Shown: in pieces, positions 1-64,000 of the stretch | Numbering within the stretch: position 1 is the stretch's first letter | How the letters are laid out: each line of letters begins with the position of its first letter | Assembly (NCBI GenBank): GCA_030147845.1 | Contig: JASBUN010000046.1 | Location: forward strand, 1-64,000 | Origin: Gammaproteobacteria bacterium | GTDB taxonomy: Bacteria; Pseudomonadota; Gammaproteobacteria; JASBUN01 | Length of the DNA: 64,000 bases | Direction of reading: 5' to 3' | Position numbers and translations under genes: made by a program | Notes under the pieces: generated by a model | The model's input: only the letters and a program-made list of their open reading frames with translations | What the model was told of the DNA's origin: nothing | The model's database searches: none

Positions 1-2708
1 CCGGCTTGCGCCAACGCGTAAGCGACGTGATATCGAATCTCGGCTGATTTAGGCAACAGTTTGGAAGCCTTTTGCAACAGATCCAGCCCGCGTTCGTTCT
101 GACCATGTCGCGCCAACATCCAACCAAGCGTGTCCATGATCGCCGGGCTCTTGGGCCGCTGTTTGTATGCTTTCTCCGCCAAGCTTAGCGCACGCGCATC
201 GTGTTTGGCGTCGTATAGGACCGCAAGATTATTTAACGCCATAGCGTTTTGGTCATTCTGTTTGAGTACCGCTTCGTACTCGGCAATCGCGCGCGCAGTA
301 TCTCCAGCCGACTGATAAGCCGCCGCCAAATAGGTGCGGGTACTCAAGTCGTTCGGATGTTGGCTCAACCAATCATGGATCGTTTTGCTCGCCCGAGCCT
401 TATCACCCGCGCGCAGTAGCGCTTGGTGCAATTTTCTTACTGTCGAGCCGTTAGCCTGCAGTTTAAGGGCCTGCTGGTAGCGATCGGCAGCCTGCTGATT
501 GCGGCCTTGGGCCATCAGCATATCGCCTTCCGCTAAATACCCGGCTGGTTGATCGGGCACTTGTTTTTGAACGCGCCGCGCGAGATCCATGCCCTGCGCA
601 TAACGCCCGCTCTGAACATCGAGTGATACTAATGTGAGCTGCGCCTGCAGGTAGGTGGGCTGTAGCTCAAGCGCCTTGTTAAGAGACGCGCGCCCGTCCT
701 CATCGTTGCCTGTGGCGATTTGAATGACTCCTAATCGGTAATGGGCGGTCGCCGAATCGGGCCGGCGTCGAGTCATCTCGGTGTAGGTAGCCAATGCGGC
801 CTTCTGCTGGCCCGCTGCGAGTTGCGCGGCGCCCACCAAATCCAGTGCGTCGATGCTATCCGGATTCGCATTTTGTGCAGCTTGCGCTGCCGCAAGCGCG
901 TTGGTGGAGTCTTTTTTCCGCAGGTAATAGCGCACTAGAGCGCTACGCGCTTGTATCGATTTCGGATGTGCCTGCACCGCCTTGTTCAACCAGCTTAATG
1001 CATCGGCATCGTTGCCATCGGTCGATGCCAGGCCCGCGAGGTTAAGCATCGCCGGCAGATTATCACGGTGATCTGCGAGAATTCCTTCCAAGCGCTTACG
1101 TGCCGCAGCCGGCTGTTTCTCTCGCACATCGAGTCGAGCCAAATTCATGGCCGCCGGGACATAATCGTGCTTAACGCTGAGTGCTTTCTCGAAACTCGCG
1201 CGTGCCCCACGTGAATCGCCTTTACCGAGATATGCAACACCTTCCATATTGTAAACGACTGGATTGTCCGCCTGCTTTTTGCCCCATGCTTCGGCAAACT
1301 GCAAGGCCTTGTCATACTCCCGCCGGGATAGATAGGTCACCACCAGCAGCGCGTCCGCTCGCGTGGCCTGCGGCGCCGACTTCGCCGCCGATTCGAGATC
1401 GGCAATACCCTGTTCTGTATCGCCCAAGGCCAGTCGATTGATCCCCAGCTGAGTACGGATGCCGACATCCTTCGGATCGATCGATGCGGCGCGCTCCAGA
1501 TACTCCGTAGCTACGGAATATCGCTTAAGGTCCATATTGGCTTGCGCCGCCAACACCAAGATCTGCGGCTGCACCGGCGTCCTGGCCAGCGCGGACTCCA
1601 AAACTTTGAGCGCCACGTCAGGTTGTTTGAGTTTCAAGTTGGTTTTCGCCAACAACTCCTGGGCCGGCACCAAATCGGGTACGCTGGTCAACACGCTGCC
1701 GAGATACTGTCGTGCTTGCTCGTAGTGGCCTTGAGCATAATGATCCGCGCCAAGATAAAATAGCACCGGCAGATAGTTTGGGGCGTATTTCAGCGCTTCT
1801 TCGAACGAGGTTTGCGCGGAGGCATAATCTGCCGTACGGAACTGTAGCAAGCCCTGCGCGTAGTACACGCCTGGGTGCCGTATCCGACGCTTTTTGAGCA
1901 CCTCGATATCGGCCTTGGCGGCGGTAAAGTCCTTCTCGGCGATATAGGCGAATGCGCGCTTGAGATAATAGGCCGCGTTATTAGACTGGCTTTCGATGGC
2001 CTTGGTGTATGCCGCGGCTGCCTGCTTGTTGTCACCGCTTTCGCCATCGACGTCGCCCATTACGCTCCAGGCTTCAGCCGACTTCGGCTTTGACTTGAGT
2101 ATGCCCTGCAGCAGCGTGCGTGCGGCATCAAAATCACGTTTGGCGGCGGCAAGCCTAGCTTGGCCGATCACGGCATCATCGAAATCCGGCACCAATGCGA
2201 GCGCGTCGGCAAATGCCTTACCCGCATCGGCCTGCTTTCCCAGTTGCAGAAAAACATTCCCTCTGAGGACAAGCAACTCGGCGTTTTCGGCTTTGGACAG
2301 GCCACTACGCGTATGCGCAAGCTTCAGGGCCTCGTCATATTGGTGTTGCAGAATCTTCGCGCGCACCAGGGGAATAGCAATGGCGTCGTCGTCGATGCCC
2401 AGCTCGCGCGCTCTGACGAGTTCTTTTTCGGCGGCCGGGCCATTACCGAGTTCCGCATAGGTCTTGCCGAGAAGCCAGCGCGCCTCGGGGTTCTTCGGGT
2501 TCGCCACCAAGGCGTTTTTCAATTCGATAACACTCGCAGACAGGTTACCCTTGTCGCGATAATCTTTAGCGCGACTTACATACTGAGTATCCGTCAGATC
2601 GTGCTGGCCGCAACCGACCAAACCGGTCGATACCCAAAGCGCCAACACACTTAGCACAAGCAAACGAACCCAACCAAATCTGTCTTCATTCATTAATTCG
2701 TATGACAT
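1..2708 (-). CDS. prsT: PEP-CTERM system TPR-repeat lipoprotein (PrsT-like), C-terminus runs off the window start
   Basis: Open frame on - strand, not in the supplied track. Begins MSYELMNEDRFGWVRLLVLSVLALWVSTGLVGCGQHDL (lipobox LVGC), then continuous TPR-like repeats to base 1. Adjacent to prsK/prsR-like genes. Confidence 0.85.
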   Translation of the reverse strand, partial: MSYELMNEDRFGWVRLLVLSVLALWVSTGLVGCGQHDLTDTQYVSRAKDYRDKGNLSASVIELKNALVANPKNPEARWLLGKTYAELGNGPAAEKELVRARELGIDDDAIAIPLVRAKILQHQYDEALKLAHTRSGLSKAENAELLVLRGNVFLQLGKQADAGKAFADALALVPDFDDAVIGQARLAAAKRDFDAARTLLQGILKSKPKSAEAWSVMGDVDGESGDNKQAAAAYTKAIESQSNNAAYYLKRAFAYIAEKDFTAAKADIEVLKKRRIRHPGVYYAQGLLQFRTADYASAQTSFEEALKYAPNYLPVLFYLGADHYAQGHYEQARQYLGSVLTSVPDLVPAQELLAKTNLKLKQPDVALKVLESALARTPVQPQILVLAAQANMDLKRYSVATEYLERAASIDPKDVGIRTQLGINRLALGDTEQGIADLESAAKSAPQATRADALLVVTYLSRREYDKALQFAEAWGKKQADNPVVYNMEGVAYLGKGDSRGARASFEKALSVKHDYVPAAMNLARLDVREKQPAAARKRLEGILADHRDNLPAMLNLAGLASTDGNDADALSWLNKAVQAHPKSIQARSALVRYYLRKKDSTNALAAAQAAQNANPDSIDALDLVGAAQLAAGQQKAALATYTEMTRRRPDSATAHYRLGVIQIATGNDEDGRASLNKALELQPTYLQAQLTLVSLDVQSGRYAQGMDLARRVQKQVPDQPAGYLAEGDMLMAQGRNQQAADRYQQALKLQANGSTVRKLHQALLRAGDKARASKTIHDWLSQHPNDLSTRTYLAAAYQSAGDTARAIAEYEAVLKQNDQNAMALNNLAVLYDAKHDARALSLAEKAYKQRPKSPAIMDTLGWMLARHGQNERGLDLLQKASKLLPKSAEIRYHVAYALAQA

Positions 2709-2778
2709 TATTTGTCCCAATCCCTTAGCAGTACATTTGTTTCCCGCAAGCCCAACATGTGCTCGAAATCGCCCCCAG

Positions 2779-2871
2779 GGGCCGGTTGGATTTAGACGAC
2801 GGTAGTAAAGGAAAGCAAGTTTGAGGCGAAATGGCTTTCCTGCTGTGGATCAGTCTAAGTCCGACACGATC
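2779..2871. mobile_element. Family-2 palindromic MITE-like element, short type (93 bp), flanks CCAG / CTAA
   Basis: GGGCCGGTTGGATTTAGACGACGGTAG...GATCAGTCTAAGTCCGACACGATC aligns end to end with the copies at 9248 and 55030. Confidence 0.6.
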
Positions 2872-2886
2872 CTAACGACCTGAATC

Positions 2887-5682
2887 TCATTTAATGCGCG
2901 CCAACAGCGCTCGCGCGTCGTCCGCCTCCGCGAATTGTGCGTTCGAACGCAACAAGCGCGTCAGTTCCTTGCGCGCCTCATCGCGCTGGCCGTTCTGCTC
3001 CAGCGCGGCGGCGAGATGATATCGAATCTCGGCGGTATTCGGCGAGTGCGATGCCGCCGTCTGCAACAACTGCAGCGCCTGCTTCGGTTTACCTGTTTTC
3101 AGCAAAATCCAGCCATAGGTATCCGCAATGGCGGGCGATTTCGGCGCCAGCGCATGAGCCTTGGCGGCATATTCACTGGCACGCGCATCGCCGCGCTGTA
3201 AATACAACCAAGCCATGTTATTCCAAATAGCCGCGTTATCCGGCTGCGCCTGCCGGACCAAGTCGTATTCACGCAAGGCGGCATCGATTTGATTTTGACT
3301 TTGATACAGCTGCGCCAAAATTATCCGCGCACCGCTATCTTTCGGCTGCTTCGCACACCAATCGACCAACACCGATATAGCACCGGTGGGGTCATTCGAT
3401 TTCTGTAGCGTCTGCGCCAGCGACGCCGCAAGCCACGAGCTGGGCGTTCTATCGTAGGCCTGCTGGTAGCTCTGCGCCGCCGCCGCGTATTGTTTTGCCT
3501 TATTCTGAACGTTGCCTTGCAGTTGGTATCCTATACCGGATTTCGAATCCAGCTGCTGGATTTTGCGGGCCAGCTCGGTGGCTTTATCGTTATTGCCATC
3601 GTTTAGTTCAAGATCGCTAAGCATGGCCAGTGCAGCAATGTTTTTTGGGTGCTCGCGCACTACCGCCGTAATGGTCCTGCGCGCCTGATCGCGGTCTTTT
3701 TGCACAATATACGCCCGCGCCACCAGCAGCTGCGCATCGATATTTTTCGGCTGCAGATCGGCCAAACGTTTGAATGTTACAACCGCGCTGGCAGTCTCAC
3801 CGGCAGCGAGCTGCGCATCGCCCAGCAGCTTCAATACGCCCGGGTTGTTACGATGTGCGTCCTCCAATTGCCGCGCCGCCGACAGACCCTTTAGTGCGTC
3901 ACCATTGGCGAGATAATAGCGCGTTAATAAAACGCCGGGCTCAATCGCATTGGGATTGGCATCACGTGCCTTGATCACCAAAGCGCGGGCGGCGTCGGGC
4001 TTTCCGCTACGTTCCTCCAGTGCTGCCAAGCCGAGTAGCGCGCCCATATTGCCGGGCTTCTGCTTTAACGCAAGTTGGTACTGTGCGCGGGCAGCGTCGG
4101 GCTTATGGTCCTTCTCCGCCATTTTTGCCAGATTTATATACGCGGTAACATATTTCGGATCCAGCTCCAGCGCTTTATTCAGGTGCGCGCGCGCCTGGGT
4201 CCGGTCGCCTTTACCGATGTACGCTACGGCGAGTAAATTCTGCGCCACCGGGCTATCGGCATGCCGTTTTGCCATCGCCTCGCCCAGTGTTAGTGCTTTA
4301 TCGAAATGCCGCCGTTGAATTTCGACCAGGATGAGAAGCACATCGGCCTGAACCGGCGCAGAACCCATATCGACCGCCGCCTGAAGATCGGAAACAGCTT
4401 GACTGGTCTTGCCTAGAGCCAAGTTGCCGACGCCAAGCTGCATGCGTATGGCGGCCATATCCGGCGCCAGCTTCGCCGCCTTACTCAAATACTCCGTACC
4501 GCGGGCGAAATCGCGCTTCTGGTAGTAAGCAGACCCGATCAAGGCAAGTAACTGCGCGTCGCGCGGCGCCGCCCGCTCTAAAGGAGTCAGTAAAGTCAGC
4601 GCCGCGTTCGGATCACGGCGTTTTAGCCGTACCGCGGCCAACAACTTCGATGCCGGCAGGTAACCTGGCCGCACCGCCAGATAACGCGACAGATCGTCCT
4701 CGGCGGTTTCCAGCCGCCCTTGCGCGTACGCCACCGCGCCCGCCAACAGGCGTGCCGGAGCATAGTTGGGTGCACTTCTGAGGGCCAGCTCGAGATTTGA
4801 TCGCGCCGTATCATAGTCCTTGTTCTGGAATGCCAGGACAGCATTGAAGTATTGCACCAGCGGATGACTCGGGACGCGCTGGTTGAGCCATTCGAGTGCA
4901 TTCTTCGCTTCTGAGTATTGTCCGAGCGCCAGCATTGTAGAGAGCTGCGCCAAACGCGCACCGACGTGACCAGGGTTAATCGATACGGCCTTGGAAAACG
5001 CCTCCAAGGCGTCCTTCAATTTGCCGTCGATCAACAGCAGCTCCCCGTGCAGCACCAGTGGCTCCGCGCGCTCCGGCGCGACAAGCATGGCCTTTCGCAC
5101 ATACCCCGTTGCCGCCGCACGGTCCTTGTGTACCATGGCGATTTGTGCCGCCGCCAAAAGTACGTCGGCGTCCGCATCGGAGAGTTTTAACGCCTGTTGT
5201 ATCGACGATTGTGCTAAATCGTTATTACCGCGCATGAGTTCCGCACGTGCGCGCAGCGCCAAAACGATCGCATGTACGTTGCTGCTGTCCTTACCGTCCT
5301 CCTTGATCTCATCGAGCACCGCTTTGGCATTGCCCCTATCCAAGTAAGCGGTTCCCAGCGGGCGTATCCACTTGGAACGCGCCACACCCAATGCTCGGGC
5401 CCGTCGCAACTCCTTTTCCGCATCGGCAGATTGCCCCAGCTTCAGATAGGTGGTGCCCAACAATAGGCGCGCTTGCGCGTCATTCGGATTGGCCTGCAAC
5501 GCGTTCTTCAGCTGGATGACGGCCGCCCGATTTTTGCCTTGGCTTAAAAAGCGCTGCGCAGATTGCGCGTAGTCGGTGGTCGCGCCGGCGACGCCGGCGT
5601 ATGTCATCAGAACGCAAACCATCGCAAAAGCCAAACCTGCCCGCCGTTCGATTCGATAGTGCCCTATCCCGATATTTTCCAT
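2887..5682 (-). CDS. prsT: PEP-CTERM system TPR-repeat protein (PrsT-like), second paralog with a signal peptide
   Basis: ORF 2887..5796. Likely start MENIGIGHYRIERRAGLAFAMVCVLMTYAGVAGA at 5682; long TPR array; adjacent to prsR/prsK. Confidence 0.85.
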   Translation of the reverse strand: MENIGIGHYRIERRAGLAFAMVCVLMTYAGVAGATTDYAQSAQRFLSQGKNRAAVIQLKNALQANPNDAQARLLLGTTYLKLGQSADAEKELRRARALGVARSKWIRPLGTAYLDRGNAKAVLDEIKEDGKDSSNVHAIVLALRARAELMRGNNDLAQSSIQQALKLSDADADVLLAAAQIAMVHKDRAAATGYVRKAMLVAPERAEPLVLHGELLLIDGKLKDALEAFSKAVSINPGHVGARLAQLSTMLALGQYSEAKNALEWLNQRVPSHPLVQYFNAVLAFQNKDYDTARSNLELALRSAPNYAPARLLAGAVAYAQGRLETAEDDLSRYLAVRPGYLPASKLLAAVRLKRRDPNAALTLLTPLERAAPRDAQLLALIGSAYYQKRDFARGTEYLSKAAKLAPDMAAIRMQLGVGNLALGKTSQAVSDLQAAVDMGSAPVQADVLLILVEIQRRHFDKALTLGEAMAKRHADSPVAQNLLAVAYIGKGDRTQARAHLNKALELDPKYVTAYINLAKMAEKDHKPDAARAQYQLALKQKPGNMGALLGLAALEERSGKPDAARALVIKARDANPNAIEPGVLLTRYYLANGDALKGLSAARQLEDAHRNNPGVLKLLGDAQLAAGETASAVVTFKRLADLQPKNIDAQLLVARAYIVQKDRDQARRTITAVVREHPKNIAALAMLSDLELNDGNNDKATELARKIQQLDSKSGIGYQLQGNVQNKAKQYAAAAQSYQQAYDRTPSSWLAASLAQTLQKSNDPTGAISVLVDWCAKQPKDSGARIILAQLYQSQNQIDAALREYDLVRQAQPDNAAIWNNMAWLYLQRGDARASEYAAKAHALAPKSPAIADTYGWILLKTGKPKQALQLLQTAASHSPNTAEIRYHLAAALEQNGQRDEARKELTRLLRSNAQFAEADDARALLARIK

Positions 5683-5737
5683 AGTGCCTCTCCAACCGAA
5701 TTTTTCGGTTTTTATACTACCGTTGCGCGCAGCGTCG

Positions 5738-7093
5738 TTACTCGCGCATCTGATACTTATCCAGCAATGCGTAGAGTGTCGGACGGGTGACACCAAGAAT
5801 TTCCGCGGCGCGGGTTAAATTACCCTCGACAATACTCAACGCACGCGACAGCGCGCGGCGCTCGGCTTCCTCCCGAACTTCACGTAAATTGAACGGAATA
5901 CGCTCCGATTCCGGCACGCCGAGTTCCAGGTCTTCGGCGGTGATCTGCGCGCCCTCCGCCATGATCACTGCACGTTTGACTCGATTCTCCAACTCGCGAA
6001 CATTCCCCGGCCATGCATACGACTCCAGTGCCGCAAGTCCGTCCTTGCTGAATCCGCTCGCGGCGCATCCGTTGGTTTTCGAGAACCGTTGTAGAAACTC
6101 CATCGCGAGCACCACCGCATCACCTTGGCGACGCCGCAATGGCGGAACCTCGACCGTAATCTCGCTAATGCGGTAATATAAATCTTCCCGAAACAGGCCT
6201 TCACGGATCAGGCCGGTAAGATCCTGATGAGTTGCGCACACTACACGAACGTCGACCGGGATCTCCTGACGTCCACCGACTCGTTCAATGACACGCTCTT
6301 GAAGAAAACGCAATAATTTGCCTTGCAGCGACAACGGCAAATCACCCACTTCGTCCAAAAACAGCGTGCCGCCATCTGCGTACTCGATTTTACCTTTGGT
6401 CTGTTTTCCGGCGCCTGTAAACGCACCCTTCTCATAACCGAACAACTCGCTCTCCAGCAGTGTTTCCGGGATAGCCGCGCAATTGATGGCGACAAAATTC
6501 CCTTCCGCACGACCACCCAACGAATAGATGGCACGCGCAAGCAGCTCCTTGCCCGTGCCGCTCTCGCCCAATATCAGTACGGTCACATCCGTTGGCGCAA
6601 CTTTCTCGACCGTGCGGCAAACTTTCAATAATTCCGGGCTCGATCCAATGATGCCGGTCAGTGGCGAGCGCTCCAGTTTGCCCCACAAACGTCGGTTTTC
6701 ACTCTCAAGCTCAAATAGCCGGTAGGCACGTTCGACGATCAAACTAAGAATTTCCGCATCGACCGGCTTTTGATAAAAATCGTAAGCGCCAAGCGCCACG
6801 GCCTTCACCGCGTTTTCACGATCCTCATTGCCGGTCACGACGATGACTTTGGTGTGCGGTGCCAGCCGGAGTATCTCCTCGAGTGTGGCTAGACCCTCTG
6901 AAGCGTTGGTGGGATCGGGCGGCAACCCCAAGTCGAGGGTGACTACGGCCGGCTCGTGGCGGCGCAGCTCCGTAATTGCGCTGTTGCGGTCACCCGCGAC
7001 GACAACATCGAAATTCTCAAAACACCAGCGCAGCTGGCTCTGTAGTCCGGCGTCATCTTCGACTATCAGCAACTTTCGGCTTTCGGGGCTCAC
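5738..7093 (-). CDS. prsR: PEP-CTERM-box response regulator, sigma-54 dependent (PrsR)
   Basis: Receiver domain (KLLIVEDDAGLQSQL), AAA+ GESGTGKELLARAIY and GAFTGA motifs, Fis-type HTH at the C-terminus. Probable GTG start at 7093 overlaps the prsK stop. Confidence 0.9.
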   Translation of the reverse strand: MSPESRKLLIVEDDAGLQSQLRWCFENFDVVVAGDRNSAITELRRHEPAVVTLDLGLPPDPTNASEGLATLEEILRLAPHTKVIVVTGNEDRENAVKAVALGAYDFYQKPVDAEILSLIVERAYRLFELESENRRLWGKLERSPLTGIIGSSPELLKVCRTVEKVAPTDVTVLILGESGTGKELLARAIYSLGGRAEGNFVAINCAAIPETLLESELFGYEKGAFTGAGKQTKGKIEYADGGTLFLDEVGDLPLSLQGKLLRFLQERVIERVGGRQEIPVDVRVVCATHQDLTGLIREGLFREDLYYRISEITVEVPPLRRRQGDAVVLAMEFLQRFSKTNGCAASGFSKDGLAALESYAWPGNVRELENRVKRAVIMAEGAQITAEDLELGVPESERIPFNLREVREEAERRALSRALSIVEGNLTRAAEILGVTRPTLYALLDKYQMRE

Positions 7094-9222
7094 TGGGCTA
7101 GCCTGGCCATGTTGCTCTCCTTCTGCTGTTCCGGAGCATCCCGATACAGCGGAAGAATGATCTGGAATGTCGTTCCCACCCCGTACTCGCTCTTTACCTG
7201 CATATCCCCACCCTGTGCCCATACGAACTCCCGACTTTCAAATACACCAATGCCCATGCCCGCGTTACCCTTTGTGGTATCAAATGGCCGGAACAATCGC
7301 TCGCGTAGAAATTGAGGTTCCATACCGCAACCGGTATCCTCGATCTCGATCACCGCGTCTACGCCCTTGTTATACGCGCGCACCACGACTGTGCCCGCAT
7401 CCGGTGTGGCGTCCTGAGCATTCTGAATAATATGCGCAATAACATCGCGTAATTGATCGCGCTCCGTCAACAACAAAACCGGCTCCGCACCCACCTGCAT
7501 CGCCACCGATGGCTGGCGCGAAGCACTCAAAGCAACCGCATCGCGCAGGACATCGCCCAACGCAACAATCTCCTTGCCGCCGTCATCGCGTCGTCCTTTG
7601 CGAAGCTGCGCAAGCATTCTGGTCATCCTGTTTGTCGCATTCTCCACGGTACGAATCGCATCTTCCATAAAAGCCGGCTTGCCCATGTGCTTTTCTGCAT
7701 TCGATACCACCAAGGCAAGTTGCGCAATGACGTTCTTCAAATCATGCACAACATAAGACGAAAACCGATTAAACGCCTCAAATTGGCGCGCATTCATTAA
7801 CGCCAAACTGGTTTCCAGCAGGGCGACGTAACTGGCCAACTGTAACCCCACGGTCTTCAATAAGTCGCGATCCTCCCAATTGATCGACCGCGGCGCGCGA
7901 GGATTGGATAAAACGACAAAAGCAAGCAATTCCTCTTGCTGTATGAGCGGAACGATCAGCCAGGCACGCTCCATTCCTTTTAGCCAATCCGGCAGCTCGA
8001 GACTACCGTAGTCCTCGGGTTGGGACTCGTACTCACGCAGATTAATGATCCACTGGCGTTCCGTCATGAAACTCACTAATGGCGCGTCACCCTTGACATT
8101 ATCCGCGACCGGCTCGTTCATGTTCCAATGTGTCGAGTAAGTGAAGTGGCCGCTCTCGGCTCGCGTCCATAACATGCCGCCCGGACTGTCGACAATATCG
8201 GCCAGCGCGCGAATGACGCGTTCGCGCATGTCACCACCCGTCTCATTCGACGTGAGCGTGCGCGACAACTTCAACCACTCTTCGCGATAATCATATTTAT
8301 AGTTAAAGAAATGCTTGCTAAGAAAGACCTTAGCGCGTGCACGCATCTGACCGGAAAACAGCAAAACCAGTAGTAACGTAATGGCCAAAAATAAGAAGGT
8401 CGCCTGAGCCGTGGCTCCCCAATCGCCACCGTACACACGGATGTAATAACCGGCCGCGGCCATGGCCAACAAATATGTTCCAGCACCGAACAGCGAGGCG
8501 GCATGAAACACCATCTTTCGGGAAACGAAAACATCCAACGACCACTCCGGATTGCGCGCCGCTGAAACCGCCAGCATGGGAACGATAAGCGCATTCACGA
8601 ACCCCCGTGGCTGCCAAAGGCCCCATGCCACCTGTTTGAATAGCAGCGCGTGCGCGTACATAAACAGGTCATACGCAAACATCACGCCGATACCAAGGAA
8701 CAGATATTTAACCGCCCAGCGTCGATCCGGACGCGTGTTGCGAAATAACTGTTCGATCAGCGCGAGACCGACAACGGCGAGCGCCAGATGTCCGGCAATA
8801 CGAAAATCGACACCGACCTCGATCGGCACTCCGATTGCCAGCATGCTGGGAGCCACGTCGGCGAATAACACCAGAGCGGCGAAACCATATACCAGCGGAC
8901 GCGCGTACCGCAAAGCGCTGGTGTGCGGCTCGCGGGCGCCCTCGAGCGGCGCCAGCAGGTGAAACAAGAACGCGAACCAGGCCGCGTTGCGCAGAACTTC
9001 GATAGCGTAATAAGAACGCTCCGCTAACGCGGCGCCGCCCGTGAACGCAAAATAGGCCGCCGACATGGCCCATACCGCACTGGTCGCCACCGCCAATACC
9101 AACAAGCCGCCGTGCAATCGACCGCGCCAACTGGTCAGCAACAGTACGACCAACAGCACGAACAGCACCGCTGCGGTCGCATAACTTGCGATGCCAATGT
9201 TTGCCGTCAAGCCAACATCCAT
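7090..9222 (-). CDS. prsK: PEP-CTERM system histidine kinase (PrsK)
   Basis: N-terminal multi-TM region, GAF-like region, HisKA-type HDLKN and HATPase IEDTGCGM / GNAGMGIGVFESREF motifs; coupled to prsR. Confidence 0.9.
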   Translation of the reverse strand: MDVGLTANIGIASYATAAVLFVLLVVLLLTSWRGRLHGGLLVLAVATSAVWAMSAAYFAFTGGAALAERSYYAIEVLRNAAWFAFLFHLLAPLEGAREPHTSALRYARPLVYGFAALVLFADVAPSMLAIGVPIEVGVDFRIAGHLALAVVGLALIEQLFRNTRPDRRWAVKYLFLGIGVMFAYDLFMYAHALLFKQVAWGLWQPRGFVNALIVPMLAVSAARNPEWSLDVFVSRKMVFHAASLFGAGTYLLAMAAAGYYIRVYGGDWGATAQATFLFLAITLLLVLLFSGQMRARAKVFLSKHFFNYKYDYREEWLKLSRTLTSNETGGDMRERVIRALADIVDSPGGMLWTRAESGHFTYSTHWNMNEPVADNVKGDAPLVSFMTERQWIINLREYESQPEDYGSLELPDWLKGMERAWLIVPLIQQEELLAFVVLSNPRAPRSINWEDRDLLKTVGLQLASYVALLETSLALMNARQFEAFNRFSSYVVHDLKNVIAQLALVVSNAEKHMGKPAFMEDAIRTVENATNRMTRMLAQLRKGRRDDGGKEIVALGDVLRDAVALSASRQPSVAMQVGAEPVLLLTERDQLRDVIAHIIQNAQDATPDAGTVVVRAYNKGVDAVIEIEDTGCGMEPQFLRERLFRPFDTTKGNAGMGIGVFESREFVWAQGGDMQVKSEYGVGTTFQIILPLYRDAPEQQKESNMARLAQ

Positions 9223-9247
9223 TTATATTTCCCCACCCGCTACCTGG

Positions 9248-9340
9248 GAGCCTGTCGGGCTTAGGACTGATCTGCTGCGAAAAAGCCATTTCGGCCAAAC
9301 TCGCTTGCCCTCATTACGATCGCCTAAGTTCGACACGCTC
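9248..9340. mobile_element. Family-2 palindromic MITE-like element, short type (93 bp), decayed flanks CTGG / CGAG
   Basis: GAGCCTGTCGGGCTTAGGACTGATCT...CGATCGCCTAAGTTCGACACGCTC; inverted-repeat ends; same length as the copies at 2779 and 55030. Confidence 0.7.
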
Positions 9341-9424
9341 CGAGTACAGCATACGTCTGGCAGTGGGCTAGAGTAAATATCCTCAGGCGCCAATGGCCTA
9401 TGACGAAAGTCGTATGTAGAACGG

Positions 9425-10825
9425 CTAGCGAGCACCCCTGCCCCAAAGTACCGCGTAGGCGGTTTGGAACAGGATGACGAGATCAAACATAAGACTGTAG
9501 TTCTTGATGTAGTACAGGTCGTATTGCAATTTTTCAACCGCGTCCTGGGACGACGCGCCGTATGGATAAGAGATTTGCGCCCAACCCGTAATACCGGGGT
9601 TTACTTTGTGCCGGAGATTATAGAATGGGATCTCCTCGACCAGTTGATGGACGAATTCCGGGCGTTCCGGACGCGGGCCGACGAAACTCATCTCGCCGCG
9701 CATCACATTGATTAGTTGGGGCAACTCGTCGACGCGAAATTTACGTATGATCTTGCCCACGCGGGTGATGCGGGGATCATCGCGCTCGGCCCATTTGGCC
9801 TTGCCGTCGGTTTCAGCATCAACGCGCATACTGCGAAATTTAAGCACATTGAACAGTGCGCCGTTGCGCCCCACCCGCGCTTGGCGATAGAAAATGGGCC
9901 CCTTAGCACGCGACTCCAACACGATTGCGGCGGCAGTGGCCAACATAACCGGCCACACCAAAGCCAGCAACACCAAGCTAATCGAAACGTCGAACGTCGC
10001 TTTGGTATAATTTTTAAGAATCGCTTTCGAAAAGCCGTCGCTAAATATCATGCTGCTGGGGTGCAGCGCATCAAGCTTGATTTTACGCGTCTGGCGTTCG
10101 AAAAAGGTCACGAGATCAAGGACCGCCATCCCGCGCATCTTGCATTCCAGTATGTCATCGACCGGAAAAGCCTTACGGCGGTCGTCGATTGCAATGACGA
10201 GTTCGTCTATTTGCAGGCTCTCGACCAACTGCAGCAGAGGCCGGCTTCGGTCCAATATTTTGCTGCTGGCAACAACATCGTGTTCACCGGTGACGTGGAA
10301 GTAACCGACTAGTGTAAAACCATGCCAATCGACCTTACGCCTAAGCATTTCCAGTTGACTGGCTTTCTTGCCTGTGCCGACCACAAGAATGCGCTTTCGC
10401 ATGCCCTCGTGATCGGCATAGTAAAAATGCGCCGCGCGCACCAGCATGACCGACGCCAACGCCACCACCAGCGCGTTGGCCAAAGCGCCGCGGCCAATGA
10501 ACAATTCCGGAACCAGATAGAACAGCACCGATAACATAATGATGCCGAAGGCAAAGGCCGCTGCGACGCGCAGAAAGATCGGCCACACCGAACTCACTCG
10601 CAGCTCTCTCCAGTACAGCCCCATCGCCGTCATCGCGCTAAGGATTACGAACGCGAAGAGGGCCGCCTTGAGAAACAATAGCTCCACTAGATCCTTGGAC
10701 GATCCACTGAACTCCAGCGCCCACAGTTCGACGCCCGCATAAACGGCACCGATCAGCAACAGCGCCTCAGCAACCCCCAAAATCAGCAACGAGCCGGGCA
10801 CATAATGTCGAAACAGACGAACCAT
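9425..10825 (-). CDS. PEP-CTERM/XrtA-type undecaprenyl-phosphate sugar transferase (EpsB-like)
   Basis: N-terminal TM helices, CoA-binding-like domain, C-terminal bacterial sugar transferase motifs (KFRSMRVDAE, KIIRKFRVDELPQLINVMRGEMSFVGPRPERPEFV). Probable start MVRLFRHYVPG. Confidence 0.85.
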   Translation of the reverse strand: MVRLFRHYVPGSLLILGVAEALLLIGAVYAGVELWALEFSGSSKDLVELLFLKAALFAFVILSAMTAMGLYWRELRVSSVWPIFLRVAAAFAFGIIMLSVLFYLVPELFIGRGALANALVVALASVMLVRAAHFYYADHEGMRKRILVVGTGKKASQLEMLRRKVDWHGFTLVGYFHVTGEHDVVASSKILDRSRPLLQLVESLQIDELVIAIDDRRKAFPVDDILECKMRGMAVLDLVTFFERQTRKIKLDALHPSSMIFSDGFSKAILKNYTKATFDVSISLVLLALVWPVMLATAAAIVLESRAKGPIFYRQARVGRNGALFNVLKFRSMRVDAETDGKAKWAERDDPRITRVGKIIRKFRVDELPQLINVMRGEMSFVGPRPERPEFVHQLVEEIPFYNLRHKVNPGITGWAQISYPYGASSQDAVEKLQYDLYYIKNYSLMFDLVILFQTAYAVLWGRGAR

Positions 10826-11007
10826 GGTGGACCGAGGTCTTCTTTCTGTCTTTAGTTGTTGGTTAACGTCCTGTTGCACCGATTCTTAAATCGAATGCAC
10901 ATGACGGCCCCTCACCGCCTAACCGACAATGGTAGCGAAAACATCGCCTATCGCCAGATTACGATCGGGTGCAGCGTGGAATAATGCGCTCGGAACCGGC
11001 GCAATTC

Positions 11008-11487
11008 TCACAAATGCTCGTCGATACCACGCGCCTTCAGACCCCAGGCAAACATGGAAAGCAGCTTCCGGTTTGTACGCCGGCAACGGCTCACCAATGT
11101 TTCCATCATCTCCTTCAGCAGCGCGAAGCCAAGATCCGTGTTTTGTTCCAGAAACACCAGCAGATCTTTACCCGGGATGCGCGCCAGCAAACAATCGCTG
11201 ACCGCTATGACCGACGCCGATCTGGGTCCGCGGTCGAACAGGGCCAACTCACCGAACACCTCCCCGGCTTCCAACTCGAAGATTCCCGGCCGAATTCGGA
11301 GCTCGTGGTTTACTTCCATGTCAGCGACGATGCGTACGCGCCCGCGTAGGATCACGTAGATATCTTCGCCTTGATCACCTTCGGCGATAATTGTCTTATT
11401 GGCGGCAAAGTTCAGTCGATACCACGACTGACCTTCACGGAACCCCGGATGATTCATCAGCTGCTGGAACGGGTCGGTCACGCTCAA
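11008..11487 (-). CDS. Cyclic nucleotide-binding domain protein without a recognisable DNA-binding domain
   Basis: cNMP-binding fold: IIAEGDQGEDIYVILRGRVRI ... GEVFGELALFDRGPRSASVIA. Confidence 0.8.
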   Translation of the reverse strand: MSVTDPFQQLMNHPGFREGQSWYRLNFAANKTIIAEGDQGEDIYVILRGRVRIVADMEVNHELRIRPGIFELEAGEVFGELALFDRGPRSASVIAVSDCLLARIPGKDLLVFLEQNTDLGFALLKEMMETLVSRCRRTNRKLLSMFAWGLKARGIDEHL

Positions 11488-11693
11488 GTCACCCTTCCAA
11501 AATATGCCTTACTCCCCCCATCAGTATAGAGATTTCGACCGCGACTACCAAATATTGATACTGACTATCGGCCGCACGGGGCTTTGCGCCGCTCAAGCGC
11601 GCCCGCGGTAGTGCCGATAACCCCGCTTGGCGTTGGCGCCGCAACCGGTGCCGTTGCGCGGCGCACGGTATATCGGCTACCACGCTTACGCCG

Positions 11694-11720
11694 GTAGCCT
11701 GAGAAAGCCGCTCAGGCTAC
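11694..11720 (+). other. Perfect 10-bp stem hairpin upstream of the UDP-sugar dehydrogenase gene
   Basis: GTAGCCTGAG-aaagccg-CTCAGGCTAC. Confidence 0.6.
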
Positions 11721-11825
11721 AATTTGGCGGATTTTGCCGGGCCAGAGCACGCCATATTCAACCAGGTACACAGAACCGGGCAAGCATTTCAATCACAGTA
11801 GCGCGCCGAGCGCCAGGAGTCAGGT

Positions 11826-13103
11826 ATGCAAACGTTGGAGCAGTGCAAGATCGGAATTATCGGGCTCGGCTACGTCGGCCTCCCTCTGGCGGTCGAATTC
11901 GGCAAAAAATATCCGACCGTCGGATTTGACATTAATTCTGCGCGCATCACGGAGTTGCGTGCCGGCAAAGACAGCACGCTAGAGGTGGAACCCGAATTGC
12001 TTAGGGAAGCGACGCTGCTGACCTGTTCCGATTCCATTGACACCTTGCGCACTTGCAACACCTACGTGGTGACGGTCCCCACGCCCATCGATCAGAGTAA
12101 ACGGCCGGATCTGAAACCCTTGGAGTCCGCCAGCCACACGGTCGGGCAGGTCCTGCACCATGGCGACGTGGTGATCTTCGAATCGACCGTGTACCCGGGC
12201 GCTACCGAAGAGGTATGTGTACCGATCATGGAGAAAATCTCGGGGATGACCTTCAACCGTGACTTCTTCGTCGGTTATAGCCCCGAACGAATTAATCCCG
12301 GTGACAAAGAACACCGTGTGACCAGCATCCTAAAAGTGACTTCCGGCTCTACACCGGAAATCGCCCAGTACGTTGACGATTTATATCGCAGCGTCATTGT
12401 CGCCGGTACGCATAAGGCCAGCAGCATCCGCGTCGCCGAAGCGGCCAAGGTCATCGAGAACACTCAACGCGATCTAAACATTGCGCTGGTGAACGAACTA
12501 TCAGTGATTTTCAATCGATTGGGCATCGACACGCTGGAGGTTTTGGAAGCCGCCGGCACGAAATGGAATTTTCTGCCATTCCGGCCAGGACTGGTCGGCG
12601 GCCACTGCATCAGTGTCGACCCTTACTATCTCACTCATAAGGCGCAGGAAATAGGCTACCACCCGGAAGTCATCTTGGCTGGGCGGCGCATCAACGACTC
12701 CATGGGCGCTTATGTCACCGAGCGCGTTGTCAAAATGATGACCCGCCGGCGCATACATGTAGTCGGTGCGGATATTTTGGTATTAGGCTTGGCGTTCAAG
12801 GAGAACTGCCCCGATCTACGCAATACACGCGTAATCGATATCATACAGGAATTGCAGAGCTATCACGCCAACGTGCACATCTACGATCCGTGGGCAAATC
12901 CAGACGAGGCGCGGCACGAATATGGTGTCGAACTGATCTCGGAGCCGGCAATGGCGAGTTATGATGCCATTATCCTAGCGGTCGGCCACCGCGAGTTTCG
13001 TAATATGGGCGCCAAGCACATTCACGCACTCGGAAAGCCTGAGCATGTACTATTCGACGTCAAGTACGTACTCGAAAAATCCGAAGTGGATGAACGTCTG
13101 TAG
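11826..13103 (+). CDS. tviB: Nucleotide sugar dehydrogenase, TviB-like (UDP-GlcNAc C6 dehydrogenase)
   Basis: [21 protein letters not shown] Rossmann motif; [21 protein letters not shown] catalytic region; [15 protein letters not shown]. Confidence 0.88.
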
Positions 13104-13120
13104 TCCGACGCCGTACGGCG

Positions 13121-13828
13121 TCACTCGAGCGCGGTCGACAACCACTCGTCCAACAGACGTGAGGCGGCAGCGGCCAGCGCCGGCGACCACCGGCGCGTGT
13201 CATCACGTAACTGTTCAACCGAAACCGCCGGGGTCGCCGCAATCTCAACGGCGTGCCCGACGAACCAACGCTCGAGTCCCAGCGCGCTGACCTCGGCGTG
13301 GAACTGCAGTGCCAACGCCTTAGTCCCGTAGCGGAAAGCTTGATGAGGATAATGACGAGTGGACGCCAGACCTTCGGCACCCTCCGGCATATCGAAGGTA
13401 TCTCCGTGCCAATGCAACACGGCGCCGTCACCAGCAGCCAAATGGCGTAGCGGCGAGACGTGCCCGCTGGCGGTGAGGTCGATCGGCCCCCAGCCAATTT
13501 CTTTGTCGCCGCCGGCGTAAACGCGGGCGCCAAGCGCGCGCGCCATAAGCTGGCAGCCCAGGCAGATACCGAGTACCGGCGCCTGCGCCGCGAGCCGCTG
13601 CTCGATCAGCACTAATTCCTTGGTTAAAAATGGGTATTGGCGTTCTTCGTAGACGCCGATCGGGCCACCGAGTATGACCAAAAGGTCGGCGTTTCTGAAT
13701 GCGGGAAGGTCCAGCCGATCGATAGTCGCATCAACGTAGCGGATGTCGTAACCGTTGCGCCTCAGCCCGTCTTCGAAGGTACCGAGATCTTCAAAAGCCA
13801 CGTGCCGGATTGCCACCGCTTGCTTCAT
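13121..13828 (-). CDS. Class I glutamine amidotransferase (GMP-synthase-like domain)
   Basis: ILGGPIGVYE, VLGICLGCQLMARALGARVY, ALQFHAEVS. Confidence 0.85.
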   Translation of the reverse strand: MKQAVAIRHVAFEDLGTFEDGLRRNGYDIRYVDATIDRLDLPAFRNADLLVILGGPIGVYEERQYPFLTKELVLIEQRLAAQAPVLGICLGCQLMARALGARVYAGGDKEIGWGPIDLTASGHVSPLRHLAAGDGAVLHWHGDTFDMPEGAEGLASTRHYPHQAFRYGTKALALQFHAEVSALGLERWFVGHAVEIAATPAVSVEQLRDDTRRWSPALAAAASRLLDEWLSTALE

Positions 13829-13862
13829 TGTGCCTGCCTCGAGGTCACCGCGAACAATCTAG

Positions 13863-14022
13863 GCGTGTGGCGGACCTAGGCGGTCGTAACGAGGGAAAGC
13901 GAGTTTGCGGCGAAAGCTTCGATCGCTCAAGGGTTACAACCGTCGCTATTGGACGAGAAGGATCGGCTATTTCGGCCAAAATGTCTTTTCCGCGGTAGAT
14001 CAGCGCTAAGCGCGACAGTCTC
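13863..14022. mobile_element. Family-2 palindromic MITE-like element, long type (160 bp), flanked both sides by CTAG
   Basis: CTAG at 13859-13862 and 14023-14026. Ends GCGTGTGGCGGACCTAGG... / ...GCGCGACAGTCTC. Shares the internal segment GATCCTTCTCGTC(C/A)AA(T/C)AGCGACG (- strand) with the 28275 copy. Confidence 0.75.
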
Positions 14023-14676
14023 CTAGGCGCGGGCCGAACGCGGTGCTGTCCACCCGTGCAGGAATGTTTCCAATACAATATCGGATTGCTCGACCGTAGA
14101 ACAGCGTTGACCACGAAGAATCGAACAGAAAGCCAAGCCCTGAAGGGCGCCGACCAACACGTGGGCCGCTGCACGTGGATCGAGATCGGTCCGCAACATG
14201 CCGTCTGCCTGCCCGGCCTCGATTTGGCGCCCCACCACTCCCCGATAATAGCTCGTTAACCCATTTACGCGTTCGCGTAACTCGTCATCGGCAGACTGTA
14301 ACTCTTCGGAAAACAGCAGCCGTGCAACGCCGGGTTGGCTGTCGATGAAATCCAGATAAAAACGTATCGTTGCGCGCAACCGCTCACCGGGTGGCAATCG
14401 CTCCAGCGCTAAATCCTGCAGGTTATCTTCCATCCGCGTCCGCAGTGCATCCACCAATGCCATCAACACCTGACTTTTGTTACCAAAATGCAGAAACAAG
14501 GTCGGCTGGGCGATGCCCACCGCGCGCGCCAACGACCGGGTGGTCAATTTATCCAGACCCTGATGGCGGATAATTTCCATGGCCGCCTTGACGATGTCCT
14601 GACGGCGGACTTCCGCAGATTTACGCCGGCGAGGTGTGTTTGCATGTGATACGTTTTGCGTTTCCACGGCACGCTC
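14023..14676 (-). CDS. TetR/AcrR family transcriptional regulator
   Basis: HTH region RRQDIVKAAMEIIRHQGLDKLTTRSLARAVGIAQPTLFLHFGNKSQVL. The listed ORF extends upstream to 14841; the exact start is uncertain (GTG near 14676 proposed). Confidence 0.85.
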   Translation of the reverse strand, partial: ERAVETQNVSHANTPRRRKSAEVRRQDIVKAAMEIIRHQGLDKLTTRSLARAVGIAQPTLFLHFGNKSQVLMALVDALRTRMEDNLQDLALERLPPGERLRATIRFYLDFIDSQPGVARLLFSEELQSADDELRERVNGLTSYYRGVVGRQIEAGQADGMLRTDLDPRAAAHVLVGALQGLAFCSILRGQRCSTVEQSDIVLETFLHGWTAPRSARA

Positions 14677-15046
14677 CAGAATTAAGTCAACTTGCGACAG
14701 CACAGGTACTGCCTCAGCGCCATCGCAACAGTGTTCAACCAGAGGCAGGCTCCAGGCCAATCCAATCGCGCGAAAAACCAACGGTATACAGAGTTTAGCC
14801 GCTACGATGAGTGTTGGCTTCGCAAATCCACGTCTGTCCACGAATGTTTACGATTGAGCGCGTCTACGTAGGCTGGGCGCCGCCGTGCGCGAGCTTGGCC
14901 GGCTTATCGCGGCTACGGATGCGGCCGGACACGAATTTTCCGAGCAGATTCGAACTACTCGAAACGATATGCGATCAAATGATCACTTAATTTATTGGTG
15001 TTCGTACCGGGTGCTAAACGCTCGCGGGACACCGGCCCATCAATGC

Positions 15047-15179
15047 GCACGGATGAATCCGTGCCTACACAAGATAGGCTGCGGTATTCGGACACTTTCA
15101 AATGTCCCGTCGATTTTGTAGGCACGGCTTCAGCCGTGCATGCATCCGCCTCCTCCCACCGACCGGCACGGATGAATCT
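15047..15179. repeat. REP/BIME-like repeat, copy 1
   Basis: GCACGGATGAATCCGTGCCTACACAAGATAGGC...TTTGTAGGCACGGCTTCAGCCGTGC; nearly identical to 15306..15438. Confidence 0.9.
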
Positions 15180-15305
15180 AACTTTGCGGACTTGGCGGCT
15201 TGGCGAGAGATTAAGGTTCGGCCGCCACAAATGATGATGCTCTCGCAGAGGCGCAGAGCTCGCCGAGGTGAATGAAGCTACCTCGTGTGGTGATCTCTGA
15301 ATTAC

Positions 15306-15438
15306 GCACGGATGAATCCGTGCCTACACAAGATAGGCTGCGGTATTCGGACGCTTTCAAATGTCCCGTCGATTTTGTAGGCACGGCTTCAGCCGTGCAT
15401 GCATCCGCCTCCTCCCACCGACCGGCTCGGATGAATCC
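15306..15438. repeat. REP/BIME-like repeat, copy 2
   Basis: Near-identical 133-bp direct repeat of 15047..15179 (a few substitutions by eye). Confidence 0.9.
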
Positions 15439-15532
15439 GTGTCTACACAAGATAGAGGGAGCCCGTCGATCGATAACGGTAGGATGAGTCTGTGCCGACG
15501 CGATACATTTGTAAGGACGCTAAACCGCGCGA

Positions 15533-15862
15533 CTAGCGTCGTCCGCAAATCAATTCGTCGAACTGTCGTATGAGGCGCAAAAGCGCACTGGTATCTGCGT
15601 CCAGATCGGCCAATACTTCCTCCGCCAGGGGATAGATATCACTAACCGCAGGCAGCGCTTCGCCGCGCTCCAGCATCGACTTAATGCGCGGCAGGAAAAT
15701 CCACTGTAACCATTGCGGCAACGTCAGGGTATCAATACAAAACGGTTCTGGACTCTGCAACGCTTGTGCCGACGGTGCGGCGGACTCCCACAGATCTATG
15801 CGCCGCATCTCAATTTCCAGGGCCATGAGTAGGTCGGCGAGCCGATACTCGAACGTGCTCAA
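15533..15862 (-). CDS. yqcC: YqcC family protein
   Basis: STFEYRLADLLMALEIEMRRIDLW...LPQWLQWIFLPRIKSMLERGEALP is characteristic of YqcC. Start is approximate within ORF 15533..15892. Confidence 0.8.
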   Translation of the reverse strand: MSTFEYRLADLLMALEIEMRRIDLWESAAPSAQALQSPEPFCIDTLTLPQWLQWIFLPRIKSMLERGEALPAVSDIYPLAEEVLADLDADTSALLRLIRQFDELICGRR

Positions 15863-15918
15863 TTTATTCCTCCGTGGGACAGTTCCCGGCATACCACAAT
15901 GCCGATATCGTACGAGCG

Positions 15919-17319
15919 CTAACGCTTTTTATTTTTGACGTGTTTGATGAGTCGTTTTTTGCGTGCAATCTGGCGGTGCGTAAGCACATTTCGCTTACCC
16001 GCAAACGGATTGCTCCCGCCTTTGAACTCCACCCGTACCGGCGTGCCGGACAGCTTCAACGCGGCGCGAAAACTGTTGATCAGATAACGTCGATATGCAT
16101 CGGGAACGTCCTTAGTTTGATTGCCGTGCACAACGATAATGGGCGGATTGCGCCCACCTTGGTGCGCATAGCGCAGTTTGATACGACGTCCGCGCACCAA
16201 CGGCGGCGCGTGCGCCGTCACTGCCTGCTCGAGGATCTGCGTAAGTCGCGGTGTCGGCAGATCACGGCAGGCCGATGCATAGGCGCGATCGACTGCTTCC
16301 AATAGATGACCGATTCCTGTGCCATGCAACGCAGAGATGAAATGCTGCTCGGCGAAATCCAGAAACGTCAACTTCAGCTCCAGTCCGCGGCGAACGGAAT
16401 CACGCTCATGCGTACTGAGGCCGTCCCACTTGTTCACCGCCAGTATCAAAGCGCGCCCGCGCTCCAACACATAACCGAGAATGGTCGCGTCCTGCTCCGA
16501 CACACCTTCGTGGGCGTCCAGCACCATGATCACCACATTGGCCGCTTCGATCGCCTGCATGGCCTTGATGACACTGAATTTCTCCACCACATCATGCACA
16601 CGGGTACGACGGCGCACGCCGGCGGTGTCGATCAGCGTGTAGCTTTGCCCATGGTGTTCAAACGGAATGAAGACACTATCACGAGTCGTACCGGGGAGAT
16701 CGAAGGCCAGCATTCGTTCTTCACCGAGCAAGCGGTTGACCAGGGTCGACTTACCAACATTAGGGCGGCCAATTACCGCCACCTGTACGCCCGGAGGTAT
16801 TTGGTCGTCGCCAACGTCGTTACCCGCCGCGCTAAAATCACCAAGCACACGCTCCATCAACTCGGCCACACCGCGACCGTGCGCCGCCGCAATCGCCGCC
16901 GGAGCGCCGAGGCCCAGACGGTGAAAGTCGGCCAACACCGTGTCTACAGCAATACCGTCGATTTTGTTGACGACTAAATACAGCGGCTTGCCGCGCCGGC
17001 GCAGCCGCGCGCCGATATCCTGATCAATGGACGTCAATCCATCGCGGGCGTCGACCAAAAACAGGATGACGTCTGCTTCGTCCACCGCAAGTTGTGTCTG
17101 GCGCGCCATCAACGCATCGATCCCGGTTTCGTCACCGCTCAGACCGCCGGTATCGACGACCAGGCAGGGCACGTCGCCGATTTTACCGCGACCGTATTTT
17201 CGGTCACGGGTCAAACCGGGCCGATCGGCAACCAATGCATCACGGCTACGCGTGAGGAAATTGAACAGTGTGGATTTGCCGACATTGGGTCGGCCCACTA
17301 ATGCGATGACGGGAAGCAT
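15919..17319 (-). CDS. der: Ribosome biogenesis GTPase Der (EngA)
   Basis: Two GTPase domains ([24 protein letters not shown]), KH-like C-terminus. Confidence 0.97.
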
Positions 17320-17408
17320 GGGTAGTGTCTGTGGTCGAGAACTCGGTTTACGCTATTCGATACTACATTGAATCGCAGTTTCGAACAGCGCCTGCGGCAA
17401 CGTCTGGA

Positions 17409-17548
17409 AAGTGGTTGAAAAACCCTTGGGCGGCACGCTATGCGGCGTCGGAAAACGGCTCAAAAGCTCATTTACCGGCGTGGAAACTGTCTTGTCTCGC
17501 CGTTCTCCGCCTGCTCTGCCATCCATCGGAGATTTTTTCAACCATCTG
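17409..17548. mobile_element. Family-1 MITE-like element, degenerate copy (about 140 bp)
   Basis: GTGGTTGAAAAACCC...GCGGCGTCGGAAAACGGCTCAAAAGCTCATTTAC...TTTTTTCAACCATCTG aligns with the 28421 copy; right flank CCAG. Confidence 0.65.
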
Positions 17549-17592
17549 CCAGCCCGATTTGCGACCAGATAACGGCGAGAAAAACGTTCACA

Positions 17593-18756
17593 TTACTTCG
17601 GCGCAACAACTCGAAACGCCGCTAATTCTCCGCTTTCACCGAATGTCAGTAAGGTACTACCGGCCACGACCGGCGCCGATGCGAAGCCCTTTTTGTCGCC
17701 GCGTGCGCGCGCCATGATGTGCCCATCATCGATCGATAACCAATGGAGATAGCCCTCGAAGTCGCCTACCACCACGGCGTTACCCATCACCGTCGGCGCG
17801 GTCAGACCGCGCCACTCCAGCTTATCCTGTTTCCAGAACGATGCTCCGGTACGACGGTCCAACGCCCATACGCGGCCGTGCTCATCGGTTACGTACAAGC
17901 GCGTGGCGTCTGTCGACAGCCCCGAGTACGAAGACATGTCGCGAGACCAAAGCAGACGTCCGCCATCGAGCGTCAGCGCCGACACCCGGCCTTGGTAACT
18001 CACCACGTAAACAACGCCGTCGCTCACAACCGGATTACCGTCGATGTCCACCAGTCGCTCCAATTCGGAACGCCCGTGCGGAATAGCAATGGTCTCATCC
18101 CACAGTAGCTTACCGTCATTCAGTGATAACGCTACAAGGTGACCATTGTCGAAACCCGCCACTACCATACCGTTGGCGATCACGGGGGAACTGGTGCCAC
18201 GCAGCGTGAGCACGGGTACGCCACGATCATAGGTCCACAGATGCTTGCCGTCTTTAGCGCTCAACCCAGCCAGCCGGCCATCAACGGTGCGCACGACCAC
18301 TACACCATCGGCCGCTTGCGGCACCGACAGCACCTCACTCGACACCTGCGCTTGCCATGCCTGACTGCCGTCCTTGGCGTGCATTGCCAACACGCGCGCG
18401 TCACTGGTGCCTACCAAAACAAGACCATCGCCGAAACCAGGGCCGGCCGATATCGGCGCCTTGGTGTCGATGTCCCAAATCTTATCGCCACTGTCTATCT
18501 TGACCGCGCGAATTTCGCCCTTGCGATCAGCCGCGAATACCTTGTCACCCGATACCGCCGGCGTTAGACGTAACTCCCGCTCGGCGCTGCCGGCGCCTAA
18601 ATCAACCGACCAAACTTGCTCGACCTTAAATTGCGCTTTGATCGGCGTCAGCGGCGTAGGCGGCTCGGAGTTGTCCGTACCGCCGAAGTAACTGGTCAGC
18701 CAGCTACAACCACCCAGCGTGCTGAGCAAAAGAAGCAGTACAATCCGGCGCATCAT
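17593..18756 (-). CDS. bamB: Outer membrane assembly lipoprotein BamB
   Basis: Lipoprotein signal LLLLLSTLGGCSWL; PQQ-type beta-propeller repeats; next to der and yfgM. Confidence 0.95.
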   Translation of the reverse strand: MMRRIVLLLLLSTLGGCSWLTSYFGGTDNSEPPTPLTPIKAQFKVEQVWSVDLGAGSAERELRLTPAVSGDKVFAADRKGEIRAVKIDSGDKIWDIDTKAPISAGPGFGDGLVLVGTSDARVLAMHAKDGSQAWQAQVSSEVLSVPQAADGVVVVRTVDGRLAGLSAKDGKHLWTYDRGVPVLTLRGTSSPVIANGMVVAGFDNGHLVALSLNDGKLLWDETIAIPHGRSELERLVDIDGNPVVSDGVVYVVSYQGRVSALTLDGGRLLWSRDMSSYSGLSTDATRLYVTDEHGRVWALDRRTGASFWKQDKLEWRGLTAPTVMGNAVVVGDFEGYLHWLSIDDGHIMARARGDKKGFASAPVVAGSTLLTFGESGELAAFRVVAPK

Positions 18757-19412
18757 TTTTGTTTTCCTTCTGCAGCGGCGCCCGAAAGGTTATCCAACTT
18801 CATTTGTAACAATGTGCGTTGCGGCGCAGCGGCAGCCAACGAATTGACCGCCTTCTCGTAGGCCGCCCGAGCTTGCGCCGTCTTACCTTGTTTACTATAG
18901 ATATCACCAAGTAACTCCTGGTATTGAGTGACGAAGCCGGATTGGTCTTTGACTCCGTCAACCAGCGCCAGCGCCTGGTCGGCATCACCCTGCGCCAACA
19001 TTACCCGCCCCAATCGAATGCGGGCGATGTGCTTCAAACCTACCATATCAGCGTGCCCAAGCGCCCATTGCAACTGCGCCCGCGCCGCCGTCAATTCGCC
19101 TTGCTGTAAGCGCAGTCGAGCCAATGCCAGTGCAGAGAGAGCGGCATACGGTGTTCCGCTGTAGTTGTTGATGATCTGATCGCCAACCGACATCGCCGCC
19201 TGCGGGTTATTCTCGGCCACCGCCGCCATGAGCTGTGAATAATAATTAGACGCTTGTGTGGACTGAGTCGACTGGTATTGAGTCCAGGCGCGCCAACCAA
19301 ATACCGCTGCCAAACCGATGGTTACGCCAATGACCAGAGAGCGCCCATTATCTTTCCACCATTTCTTGAGTTGCTCGACTGTTTCATCATCTGTTGCGTA
19401 CCCGTCCGCCAT
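18753..19412 (-). CDS. yfgM: YfgM family TPR protein (SecYEG ancillary subunit)
   Basis: DDETVEQLKKWWKDNGRSLVIGVTIGLAAVFGWRAWTQYQ N-terminus; TPR; position between hisS and bamB. Confidence 0.92.
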   Translation of the reverse strand: MADGYATDDETVEQLKKWWKDNGRSLVIGVTIGLAAVFGWRAWTQYQSTQSTQASNYYSQLMAAVAENNPQAAMSVGDQIINNYSGTPYAALSALALARLRLQQGELTAARAQLQWALGHADMVGLKHIARIRLGRVMLAQGDADQALALVDGVKDQSGFVTQYQELLGDIYSKQGKTAQARAAYEKAVNSLAAAAPQRTLLQMKLDNLSGAAAEGKQK

Positions 19413-19560
19413 CACATCTATCCTCATCAAAGTAATTCGTCATCCGGTCGCCCGCCCGGATCTACCGCATCCAACATAACTTTCGGTCAAGCACGGCGCG
19501 AAAACATCATTATGCGGTCACGCCCATTTACGGTGCAACCATGACCCACTCAAACCGCGG

Positions 19561-20832
19561 TTACTGTAACAGCTGTAATAGACGCTCCGGCAAGGCTGAG
19601 AGCAGCACATCTTCCTGCTCGGAGCTTTCGCGCAAACGCTTAAAACCGACGCTCCCGGTATCCAACTCAGCATCGCCCAGTATGATGGCGACCTGTGCGC
19701 CACTGCGGTCGGCGCGCTTGATCTGACTTTTGAAACTACCGCCACCGCAGCCGGTCTGTATGCGCAGGCGGTCATTGGCATCGCGCAAGCGCTCTACCAG
19801 CAGCAAACCTTCGCGCTCGGCACGCTCGCCGACCATAACGAGATAAGCATGGGGCGCAAAGTCCGGCTGCGGTGCGGCATCTTCCTGCAATAACGCCACC
19901 AGTCGCTCTAATCCCATGGCGAACCCCGCCGCTGCGGTCGGACGACCGCCCAACTGCTCCACCAGTCCGTCATAGCGGCCGCCTGCACACACCGTACCTT
20001 GCGCGCCGAGCTGATCAGTCACCCATTCGAAGACGGTATGACAGTAGTAATCGAGCCCACGTACCAAACGTGTATTCACGCTATAGTCGACACCGGCGGC
20101 ATCGAGCAGTTGTTTCAAACGCTGAAAGTGGCGCTGCGATTCATCACCGAGATATTGCGTAAGTCGCGGCGCCGCGTCGATCAACGACTGTAGATCAGGA
20201 TTCTTACTATCCAGCACGCGCAACGGATTGCTGTGCAAACGCCGGCGGCTATCCTCGTCCAATGCCTCCGGGCTGCGCAGAAAATACTCCACCAGCTCCG
20301 AACGATAAGCCGCGCGCTCTTCAGCCGTGCCAAGCGTGTTGATCTCGAGGCGCACATGCTTGAGTCCGATGACCGACCAAAACCGACGTGTCATTAGAAT
20401 CAGCTCGGCCTCAATGTCAGGGCCGGCCATGCCGAACGTTTCCACGCCAATCTGGTGAAATTGCCGGTAACGGCCTTTCTGTGGGCGCTCGTGACGGAAC
20501 ATGGGGCCGGCATACCAAAGACGCTGAATCTGATTGTGCAGCAGGCCATTCTCAATACCGGCGCGGACACAACCCGCCGTCCCTTCCGGGCGCAGCGTCA
20601 AATTGTCTCCATTGCGATCTTCGAAGGTATACATCTCCTTTTCGACGATGTCGGTCACCTCGCCGATAGAGCGCTTGAACAACTCGGTCTTTTCGACCAG
20701 CGGCAGGCGAATCTCGCGATAACCGTAGGCGCGTACGACATCGCGCACGCGGTCTTCCAGCCACTGCCAAAGCGGCGTTTGCTCCGGCGTAATGTCGTGC
20801 ATACCGCGAATGGCTTGAATACTTCTAGACAA
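19561..20832 (-). CDS. hisS: Histidyl-tRNA synthetase
   Basis: [14 protein letters not shown], class II motifs, [15 protein letters not shown]. Probable TTG start at 20832. Confidence 0.96.
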
Positions 20833-20916
20833 TGGGCAGACTCTAAGTTTTGAAACAGAACGTATCGACCCGCGGGCCACCGACGGTGAGCGAGCGTGTG
20901 CCGAAAATCTACCGCA

Positions 20917-22062
20917 TCAGCCGCTCTGACCGACGCGCACGGTCAACGGTTGAACCGCATCACGGTGGCTCTCGCCGGCCGCCTTGCGGCGCTCGATCTC
21001 AGCGCGCACGGCTCGCTCCAGCTCATCCACCAATTGTGCGCTGGCCACCTTGTGGTGCGGTTTTCCGTCGATATACATGAGATTATTCGGCGTGCCGCCG
21101 GCTATACCGATGAGCGCTTCCTTGGCTTCGCCAGGGCCGTTTACCACGCAACCGATGACGGCCACATCCATCGGCTCAAGCACATCTTCCAAGCGCGCTT
21201 CCAAGGCGTTGACGGTAGCGATGACATCGAAATTCTGGCGCGAACACGACGGGCATGCGATCAAGTTGATGCCCTTATTGCGTACATGCAGCGCCTTGAG
21301 GATATCAAAACCGACTTTGACTTCTTCGACCGGGTCAGCCGCCAATGAGATACGGATGGTATCGCCGATACCGTCGGCCAGCAGCATGCCTAAACCGATC
21401 GCCGATTTTACCGCGCCGGCGCGTGCGCCGCCTGCCTCGGTGATGCCCAGATGTAGCGGCTGTTCGATTTGGCCGGCGAGCTGCCGGTACGCGGCGACCG
21501 TCATAAATACATCCGAGGCTTTCAGACTGACTTTGAAATTTTGAAAATCGAGCCGATCGAGCATCTCGATATGCCGCAACGCCGACTCCACCAACGCCTC
21601 CGGCGTCGGTTCACCGTATTTTTTCTGCAGGTCCTTTTCCAGCGAACCGGCGTTGACGCCGATACGGATCGGGATGTTGTGATCGCGCGCGCTGTCGACC
21701 ACGGCACGCACGCGGTCTTCGCGGCCGATATTACCGGGATTGATGCGCAGGCAATCGGCGCCCAATTCGGCCACGCGCAGGGCGATACGGTAATCAAAGT
21801 GGATATCGGACACCAGCGGCAGGGTCACTTGCCGGCGGATATCACCGAACGCCTCGGCCGCCTCCATGCTTGGCACCGATACACGCACGATGTCGGCGCC
21901 GGCGCGCTGCAAGGCCTGAATCTGATTGACCGTGGCGGCCACATCACAGGTTTCCGTATTAGTCATGCTCTGCACGGAAACCGGGGCATCGCCTCCTACG
22001 GCAACATTCCCGACCATGATCTGGCGCGATTTGCGTCGACGAATTGGCGATTCACGATGCAT
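20917..22062 (-). CDS. ispG: 4-hydroxy-3-methylbut-2-enyl diphosphate synthase IspG (GcpE)
   Basis: [47 protein letters not shown]. Confidence 0.96.
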
Positions 22063-22119
22063 GGCGAATTCCACCTATCCTGTTGAGTTGTACGTTCGCG
22101 AGTGACTGCTGTACGCCGT

Positions 22120-23067
22120 TCACCCGCCCACCTTGAAACGCGCCTTGCGGCCGTTACCATTGTAAGGCGACTGGTCGAACGGCTCACCATTGATCTGCAC
22201 CTCGACCGCCGGCGAATTGCCCAGCACCACCTGAAACGGCGCTTTACCGCTGACTTGTTCAACATCGCCGCTGCGGCCAAGTTTATAGACCAGCCGCTTG
22301 CCGGTCGCGTCGCGTACCTCAAGCCAGGAACTAGCGTTAAGACGCAGCGTCAAAACGTCCGCAGAACCGGCGGTCTTCGCCGCGCGAGCGCGGCCGGCGG
22401 TAGTCGCCGTTGCAGCAGCGGTAACACTCGCCGCCGCCGCCGGGCGCGGCGTTTCGCTCACCGCCGAAGCCGGTGCCTTGGCTACCTGATCGGGGCTGGT
22501 AGTCGCCGCCGCCGGAGCCACTGAGGCGGCGACCGCAGCGCCTGGGGCCTGCGCGGCCGGGGGCGCGTCTGCCACCGGTGGCGGAGCCGGCGGTAACGCC
22601 GCTACCGGTGTGTGTGATGGGGCCGCCGCCGGCGCGCCGCCGAGCTGGCCGAACAGTTCGTTGTTATACCACCAAATAGCCACCAGCCCGACCAGTACCA
22701 GGACGATCGCAGCAGTGGCATAACGCATACGCCGATCACCGCTACCGACCTGCCGGCGGCGATCGGTCGACACCAGCCGCTGGGGTGGCTCGACGCCGAC
22801 GTATTTGCCGTAGCCGTCTACCAGTTCATCACCAGGCAAGTTGAGCACGGCAGCGTAATTACGCAAATAACCGCGTACGAAAATCGGCGCCGGCAGTGCG
22901 TCATAGCGGTCTTCTTCCAACGCCGAAATGGTCTCGTGGCTGAGGCGCAACTGGTTGGCCACATCCTTGCGCGACAGTCCGAGTGTTTCGCGCGTTTGAC
23001 GCAACCGCTGACCTGGCGGATCGATCGCTCGTTCGGTGTCGATATCGGGTTCGGAATCACTACTCAT
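22120..23067 (-). CDS. rodZ: RodZ-like HTH membrane protein with DUF4115 C-terminal domain
   Basis: N-terminal HTH LRQTRETLGLSRKDVANQLRLSHETISALE, one TM helix, Ala/Pro-rich linker, C-terminal LNASSWLEVRDATGKRLVY. Confidence 0.88.
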   Translation of the reverse strand: MSSDSEPDIDTERAIDPPGQRLRQTRETLGLSRKDVANQLRLSHETISALEEDRYDALPAPIFVRGYLRNYAAVLNLPGDELVDGYGKYVGVEPPQRLVSTDRRRQVGSGDRRMRYATAAIVLVLVGLVAIWWYNNELFGQLGGAPAAAPSHTPVAALPPAPPPVADAPPAAQAPGAAVAASVAPAAATTSPDQVAKAPASAVSETPRPAAAASVTAAATATTAGRARAAKTAGSADVLTLRLNASSWLEVRDATGKRLVYKLGRSGDVEQVSGKAPFQVVLGNSPAVEVQINGEPFDQSPYNGNGRKARFKVGG

Positions 23068-23818
23068 GCGACTGCATATCCAAAAGCTGGCGGGTTTCGT
23101 CAGAGTCGGGAAATTTCGCCTTCAGGCGCAGGGCATAACTCGACGCCGTGTTGCGGTCGCCGAGCTTGTTTTCAACCCTTATTCCCAACCACAAACTAGC
23201 CGCGGTCTGCGGACCGACCTCAGCATAGCGCTCCAAATAGGCGCGCGCCGGCAGGTAGCGCTGGCGTTGATAACTGAGTTCGGCCATGCGCAATAGCGCC
23301 GGCGCGAAATTCGGATCGCGGCGCAAGGCGGCGCGAAAATATTTCTCGGCCTTGTCCAGTTTATGTTCACGCAAGGCACACATACCCGCATTGGAGTAGG
23401 CCACCTCCGGACGATCATACAGCGGGTTACTATAGGCCATTCGGAATTGCTGTTCGGATTCCTTGATGCGCTTGCGTTCGCACAAAAAAACGCCATAACT
23501 GTTATGTGCAAGCGGATCATTGGGTGACAAGCGCAGCGCTTCATGGAAATGTTCTTCGGCCTTTTCGTAGTTACCCAGCCGCCAATACAGTACGGCGATG
23601 GTGCTATGAGCGGGGGCGTAATTCGAGTCTGCAGACAAAGCGCGCTGCAACTTCACCATTGCCTGGGAATAGTTTCCGTCCTGAATATAGGCTTTGCCGA
23701 GGTCAACGTTAATGCGCACAAGATTGCTTGCATTTTCTTCACGCGTACTCTGCGCCGAACACGCAAACAACAGCGGCAACAACAACGTCAGTAGTAGCGG
23801 CACACGGAGCCGTTTCAC
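23060..23818 (-). CDS. pilW: Type IV pilus biogenesis/stability protein PilW (PilF), TPR lipoprotein
   Basis: Lipoprotein signal [12 protein letters not shown], TPRs, [21 protein letters not shown]; between rlmN and rodZ. Confidence 0.92.
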
Positions 23819-24972
23819 AGCGACGTCCCTGCTATCTGAATTTCCAGCGCGTGGCGGTGTTTCTCCTGGCGACGGGTGCGATCATTCACCTCCCCCACCA
23901 GCTGCCCGCAGGCGGCAGCGATATCGTCGCCGCGCGTCTTGCGCGTCATGGTAGTCAATCCTCCTGCCTGCAGGATGCCGCGAAAGCGGTCGATCGCCTT
24001 GTCACTGGAACGCCGCCAACGAGTCCCGGGAAACGGGTTGAACGGAATCAGATTGACCTTGGACGGTACACTACGCAACAAACTCAGTAACTCACGCGCG
24101 TGTTCTTCGTGATCGTTGATGCCATCGAGCATGACATACTCGAAGGTAATCCGACCGTGAGGAGCATCTTTAATGTAGCGCCGGCAGGCCGCCAACAACG
24201 GCGCGATCGGGTACTTTTTGTTGAGCGGCACCAATTGGTCGCGCAAAGCGTCGTTAGGCGCGTGCAGCGACACCGCCAAGCTCACGCCGCTGACCTCGCG
24301 CAGCCGATCAATACCCGGCACCACACCTGCCGTACTCAAGGTAACCCGACGACGCGATATGCCGAAGGCCAGATCCTCCATCATGAGGTCCATAGCGTCG
24401 ACGACATTGTCAAAATTCATCAATGGCTCGCCCATGCCCATCATAACGACGTTGGTAATCAGGCGGTCACCGCGATTCCGCGGCAATCCCAACGCGCGCG
24501 CCGCAAACAGCACTTGCCCGATAATCTCGGCGCTGGTGAGATTACGGTTAAAACCCTGTGTGGCGGTGGAACAGAACGTGCAGTTGAGCGTACAACCGAC
24601 TTGGCTGGAAACGCACAAGGTGCCGCGATCCCCATCGGGAATAAACACGGTCTCAATGGAGTTGCCGCACGACATGCGCAACACCCATTTGCGCGTACCG
24701 TCGCTCGACGGCTGATCCAGCACTAACTCCGGCAAACGTATCTCGGCAATCTCGGCCAGTCGCGCCCGAAACGCCTTGCTGAGGTTGGTCATCGCCTGGA
24801 AATCCACCACACCTTCGTGATAGATCCAGCGCATTACCTGTGACACACGAAATGGCTTCTCGCCCAGCTCGGCGAAAAAGGTTTCCAACCGGCTGCGTGT
24901 CAGGCCGAGCAGGTTGATGATGCCGCCCTCGGCAGCGCCGCCATTTTTAGCGTGTGCGTGCACAAATCTCAT
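23815..24972 (-). CDS. rlmN: 23S rRNA/tRNA adenine-C2 methyltransferase RlmN
   Basis: [20 protein letters not shown] radical SAM motif; [36 protein letters not shown]. Start [11 protein letters not shown] proposed at 24972. Confidence 0.96.
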
Positions 24973-25378
24973 CTTCACGAAAGAAAAAAGCGATTTCGAC
25001 CTTAGCCGTATCGGGGCCGTCCGAACCGTGCACCGCGTTCTCATCCACAGTGTCGGCGAAATCGGCGCGGATTGTGCCCGGCGCGGCGTCCTTCGGATTG
25101 GTAGCGCCCATCAACTGACGATGCCTGGCGACCGCCTGCTCGCCTTCCAGCACCTGCACCAGCACCGGACCGGAGGTCATGAACTGCACCAAGTCACGGA
25201 AAAACGGCCGCTCACGGTGGACTGCATAGAAATCTTCGGCCTGTTCGCGGCGCAACTGCAACATCTTGGCGGCGACAATATGCAAACCGCCCGACTCAAA
25301 GCGGCGGTAGATTTCGCCAATCACGTTCTTGGCCACGGCATCCGGTTTAATGATGGAGAGTGTACGCTCGCTAGCCAT
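24947..25378 (-). CDS. ndk: Nucleoside diphosphate kinase
   Basis: [25 protein letters not shown] ... [21 protein letters not shown]. Confidence 0.97.
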
Positions 25379-25417
25379 TTCCAACCTCTATCATTGCAGC
25401 TTTAATTTTCAGATTAC

Positions 25418-25453
25418 AAAAAGCACGTAAACCCGCGATGCTACGCGGGTTTA
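25418..25453 (-). terminator. Probable intrinsic terminator downstream of iscX
   Basis: On - strand TAAACCCGCG-TAGCAT-CGCGGGTTTA (perfect 10-bp stem), followed 6 nt later by TTTTT. Confidence 0.7.
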
Positions 25454-25516
25454 GGATAGTCTACCCCTGCCCCGACAACGAGGCAATCACCGTCCGCCGC
25501 GCGCGCCTGGCGCGGC

Positions 25517-25717
25517 TCAATCGCGTTCCTCGATCCAGGCCATCTGAATCGCCTCAAGGATCTTCTCACCCGAGCGCTCCGGGTCATCGTCAAACTCATC
25601 CAGCTCACATATCCAGCGATGCAAATCCGTGAAACGCACGTAGCGCGGGTCATCATCGGCGTGAGCGTCGTCCAGCGCGATCGCAATCTCGAGCGTATCG
25701 GTCCACTTCAGACCCAT
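25517..25717 (-). CDS. iscX: Fe-S assembly protein IscX
   Basis: [64 protein letters not shown]. Confidence 0.95.
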
Positions 25718-25870
25718 CGGTATCTCCTCAGAAACCGTTGAAAAATCCTAGGATAACGACGTGCAGCGTAGAAACAGGGCGCATCCGGCATGTGAGTCAG
25801 CCGCTCAACCCGGCTCTGCCGCCATTTTCCGCCTCGCCTACTGGCTGCGGCAAGCCTGCTCGATCGACCG

Positions 25871-26209
25871 CTAGTGATTCTCCGACACCATATTGATGGT
25901 GTATTTCGGCAGTTCGATCACCAGGTCGGCATCGCCGACCACGGTCTGACAACTGAGACGCGAGTCCGGCTCCAGCCCCCAGGCTTTGTCGAGTAAGTCG
26001 TCCTCGTCTTCCGAATTCTCGTTGAGCGACTCCATGCCCTCGCGAACATATACGTGACAGGTCGTACAGGCGCAGGATTTCTCACACGCATGCTCGATAT
26101 CGATACCATGCGCCAAAGCGGCATCGCAAACGCTTATGCCCGGCTCGACTTCGATGACCGCGCCCTCGGGACAGATTTCCTCGTGAGGCAGAAAAATAAT
26201 TTGCGGCAT
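25871..26209 (-). CDS. fdx: ISC system [2Fe-2S] ferredoxin
   Basis: MPQIIFLPHEEICPEGAVIE...HACEKSCACTTCHVYVREG...LDKAWGLEPDSRLSCQTVV. Confidence 0.96.
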   Translation of the reverse strand: MPQIIFLPHEEICPEGAVIEVEPGISVCDAALAHGIDIEHACEKSCACTTCHVYVREGMESLNENSEDEDDLLDKAWGLEPDSRLSCQTVVGDADLVIELPKYTINMVSENH

Positions 26210-26254
26210 TAAGACATACCTCAGCTACGGCGGGCTACTGCCACGCTCAAAGTT

Positions 26255-28129
26255 CTACTCGAATTCCTGCACTTTCCGGCCCGTCATGGCGGCCTGGATA
26301 TTACGGTTCATACGTCGTTCCACATAGCCGGCACACGATTTTTCCAGCGCCAACATGGCCTGTTTGATGCCCTGCACATTTCCGCTACGACGTTTTTCGG
26401 CCAGATCGGCCATGGCGTGGTCGATGACGGCTCGCTCATCCGACGACAGCAACTGCTGGCCATCAGTCGATAAGGCGGCGGTCAGTGCTTCCATGACGCG
26501 ATCCGCCTCAACCTGCTGCTCGCGTAGACGCCGAGCCTGCATGTCTTCATCGGCATGAGCCATCGAATCGCGCAGCATCTGTTCTATTTCCCCGTCGGTC
26601 AGACCATACGACGGTTTAACCTCGATACTGGCATGGACGCCGCTGGCCTGCTCAGTGGCGCTGACACTGAGCAGGCCGTCGGCATCCACCTGAAACGTCA
26701 CCCGCACTCGCGCCGCGCCGGCGACCATGGCAGGAATCTCGCGCAAGGCAAAACGCGCCAGCGAGCGACAGGCATCGACCGTTTCCCGCTCGCCCTGAAG
26801 TACATGGATAGTCATAGCGGTCTGGCCATCCTTATAGGTGGTGAATTCCTGCGCGCGCGCCACCGGGATGGTGGTATTGCGCGGAATCAGCTTTTCCACC
26901 AAGCCGCCCATGGTCTCCAGTCCGAGCGACAACGGAATCACGTCCAACAACAGCATGCCGTCTCCAGCTTTGTTGCCCGCCAAGACGTCGGCCTGCAACG
27001 CCGCACCAATGGCGACAACGCGATCCGGATCGATCTCGACCAACGGTAAACGACCGAGAAATTCACCGACCTTTTCCCGCACGCGCGGCACGCGCGTCGA
27101 TCCACCGACCATAACCACATCCAAAATTTCATCGACACTCACGCCGGCATCGCGCAACGCACGGCGGCATGGGCTGAGGGTGCGCTTGATCAGCGGGTCA
27201 ATAATTTCGTTGAATCGGTCCCGCGACAGCACACCTTGCCAACGACTACCGTCCATCCGCTGCACCGACAAGGGCACCTCGTCGACCGCGGTCAGCGCCT
27301 CTTTGGCAGCGCGCGCATCGTGCAACAGGCGGCGCATCTGTGCGTGATCGGAATCCTCGGCGATATCGGCTTGCGCCATGATCCACTGCGCGATTGCACG
27401 ATCCATATCGTCGCCGCCGAGGGCACTATCGCCGGCCGTCGCCAAAACCTCAAACACGCCGCGCGTGAGGCGCAAAATGGATATATCAAACGTACCGCCG
27501 CCTAGATCGTAGACCGCAATCACGCCTTCTGAGCCACGATCAAGTCCATACGCCAACGCCGCGGCTGTGGGCTCATTCAACAGACGCAACACATTGAGAC
27601 CGGCCAGCCGCGCGGCGTCCTTGGTGGCCTGGCGCTGGGCATCATCGAAATAGGCCGGCACCGTAATGACCACGCCGGTCAGTTCACCGCCCAGACCAGC
27701 CTCGGCGCGCCGACGCAAAACCGTCAATATTTCGGCCGATACCTCGACCGCAGTAACCTCCCCCGCAGCGGTGCACAGGCGTGGTACGGCGGCGTCACCG
27801 TCGACGAACTCGTAGGGCAAGCGTGTACCGAGGCGCTGTATGTCAGCGATGCCCCGACCCATGAGTCGTTTGATCGAAGCGATGGTATTAAGCGGATCGA
27901 CCGCGCCGGCGGCATCGGCCGCATAGCCGACCACCGGTGCGCGATCAGCCGAATAGCGCACCACCGACGGCAGCAGATGGCGGCCTTGCTCATCGGCCAG
28001 CGTCTGCACCTGCCCGCTACGCACGGTAGCCACCAGTGAATTGGTTGTACCCAGATCAATACCCGCGGCCAATCGATGCTGATGCGGTAGCGTCGATCGA
28101 CCGGGCTCGGAAATTTGCAATAAGGCCAT
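26255..28129 (-). CDS. hscA: Fe-S assembly chaperone HscA (DnaK family)
   Basis: [38 protein letters not shown]; between fdx and hscB. Confidence 0.97.
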
Positions 28130-28274
28130 GATCAGTCAGTGCGTTGTAAAACAAATGGGAACGGGATCGGGCGCACAATCCAGGCAACGTTACTGGAGCA
28201 AGAAATCGATACGGCGGTCTACGCATACCTCGCGGCCCGCGTTGGTTAGCGAAACCCACACACGCTACCCCCAG

Positions 28275-28580
28275 CGTCCTGTCGGGCTCGGGAGGAACCT
28301 ACTGAGAAGAAGCCATTTGCGCCGGAACGTCCGATCCTTCTCGTCAAACAGCGACGCTCGATGTCCTCAAACAGTCAGGTGCTTCGCCTCAGACCAGCGC
28401 CCCTCGTTACGATCGTCTAACGGGTTGTTGAAAAGCCATCGGGCAGCGCCATGCGGCGTTGGGAAACGGCTCAAAATGCTCATTTACTGACATGTAAACT
28501 GCGCTTTCCCGCCGTTTTCCGCCTTGTCTGGCATCCACCAGAGACTTTTTCAACAACCTGCTAAGTCGCATGGAAGGCGC
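28275..28580. mobile_element. Family-2 palindromic MITE-like element, long type, interrupted by a family-1 insertion (segments 28275..28420 and 28565..28580)
   Basis: Left end CGTCCTGTCGGGCTCGG; shared core CCGATCCTTCTCGTC; CCCTCGTTACGATCGTCTAA resumes after the inserted element as CTAAGTCGCATGG...GCGC, then CTAG. About 162 bp once the insertion is removed. Confidence 0.65.
28421..28560. mobile_element. Family-1 MITE-like element (140 bp) with direct CTAA flanks
   Basis: CTAA(28417-28420)-CGGGTTGTTGAAAAG...CTTTTTCAACAACCTG-CTAA(28561-28564). Confidence 0.85.
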
Positions 28581-29129
28581 CTAGCGCTCATCCTCCAACT
28601 CAGCTTCGAGTTCTTGCGCCTCGTGGCGCAATTTGTATAGAAACTGCATGCGGCGCACCAAATCCTTGGCTTGAGCCAGTGCGGCGGCGTCAGTTTCCAG
28701 CAAGCGCGACGCCAGCTGCTCGGTCATGACGCGGATATCGGTACCCACGCCGTCGAGAATACGACCCACTTGGTCGAGCGGGTCGGTCGTCGCGCGCACC
28801 TCACTCAGTGCTTCGCGACGCTCCATTTGCGCCATCAAAAATTCCGTATCGACAACGGTATCCTGCTCGTCATTCCATTCGAGACCGCGCAGCGACAACA
28901 GATAGATTGCCCGCCGTAGCGGATCTTTCAAAACTTGGTATGCCTCATTGACCTGTGCAGCGCGCTGCAACGCGAGCCGTCGCTCCTGATCTGGAGCGCT
29001 GGCAAAACGATCCGGGTGCGTGGCCTGCTGAAGCTCGCGGTAGCGCGCACTCAACAAACCCTGCTCCACAGAAAAACTGGTGGGCAGGGCAAACAGCTCA
29101 AAATGATTGGACGACAAATCCGAGGGCAT
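28581..29129 (-). CDS. hscB: Fe-S assembly co-chaperone HscB
   Basis: NHFELFALPTSFSVEQGLLSARYRELQQATHPDRFASAPDQERRLALQ J-domain with HPD. Confidence 0.96.
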   Translation of the reverse strand: MPSDLSSNHFELFALPTSFSVEQGLLSARYRELQQATHPDRFASAPDQERRLALQRAAQVNEAYQVLKDPLRRAIYLLSLRGLEWNDEQDTVVDTEFLMAQMERREALSEVRATTDPLDQVGRILDGVGTDIRVMTEQLASRLLETDAAALAQAKDLVRRMQFLYKLRHEAQELEAELEDER

Positions 29130-29154
29130 GGAACCGCGCCGGCTTCAGACTGGC

Positions 29155-29478
29155 TTAGACATTAAAGCTCTCACCACAACCACAGGAATCTTTGACGTTG
29201 GGATTATTGAACCGAAATCCCTCGTTTAAGCCTTCGCGAGTGTAGTCGAGCTCCGTGCCCTCCAGGTACACAAGGCTTTTCGGATCGACCAGTACCTTCA
29301 CGCCATGCTCTTCGAAGACATTGTCGTTGGCGTCGACTTCGTCGGCGAACTCGATCACGTATGCCATACCCGAACAGCCCGACGTGCGGACACCAAGACG
29401 TAAACCGACGCCCGTACCACGATTGGCCAGGAAGGTCTTGACCCGGTCCGCTGCAGCTTGTGTCAATGTAATCGCCAT
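29155..29478 (-). CDS. iscA: Fe-S assembly protein IscA
   Basis: [22 protein letters not shown] ... [16 protein letters not shown]. Confidence 0.97.
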
Positions 29479-29510
29479 ATGTACATCCTACCTTCGGACA
29501 TGTAGTCCGA

Positions 29511-29921
29511 TTAAGCGGTTTTCTTTTCTTCGCCGGCACCGGCGGCATGATTCTTCGAGTAGTCCTCGATTGCCGCTTTAATTGCATCTTCGGCCAGCAC
29601 TGAACAGTGGATTTTGACCGGCGGAAGCTCCAGCTCCTCGGCGATCTGCGTATTCTTGATTTGCCCAGCCTCAGCAAGCGTCTTGCCCTTGACCCACTCG
29701 GTCAGCAACGAGCTGGAAGCGATCGCGGAACCGCAACCGTAGGTTTTAAAGCGTGCGTCTTCGATGACGCCTTGCTCATTGACCTTGATTTGGAGTTTCA
29801 TAACATCGCCGCAAGCCGGTGCGCCAACCATGCCTGTACCTACAGTCACGTCATTTTTATCAAACGAACCGACATTACGCGGATTTTCGTAGTGATCGAG
29901 CACCTTGTCGCTATAAGCCAT
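29511..29921 (-). CDS. iscU: Fe-S scaffold IscU
   Basis: MAYSDKVLDHYENPRNVGSFDK ... GAPACGDVMKLQIKV ... LPPVKIHCSVLAEDAIKAAI. Confidence 0.98.
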   Translation of the reverse strand: MAYSDKVLDHYENPRNVGSFDKNDVTVGTGMVGAPACGDVMKLQIKVNEQGVIEDARFKTYGCGSAIASSSLLTEWVKGKTLAEAGQIKNTQIAEELELPPVKIHCSVLAEDAIKAAIEDYSKNHAAGAGEEKKTA

Positions 29922-29969
29922 TTTATTAATCTCCTGATTAGACTTTGAACTACTTCTATGTACGATCGT

Positions 29970-31220
29970 TCAGTGCGCCGCCCATTGGACCTTGGACAGG
30001 TCGACGCCATCCTGGAACATTTCCCACAACGGCGACAGTTCGCGCAGCTTTTCCACTTGCGTACGCATCAAGTCAATCGTGTAGTCAATTTCATCGGCGG
30101 TCGTAAAACGGCCGATGGTAAAACGAATTGAACTGTGCGCAAGTTCGTCATTACGACCGAGCGCACGCAGCACATAAGACGGCTCCAAGCTCGACGAGGT
30201 ACAGGCGGAGCCGGACGAGACGGCCAGATCTTTGACCGCCATAATCAGCGATTCGCCTTCGACGAAGTTGAAACTGACGTTCAGGTTACCCGCTACGCGC
30301 CGCTCTAGATCGCCGTTCAGATAGACCTCATCCATAGCCTTGAGGCCATCCCACAAACGCTGGCGCAACATCAACACGCGTTCGTTCTCCGACGCCATCT
30401 CAGCCTTGGCAATACGAAATGCCTCGCCCATACCAACGAGCTGATGTGTGGCCAGCGTGCCCGAACGCATTCCGCGTTCATGCCCGCCACCGTGCATCTG
30501 AGCTTCCAAACGTACACGCGGTTTACGCCGAACATAGAGCGCGCCAATACCTTTAGGGCCGTAAATTTTGTGCGCCGAGAACGACATCAGATCGACTTTC
30601 AGTTGCTCGAGGTCGATCGGAACCTTGCCGGCACTCTGTGCCGCGTCGACATGAAACAATATGCCGCGCGCACGGGTCATTTCGCCAATGGCGCCGATGT
30701 CCTGTATGACACCGATCTCGTTGTTGACGTGCATAAGCGACACCAATACCGTGTCGTCACGCAATGCCGCCGACAATTCATCCAGGTCAATCAGGCCGTT
30801 GGCCTGCGGGTCCAGATAGGTGACTTCAAAACCTTCGCGCTCGAGCTGACGGCAAGTATCCAGCACGGCCTTATGTTCGGTTTTACAGGTGACAATGTGC
30901 TTGCCTTTCTTTTGATAGAAATGCGCCACGCCCTTGATCGCCAAATTGTCCGATTCGGTTGCACCGGAGGTCCAGACAATTTCTTTCGGATTAGCGTTGA
31001 CCAACGCCGCGACGTCTGCGCGCGCCTGCTCCGCCGCCGCCTCGGCCTGCCAACCAAAGGCGTGCGAACGCGAAGCGGGGTTGCCAAAGTTGCCGTCCCG
31101 GGTCAGGAACGCACACATTTTCTCCGCCACGCGCGGATCCACCGGCGTCGTCGCCGAGTAATCCAAATATACAGGTACTTGCAAATCGCTCACATTCACT
31201 ACCTCTGTTACCAAACTCAA
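29970..31220 (-). CDS. iscS: Cysteine desulfurase IscS
   Basis: [65 protein letters not shown]. Confidence 0.98.
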
Positions 31221-31282
31221 TCAATCCACGCCCCGGTCAACAGCACTACGACGTCGTCACGCACATGCGCGCGGCAATGCGC

Positions 31283-31780
31283 TCACATAGTGGCGCGGCT
31301 AGCCGGCGGCTTGGCGCTCAATTTTACCGCCTTCTGACCGTTGCTCTTCAAGTCCTGGCGTACCGCTACCTCACGCACACACTCACTCTCCATGAGTGCT
31401 CCGAGACTGATGTTGCTCAAAAATTCATAAATCTGGTCGCTGAGGTTGGCCCACAGTTCATGCGTCAAACAACGCTCATCATCCTGACAGTTGCTCAATC
31501 CGCCGCAACGTGTGGTATCTACTTTCTCGTCCACGGCGGTAATGACGTCGGCCACCGCAATCTCCGTCGATTGCCGACTGAGCGAATAGCCGCCGCCGGG
31601 GCCGCGCGTGCTCTTGACCAAACCGGTACGACGCAACTTGGTGAACAACTGCTCCAGGTAGGACAAGGAAATACCCTGGCGCTCAGAGATGTCCGCCAGC
31701 GAGATCGGACCGTCCTGATAATGCAGGGCCAAATCCAGCATGGCGGTAACCGCATAGCGGCCTTTGGTTGTCAGTCTCAT
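31283..31780 (-). CDS. iscR: Fe-S cluster transcriptional regulator IscR (Rrf2 family)
   Basis: [32 protein letters not shown]; three-Cys cluster region [22 protein letters not shown]. Start at 31780. Confidence 0.96.
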
Positions 31781-31828
31781 TGCAATGTCCCAGTAGGAAT
31801 TAGATAATGACGATATACGCATTAAGCC

Positions 31829-31853
31829 ATAGCTGACTGTTTTGGTCAAGTAT
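31829..31853 (-). promoter_or_regulatory. Predicted IscR type-1 binding site overlapping the iscR promoter
   Basis: On - strand ATACTTGACCAAAACAGTCAGCTAT, against the published type-1 consensus ATASYYGACTRWWWYAGTCRRSTAT (one clear mismatch). TTGACC, 17-nt spacer and CTTAAT form a plausible sigma-70 promoter. Confidence 0.8.
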
Positions 31854-31913
31854 TGTCTGGGGTCAAGTTCGTGCTGACCTTCTGCCAGCGCTGTCTCGCC
31901 CCTTATCCCTAAT

Positions 31914-32744
31914 TTATATCGGCTTATTGTCGCTGACAGCGGTGGACTCCGGCTCCTGCTGCGCCTGCGCTTGTCTACCATCCGTACTACTATCGAGTTC
32001 GCAGGGTCCCAGCTCCGGCAGTTGCAGATCTCCGATCTCGGCGCCGACGCTCTTGATCGCCTTGCACATCTCTTCCAGCTTTTTATCCATGCTGTGGATG
32101 TGGTCGAGCATGATGTTGATCGCGTTGGCAACGGGATCGGGCATTTCCTTGGTCAGGCCGTAGGCCTCGAAACCGATTTTTCGCGCAATCGCTTCGCGCA
32201 TCTTCTCTTTCTCCGCCGCCTCGGGGCCGGGCGGCGAAACAATACGCCCCGGCACGCCGACCGCGGTCGCCCCGGGCGGCACATCCTTGAGTACGACTGC
32301 ATTAGAGCCAATACGGGCACCGTCGCCCATGACGATAGGACCCAGTATCTTGGCGCCGGCACCGACCACGACGTTATTGCCGAGCGTCGGGTGACGCTTG
32401 CCCTTCTGCCAACTAGTGCCGCCCAGCGTGACGCCGTGGTAGAGCGTGCAGTCATCGCCGATGACGGTGGTCTCGCCGATAACCACGCCCATGCCGTGAT
32501 CAATGAAGAAGCGTCGACCGATACGGGCTGCGGGATGGATTTCGATGCCGGTAAACCAGCGCGCCAGCGCCGATAGCCAGCGCGCCAACCACTTCAGGCC
32601 CCAATGCCACAGACGATGGTTCATGCGATGAAACAACAACGCATGCAAGCCCGGATAGGTGGTCAACACCTCGATCCGGGTGCGCGCCGCCGGGTCGCGG
32701 TCAAATACACAGCGCACATCTTCTCGAATTCGATCAAACATCAA
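31914..32744 (-). CDS. cysE: Serine O-acetyltransferase CysE
   Basis: Hexapeptide-repeat acyltransferase: [44 protein letters not shown]; next to iscR. Confidence 0.95.
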
Positions 32745-32871
32745 GCGTTGCCTTCCTGCTATGAGTCAGGGACGTGGGAATTCCCGCCATACCTTACGAT
32801 AATGGTCAGGAATTATAACTGTTCCACTCACCGAATACATACGGTGGATCCGATCTGCCCACCACCCGCCT

Positions 32872-33597
32872 TCAACGATTGGCGCGAGCGCGCTCGGTTG
32901 CGGTCAGAATGCCGCGCAGTATATTAAGCTCGACGTCGTCGGGTCGGGCGCGATTGAACAATCGTCGCAAGCGCCGCATCAATTGTTTCGGTCGCTCCGG
33001 ATCGAGAAAATCGAGATCGACCAAGACCCGTTCGAGATGCTCGTAGAATCTCCGCATATCCTCGGCCGGCGCCGTCTGCATCACCCCTTGTTGCGGTGGC
33101 GTCGACTCATCATCGCGCCGCGCCAATGCCAGCTCATAGGCCAGCACCTGCACCGCCGCACCGAGATTGAGCGAAGCGAAATCCGCTACGGTCGGAATGC
33201 TGACCAACAGATGGCAGCGGTCGGTCTCCGCATTGGTAAGACCGCTACGCTCGCGCCCGAACAGCACGGCGACCTCACCGTACGCGGATTCCGCCTGCAC
33301 CCGCGCGGCGCACTCACGCGGCTCCGCCACGGGCACCGACAGGCGGCGCGCACGCGCGCTGGTGCCGACCGTGAACCTGCAGCCTGTGAGTGCCTGGTCG
33401 AGCGAGGTGCATACCTGCGCTCGCGCCAAAATATCATCGGCTCCGGCCGCACGTGCACTGGCGTTAGTGTGCGGGAACAGTACCGGATTGACCAGATAGA
33501 GATTGCTCAGCCCCATGGTTTTCATCGCGCGCGCAACGGCGCCAATATTGCCCGGGTGGGACGGCTCGACCAGAATGATGCGAATGGCGGACGACAT
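32872..33597 (-). CDS. trmJ: tRNA (cytidine/uridine-2'-O) methyltransferase TrmJ
   Basis: SPOUT family: IRIILVEPSHPGNIGAVARAMKTMGLSNLYLVNP; VLFGRERSGLTNAE. Confidence 0.94.
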   Translation of the reverse strand: MSSAIRIILVEPSHPGNIGAVARAMKTMGLSNLYLVNPVLFPHTNASARAAGADDILARAQVCTSLDQALTGCRFTVGTSARARRLSVPVAEPRECAARVQAESAYGEVAVLFGRERSGLTNAETDRCHLLVSIPTVADFASLNLGAAVQVLAYELALARRDDESTPPQQGVMQTAPAEDMRRFYEHLERVLVDLDFLDPERPKQLMRRLRRLFNRARPDDVELNILRGILTATERARANR

Positions 33598-33735
33598 GAA
33601 GGTAATGTAATGGCGCCGAAAATTGAGTGCTTTTTATTCTAACAGGTTCGGGCGCCAGGTAGCGCGCCTGTACGCACAGCGCGCCAAAGTGGTATCCTTT
33701 GCGCCCTGCTTCACAGTGCCAAGAGCTTTTCCACC

Positions 33736-34539
33736 ATGCACCCCATGCTGAATATAGCCGTCCGTGCCGCACGCAGCGCCGGCAATCTGATCATGCGTTA
33801 CGCCAATCGTGTCGACACGCTTACGGTACGTTCGAAGGATCGTAACGATTTCGTCAGTGAAGTGGATCAAATGGCGGAGCAGGAAATCGTCGGCGTCCTG
33901 CGCAAGGCGTATCCTTCGCACGGTATTCTGGCCGAAGAAGGCGGCCGGCAGGCTGGGCGCGATGACGAATACCTTTGGATCATCGACCCGCTCGACGGCA
34001 CAACCAATTTTCTGTATGGATTCCCCCAATTTGCCGTCTCGATCGGCCTAAAACACAAGGGCCGGCTGGAGCAGGCGGTGGTCTACGATCCGGTGCGCCA
34101 GGAGTTGTTTACGGCCACGCGCGGGGCCGGCACGCAGATCAACAACCGGCGTGTACGCGTGAAAGATCGCAGAAACCTCGACGGCGCGTTGCTGGGTACC
34201 GGCTTCCCGTTCCGTGAACAACAACACCTGGACGCCTATATGGGCATGTTCAAGGCGCTTTTCACCAACACCGCCGGCATACGCCGCGCCGGGGCCGCGT
34301 CGCTCGATCTGGCCTATGTCGCCGCCGGGCGCCTGGATGGCTTTTGGGAAATCGGCTTGAGCGAATGGGACATGGCGGCCGGCGTGCTGCTGATCCGTGA
34401 AGCCGGTGGCATCGTCACCGATTTTGGAGGCGGTGATCGCTATCTCGAAACCGGCAACATCATAGCCGGAAGCCCGAAAATACATCATGCAATGCTGCGT
34501 ACGCTGCAACCGTTCTGCGGCAAAGCGCTAGCCCAATAG
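33736..34539 (+). CDS. suhB: Inositol monophosphatase family protein SuhB
   Basis: MHPMLNIAVRAARSAGNLIMRY; WIIDPLDGTTNFLYGFPQFAVSIGL; SEWDMAAGVLLIREAGG. Confidence 0.95.
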   Translation: MHPMLNIAVRAARSAGNLIMRYANRVDTLTVRSKDRNDFVSEVDQMAEQEIVGVLRKAYPSHGILAEEGGRQAGRDDEYLWIIDPLDGTTNFLYGFPQFAVSIGLKHKGRLEQAVVYDPVRQELFTATRGAGTQINNRRVRVKDRRNLDGALLGTGFPFREQQHLDAYMGMFKALFTNTAGIRRAGAASLDLAYVAAGRLDGFWEIGLSEWDMAAGVLLIREAGGIVTDFGGGDRYLETGNIIAGSPKIHHAMLRTLQPFCGKALAQ

Positions 34540-34699
34540 TTCACTTACCTCTCGCACTCCGACGGGCTGCGCCACGTGTGACGTCGATACCTGTCGGGTA
34601 CGGGTACGCGTACACCTACATTCATTCAAGTTTTCCGTCCATCGACCGAAACAAGAAGTACCCCCCGTTGATGCATCATACGCGGAGCTGCAATCAGCT

Positions 34700-34978
34700 A
34701 TGACTGATGAACGGAAAGCTGGAAACAACCCACTAGGTCCGAAGGCACTCGAGATGGTCATGCGTGATGTGCTTGATGGCATGGCGGATCTAGCCATACT
34801 CGATTCCTGGGAGATGGATACCAGTGTCGATATACTGGGCATCGAGGCGGCGTCGGAGCCCGGCACACACGCGGACAACGTCATCTGCGCGATATTCCCG
34901 GCTTCCGGCAGCGCTACCGGCGCGGCTGAGAGTGAGATTTTGCATCTCGACGCCTATCGACGCCGCCAAGCCGGCTGA
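34700..34978 (+). CDS. Hypothetical small acidic protein
   Basis: Intact 92-aa ORF in a gap between suhB and the next + strand ORF; no family recognised. Confidence 0.5.
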   Translation: MTDERKAGNNPLGPKALEMVMRDVLDGMADLAILDSWEMDTSVDILGIEAASEPGTHADNVICAIFPASGSATGAAESEILHLDAYRRRQAG

Positions 34979-35072
34979 GCACGCATCTCCTGCTTTTAAT
35001 CCCGTTCGTGATTATGGTATACCCTAGGGTGAGGCGCACATAGCGCGTCACCGCGATCACGACGGGGTTTGA

Positions 35073-35408
35073 ATGAAGTCGCTTCTCTCGATTATGGTGC
35101 CGCCGCTGGCGGTATGCCGCTACGGCTGCGCCGGCTGTTGCGCGGCACCCATCGGCGTATTTTGGCTGGCCGGCATCGTCAGTTTAATCTACGGGTATCG
35201 CGGCGGACCACTGCAGCTCGACGGCGTGAGCTGGTACACCGTAGCTTTGGGGATCGCCTTGTGGGCAATTGCGGTGGTGTGGACACTGATCACGCTACGC
35301 AACGCCGACGATGACCGCTGTCGGCAACGCAGCAGCGCTCTGTGCGGCAAAGTCGCAGCGCAAATCGACGAACGCGATCCCCTGGACGAAGTGCGCAAAG
35401 CGCGTTAA
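35073..35408 (+). CDS. Hypothetical small Cys-rich membrane protein
   Basis: MKSLLSIMVPPLAVCRYGCAGCCAAPIGVFWLAGIVSLIYGYRGG... with two hydrophobic segments and a Cys cluster. Confidence 0.75.
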   Translation: MKSLLSIMVPPLAVCRYGCAGCCAAPIGVFWLAGIVSLIYGYRGGPLQLDGVSWYTVALGIALWAIAVVWTLITLRNADDDRCRQRSSALCGKVAAQIDERDPLDEVRKAR

Positions 35409-35420
35409 ACAGCGCCGCGG

Positions 35421-36359
35421 CTAGGGACGATTGTCGACCGGAGCACCCTCTTTCCGAGTCGGCATTAGATCGGAACGACTAACGCCAAACAATAACGCGA
35501 GCGCACTGGCGATGTAGATGGAAGAATAGGTGCCCGTGCCTATACCGATCAGCAGCACCAAGGCGAAGCCGTGGATGGCCTCGCCACCGAGAAAAAACAA
35601 CGCGAACACCACAATCAGTGTCGTGCCTGATGTCATCAGGGTGCGCGACAAGGTCTGATTGATAGACACGTTCATGATGTGTTCCGGCGTACCCTTGCGC
35701 ATGCGGCGGAAATTTTCGCGGATACGGTCGAATACAACGATAGTATCGTTGAGCGAATAGCCGATCACCGCCAGCACCGCAGCCAGCACGGTTAAGTCAA
35801 ACGGGATCTGCAAGAACGAAAATACACCTAGAGTAATGAGCGTGTCGTGCACCAACGCTACCACCGCGCCGACCGAAAAACGCAGCTCAAATCGCGCAGC
35901 GACATAAATCAGTATGCCGATCAACGCGTAAAGCATGGCCAAACCGCCCTTCTCCGCCAACTCCTTGCCCACTTGAGGACCGACGTATTCGGTGCGGCGG
36001 TGCTCGATGGAGGTGTGCGACTCGGCACGCAGCGAGGTCAGTATTTTTGCGCTCAAATCAGCCTGCGAGACACCCGCCTGCGGTGCAACGCGAATAAGAA
36101 TGTCCTTCGACGTGCCGTAATATTGCGCGGTGGCGCCTTCAAAACCACCCTTGGACAACGCGCTGCGGACCTTCTCCAATTGCACCGGTTGCGGGTAACC
36201 GACTTCCAACAATAAACCGCCGGTAAAATCGATACCGAAATTCAGGCCACGAGTGAACAGCGACGCCAGCGCCGCCAGCACCACCACGGTCGAAATCACC
36301 AGGGCAACTTTGCTGGCGCCCATGAAGTTGAAGTTGGTGGCCTTGCGGAAAAATTCCAT
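35421..36359 (-). CDS. secF: Protein translocase subunit SecF
   Basis: GLNFGIDFTGGLLLEVGYPQPV; VLAVIGYSLNDTIVVFDRIRENFRR. Confidence 0.97.
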   Translation of the reverse strand: MEFFRKATNFNFMGASKVALVISTVVVLAALASLFTRGLNFGIDFTGGLLLEVGYPQPVQLEKVRSALSKGGFEGATAQYYGTSKDILIRVAPQAGVSQADLSAKILTSLRAESHTSIEHRRTEYVGPQVGKELAEKGGLAMLYALIGILIYVAARFELRFSVGAVVALVHDTLITLGVFSFLQIPFDLTVLAAVLAVIGYSLNDTIVVFDRIRENFRRMRKGTPEHIMNVSINQTLSRTLMTSGTTLIVVFALFFLGGEAIHGFALVLLIGIGTGTYSSIYIASALALLFGVSRSDLMPTRKEGAPVDNRP

Positions 36360-36397
36360 GATCTATCCTATAGAATTGGCAGATGCGGCTGGCCGGC

Positions 36398-38260
36398 TCA
36401 GATCCAGAGCGATTTCACGCGACGACCGCCGTAGATCAAATTAACCACTGCGCGCGTCCCCATGATGGCCGTAAACATGGAGGTGAGAATGCCCAGAGAC
36501 AAAGTTACCGCGAAACCCTTGATTGGCCCGCTGCCAAAGCCGAACAGCACCAAGGCGGCAATCAGCGTTGTGGCATTGGCGTCGGCGATGGTGGCAAAGG
36601 CGCGTTCATAACCGGCGTGGATACTCGCCTGCGGCGTATTGCCGTTGCGCAGTTCTTCACGTATGCGCTCGTATATCAAGACATTCGCGTCCACCGCCAT
36701 ACCCACCGTCAAGACAATACCGGCGATTCCCGGCATGGTCAGCGTCGCTTGCAATAACGACAGCAGAGCAATCAGCACGATGAGGTTAAAGGCCAGACCC
36801 AAGTCCGCGACCAGGCCGAACATCCGGTAATAGAAGGCCATGAACAACAGCACCGCCACAAAACCGACCGCCACGGCCTCGAAGCCCTGAGTAATATTAT
36901 CCTTGCCGAGGCTCGGGCCGATGGTGCGCTCCTCGATGATCTCAATCGGCGCGGCCAACGACCCGGCACGTAGCAACAACGCCAAGGTATGCGCCTCTTG
37001 CGGACTATCGAGTCCCTCGATCTGGAAACGGCGGCCCAAGCGGCTCTTGATGACGGCTACGCTGATGACTTCCTGGATGGTGCGCTTTTGACGTATGCGC
37101 TTGCCGTTGACGGTAGCCGTCTGCACCTTGGTCTCGGTATAGATCACCGCCAGATAGTCGCCGACGTGATCCTTGGTGAAATCGTCGAAACGTCGCCCGC
37201 CCTTGTCATCCAAGGTAATCGATACCGCCGGCGTGCCACTCTGTTGGTCGATGGTAGCGGCAGCGTGTTTGATCGAGTCACCGGTCAGAATGACGCGCTT
37301 CTTCAACAGTATGGGGCGACCATCACGTCGCTTGAACAATTCGGTGCCGGCCGGGATACGGCCGCTGGCCAAATAACTATCGATGTTGTCGGTACGCGTA
37401 TCCATGAGGCGGAACTGCAGCGTTGCCGTGGCGCCGAGGATATTCTTGGCCTCCTCAGGGTTCTGCACGCCAGGTAGTTCGACCACAATCCGATTATCGC
37501 CCTGCTGTTGGATGACCGGTTCAGCTACACCCAACTCGTTGACGCGGTTACGCAAGGTGGTGATATTTTGCTCCAAGGCGTCCTTCATGGCCTTTTTCTG
37601 CTGTGCCTCAGTCAGCGTGGCGCGCAAAAAGTGGTATTCGGGCGTATCCGAGTCGGTCAGCGCCAGATCCGAGTATGCGCGGCCGATCTCCGCACGCGCC
37701 TTGTCGCGCAACTCGGCGGTGCGGAAGCGCATGACGATGGCGTCCTTCTCATTGGTGACGCCTAAATGACGAATGCCCTTCTCGCGCAATAGCGAGCGGA
37801 TGTCACCGGTGTAACGATCGACATCATCAGCGAGGGCTTTGGTCATATCCACCTGCATGAGGAAGTGGATACCACCTTGTAGGTCCAGACCGAGATACAT
37901 CGGCTTGGCGTTCAGTGCGCGCAACCACCCCGGGGTAGCAGGCGTCAGATTCTGCGCCACGGCATAGTTGGTGCCGAGCGTCGCTTCCAATTGCTCACTG
38001 GCGCGCAACTGCTGGTCGGTGCTGCGAAAGCGCACCTGAAGCTTGCCGTCTTCCATCGAGGCGCGGGTATATTGGATGCCGTGCTTCTTTAGGGTCGCCA
38101 ACACCTCTTCACGTACTTTCGGCGTAAGTTCATGACCGCGCGTCGGGCCGACCAGTACGGCTGGATCCTTGCCGTATAAGTTCGGCAACGCGTACAGCGC
38201 GCTTACCAGCAACACCACCACAATGAGGGCGTTCTTCCACAACGGGTATTGATTGATCAT
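36398..38260 (-). CDS. secD: Protein translocase subunit SecD
   Basis: MYLGLDLQGGIHFLMQVDM; GMAVDANVLIYERIREELRNG. Confidence 0.97.
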   Translation of the reverse strand: MINQYPLWKNALIVVVLLVSALYALPNLYGKDPAVLVGPTRGHELTPKVREEVLATLKKHGIQYTRASMEDGKLQVRFRSTDQQLRASEQLEATLGTNYAVAQNLTPATPGWLRALNAKPMYLGLDLQGGIHFLMQVDMTKALADDVDRYTGDIRSLLREKGIRHLGVTNEKDAIVMRFRTAELRDKARAEIGRAYSDLALTDSDTPEYHFLRATLTEAQQKKAMKDALEQNITTLRNRVNELGVAEPVIQQQGDNRIVVELPGVQNPEEAKNILGATATLQFRLMDTRTDNIDSYLASGRIPAGTELFKRRDGRPILLKKRVILTGDSIKHAAATIDQQSGTPAVSITLDDKGGRRFDDFTKDHVGDYLAVIYTETKVQTATVNGKRIRQKRTIQEVISVAVIKSRLGRRFQIEGLDSPQEAHTLALLLRAGSLAAPIEIIEERTIGPSLGKDNITQGFEAVAVGFVAVLLFMAFYYRMFGLVADLGLAFNLIVLIALLSLLQATLTMPGIAGIVLTVGMAVDANVLIYERIREELRNGNTPQASIHAGYERAFATIADANATTLIAALVLFGFGSGPIKGFAVTLSLGILTSMFTAIMGTRAVVNLIYGGRRVKSLWI

Positions 38261-38301
38261 AGAACCTGCCTGTCCAACTGCCGGGCCAACCGCAACCGTT
38301 A

Positions 38302-38631
38302 CTAGAGCGTGCCCTTAGGCAAGAGCGTGGAAATGGCGTGCCGTTGCACCTTGATATTCACACCATCGGCAACCTCGATGACGATGAAGTTGTCGTCCAT
38401 CTCACTAATGCGCCCAAGTAGGCCGCCGTTGGTCACCACTTCGTCGCCTTTGGACAGACTCGCGACCATCTGCTTGTGTTCTTTGGCGCGCTTACTCTGC
38501 GGCCGGATCAGCAGGAAGTAGAACACCACAAAAATAACGATCAGGGGCAGGATACCGCCCAGCAATGAGCCTCCCTGCGCCGCTACACCGGCAGGGCCCT
38601 CGGCCCAGGCATCCGCGATCAAAAAACTCAT
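38302..38631 (-). CDS. yajC: Preprotein translocase subunit YajC
   Basis: YFLLIRPQSKRAKEHKQMVASLSKGDEVVTNGGLLGRI. Confidence 0.96.
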   Translation of the reverse strand: MSFLIADAWAEGPAGVAAQGGSLLGGILPLIVIFVVFYFLLIRPQSKRAKEHKQMVASLSKGDEVVTNGGLLGRISEMDDNFIVIEVADGVNIKVQRHAISTLLPKGTL

Positions 38632-38793
38632 AATGTTTCCCTAAGTGCTAATGGCGATGGAAAAATCGGTCGAAGTACATTTTTTTGCTGCCAGCAGGCC
38701 TAGTCGCCGCCTGGGACCGGTATGGCGCCGTATTATGACACAGTTTCGCGCGCCGACCACACTTGAAACCGTGTATCCGGCCACTGACCGGCT

Positions 38794-39927
<1,134 letters not shown>

Positions 39928-40096
39928 TTATAAGATAGATCGTGGTAACACCGCGTTCGGTCACGTCGAACACGCTACGAACCTGCATTTATGCACACAT
40001 AAATGCGTACCCACAAGAAAAACCGCGGCCGGACCATATACCGCCCGATCCTGTACCGGCACAACTCCAGCCGCGGCGAGCATGGAACCGCCGCCG

Positions 40097-41131
40097 CTAA
40101 GCAGCGCTGACGCGGCGGCGGATAAACATGGCGTCGCCATAACTAAAAAAACGATAACGCTGTTGCACCGCGTGGTGATAGGCACGCATGACCGGATCGT
40201 AGCCGGCAAACGCACACACCAGCATGAGTAATGTCGATTCAGGCAAATGGAAGTTGGTGATCAACGTATCAACCGTGTGAAACTCGAATCCGGGATAAAT
40301 AAATATGTCGGTATCGCCGCTAAATGGGCTTAAGCGCCCACTACGCGATGCCGTCTCCAACGCGCGCACGACGGTGGTGCCAACGGCAATCACGCGGCCG
40401 CCGCGTTCCTGCGTGCGCGCCACCTGCCGGCAGAGTTCGGCCGACACGTTGGCAAACTCGCTGTGCATATGGTGCCGGCCGATGTCATCAGTACGCACCG
40501 GCTGAAAGGTCCCGGCACCGACGTGCAAGGTAAGAAACGCACGCTCGACACCGATGCTCGCCATCCGCTCCAAGAGTACCTGATCGAAGTGCAAACCGGC
40601 GGTCGGCGCCGCCACCGCGCCGGGGTTGCGCGCGTAGACGGTCTGGTAGCGCTCGCGGTCCTGATCGGTATCGGCACGCTGAATGTAGGGTGGCAACGGA
40701 ATGTGACCGATGCGATCCAATATCTCCAGTACCGGCTCCGGTCCTTCGAAGCAAACCACAAACAAATCCTGTTGGCGACCGTCAACGCGGGCGGTGACGC
40801 CGTCATCCAACGACAAGGTACTGCCTTCGGCGGGCGACTTGCTGGCACGCAGGTGCACCAAAGCACGCCGCTCGTCCAACACTCGCTCCACCAACAGCTC
40901 GACTCTACCGCCGCTCGCTTTGCGTCCATACAAACGCGCCGGAATCACACGCGTGTCATTGAATACCAACAAATCGCCGGCGCGCAGCAGGCTCGGCAGT
41001 GCGCGGAAAACCCGATCTTCAACGACACCGCTTTCGCCATCGAGACACAGCATGCGCGCGCCACCGCGATCCTCGGTCGGCGTCTGCGCGATGAGTTCCG
41101 GAGGCAAGTGGTAATGAAATTGGCTGCGCTG
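40097..41131 (-). CDS. queA: S-adenosylmethionine:tRNA ribosyltransferase-isomerase QueA
   Basis: [50 protein letters not shown]. Confidence 0.97.
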
Positions 41132-41301
41132 CATGGCGCGCGATAGTAGCAACTAAACTTTCGACTGGCGAGCGGATGAAGCGCGCGCACGTATTGCCCT
41201 GGCGCGGAAATTCCTTATACTTACCGCCTTGGCGGCATCGCCCCCGCGCACCAGCATCGCGCAGGGTAGCGTCCGCGGACGGTTTTGGGGCAAAACGGCA
41301 C

Positions 41302-41388
41302 GCCGGGGTGGCGGAACTGGTAGACGCAGCGGACTCAAAATCCGCCGGTGGTGACACCATGCGAGTTCGATTCTCGCCCTCGGCACCA
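41302..41388 (+). tRNA. tRNA-Leu (anticodon CAA), CCA encoded
   Basis: GCCGGGG/CCTCGGC acceptor arm, anticodon arm GCGGA-CTCAAAA-TCCGC, long variable arm, T-arm GTTCGATTC, 3' CACCA. Confidence 0.95.
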
Positions 41389-41629
41389 ACTTCGTCATGA
41401 GACTTGTCAACCGCGTGATCGGGTCAAACCCACTCGCCCTGTGCTGGTTTGACGTATTCCCGCGACCGCCGTAACCCCCATGCAACGCCAATCTGCTAGT
41501 ATGCGTATCAGGCGCACGTGCTGCAGGAATGGGGTGAAATCCGCATTGAGCTTGCGCATGAAAATTGCATGCGCTTAGACGGCACGCACGCTCCCGATTC
41601 GACCTCAATTCTCGGACAAAGCAAACACT

Positions 41630-44188
41630 ATGACCGGTACCTGCTATTCGCTGGAAGTCCAGCCGACCATCCCCGATCGCTTGCAACGCCTGACCGAACT
41701 GGCCAACGATCTCTTATATAGCTGGGACCGCCAAGTCCGCGGCCTTTTTTTCCGCCTTGACCCGGATTTGTGGCAAGACTGTGGTCATAACCCGAAGGTG
41801 TTCCTGCGGCGCGTCGCGCAGCAACGCCTGGATGAGGCGGCTCAAGACCGTATTTTTCTGGAGTACTATCACCGCGCGCTGTCGGTCTACGACACCTATC
41901 AGCAGGATCACACGCCGCCTAGCGTGCAGGAGAATCTGGACCCGGAAAAGGATCTGGTGGCTTATTTTTGTGCGGAGTTTGGCTTCCACGAAAGTTTACC
42001 GATTTATTCCGGCGGCTTGGGCATCTTGGCCGGCGATCATTGCAAGGCGGCCAGCGATTTGTATCTACCCTTCATCGCTGTCGGCTTGCTCTACCGCCAA
42101 GGTTACTTCACGCAGACCATCGATAGTTACGGCAACCAAGTGGCGCATTACACGCCAACCAACTTCGCCGATTTGCCTATCGAACCGGCCCGCGATGCCG
42201 AGGGCAAAAATCTGCATGTGACAGTCGACGTCGCCGAACGCCCGGTGGTACTGAAGGTTTGGCAGGCCAAAGCCGGCCACATCACGCTCTATCTGCTCGA
42301 CAGTGACCTGCCGGAAAACCACGATGAAGATCGCTCCATTACCTACCAACTGTATGGCGGCGACAGCAACACCCGTATCCAGCAGGAGATCGTTCTCGGC
42401 ATTGGCGGCGTGCGTGCTATTCGCGCACTGGGGCTTTCTCCGAACGCCTGGCACATCAATGAAGGCCATGCCGCGTTTCAAATTCTCGAGCGTTGCCGCG
42501 AATGTGTGGCGCAAGGCCTCGACTTTGAAAGCGCATTGGAGTTGGTGGCCGCCGGGACCGTTTTCACCACCCATACGCCGGTGGCAGCCGGCCACGACAT
42601 TTTCGCGCACGACTTGATCATGCGTTATTTCGGCGGCTTCATGAAAGGTTTAGGCATCGACGAGGGCCGCTTCAAGCGCCTGGGCGAGGGTGCCGACAGT
42701 CACGCCGGTTTCAACATGACCGCATTGGCGTTGCGCGGTTCGCGCTTCAATAACGGCGTCAGCCGCGTCCATGGCGGCGTCGCATCGCATATGGAGACTT
42801 ACGTCTGGCCGCAAATCCCGGCCGATGAAAATCCCATGCGTTACGTCACCAATGGCATCCATGTGCCGACGTTTTTGGCGCGCGAATGGGTCAACCTGTT
42901 CGACATGCGTTTCGGTGGCGAATGGCGCAACGAATTACTCAATCAAGACTACTGGAATCGCATCGACGAGATTCCCAATCACAGCTTCTGGAGCTTGCGC
43001 CAATCACTTAAATCCGAATTGATGGAGGACGCGCGCCGGCGCATCCTGCTGCAGCACAATCGGCAGAATAGCAGTGCCGCACAGATCGAACGCCTGACAC
43101 GTCACCTCAGCCCGGATGTAACCGATGTGCTTATCATCGGCTTCGCGCGCCGGTTCGCCACCTACAAACGCGCCACTTTGCTGTTCTCCGATCACGAGCG
43201 CCTGGCGCGCTTGCTCAACGATCCGGCGCGGCCGGTAATGCTCATGTTCGCCGGCAAGGCTCACCCGAACGACATGCCGGGACAACATTTCATTCAAGTG
43301 ATTCATGAGTTTTCGCGCCGACCCGAGTTCGAGGGCAAGATTCTTCTGCTCGAAGGCTACGATCTGGCGCTGGCGCGAAAGCTGGTCACCGGCGTCGACG
43401 TGTGGCTGAATACGCCCGAGTATCCACTTGAAGCCAGCGGTACGTCCGGACAAAAAGCGGGCATCAACGGTGTAGTCAATTTGAGCGTACTCGATGGTTG
43501 GTGGGCCGAAGCCTACGACGGCGAAAACGGTTGGGCCATCACCCCACACGGCCCGAACCACGACCCGGCGTTCCGTAACCGTGAAGAATCACGTGAACTT
43601 CTCGATATCTTGGAACGCGACGTCATTCCGTTGTATTTCAAGCGCAACGGCCACGGTTATTCGGAAGGTTGGGTCGAGAAATCCAAAGCCTCCATGCGCA
43701 CCCTGTTGCCGCATTTTAATTCCCAGCGCATGGTCATGGATTATGTCTGCGGCTACTACGGCCGCGCGGTACGACAGAGCAAACGCTTGGCCGCTAACGG
43801 TGGCGATCCGGCACGCATGTTGGCAAGCTGGAAGAAAAAAATTCATTCCGTTTGGGGCAAAGTGCGCATTCGGCGCATCGACGAAACACCGACCGCGATC
43901 CGTGCCGGACAATCATTACCGATTCGCGTGGCCGCCCATATTGATGGACTTGCGCCGGAAGACGTCGCCGTAGAGTGCCTGGTCGGCACCGAAAACAGCA
44001 ACGGCGAATTCGAACTACACCAGACTTACGCGTTTAGTGCCGCAGGCAAAAACGCCGAGGGCGAAACCGTGTTCGAGATCGATCTTGCACCGCCGCTGTC
44101 CGGGCGTCAACTGTACAAGTTACGTATCTATCCCTATCACGCGTCGCTCAGCCATCCGCTGGAAACAGGATGCATGCTGTGGCTGTGA
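41630..44188 (+). CDS. glgP: Alpha-glucan phosphorylase (short GT35 type)
   Basis: YFCAEFGFHESLPIYSGGLGILAGDHCKAASDL; NTPEYPLEASGTSGQKAGINGVVNLSVLDGWW. Confidence 0.94.
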   Translation: MTGTCYSLEVQPTIPDRLQRLTELANDLLYSWDRQVRGLFFRLDPDLWQDCGHNPKVFLRRVAQQRLDEAAQDRIFLEYYHRALSVYDTYQQDHTPPSVQENLDPEKDLVAYFCAEFGFHESLPIYSGGLGILAGDHCKAASDLYLPFIAVGLLYRQGYFTQTIDSYGNQVAHYTPTNFADLPIEPARDAEGKNLHVTVDVAERPVVLKVWQAKAGHITLYLLDSDLPENHDEDRSITYQLYGGDSNTRIQQEIVLGIGGVRAIRALGLSPNAWHINEGHAAFQILERCRECVAQGLDFESALELVAAGTVFTTHTPVAAGHDIFAHDLIMRYFGGFMKGLGIDEGRFKRLGEGADSHAGFNMTALALRGSRFNNGVSRVHGGVASHMETYVWPQIPADENPMRYVTNGIHVPTFLAREWVNLFDMRFGGEWRNELLNQDYWNRIDEIPNHSFWSLRQSLKSELMEDARRRILLQHNRQNSSAAQIERLTRHLSPDVTDVLIIGFARRFATYKRATLLFSDHERLARLLNDPARPVMLMFAGKAHPNDMPGQHFIQVIHEFSRRPEFEGKILLLEGYDLALARKLVTGVDVWLNTPEYPLEASGTSGQKAGINGVVNLSVLDGWWAEAYDGENGWAITPHGPNHDPAFRNREESRELLDILERDVIPLYFKRNGHGYSEGWVEKSKASMRTLLPHFNSQRMVMDYVCGYYGRAVRQSKRLAANGGDPARMLASWKKKIHSVWGKVRIRRIDETPTAIRAGQSLPIRVAAHIDGLAPEDVAVECLVGTENSNGEFELHQTYAFSAAGKNAEGETVFEIDLAPPLSGRQLYKLRIYPYHASLSHPLETGCMLWL

Positions 44189-44237
44189 CCGGCGGCTTCT
44201 TCGCCGCCGAAACGATCAGTGTGCACGCATGCGCAAT

Positions 44238-45740
44238 CTATCCTCCTGCGTCACGACCATAGAGCGCGGTCAGGCGCCGCATACGCGCCGCCAGCGTGGT
44301 TGGCACCTGGTTCCAAACAAAACGCCAGCGCCAATTGCCCTGTGTCACTCCCGGCACATTCATGCGATGTTGGTCGTCCAGTCCCAACACATCCTGCATC
44401 GGGATTACGGCCAAGCGCGCCACGGACTGGTAAGCCGAACGAATCAGCGGCCACGGCATGTGCTCGCGCGGCGCGCCCAAGTATTCGAGGACTTCACGGC
44501 GCGCATCGGCGCCCAGCGCGTTGAACCAGCCGAGCGTCGTACTGTTATCGTGCGTCCCCGTGTAAACCACGTAATCGGGCTCGTGATTGTGCGGCAGATA
44601 CGGATTAGCCGCACCGCTACCAAACGCAAATTGCAGGATCTTCATGCCCGGCAAGCCGTACTTGCGTCGTAATGCGTCCACCGCCGGGGTAATAACGCCG
44701 AGATCCTCCGCCACTAGCGACGACGGCGGCAAGGTGTTCTGCAATGATTGAAACAGCGCGTCGCCGGGCGCCGTAACCCAGCGACCTTCCATCGCCGTGG
44801 CTGCATTTGCCGGAATTTCCCAAAATGCCTCGAAACCACGAAAGTGGTCGATACGCACCAGGTCGAACATCGTCAGTTGATGCGCCAACCGCTTACGCCA
44901 CCATATGAAGCCATCCTCACGCATGCGATCCCAGCGGTAGTGGGGATTGCCCCAGTATTGCCCGGTTTCGGAAAAATAATCCGGTGGTACACCGGCCACG
45001 GTCAGCGCACGGCCGTTCTCATCCAAGGTAAAATAATGACGCTGCGCCCAAACTTCTGCGCTGTCGTGAGCGACGAATATCGGCATATCACCAAACATCA
45101 GCACGCCGCGTTCGTTGGCGAAGCGCTTCAATGCCAACCACTGCCGTTCGAACACAAATTGCTCGAAACACACGCGCTCGATCGCCGGCTGCAAGTTCCG
45201 TCGCGCTTCATCCAAAGCGGCCGTGTCACGGTCGCGCAAAGCGGCCGGCCAATCCAGCCAGGAGTTGCCCCCGTGTTCGCAGCGCAACGCCTGATACAGG
45301 GCAAAGTCGTCGAGCCAATCACCTTGTTGTTGCCGAAATCGGGAAAACGCGCCGCCATCCGCATCCGTGCCGTGGCGCCGGAAGCCGGCCAGCGCCTCGG
45401 ACATCAGCTGTCTGCGCGACTCATCATCGCCCATCTGCGCATCGCGCAACGCGGCCTCGTCCAACCAGCCGGCTTGCGCCAATGACGACATACTGATGAG
45501 TCCCGGGTTACCGGCAAATACCGACAAACATTGATACGGCGACAAATCACCGTGCGTAGGTCCAAGCGGTAAGGTCTGCCATACCGATTGGCCGGCGGCG
45601 GCGAGAAATTCGACGAAATGGTAAGCCTCTTGATCGAGCACAGCGCCCGGCAGTGAAGTCGGGTGCAAGAGCACACCGGCACGACGCCGCGCCAGCGGCC
45701 CCCCATTCGCTGCGCGAACATCGGCGTGAATTTGTTTCAT
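44238..45740 (-). CDS. malQ: 4-alpha-glucanotransferase (amylomaltase)
   Basis: RRAGVLLHPTSLPG; VGIP-like VAGVPPDYFSETGQYWGNPHYRWD; VRIDHFRGFEAFWEIPA; GTHDNSTTLGWF. Confidence 0.95.
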   Translation of the reverse strand: MKQIHADVRAANGGPLARRRAGVLLHPTSLPGAVLDQEAYHFVEFLAAAGQSVWQTLPLGPTHGDLSPYQCLSVFAGNPGLISMSSLAQAGWLDEAALRDAQMGDDESRRQLMSEALAGFRRHGTDADGGAFSRFRQQQGDWLDDFALYQALRCEHGGNSWLDWPAALRDRDTAALDEARRNLQPAIERVCFEQFVFERQWLALKRFANERGVLMFGDMPIFVAHDSAEVWAQRHYFTLDENGRALTVAGVPPDYFSETGQYWGNPHYRWDRMREDGFIWWRKRLAHQLTMFDLVRIDHFRGFEAFWEIPANAATAMEGRWVTAPGDALFQSLQNTLPPSSLVAEDLGVITPAVDALRRKYGLPGMKILQFAFGSGAANPYLPHNHEPDYVVYTGTHDNSTTLGWFNALGADARREVLEYLGAPREHMPWPLIRSAYQSVARLAVIPMQDVLGLDDQHRMNVPGVTQGNWRWRFVWNQVPTTLAARMRRLTALYGRDAGG

Positions 45741-45783
45741 CCAACATATCTCCGGTACGACCGCGACATCCAGGCAAGAATAG

Positions 45784-47496
45784 TCAGGTCGCCACCTCCA
45801 CGCCGGGTCGCATGACGCCGCCCTGCAACGGCGCGCCGCCACCGTGAGTGAAAACCCGCGACAGATACTCCGGTGCCGGATGATCAAGCAACTCATACAG
45901 GCGCCGCAACTGGATGCGATACAGTTCATCGAAATCGCGCACGGCTGCGGCGGGGTTCTCATCGCCAAACCACCAGAACCAGTCCGAACCTTCACAGATC
46001 GCCAACTGCCTTCTTACCTGCTCGCCATGCTCACCAGACAGACTGCCCGCGCGTTCCATCTCGTCGAACACCAGCTTAGCCGCACTGAGCATATCCCAGG
46101 CGCGATTCTTATCAGCATGACCGACCCATATGGTGAATGTGCCGTGAACCCAGCTACCCGCTACCAAACCGGGCAGCACCGCCACTGTTGCGGGCTTGTC
46201 CAGACAATCGGAAAACGTGGTCAATTCTATGCCAGGGTGGGCGGATAATTTTTCGTACAGTGCCCGCAAAAAATGATAGCCGTTCTCCGGGTAGTATTCC
46301 CACGCATTTTCACCATCGAGCACAATAGATACGACCGATTCGGGAGCTGCTCTGCAAGCCTTCGCGATATTCTCCAAATTATGTATGAGGTCCGCCACAG
46401 CGTCATCGGCGTGCCAGGTCGAATACCGAAATCCGATCGAATCGGATAGTCCGTCATCGCGGAAAAAACAACGGATGACGCCTTTCTTTATGCCGTAGGC
46501 GCGGTGCCCCCATAGCAGTTCGCCATCGTGCTGCGGTTGGTACCGATCGATACTGTTGCGCAACACTTGGCCACCGCTGGCGGCCCATCGAAACCCTGCG
46601 CGTTCAAGCAATTCCAGTGTCCGCTCGCAGACACTGCCTTCCGCCGGCCAGCAACCGCGTGGGCGAAAACCAAAATGGGCTTCGAACACACGCACGGCTT
46701 CATCGACATGCCACTGCGCGCGCTCCGCACCACCGGGATAGTGCGTTTCCTCCGGTAACGGCAGTTGCGGCGTCGCTTCGTGCGCCGATTCCAAGTTCAG
46801 TAATAGTGGCAGAATCGGATGCGCGTATGGGGTTACCGACAGTTCGATACGACCCTGCTCGGCCAATGCCCGATAGCGCGGCACCACCGCCGACAGAAGT
46901 TCACCAATCAATGCCAGCAGATCGCGGCGCTGCTCGGCAGCGAATCCTCGGCCCGACGCTTGTAACGCACGCACGCCGGCGTCCTCACGGCGCACGGTCT
47001 CAGCCAACCAGGCCAGGTGATACCAAGTAAGCAGATCGAATATGAATTGATCCGTTATGTGCCCGACATGCTCAGGATGAGCCATGATCCATCGGCCGAG
47101 GTCGACCAGCTGCTGGAACACTGGGAAACGATCTACCAGGCGTTGCTTGTTGGCGCGCAGGCAGGCGTGAATGAGCGCCAGTCGCGCCTCCGGCTGGCTC
47201 GGCAATTCCTCGGCGCCGAGCGCGTCTAGCAACGGATCGGGTAAGCTACCGCCGTCGCGCAGATAGTCGCCAATTGCGGCGGCATAATCGTCGATCTGCT
47301 CGAGCAATGTCGGCGTAAAGTTCACCACCGCGCGCGCTTCCGGTACCGCTTCCAGGTGAGCGGCCATGTCGACGTAGTCTTTTACGCCATGAAGATAGGT
47401 CCAAGGCAATCGGTAGGTACCCGTAACAGGATCACGGTAATCGGGTTGATGCATGTGCCAACACAGCACAACTTTGAGCGCACGGCTATCGGACAT
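45784..47496 (-). CDS. Glycoside hydrolase family 57 protein
   Basis: [84 protein letters not shown]. Confidence 0.92.
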
Positions 47497-48757
47497 GGCG
47501 GACTTGCTGACCGAGCATTTCAGGTGTCACCAATACCACGCCACCGGGGCTGACATGGAAACGCCGGGCGTCCTCGGCGGCGTCTTCGCCGACCACCGTG
47601 CCCTCGGGCAAGTGGCAGCCTTTCTCGAGAATGGCATGGTGAACGCGGCAATTCGGTTCGATAGTGACTTCAGGTAAGACAACCGAGTCGGTGATGACGG
47701 AGTAGGACTCGACACGCACGTTGGAGAACAATAACGAGTGGCGCACCGTCGCGCCCGAAATAACGCAGCCGCCGGACACCATGGAGTCGACCGCCATACC
47801 GCGCCGGCCGTCATCATCGAACACAAATTTCGCCGGCGGCGCCTGCTCCTGATAGGTCCAGATCGGCCAGTCCTGGTCGTATAGATTCAACTCCGGAGTC
47901 ACGCCGATCAATTCCAGATTGGCTTCCCAAAAGGCGTCCACGGTACCGACATCGCGCCAATAAGCCTCGCCATGGGTGGTCGGATCGCGGAACGGATAAG
48001 CATAGATCTGGTGATCGTTGATCGTGCTCGGGATGATGTCCCTGCCAAAATCATGACTGGAAGTACGAATGTCCGCGTCTTTAATCAATTGCTCGTATAG
48101 GAATTCGGTACTAAATGCATAAATACCCATCGACGCCAACGCCCGAGTCGGGTCTCCAGGCATCGATTGCGGCTGTTCAGGCTTCTCGGCGAAATCCATC
48201 ACCCTGCCCTCGTCATTGACACTCATAACGCCGAAACCGGTGGCGCGCTCGATCGGCACACCGATACAACCGACCGTCATATCGGCATTACTCTCCACAT
48301 GCTGCGCAATCATGGCGCCGTAATCCATCTTGTAGATGTGGTCACCAGCGAGAACCAGCACGTAATCCGGATCATGGTCACGAATGATATCGAGATTTTG
48401 ATAAACCGCATCCGCCGTACCGCTGTACCATGCCGTCTCACTGATGCGTTGTTGGGCCGGCAGCAACTCGACGAATTCGCCGAATTCGCCGCGTAGAAAA
48501 CCCCAACCGCGCTGTATGTGCAGAATCAGCGAATGGGCTTTGTACTGGGTCAGGACACCGACGCGTCGAATACCGGAATTGAAGCAGTTGGAAAGCGGGA
48601 AATCGACAATACGGAATTTCCCTCCGAACGGCACCGCGGGCTTCGACCGCCATAAAGTCAGATCCTTGAGCCGGGAACCGCGCCCGCCGGCGAGTATTAG
48701 CGCAAGCGTGCTGCGCGTAAGCAAGCTAACGAAACGAGGCGTGTGATACACAGGCAT
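47486..48757 (-). CDS. glgC: Glucose-1-phosphate adenylyltransferase
   Basis: [57 protein letters not shown]. Confidence 0.97.
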
Positions 48758-48909
48758 TAGAAATTTTCCTTGCAGCGGGGTACCGCGTATGCGGTTCTTT
48801 CTTTAAGGTTAGCAGTTATCACGCATCCGAGCATCCTGCTCAGTGTGCTATTCTCAGCCCATGAAACGCGGCAAGCAATACCGCTGCCGAAACACGAGCC
48901 CAGACACTC

Positions 48910-51120
48910 ATGCCGCCAATGACACCCAAGCTGCAATCATCCGCCGCAGGCCTTGACGCCGCTTTTTATCGCGATATCCGTCGCATCGAGCAGGCGCGCC
49001 ACCATGATCCGTTCGCGATCCTGGGCTGCCACAGCCTTGGTGGCCAGCGGGTCATCCGCGCTTACCTTCCCGATGCGGCGCGCGCGCAGATAGCGGAAGG
49101 CGAGCTGGCCATGCAGCGACTCCCCAATTGCGATGTATTTCAGTGGCAAGGCGCAGCTCCACAGTTACCGGAACATTACCGTATTCGCTACTGGGACCGC
49201 GGCGGTCACGAGCATGTCACTCACGACCCGTACTGTTTTACGCCACAGCTGTCCGATTTCGACCTGCATTTATTCGGCGAGGGCAGACACCGGCACGCGC
49301 ACCAATTCCTGGGCGCACATCCGCGTACCATCGACAATATCAAGGGCCTGTTGTTTGCCGTCTGGGCACCGAGCGCCGAGCGTGTCAGTGTGGTGGGCGA
49401 TTTCAATCATTGGGACGGACGCCGCCATCCTATGCGCGTGCGCGGCGGCTCCGGGGTCTGGGAACTATTCATCCCCGCACTCGGTGAGGGCACGTTGTAC
49501 AAGTTTGAAATCCGCAATCGCAATGACGGCAGCATACACCTTAAGACCGACCCGTACGGACGCCGCTTCGAACTGCGGCCGGCCACCGCCGCCATTGCGG
49601 AAGCCGACCACACCGGCTTTCAATGGTCGGATCAGGCGTGGATGAGTGAACGTCAACGGGCCGATTGGCTGCATCAACCGATGTCGGTTTACGAGGTACA
49701 CCTGGGCTCCTGGCAGCTCGATGCCGACGGTGGCTTTCTTGACTATCGGCAATTGGCGCACCGACTGGTCGACTATGTCAACGAACTCGGCTTTACCCAC
49801 ATCGAATTACTGCCGATCACGGAACACCCATTTGACGGCTCCTGGGGCTATCAAACCGTCGGCTATTTTTCGCCTACCAGTCGCCACGGTAGTCCCGACG
49901 ACTTTCGTTATTTCGTCGACTATTGCCACCAACACGGCATTGGCGTGTTACTCGACTGGGCGCCCGGACATTTCCCCAAGGATGCACATGGACTGGCACG
50001 CTTCGATGGTAGCGCCGTGTATGAACACGAGGACCCGCGCCGCGGTGAGCATCGCGACTGGGGCACGCTGATTTTCAATTACGGTCGCAACGAGGTACGC
50101 AGCTTCCTGATCTCCGGCGCACTTTTTTGGCTGGAGGAATATCACATCGACGGTTTGCGTGTCGATGCGGTCGCCTCAATGTTATATCTGGACTATTCGC
50201 GTGAGGCCGGCGACTGGGTGCCGAATATTTATGGCGGCCGTGAAAATCTCGAAGCTATCGAATTTCTGCGCCAACTGAACGAAGTCACCCACGGCGAACA
50301 GCCTGGCACGATGGTCATCGCCGAAGAGTCAACCGCTTGGCCACAGGTGACGCGCCCGGTGTGGGTCGGCGGTCTCGGCTTCAGCATGAAGTGGAATATG
50401 GGTTGGATGCATGACACGCTCAAATATCTCAGTGTCGATCCGGTCTACCGCCACTATCAACACGATCAACTGACCTTTGGCCTGTTGTATGCGTTCACCG
50501 AAAATTTCGTCCTGCCGTTCTCGCATGACGAGGTCGTGCACGGCAAAGGTTCAATGATCAACAAAATGCCGGGCGACGAGTGGCAACGGTTTGCCAATCT
50601 GCGCGCACTGTACACCTACATGTTTACCTACCCCGGCAAAAAGCTACTGTTCATGGGCTGTGAATTTGGACAAGGTAACGAATGGAATCATGAAGCGGGT
50701 TTGGATTGGTGGGTACTCAAATATGGCTATCACCAGGGCGTGCAAACCCTGGTCAAGGATTTGCATCAGTTATATCGAAACAACAGCGCGCTGCACAAAT
50801 TCGACTTCGACGAACAAGGCTTCGAATGGATTGACTGTCATGATGCATCGCAGTCGGTACTGAGTTATCTGCGTCGTGACGGCGATCGCTTCGTGGTGGT
50901 CATCATAAATTTCACTCCGGTGCCGCGTGTACACTATCGTATCGGCGTACCCAGCGCCGGCCGCTACAAAGTGCTGATTAACTCCGATTCAGAATATTAT
51001 GGTGGCAGCAACGCCGGCGACGACCTCATAACCGCTGAACCCATTCCTTGGATGGATCGCCCGTATTCGCTGCAAACCACGCTACCCCCGCTGGCAGGGA
51101 TTGTGATCGGTATCGCTTAG
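48910..51120 (+). CDS. glgB: 1,4-alpha-glucan branching enzyme
   Basis: [86 protein letters not shown]. Confidence 0.97.
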
Positions 51121-51133
51121 GCCGCGCACGCCG

Positions 51134-52240
51134 TCAGACAAACGTAGCTAAATCGACCGGCATTCGCCGCGCACACCACTCGCCCGCGCGGGCCTCGAAT
51201 AGTCCGGCGCACTGCGTCCCACAGAACGTGCAGCAGCCGTGCCGATCCAGGTTCCAGTCCGCCAGCACGTACCAATTTCGCCCAATCAGTTTCTTGCCGC
51301 AGCCGTGACAATACGTGCTACCACCCGCCGAGTCATGCACGTTACCGGTATAGACATAACGTAGGCCGTTGCCGAGCGCAATTTCGCGTGCGCGGGACAA
51401 CGTCGCCGCCGGCGTCGGCGGTCGATTACGCATTTGCCAATCCGGGTGGAACGCCGTGAAGTGCCAAGGCACGTCGACACCCAAATGCTGCACGCCCCAT
51501 CGGGTCATGGCATCGATCTCCGCCGTGGAGTCGTTCATGCCCGGAATGAGCAGCGTGGTAATTTCAAACCAGACATTGGTGTCATGCTTGAGATACACGA
51601 GCGTATCCAGCACCGGCTGTAGCTTGCCGCCGGTTACCTTGCGGTAAAAATCGTCCGTAAACCCTTTCAGGTCGACGTTGACGGCATCCATACAACGGAA
51701 AAATTCCTGTCGCGGCGCAGCGTTGAAATAGCCGGCGGTAACCGCCACCGACTTGATGCCGTGTTCGCGGCACGCCAGCGCGACGTCAATCGCGTATTCC
51801 ATAAAAACGGCCGGATCGTTATAGGTAAAAGCTACACTGCGACAGTCCAACTCACGCGCCGCACGGGCGATGGTCGTGCACTCTGCCCGATCGGTCAATG
51901 TATCGAGCTGGCGTGATTTGCTTATATCCCAGTTCTGACAAAATTTGCAGGCCAGATTGCAGCCGGCGGTACCAAAACTGAGCACCGGCGTCCCGGGCAG
52001 AAAGTGATTGAGGGGCTTTTTCTCAATCGGGTCGACACAGAAGCCGCTGGAACGGCCATAGGTGGTAAGCACCACTTGCTGGTCACGGCAGGCACGCACG
52101 AAACACAAGCCGCGCTGTCCCTCGCGCAGCCTGCAGGCGCGCGGACATACATCGCACTGCACGCGCCCGTCGTCAAGCGAGTGCCAATGGCGCGTCGACA
52201 CGGTATCGGAAGTCATTTCGGACACGCTGGACACCTCCAA
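51134..52240 (-). CDS. amrS: AmmeMemoRadiSam system radical SAM enzyme
   Basis: CDVCPRACRLREGQRGLC; GTAGCNLACKFCQNWDISKSR; SVAFTYNDPAVFMEYAIDVALACREHGIKSVAVTAGY. Confidence 0.94.
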   Translation of the reverse strand: MEVSSVSEMTSDTVSTRHWHSLDDGRVQCDVCPRACRLREGQRGLCFVRACRDQQVVLTTYGRSSGFCVDPIEKKPLNHFLPGTPVLSFGTAGCNLACKFCQNWDISKSRQLDTLTDRAECTTIARAARELDCRSVAFTYNDPAVFMEYAIDVALACREHGIKSVAVTAGYFNAAPRQEFFRCMDAVNVDLKGFTDDFYRKVTGGKLQPVLDTLVYLKHDTNVWFEITTLLIPGMNDSTAEIDAMTRWGVQHLGVDVPWHFTAFHPDWQMRNRPPTPAATLSRAREIALGNGLRYVYTGNVHDSAGGSTYCHGCGKKLIGRNWYVLADWNLDRHGCCTFCGTQCAGLFEARAGEWCARRMPVDLATFV

Positions 52241-52360
52241 TACACCATCGCGAACAAGCCGATGGCCTTAGTATAGAACGCCCACACTGCGTTGGTGACG
52301 CCGGCGTCCGCACGGCGCGCTATACTAGCGGCCTAGGCCGACATTTCGGGAGCATGGTTT

Positions 52361-53146
52361 ATGAACGTTTCGCGACCAGCCGCCGTCGCCGGGACATTTT
52401 ATCCGCATGATGCCCTTACTTTAAGTCGCTCGATCCGCGAACTGCTCGCCAACAGCCGAGCGGACGGAACGGCGCCGAAAGCACTGATCGCACCGCACGC
52501 CGGCTATATTTATTCCGGCGCAATCGCCGCCAGCGCCTATGCCCGTGTGTCGCTCAGCGCTGCCGCCATTACGCGCGTCGTCTTGCTGGGACCGTCACAT
52601 CGCATTGGTTTCAGCGGCTTGGCGCAAACCAGCGCGCGGCAATTTCTAACGCCCTTGGGTGCGGTCGAGATCGACCGCGACGCCTATCATCACATTTCCG
52701 CCCTGCCACAAATGCGGATATGCGATCCCGCGCACGAAATCGAACATAGTTTAGAGGTACACATCCCTTTCTTGCAGGAAACGCTGGGCGACTTCCGTTT
52801 GGTGCCGTTAGTGGTCGGCGACGCCACCGCCGTGCAAGTCAGTGAAGTGCTGGAGCGGCTGTGGGGTGGACCTGAAACACTGATCGTGGTGAGCTCCGAT
52901 CTGAGCCACTACCATGACTACGCGACCGCGCAGGCGATGGACCGGCGCACTTCGACGGCCATCGAACGGTTTGAGGTTAAAAAAATATGCGCCCGACACG
53001 CCTGCGGGCACAATCCGATCATCGGCTTACTACAAGCCGCACGTCACCATGAGTTGCGCGCCACGACGCTGGATTTGCGCAACTCCGGCGACACGGCCGG
53101 CAGTCGTGATCGAGTGGTGGGTTATGGCGCCTATTGCTTCAACTGA
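52361..53146 (+). CDS. amrB: AmmeMemoRadiSam system protein B (MEMO1 family)
   Basis: PAAVAGTFYPHDALTLSRSI; LIAPHAGYIYSGAIAASAYA; LLGPSHRIGFSGLA; VVSSDLSHYHDY. Confidence 0.94.
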   Translation: MNVSRPAAVAGTFYPHDALTLSRSIRELLANSRADGTAPKALIAPHAGYIYSGAIAASAYARVSLSAAAITRVVLLGPSHRIGFSGLAQTSARQFLTPLGAVEIDRDAYHHISALPQMRICDPAHEIEHSLEVHIPFLQETLGDFRLVPLVVGDATAVQVSEVLERLWGGPETLIVVSSDLSHYHDYATAQAMDRRTSTAIERFEVKKICARHACGHNPIIGLLQAARHHELRATTLDLRNSGDTAGSRDRVVGYGAYCFN

Positions 53147-53711
53147 GCCGCCGACGTACCAATACGCGCAACATCGCGCCACGCTCTTGGAACTCGCGCG
53201 CGCGGCTATCCTGAGCGCCTTTGATGACCGCGCGGGGCAAGATGCTGCCGTCGAAAATTACGCAAAACCGCTGCTCGAGGCGCGCGCCTGTTTTGTCACC
53301 TTACGACTGGATGGCCAGTTGCGCGGGTGCATCGGCAGCCTGGAGGCGGATCGATCCTTGCTGGAAGATATTCGGGCCAATGCCCATGCCGCGGCGTTCT
53401 GCGATCCACGCTTTCGTGCGCTGAGCGTCGACGAATTCGAGCGTCTACAAATAGAAATTTCAATCCTCAACGCGCCGATCGCCCTGTCATTTAGCAACCA
53501 GTTCGAACTCAGTGCGCAACTGCGCCCGGGCATCGATGGCGTGATCCTGGCCGCGGACGGACGACGCAGCACCTTTTTGCCCAGCGTATGGGCAGCGTTA
53601 CCCGATGTCGGCGATTTTTTGCGCCAATTGAAAATCAAGGCCGGCCTGCCTGGCGACTATTGGTCGGAACGTGTCCGCGCCTGGCGCTACACCACGCAGT
53701 CGATCAACTGA
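53124..53711 (+). CDS. amrA: AmmeMemoRadiSam system protein A (AMMECR1 domain)
   Basis: ACFVTLRLDGQLRGCIGSLEADRSLLEDIRANAHAAAFCDPRF. ATG at 53124 overlaps the end of amrB. Confidence 0.93.
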   Translation: MAPIASTEPPTYQYAQHRATLLELARAAILSAFDDRAGQDAAVENYAKPLLEARACFVTLRLDGQLRGCIGSLEADRSLLEDIRANAHAAAFCDPRFRALSVDEFERLQIEISILNAPIALSFSNQFELSAQLRPGIDGVILAADGRRSTFLPSVWAALPDVGDFLRQLKIKAGLPGDYWSERVRAWRYTTQSIN

Positions 53712-53735
53712 ACTTGCCAACGGCGGCGCACCAGG

Positions 53736-53800
53736 AGTCTGTCGGACTTAGGCGATCGTAGCGAGCAAGGTGGGAGAGCGGTCCTAAGTCCGACAGACTC
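53736..53800. mobile_element. Family-2 palindromic element, minimal type (65 bp); flanks CCAG / CTAG
   Basis: GAGTCTGTCGGACTTAGG...CCTAAGTCCGACAGACTC perfect inverted repeat. Confidence 0.75.
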
Positions 53801-53804
53801 CTAG

Positions 53805-53943
53805 CAGGTTGTTGAAAAGTCTCCGGTGGATGCCAGACAAGGCGGAAAACGGCGAGAAAGCGCAGTTTACACGCCGGTAAATGAGTATTTTGAGCCGTTT
53901 TCCAACGCCGCATGGCGCCGCCCGAGGGTTTTTCAACAACCTG
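53805..53943. mobile_element. Family-1 MITE-like element (139 bp) with direct CTAG flanks
   Basis: CTAG(53801-53804)-CAGGTTGTTGAAAA...TTTTCAACAACCTG-CTAG(53944-53947); perfect 14-bp terminal inverted repeats. Confidence 0.9.
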
Positions 53944-54861
53944 CTAGGGCGCGCTGCGCAGACAACGCCCCACAGAACCGTCGGCACATACCCGTCCGTC
54001 GACCCAAATCGCTTTGTCCAGGCGTGCACCACGAAACAAGGTGCCATCAATATTGGCGCCGCGCAGGTCAACGAACGACAAATCGGCATTATCGAAGCGG
54101 GCGTGGGATAAATCGGCGTTACGTAGCCCGGCGCCCACCAGCCGTGCGCCCAACAAACTGGCAAAACGCAGATCGCTGCTGCTCAAATTGGTATAGGCGA
54201 GATTGGCCATATCCAGTACCGCGCCGTGCAGATCGGCGCCGCGCAGATCGGCATTATCGACTTGTGCGCGGCGAATATCGGCGCCGGCCGCGCGCAAACC
54301 TTCACGATTACAGTTACTCCAATTTACTGCCACCGCCGGTGGTGCCGCACAGTCGGGACGAGCCGCCGATCGACTCGGCAAAGCGTGATAAACAAACAAT
54401 CCGATGCCGACCAGCAGCGTCAATATGACCGCGAGCACAATACTGCCGCCGACCCAACTCTGGCGCGACTGGCTCAGCTCCTGCTGGCGCCGGCGTACCT
54501 CACGGTGGGAAATCAATATCGGCTCTTCCTGCACGCGGCGCTCAGGCGCATGCCGCCTCACCCCGACCATAGCGGCGCGGCTGCGGCGCTCGCGCAAACG
54601 CTCGTCCTCGCGCATGCGCGCCATGAGGTAACGTTGCCGACCTTCTTCGGTATCCAGGTGCAGCATTTCCTCCGGCATCAGTTCCGCGATGTCGCCGATG
54701 CTGAACCACTGCTCCCGATCAGCGCTGACTTCGTCCGCTGCTTGCAGGCGACCCAGCAATACGAAGCGCCGAATCAGGCCGGCCGGGAACGGGCCCTTAA
54801 CGCCGCCTTGATGGCGCGTAAACCACAAATGGTGAGCCTGTTTGCCGGCATCTTCACTCAT
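53944..54861 (-). CDS. Membrane protein with GYF-like N-terminal domain, one TM helix and C-terminal pentapeptide repeats
   Basis: N-terminus LWFTRHQGGVKGPFPAGLIRRFVLLGRLQAADEVSADREQWFSI; TM SIVLAVILTLLVGIGLFVYHAL; repeats DNADLRGADLHGAVLDMANLAYTNLSSSDLRFASLLGARL. Confidence 0.85.
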   Translation of the reverse strand: MSEDAGKQAHHLWFTRHQGGVKGPFPAGLIRRFVLLGRLQAADEVSADREQWFSIGDIAELMPEEMLHLDTEEGRQRYLMARMREDERLRERRSRAAMVGVRRHAPERRVQEEPILISHREVRRRQQELSQSRQSWVGGSIVLAVILTLLVGIGLFVYHALPSRSAARPDCAAPPAVAVNWSNCNREGLRAAGADIRRAQVDNADLRGADLHGAVLDMANLAYTNLSSSDLRFASLLGARLVGAGLRNADLSHARFDNADLSFVDLRGANIDGTLFRGARLDKAIWVDGRVCADGSVGRCLRSAP

Positions 54862-55029
54862 AACCAGCGCTTATGCATGAAATGTGCCGAATTTGCGCAA
54901 GCCATTGTGTTATCGTGATAAACAGTTTGAAATCGCACATGATCTGGGTAATGCTGAAAGACACCATATCACCGTAATCTTGTGCCAGCGGCACGCATTC
55001 GCACAAAGTGACAGAATTTCGACAGCCAC

Positions 55030-55122
55030 AAGCGTGTCGGACTCAGGCGACCGCAACCAGGGCAAGCGAGCATGACGCGAACGGCTTTCGCGCAATAGAT
55101 CAGTCTTAAGTCCAACAGACTT
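55030..55122. mobile_element. Family-2 palindromic MITE-like element, short type (93 bp); right flank CTAG
   Basis: AAGCGTGTCGGACTCAGGCGACCGCAACCAGGGCAAGCGAG...TAGATCAGTCTTAAGTCCAACAGACTT. Confidence 0.65.
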
Positions 55123-55148
55123 CTAGGGTGACATTCGGGACACAGCGC

Positions 55149-56540
55149 ATGGAAATTCGACCCAGCATCGGCGCCGCCACGGTGACGGTCACGTCATCGC
55201 CGGCCGAAGTGCGCAACTGGCAGGTCGGCCAACTGCTCAATGCCGTCGCCGTGAGCGGTTCCGAGCGCGGTCAAGTCACGCTGCGCGCCGGCGCCGCAAC
55301 ACTCAGCGCGCAAATGCCGCTTACCGTCAAAGCCGGTCAAGTATTCACACTGCAGGTGATCAGTCTCGGTAACCAGCCGGTGTTACAGTTGCTCACCGAA
55401 ACACCGCAGACCGATCTCTACCTAGCTATTTTGCGCAATGCCTTACCTCGCCAAGGCACGCTGCCACCGTTGTTGGCGACACTGGCGGCCGCTGCGAGCA
55501 GCTCGGGGCGCAACGTTGCGCTCCCGAATCCGGTCCTGCAGCTCGTGCGCGCGCTGTTTAACGGCTTCAGCAACCATAGCGACGCGGCCAGCGCGAAGGG
55601 ACTGAAACAGGCCGTGGACGACTCCGGTCTGTTTCTGGAAGCGCGTTTGAGCCGCCAAGCCGGCAGCAACACCTCGACGTCGCTACAAACGGACTTCAAA
55701 GCCGGCCTGCTGCGACTGCAGAACCTACTGCGCGAAACGAACACCGCCCCGAATCCGCCGTCGCGTGGCGCGACAGCACCGGCGCCGAGCAACGCCAATG
55801 CCGCGACTACCGCCAATCCGGCCGCGGCCGCTACGGCGCGCGCTGCCGCCGCGCTGCTGAGCGCCACAGCCGAACTGCAAGCCGCACGGGCCATCGCCGC
55901 CAGCGGCCGCAGCACACCACCGCCACCAACCGCGCCCGCATCCGCGCCGACTACCTCGAGCGCATCAAGCGAGGTGCGCCAAGCGCCGCCCATGATGCCG
56001 CCGTTGCACGAAACCATACCGCAACCGCAAGCGCGCGTCGCCGCGCTGCTGCAGCTACTTGATTCCCCGGCGCGGCTAATGGCAAACCTGTTGTCGCAAG
56101 TCGACGCCGCCTTGGCGCGTCTGAATTTAAATCAACTCGCCTCGCAAAAATCCGATGGTGCGCCACGTCAAGTGTGGCTGTTAGAGGTGCCGATCCGTCG
56201 TGATCCGGGCGTCGATGTATTTCATTTCCGGATCGAGCGTGAGCAGACCGGCGCTAAACGTCAAACCGAACCCGAGCGCCGTTGGAACATTGATCTGGCG
56301 TTCGATCTCGATGGGCTAGGACCTGTGCGCGCGCGAGTAGGTGTAGTCGGCGAGCAGGTAGCGACCACGTTTTGGGCTGAACATGGCCACACCACTGAGC
56401 TATTCCGGCAGCATCTCGGTCAACTACAAGATCGTCTGCGTGCCGCCGGTTTGACCGTTACCACGCTGTCGTGCAAAGACGGCTCACCGCCAACGGCAGC
56501 GGCGCCGCGCGCTCACGGCGTCGTCGACGAAAGGGCATAA
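55149..56540 (+). CDS. Flagellar hook-length control (FliK-like) protein
   Basis: Long Ala/Pro/Thr-rich middle; C-terminal conserved WLLEVPIRRDPGVDVFHFRIEREQ...GLGPVRARVGVVGEQVATTFWAE; directly before an flhB C-terminal homolog. Confidence 0.78.
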   Translation: MEIRPSIGAATVTVTSSPAEVRNWQVGQLLNAVAVSGSERGQVTLRAGAATLSAQMPLTVKAGQVFTLQVISLGNQPVLQLLTETPQTDLYLAILRNALPRQGTLPPLLATLAAAASSSGRNVALPNPVLQLVRALFNGFSNHSDAASAKGLKQAVDDSGLFLEARLSRQAGSNTSTSLQTDFKAGLLRLQNLLRETNTAPNPPSRGATAPAPSNANAATTANPAAAATARAAAALLSATAELQAARAIAASGRSTPPPPTAPASAPTTSSASSEVRQAPPMMPPLHETIPQPQARVAALLQLLDSPARLMANLLSQVDAALARLNLNQLASQKSDGAPRQVWLLEVPIRRDPGVDVFHFRIEREQTGAKRQTEPERRWNIDLAFDLDGLGPVRARVGVVGEQVATTFWAEHGHTTELFRQHLGQLQDRLRAAGLTVTTLSCKDGSPPTAAAPRAHGVVDERA

Positions 56541-56545
56541 CCGCC

Positions 56546-56893
56546 ATGGCCAAGCACAACAAGCCGCCACCGACCGTGGCCGTCGCCTTACGCTACGACG
56601 GCAAGAACGCGCCGAAGGTCACCGCAAAAGGTGAAGACGCACTGGCCGAACAAATCTGTCGGCTCGCACGTGAGCACGACGTGCCCTTGTACGAGGACGC
56701 GCGCATGGCACGTGTGCTATCGCATATCGAGCTTGGCGACGAGATTCCCGAGAACTTGTACCGCGCCGTGGCGGAAGTCATCGCTTTCGCCTATCTGCTG
56801 TCGGGAAAAGTCTGCGGAGTGGGCGCCGAGGCAACCGCATCCGATAGCTCGGCATCAGCCTTGCGCCAACTACCGGCACCGGACTCAGACTAG
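56546..56893 (+). CDS. FlhB C-terminal-domain-like protein (EscU/YscU/FlhB family, stand-alone)
   Basis: PTVAVALRYDGKNAPKVTAKGEDALAEQICRLAREHDVPLYEDARMARVLSHIELGDEIPENLYRAVAEVIAFAY. Confidence 0.88.
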   Translation: MAKHNKPPPTVAVALRYDGKNAPKVTAKGEDALAEQICRLAREHDVPLYEDARMARVLSHIELGDEIPENLYRAVAEVIAFAYLLSGKVCGVGAEATASDSSASALRQLPAPDSD

Positions 56894-57063
56894 CGCCGAC
56901 ATCAAATAGGCGTATTGGCTTCGCGGCTAAGACACCATCGCATTAACCAATGCTCGGATGTATTCGAACCAACGACTGCAGGCAACGAAAAAGCAGTGGA
57001 GTACGGTTTGCGGATGTTAAACGAGTGTCGGGTTTCGACTGCCGGCACGGCTTGCTTGGACTA

Positions 57064-57471
57064 TCAACTCGCTTCGTCGAGTCGGTGCATCATGACGATC
57101 AAGTCGGCTTCGCTGCTGCTCAAGCCGCATACCGAAATCAGCTCATCGACACCCGCACCGTTACGTGCCATGCGGATCGCTTGGGCGTACAGACGTTCGC
57201 CGTTGTCACGCGACTCGAGGCGTTCCTGGCGTTCTTTCAGCCTCCGCGTGCGTTGTTCGACGCGCCCAACGCGCTCATCGGCGCCGACTGCACCAGCACA
57301 CAGCGCGCGCAACTCTTCTTTTAACTCGGTGACTTCGGCGTGCTGATCGATGAGACGGCGGCGCCACCGGAGCATCAGCAACGCCGCCACCATGGAAACG
57401 ATGACGCCCAAGCCTGATGCGCCCGCCATGATAAGCAACACAGTAGCATTATCCATGTCGTTTGACCTCAA
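57064..57471 (-). CDS. DUF2802-type membrane-anchored protein in the chemotaxis cluster
   Basis: N-terminal TM helix, coiled-coil region, C-terminal YAQAIRMARNGAGVDELISVCGLSSSEADLIVMMHRLDEA. Confidence 0.8.
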   Translation of the reverse strand: MRSNDMDNATVLLIMAGASGLGVIVSMVAALLMLRWRRRLIDQHAEVTELKEELRALCAGAVGADERVGRVEQRTRRLKERQERLESRDNGERLYAQAIRMARNGAGVDELISVCGLSSSEADLIVMMHRLDEAS

Positions 57472-57647
57472 ACGTATTCATCGATATGGCCATCTCCGGG
57501 CTGGCGCTTGCGCGGCTTTTTGTCGGCAGCATCGTCATCAGGCTCCGACTCACCGTCACGGCGTCGACGGTGGGGTTGACCGCCACGCTCATCCGGTCGT
57601 GTCGGCCACAACGGTTTGGTTGGAGTGATGTCGGGAATATCCGCCAT
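57468..57647 (-). CDS. Small charged protein (59 aa), hypothetical
   Basis: MADIPDITPTKPLWPTRPDERGGQPHRRRRDGESEPDDDAADKKPRKRQPGDGHIDEYV; below the track's length cut-off; overlaps the DUF2802 gene start and lies just after cheW. Confidence 0.65.
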   Translation of the reverse strand: MADIPDITPTKPLWPTRPDERGGQPHRRRRDGESEPDDDAADKKPRKRQPGDGHIDEYV

Positions 57648-57662
57648 GCGTCCGATCCCTAC

Positions 57663-58139
57663 TCATATATCAGACAGCTCCATCCATTCATCCTCGGACA
57701 GAAGCTTGTTGATATCCACTAGGATGAGCAACTCGCCGTCGTTGTTGGCCACCCCTTCAATGTATTTCGAACTCTCGTCGTTGCCAACACTGGGCGATGA
57801 TTCGATCGCCGAACGGCGCAGTTCCACCACTTCAGCGACACTGTCGACGAGAATGCCGACCACCGTACGTTCCGATTCAATGACGACCACACGAGTCGAA
57901 TCGTCATCCTCGTGTTGCGGTAAACCGAATCGCTGGCGGGTATCGAGCACGGTAACCACGTTGCCGCGCAAATTGATAATGCCGAGAACGTAGTCGGGCG
58001 CTCCGGGAACCGGCGCGATCTCCGTTACGCGCAGCACCTCCTGCACCCGCATGACGTTGATTCCATAGGTCTCATTGTCGAGCCGAAAGGTCACCCATTG
58101 TAAAATCGGGTCGTTTACTGTGTTTGCCGCTTGGGCCAT
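57663..58139 (-). CDS. cheW: Chemotaxis coupling protein CheW
   Basis: WVTFRLDNETYGINVMRVQEVLRVTEIAPVPGAPDYVLGIINLRGNVVTVLDTRQRFGL. Confidence 0.96.
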   Translation of the reverse strand: MAQAANTVNDPILQWVTFRLDNETYGINVMRVQEVLRVTEIAPVPGAPDYVLGIINLRGNVVTVLDTRQRFGLPQHEDDDSTRVVVIESERTVVGILVDSVAEVVELRRSAIESSPSVGNDESSKYIEGVANNDGELLILVDINKLLSEDEWMELSDI

Positions 58140-58343
58140 CGAAAGTTTCCTCATCATCGCCCGGCTTGAGGTAGTGCGCCCCAAACTGGCTAGTCAATTT
58201 TCAGGCGGACCATATAGCTGGATAAATATTAAGCATTTTTCATGCCATAGTGATCCAGTCCTGTTCGCAAAGACGTTCAAACTGTTTGAATTATCGGCCC
58301 AGCCGCGTATTCCTTTATCCTGTACGCGGCTTTCCGGGCGACG

Positions 58344-59039
58344 CTAGCGATCACCTCGGATCAGCAGCTCGGTCAACGAGGTTACCTCCAGCACGGCACA
58401 GAGATGCTGCAGCACGGTGCCCGCCAACCATGGGCGTTTCCCCTTGGCGGTGCGCCAACGCACGTCGGCGGCGGTTAGCGTCAATACCTCGCCGATGCTG
58501 TCACAGGCCAAACCCCACTGACCGTGGCTGATCAAAAGGATATGGCCGGGGCGCCGCGCCGCGATACTCGCATCACCGGACCGAGCACGCTCCGGCATCA
58601 CCACTAACGCCGTGTCGACTACCTTAACGGATGTGCCCTGGTGCTGTAGCAGACCGAGAAAGTGAGCCGAGTGATTCGGCATGGCGTTGACCTCGCGCCA
58701 GGGAATCACGCCGCTGAGTTCCATTAAGGGCACCGCCAACGATAATCCCCCAACTTTGAACAACAGGCATTGAAACGGCTGCGCGGCCCATGACGGCACC
58801 GTCGCATCGTGCGCGGGCGCAACTTCGGTGGCAACCGCGGCGGCTGCAGCCGTCGACGGCTCCACGCTAGCGCGACCGGGCGGCGCTGCTAAGGCCGAAT
58901 CGGCCGCCGGCGCCACCTCGTCGACTGCCGGCGTAACGTCGTCATGAGTTTCCGGTACCGCTTGTAGTAACGCGTCCAGATAGCTGCGCAGCGCCAACGG
59001 CTGATCCACAAGGGTGTCCGTACCGATCTTGTCGCTCAT
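58344..59039 (-). CDS. CheW-like domain protein, candidate ParP
   Basis: Variable Ala-rich N-terminus and C-terminal CheW-like domain FQCLLFKVGGLSLAVPLMELSGVIPWREVNAMPNHSAHFLGLLQHQGTSVKVVDT; start overlaps the ParA-type gene stop. Confidence 0.82.
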   Translation of the reverse strand: MSDKIGTDTLVDQPLALRSYLDALLQAVPETHDDVTPAVDEVAPAADSALAAPPGRASVEPSTAAAAAVATEVAPAHDATVPSWAAQPFQCLLFKVGGLSLAVPLMELSGVIPWREVNAMPNHSAHFLGLLQHQGTSVKVVDTALVVMPERARSGDASIAARRPGHILLISHGQWGLACDSIGEVLTLTAADVRWRTAKGKRPWLAGTVLQHLCAVLEVTSLTELLIRGDR

Positions 59040-59833
59040 GACGCCACCGCCGTGGATTGCGGCGCATCGCGCTGCGCCAACAAATGTTGCAGTAGTTTTG
59101 CATAGGCCTGCGCCCCGCGCGCGCCGGGTGTCAATTGACCGAGCGGACGGCCGAGGCGACTGGCTTCGCGAAACTGCGTGTCGATCGGCACGACACCCGA
59201 CCATAATTGCTCGTCGAAACGATCGCGGATCACGCGCAGGCTGTCGATCGATGCGCGCGTACGGCGGTCAAACATGGTCGGTACGATAATCCGGGGAACG
59301 CGCAATCCCCGCGCTTGCTCGATCATCGCCAGCGTATGCAGCATGCGCTCGAGGCCCTTGATGGCTAAAAATTCGGTTTGCACAGGGATGATCAAACGTT
59401 CGCAGGCGGCCAACGCGTTGACCATGAGCACGCCCAACATCGGCGGGCAATCGATTATCACTTGATCGAAATATCCTTGCAGGCGGTGCAGCGCGCGCGT
59501 CACCACCAACCCCATGCCATCGCGTGCTCCCAGCTGTCGATCCAGCGTCGCTAGTGCGGTCGAGGCCGGTAATACGAACAAGTCCGCCTCGCGCGTGTCA
59601 CGAATCAGCTGCAGCAGTTGTGCCGGGTCGGGGGCCGGTGTGCCAAACAACGTATATACACCCTTATCCAAGGTGTCGGCGTCGTAGCCGAAATACGTCG
59701 TCAGCGAACCATGCGGATCCATATCCAGGAGTAAGGTTCGGCGACCGCGTGCCGCACTCCAACCACCCAGCGTAACTGCGGTGGTCGTTTTACCGACACC
59801 GCCTTTTTGATTGGCCACGCTCCACACCTTCAT
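59036..59833 (-). CDS. ParA/Soj-type ATPase in the chemotaxis cluster, candidate ParC
   Basis: WSVANQKGGVGKTTTAVTLGGWSAARGRRTLLLDMDPHGSLTTYFG; VIIDCPPMLGVLMVNALAACERLIIPVQTEFLAIKGL. Confidence 0.92.
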   Translation of the reverse strand: MKVWSVANQKGGVGKTTTAVTLGGWSAARGRRTLLLDMDPHGSLTTYFGYDADTLDKGVYTLFGTPAPDPAQLLQLIRDTREADLFVLPASTALATLDRQLGARDGMGLVVTRALHRLQGYFDQVIIDCPPMLGVLMVNALAACERLIIPVQTEFLAIKGLERMLHTLAMIEQARGLRVPRIIVPTMFDRRTRASIDSLRVIRDRFDEQLWSGVVPIDTQFREASRLGRPLGQLTPGARGAQAYAKLLQHLLAQRDAPQSTAVAS

Positions 59834-60996
59834 GGCGAAACCTTTGGCGGTGGTGCCGCGCCGATCGGCGTGACGGGCAGATGGATCATCGAACCGAGCG
59901 GCACGAACGGTAACTTGATAGGCGGCGCGATAACCGGAAACACGCCGGCTGCCGGACGTAGCACAGCGTCACGAGTCGTTTCATCCACCGCCGCGCCAGT
60001 ACCCAGTTGTGCGCCGGTAACATCCGGCTTGGTAGCCACGGCCGCAGCGCTTGGCGCCGGGCTGCCGGTACTTGGCGCCGGCTTAACGTCGCTCGCAGGC
60101 GCCGAGGCGACTGTCGCCGACTCAGCCGGCAGGTGGTCTTCTCCAGCGAGCGCCTTGAGGCTATCGAACACCTTTTGATCGTGCTTTTTGCCGGCCTGCA
60201 CTACCAAAACCACTCGTCTGTTTTTACGCCGACCGTCGGCCGTCTTGTTGTCGGCGATGGGCCGATATTCGCCATAGCCAATCGCCACCATACGCTGTGG
60301 CTCGACCTGGTGTTCGGTAAACAAATGCACCACGCTGGCAGCACGGCCGGCCGACAATTCCCAATTGGAGCGGAAAATCACATTACTAATCGGTATATCG
60401 TCGGTAAAGCCTTCGACGTGGATAGGATTGGGAAAGCGCGCCAAAATATTCGCCAACTTGACCAACGTCGGCTGCGCGCTGGCCGACAACGTCGCGCTAC
60501 CGCTCGGAAATAGGATACTGGAGTTAATCTCGACCGAGAGTGAATCCTTGTTACGACGTACGGTGATCAGCTTTTTCTTGATAAGGTCGTCCATCGCCTC
60601 GACGACTTCCTTGGATATTTGCGTCAGCGCTTTTTGACCAGGAGCGTCATCCCCGCCCCGCCCCGGCTTGGCTTTCTGGTGTTCATTTCCTTCGGGTCGC
60701 GGCATCGGCATGTTCGGCAATTGGATGATGTTCGGTACCGGAATCTTCCGGAAGTCGATTTGATCCCGATAAGCGGACTTGGCCGGCTGGCCGATCTGAA
60801 TCGGCGAAATCGACTTGGTAGGCGATCGAAAAGCGGCGACCAGCGACTCGGAAAGCACGCGGTATTTGCCCTCGTTGACCGAAGACACGGCGTACATCAC
60901 GACAAAGAACGCGAACAATAATGTAATGAAGTCGGCATAGGACACCAGCCACCGCTCGTGGTTTTCATGCTCTTCATGTTTCTTCTTCCGCGCCAT
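59830..60996 (-). CDS. motD: Flagellar motor protein MotD (OmpA-type C-terminus)
   Basis: KKHEEHENHERWLVSYADFITLLFAFFVVMYAVSSVNEGKYR; OmpA-like VEGFTDDIPISNVIFRSNWELSAGRAASVV. Confidence 0.94.
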   Translation of the reverse strand: MARKKKHEEHENHERWLVSYADFITLLFAFFVVMYAVSSVNEGKYRVLSESLVAAFRSPTKSISPIQIGQPAKSAYRDQIDFRKIPVPNIIQLPNMPMPRPEGNEHQKAKPGRGGDDAPGQKALTQISKEVVEAMDDLIKKKLITVRRNKDSLSVEINSSILFPSGSATLSASAQPTLVKLANILARFPNPIHVEGFTDDIPISNVIFRSNWELSAGRAASVVHLFTEHQVEPQRMVAIGYGEYRPIADNKTADGRRKNRRVVLVVQAGKKHDQKVFDSLKALAGEDHLPAESATVASAPASDVKPAPSTGSPAPSAAAVATKPDVTGAQLGTGAAVDETTRDAVLRPAAGVFPVIAPPIKLPFVPLGSMIHLPVTPIGAAPPPKVSP

Positions 60997-61122
60997 AGAT
61001 TCAGGTGAAAGGGTCGCAGGAAAAACAACGTGGAACGCACGTGGCTCGATGTCGGCCGTAATGGGCCGCCGAGCGTCATGTGATACATAGATCGTTTCGC
61101 CGTTGCGTTCTGCCCTTCTCCT

Positions 61123-61863
61123 CTATTTGAGATATCCTTGCAATTTGGTTTCGATATTGCGTGGATTCTCACCTTCTGCAATCGAAATGATGCCTTCGAT
61201 GACCATTTCCCGGAATTGCGTCTGATCGTGCACCACGGCCTTGATCTTATTGGCCATGGGCAAAAAAAACAGATTGGCAAGCCCGACGCCGTAAATCGTC
61301 GCGACGAATGCAACGGCGATACCGGCGCCGAGTTTGCTCGGATCGGCCAGGTTATTCATCACGTGGATCAGCCCCATGACCGCACCCAGAATGCCGATGG
61401 TCGGCGAGTAGCCCCCCATGCCTTCGTATACCTTGGCAGCTTGAGTATCACTATGTTCCTTGGTCGACAGCTCGACTTCGAGAATACCGCGTATCGTTTC
61501 CGGCTCGCTGCCGTCGACCAATAGCTGCAGGCCCTTGCGCGCGAACGGGTCCTGCTCCGTTTCGGTTATGCTCTCGAGGCCAAGCAATCCTTCCTTACGC
61601 GCGATATTGCTCCAACTGACAATCTTTTCGATGGCTTCATTGGGCGCCAGTTTTGGCGGCAAAACGATCCAGACGACTACTTTGAGCGAGCGGAAAAATA
61701 TCGATGCTTGCGTTTGTATCATGACCGCTCCGACCGTGCCGCCGAAGACAATGATAAAAGCGGTCAACTGCATGAGCGACTCGGTATGCCCCCCTTCGAG
61801 GATATTGCCGCCGATAATCGCTCCAATGGCGACGACGATACCGAGCAGGGTTAAGATATCCAT
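61123..61863 (-). CDS. motC: Flagellar motor protein MotC (MotA family)
   Basis: MDILTLLGIVVAIGAIIGGNILEGGHTESLMQLTAFIIVFGGTVGAVMIQT; GVGLANLFFLPMANKIK. Confidence 0.94.
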   Translation of the reverse strand: MDILTLLGIVVAIGAIIGGNILEGGHTESLMQLTAFIIVFGGTVGAVMIQTQASIFFRSLKVVVWIVLPPKLAPNEAIEKIVSWSNIARKEGLLGLESITETEQDPFARKGLQLLVDGSEPETIRGILEVELSTKEHSDTQAAKVYEGMGGYSPTIGILGAVMGLIHVMNNLADPSKLGAGIAVAFVATIYGVGLANLFFLPMANKIKAVVHDQTQFREMVIEGIISIAEGENPRNIETKLQGYLK

Positions 61864-61866
61864 GAC

Positions 61867-62943
61867 TCAGACGAACTCCACCAGTCGCGTAGCGATGTCG
61901 TCCAGCGCTAACACCTGATCGGCCAGTCCGGCCTGCGCGATGGCCATAGGCATACCGTAAATCACACTGGTGTGTTCGTCCTGTGCCCAGATCGTAGCGC
62001 CGGTCTGCTTCATTGCCCGAGCGCCTTCACGCCCATCGGCGCCCATCCCGGTCAACACGATTCCCAATGCCTTGGACGGTACCGCTTTGGCGATGGAGGC
62101 AAACGTCAAGTCGACGCTTGGCCGGTAGTTTTGTTCCGGCGCGCTGTCCGTCACGGACACACGCAAGCGTTCGCCGCGCGCCTCGATCAGCATCTGCTTG
62201 CCACCCGGCGCCAGCAGCGCCTTACCCGGTTCGAGAAAATCGCCGTCGACCGCCTCAGCCACGGTAATTTTACAAAGCTGATCCAACCGTCGCGCAAATG
62301 CCGTCGTAAACGAACCCGGCATGTGTTGAATCAGTACCAGCGGCACGGAGAAATTAGCCGGGAGGCGAGTCAGTACCTGTTGCAATGCCACCGGACCACC
62401 TGTCGATGTGCCGATGGCGACAATCCGCGTTTCGCCACGATGTACGCGTGGGCGCGGCACCCGAGCTGCGGTCGCCGGCGCCGGGCCACCCGGCGACGAG
62501 TGGGAATTCGTCCGCGCGGTTGGCGCCGGGGTGGGCGGGCGTAAACCACGCACACCAACCGACCACACACGCGATCGCAGTACCCGCGCCACCTCGTCGC
62601 GATTACGCGAAATGTCGTCGAAATTCTTGGGTAAAAAATCAACCGCGCCTGCATCCAGCGCATCCAAAGTCGCCTGCGCGCCTTCATGCGTGAGTGATGA
62701 AAACATCAAGATCGGCCGCGGGGAAGTCGCCATGATACGGCGCACCGCCGTAATGCCGTCCATAACCGGCATTTCGATATCCATGGTAATCACGTCGGGA
62801 TTGAGCGCGCGCGTCTTGTCAATCGCATCACGGCCATCCACAGCCGCACCAACCACTTCGAGGCGGGGGTCGGCCTGCAGCATCTCCGTTACGCGACGAC
62901 GAAAAAATCCCGAGTCGTCGACCACCAATACCTTGACCGCCAT
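61867..62943 (-). CDS. cheB: Chemotaxis response regulator protein-glutamate methylesterase CheB
   Basis: VKVLVVDDSGFFRRRVTEML; IGTSTGGPVALQQVLTRLP; QHMPGSFTTAFARRLD; GMGADGREGARAMKQTG. Confidence 0.97.
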   Translation of the reverse strand: MAVKVLVVDDSGFFRRRVTEMLQADPRLEVVGAAVDGRDAIDKTRALNPDVITMDIEMPVMDGITAVRRIMATSPRPILMFSSLTHEGAQATLDALDAGAVDFLPKNFDDISRNRDEVARVLRSRVWSVGVRGLRPPTPAPTARTNSHSSPGGPAPATAARVPRPRVHRGETRIVAIGTSTGGPVALQQVLTRLPANFSVPLVLIQHMPGSFTTAFARRLDQLCKITVAEAVDGDFLEPGKALLAPGGKQMLIEARGERLRVSVTDSAPEQNYRPSVDLTFASIAKAVPSKALGIVLTGMGADGREGARAMKQTGATIWAQDEHTSVIYGMPMAIAQAGLADQVLALDDIATRLVEFV

Positions 62944-63041
62944 TACATATGCTCCGTTAAGCTTGTTCGCCACCGATGCGCTGCGACGGCGCAGACGCAA
63001 CGCCGGCGTGTCGCCGCCCGTGGCCGAGGCCGGCGGCAGTA

Positions 63042-64000
63042 CTAACCCCGGCGCGCGTACGCCTTCATAAGACTAGGAACGTCGAGGATCAACGCGATTC
63101 GGCCGTCGCCGGTGATCGTCGCTCCGGCGAACCCCGGCAGACCGTGCAACATGGCACCCAATGGTTTGATGACAACCTCTTCCTGTCCGAGCACCTGATG
63201 AACCACCAGACCAACGCGCTGATTACCCAGGTTAGCGACCACCACCTGATCAACCTCGGACGACACGTCCTGCGAAGCATCGCGCACCAGCCAATCGCGC
63301 AAATAGAACAGCGGCATCGCCTTGTTGCGCACCATGACGCATAGCTGCCCATCGACCATGTTGGTGCGGTCTTCGGTCAGATAAAATATCTCGTTTACAC
63401 TGGACAGCGGCAACGCGAACGGCCGTGTCCCGACTTTGACCATCAACGTCGGCAAAATGGCTAAGGTCAGCGGCAGTTTCAAACTCAGCTTACTACCCTT
63501 ACCCTTATGTGAATCAATATCGATAGTGCCATTCAGCTGTGTGATGCGTGTTTTAACCACATCCATTCCGACGCCGCGTCCCGATATGTCGGATATTTCC
63601 GCCTTAGTCGAAAAGCCCGGGGCGAAAATCAAGTTGTAGCAGCCTTTGTCATCCAGGCGGCCCGCCGCATCCTCGTCCATTACGCCTTTTTCGACCGCCT
63701 TGCGGCGTAGCACTTCGGCGTCCATGCCGGCGCCGTCGTCGGTTATGGTCAACAGAATATGATCGCCCTCTTGCGTCGCGGCCAAAACAACCCGGCCGAC
63801 ACGCGGCTTTCCGGCAGCGAGGCGCACATCGGGCATTTCCACGCCATGGTCAACGGCGTTGCGAACCAGATGCACTAATGGATCCGCTAACGCATCGACC
63901 AGATTTTTATCCAAATCGGTATCTTCGCCGATCAATTCCAGCTCGACTTCCTTTTTTAGGCTACGGGCTAAATCACGCACCACGCGCGGGAATCGACCAA
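63042..64000 (-). CDS. cheA: Chemotaxis sensor kinase CheA, C-terminal part; 5' end lies beyond the window
   Basis: RFPRVVRDLARSLKKEVELELIGEDTDLDKNLVDALADPLVHLVRNAVDHGVEMP; FAPGFSTKAEISDISGRGVGMDVVKT; CheW-like C-terminus. Frame is open through base 64000. Confidence 0.96.
   Translation of the reverse strand, partial: GRFPRVVRDLARSLKKEVELELIGEDTDLDKNLVDALADPLVHLVRNAVDHGVEMPDVRLAAGKPRVGRVVLAATQEGDHILLTITDDGAGMDAEVLRRKAVEKGVMDEDAAGRLDDKGCYNLIFAPGFSTKAEISDISGRGVGMDVVKTRITQLNGTIDIDSHKGKGSKLSLKLPLTLAILPTLMVKVGTRPFALPLSSVNEIFYLTEDRTNMVDGQLCVMVRNKAMPLFYLRDWLVRDASQDVSSEVDQVVVANLGNQRVGLVVHQVLGQEEVVIKPLGAMLHGLPGFAGATITGDGRIALILDVPSLMKAYARRG

Follow-up and report, generated by a model that had tools for sequence, protein, structure and literature searches.

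Results

Two short elements abut between amrA and a pentapeptide-repeat gene

Between the AMMECR1 gene amrA and a convergent pentapeptide-repeat gene, the window (the whole 64-kb stretch of DNA analyzed here) carries two short elements that meet at a single CTAG. The arrangement reads CTAG-F2-CTAG-F1-CTAG, where F2 and F1 are members of two repeat families, family-2 and family-1, and where the left copy has decayed to CCAG. Direct reading of the sequence agreed within one base with the coordinates that an earlier note had given for both elements and the CTAG they have in common. Features of the interval are as follows.

52914-53711, plus strand: amrA, the upstream AMMECR1 gene, which terminates ahead of the elements (PF01871, E 3.6e-42)
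53731-53734: CCAG, one change away from CTAG, the left target duplication of family-2 after decay (other family-2 copies are flanked by CTAG or CTAA)
53735-53800: family-2 MITE, 66-bp short form, with 18-20 bp perfect terminal inverted repeats GAGTCTGTCGGACTTAGG (repeat search, profile, fold)
53801-53804: common CTAG, which serves family-2 as right and family-1 as left target duplication (sequence)
53805-53943: family-1 MITE, 139 bp, an imperfect palindrome with ends CAGGTTGTTGAAAA ... TTTTTCAACAACCTG (repeats; about 20 genome copies)
53844-53903, plus strand: structured core of family-1, with an outer stem, tandem G-A mismatches, a conserved internal loop and a TTTAC/GTAAA stem (covariance model, covariation)
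53944-53947: CTAG, right target duplication of family-1 (sequence)
53944-54861, minus strand: pentapeptide-repeat gene, convergent with amrA (PF00805, E 4.3e-17)

Further copies of the two families in the window are:

2780-2870: family-2 copy, 93-bp form (profile)
9248-9340: family-2 copy, 93-bp form (profile)
13865-14021: family-2 copy, about 160-bp form (profile)
17411-17549: decayed third family-1 copy, not associated with family-2 (BLAST, covariance model)
28417-28564: isc locus, family-1 (28421-28560) within a terminal repeat of family-2 (about 28278-28420) (profile, flanks)
55030-55122: family-2 copy, 93-bp form, with CTAG on the right (profile)

A repeat search delimited the arms of the family-2 palindrome as two 20-nt segments (53733-53752 and 53783-53802) that are 100% complementary, and the 66-bp copy folds at -38 kcal/mol (z -6.4). 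A search for a terminator-like site at 53650-54050 was negative. The pentapeptide-repeat gene ends in a TAG stop codon (53944-53946, minus strand) that sits within the right CTAG of family-1, and the insertion point thus leaves that protein unchanged. Adjoining the elements, radical SAM, Memo and AMMECR1 genes are grouped at 51134-53711 of the window.

Family-1 carries the termini of IS5-family elements

Family-1 ends in CAGGYTGTTGAAAAA and family-2 in SAGYCTGTCGGACTTAG. With up to 3 mismatches allowed, the family-1 motif AGCAGGTTGTTGAAAA matched 5 times in the window versus 0.3 in shuffles, and the family-2 motif AGTCTGTCGGACTTAGG 6 times versus 0.06; neither terminal repeat is a chance occurrence. 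Three family-1 copies lie in the window. BLAST against the genome from which the window derives (3.66 Mb in 68 contigs) returned 33 matches, of which about 20 span all or nearly all of the element. Most copies measure 138-141 bp without the duplication, have terminal inverted repeats and lack a transposase gene, and mean identity among them is 95%. Identical 4-bp flanks were seen in 9 of 20 copies and conform to YTAR in every instance (CTAG, TTAA, CTAA); flanks of the remainder differ mostly by decay. Because the non-palindromic CTAA stands on both sides of two copies, all four bases must be duplicated, which rules out a 2-bp TA duplication. The start of contig C25 (G000:C25:36-65) and the end of contig C46 (G000:C46:40316-40345) carry the same flank and a family-1 element, and the assembly seems to have broken at a MITE here.

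YTAR-CAGGYTGTTGAAAAA with a 4-bp duplication also bounds both ends of IS5-family insertion sequences (ISs) on plasmids of three bacteria: Pandoraea vervacti (1335 bp, CTAG/CTAG), Thiolapillus brandeum (1303 bp, TTAG/TTAG) and Methylocella tundrae (CTAG/CTAG; IS5 by record annotation). Transposases of the Pandoraea and Thiolapillus ISs pass the NCBIfam IS5 model NF033581 at 272-279 bits, against a cut-off of 140. Judged by its termini and flanks, family-1 is in all probability a MITE of IS5-family type that duplicates the 4 bp YTAR.

IS5 is known to duplicate Py-T-A-Pu (YTAR), CTAG most often (PMC5493358, PMC10359306). Family-1 resembles E. coli IS5 and the ISs of model NF033581 in its YTAR duplication and the frequency of CTAG, and its termini match those of the latter, but it differs from the IS5 family in having no transposase gene. 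A close described parallel in kind is MITEPsy1 of Pseudomonas syringae, an active IS5-like MITE of about 100 bp that duplicates CTAG or YTAA and of which 2 of 6 copies lie inside other transposons (PMC3189936). MITEPsy1 differs in its terminal repeats (GGAAGGTCTGAAAAAGCC), in having been shown to transpose and in having a proposed helper IS in the same genome (PMC3189936).

Family-2 carries the termini of IS1182-family elements

A sequence profile detected 21 family-2 copies in the genome at E below 1e-5, with a mean identity of 72%. Full copies are about 160 bp, and shorter forms of 93-96 bp and 66 bp look like internal deletions. Individual copies mostly retain at most one intact CTAG. Six of the 21 copies fall within the window, where 0.37 would be expected (P about 1e-6), and a search of the remainder of contig C7 (64-240 kb) yielded no further copy.

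The terminal motif TAGSAGYCTGTCGGACTTAGS recurs in at least 120 stretches from Proteobacteria, Verrucomicrobia, Nitrospirota, Acidobacteria and other groups. Among the TAGSAGYCTGTCGGACTTAGS loci listed (L140-L219), MITEs of 159-161 bp with CTAG on both sides are common. Constancy of length and terminal motif across many phyla suggests either wide horizontal spread or a length constraint. Full-length ISs with family-2 ends occur in Mesorhizobium AR07, Pontiella sulfatireligans and an Acidobacteriaceae MAG (L130, L164 and L183), where the repeat begins with either G or C. The Mesorhizobium IS is flanked by CTAG/CTAG, and its transposase passes the IS1182 model NF033551 (353 bits versus a cut-off of 270). 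That of Pontiella is 1617 bp, also with CTAG/CTAG, and that of the Acidobacteriaceae MAG is about 1.6 kb; the transposases of these two were called IS1182 by eye, from their resemblance to that of Mesorhizobium. By itself, the Mesorhizobium match (16 identical bases in 7.3 Gb) is not significant; it gains weight from its position, exactly at both ends of a CTAG-flanked IS, and from two more ISs that are alike. Family-2 thus compares with the Mesorhizobium and Pontiella ISs in termini and CTAG duplication and differs in lacking a transposase, and it is most likely a MITE with IS1182-family termini. The replacement of a palindrome without duplication that characterizes the IS1272 branch of IS1182 (PMC5678879) is not seen in family-2.

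Family-1 copies in or against family-2

Of about 20 family-1 copies, three are nested in family-2 or abut it, and all three use YTAR sites of family-2 ends. Besides the pair described above, the nesting noted previously at the isc locus proved real: family-1 interrupts the family-2 terminal repeat at a CTAA, which is duplicated on both sides (28417-28420 and 28561-28564). Joining the flanks restores only GTC and adds 5.6 bits to the family-2 profile score, a small gain because the outer family-2 repeat has largely decayed. In the third case, outside the window, family-1 at G000:C5:180157-180303 interrupts a family-2 terminal repeat at a TTAG, and once its flanks are joined the family-2 profile score climbs from 125.3 to 140.7 bits.

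We searched 369 genomes of the class for the junction of a family-2 end, YTAR and a family-1 start, allowing up to 3 mismatches; all comparisons with relatives refer to this class only. Eight genomes matched, compared with none for a reversed control. Both elements were recognizable at the junction in G066 (L291, L296, L300), in G326 (L289) and in the genome under study, and the junction loci also include a pair of family-1 elements with one common CTAA. G066 has a very high load of family-1-type ends (512 in 3.1 Mb), and junctions with a common YTAR involve less than 1% of them.

A folded core is common to MITEs with different termini

BLAST of family-1 against relatives matched only the central part of the element in several genomes. 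These core matches lie in MITEs with termini that include, besides CAGGCTGTTGAAAAA, GCGCCCCTATAAATTC, AGAGCCTATTCAAA, TCCTACTGTGTCACAAA, GGGAACCTCTGATTAATTC, TTAAGGAGCCTCTGATTAA and GAAGTTGTATAACA; within Gammaproteobacteria, the core is thus common to MITEs whose terminal repeats are of at least six kinds. Core loci in the window are 53844-53903, 28453-28525 (minus strand) and 17442-17513 (minus strand), and others are L097, L102, L111, L117, L118, L122 and L335-L338. The covariance model, R2, matched 53839-53911 at 81 bits. In an alignment of 20 distinct cores, a 10-bp outer stem is variable in sequence yet paired, with changes on both sides in 14 of 19 pairs, and tandem G-A mismatches are present in 18-19 of the 20. 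Part of the invariance of the inner core bases is a product of selection, since the sequences were gathered by means of these bases. The covariation score of 0.415 exceeds that of slid controls (at most 0.18) and shuffles (0.13), with the caution that palindromic DNA can covary without RNA. Folding is 12 kcal/mol more favorable for the strand with the G-A pairs than for its complement, an indication that the structure is directional.

Rfam gave no match to the family-1 element up to E 1, and exact core strings did not occur in the literature searched. Another MITE with variable ends and a conserved core, QMITE1 of Coxiella (PMC5896051), was weighed as a possible relative of the core-bearing MITEs and was set apart by its description, in which no relatives in other genomes are reported (PMC5896051). 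A more speculative reading starts from the make-up of the core, a folded and strand-asymmetric module with a variable stem of 10 bp, tandem G-A mismatches, an AAAA/TTTT stem, an invariant internal loop and a TTTAC/GTAAA stem. On this reading, the module might be a component, of structured RNA or of single-strand DNA, that does not depend on the transposase for its function and is swapped between MITE families. Abutting or nested insertions like the present pair are a possible route of such swapping. The analysis has thus uncovered a folded core that is widespread within MITEs and absent from Rfam.

Discussion

Collectively, these data make it very probable that two non-autonomous elements, served in trans by transposases of IS5 and IS1182 type, made independent insertions into one kind of target. 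Family-1 would be moved by an IS5-family and family-2 by an IS1182-family transposase, each enzyme cutting at a 4-bp YTAR (with a preference of family-2 for CTAG) and duplicating all four bases. Since the duplicated bases are the whole recognized target, each insertion would leave an intact target at both edges. The family-2 terminal repeats themselves include a TTAG and a CTAA; together with the edge targets, these would allow a later YTAR element to land at the edge or just inside. Such landing would yield CTAG-F2-CTAG-F1-CTAG here and the nested copies at the two other loci.

The suggestion in the earlier note that the families may share one transposase conflicts with their termini, which differ and match full-length ISs of two separate families (NF033581 versus NF033551). 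Movement of both by a single enzyme, or reciprocal targeting, would explain the same 4-bp target class, and the two transposase families are indeed related: the IS5-type transposase P0001 reaches 211 bits on the IS1182 model, under the cut-off of 270. Each terminal repeat is nonetheless carried by its own full-length IS family, and no insertion of family-2 into family-1 was seen, which counts against reciprocity; we consider either version very unlikely. Family-1 and family-2 appear instead to depend on related but different transposase families with a common target. PF01609 (DDE_Tnp_1), PF05598 (DUF772) and P0001 had no match in the assembly (68 contigs, 93.8% complete), so both families are orphans in it. 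A helper IS in the same genome, usual but not required for an IS5-family MITE, was accordingly not found for family-1. The helper may have been lost, or an autonomous copy may be absent from the 93.8% complete assembly.

How much association is left to explain depends on the sites taken as available. With all YTAR sites as the pool, the null predicts 0.08-0.12 cases (P about 1e-4); with intergenic YTAR sites, at a density extrapolated from 130 kb and in a test that was post hoc, the expectation is 0.47-0.72 and P is 0.01-0.03. Most of the association is accounted for by a common target together with intergenic placement, and the corrected null leaves a modest excess of 3 cases over 0.5-0.7. 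On these figures, the proposal that the families target each other finds slight support. The earlier note had held that a lack of association elsewhere would make its cases chance, and 17 of the 20 family-1 copies are indeed away from family-2. Still, pure chance with no effect of a common target seems highly improbable in view of the all-YTAR null and of the use of family-2-end sites by all three associated copies. The modest excess could also reflect a real preference of family-1, beyond YTAR, for palindromic repeats such as family-2. Precedent exists in the reported preference of IS711 for the palindromic Bru-RS of Brucella (PMC2266754) and in some IS1182 members, which are said to target palindromes (PMC5678879). 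IS711 is likewise a YTAR-targeting IS found in short palindromic repeats, but Bru-RS is a reported hot spot (PMC2266754), whereas the excess here is small. Moreover, folding of joined family-1 flanks differs little from that of random intergenic YTAR sites, with a slight shift in favor of the former (-18.7 versus -17.0 kcal/mol, P 0.06), and G066 offers only 3-4 convincing junctions among its 512 family-1-type ends. Such a preference is accordingly rather unlikely. Least probable of all is a composite element that moves as a unit: the two parts abut exactly, but this exact junction is single in the genome while each part occurs alone about 20 times. Landing of a mobile element in a MITE has also been described for IS1111 and QMITE2 of Coxiella, where the families are different and the target is a REP inside the MITE (PMC5896051).

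It had been proposed that family-1 inserted into the CTAG at the end of an earlier family-2 element. True insertion holds at the two other loci, and at the amrA locus there are two insertions with one common target copy, a structure that looks identical whichever element came second. That family-2 arrived first is the likelier order, which we infer from the greater age of the family (72% versus 95% identity) and from the decay of its left flank to CCAG.

The abutting pair is ordinary insertion behavior and fits known kinds. It offers a simple rule for the clustering of YTAR elements: each insertion regenerates its target on both sides, and scarce CTAG sites thereby breed landing sites for other families.
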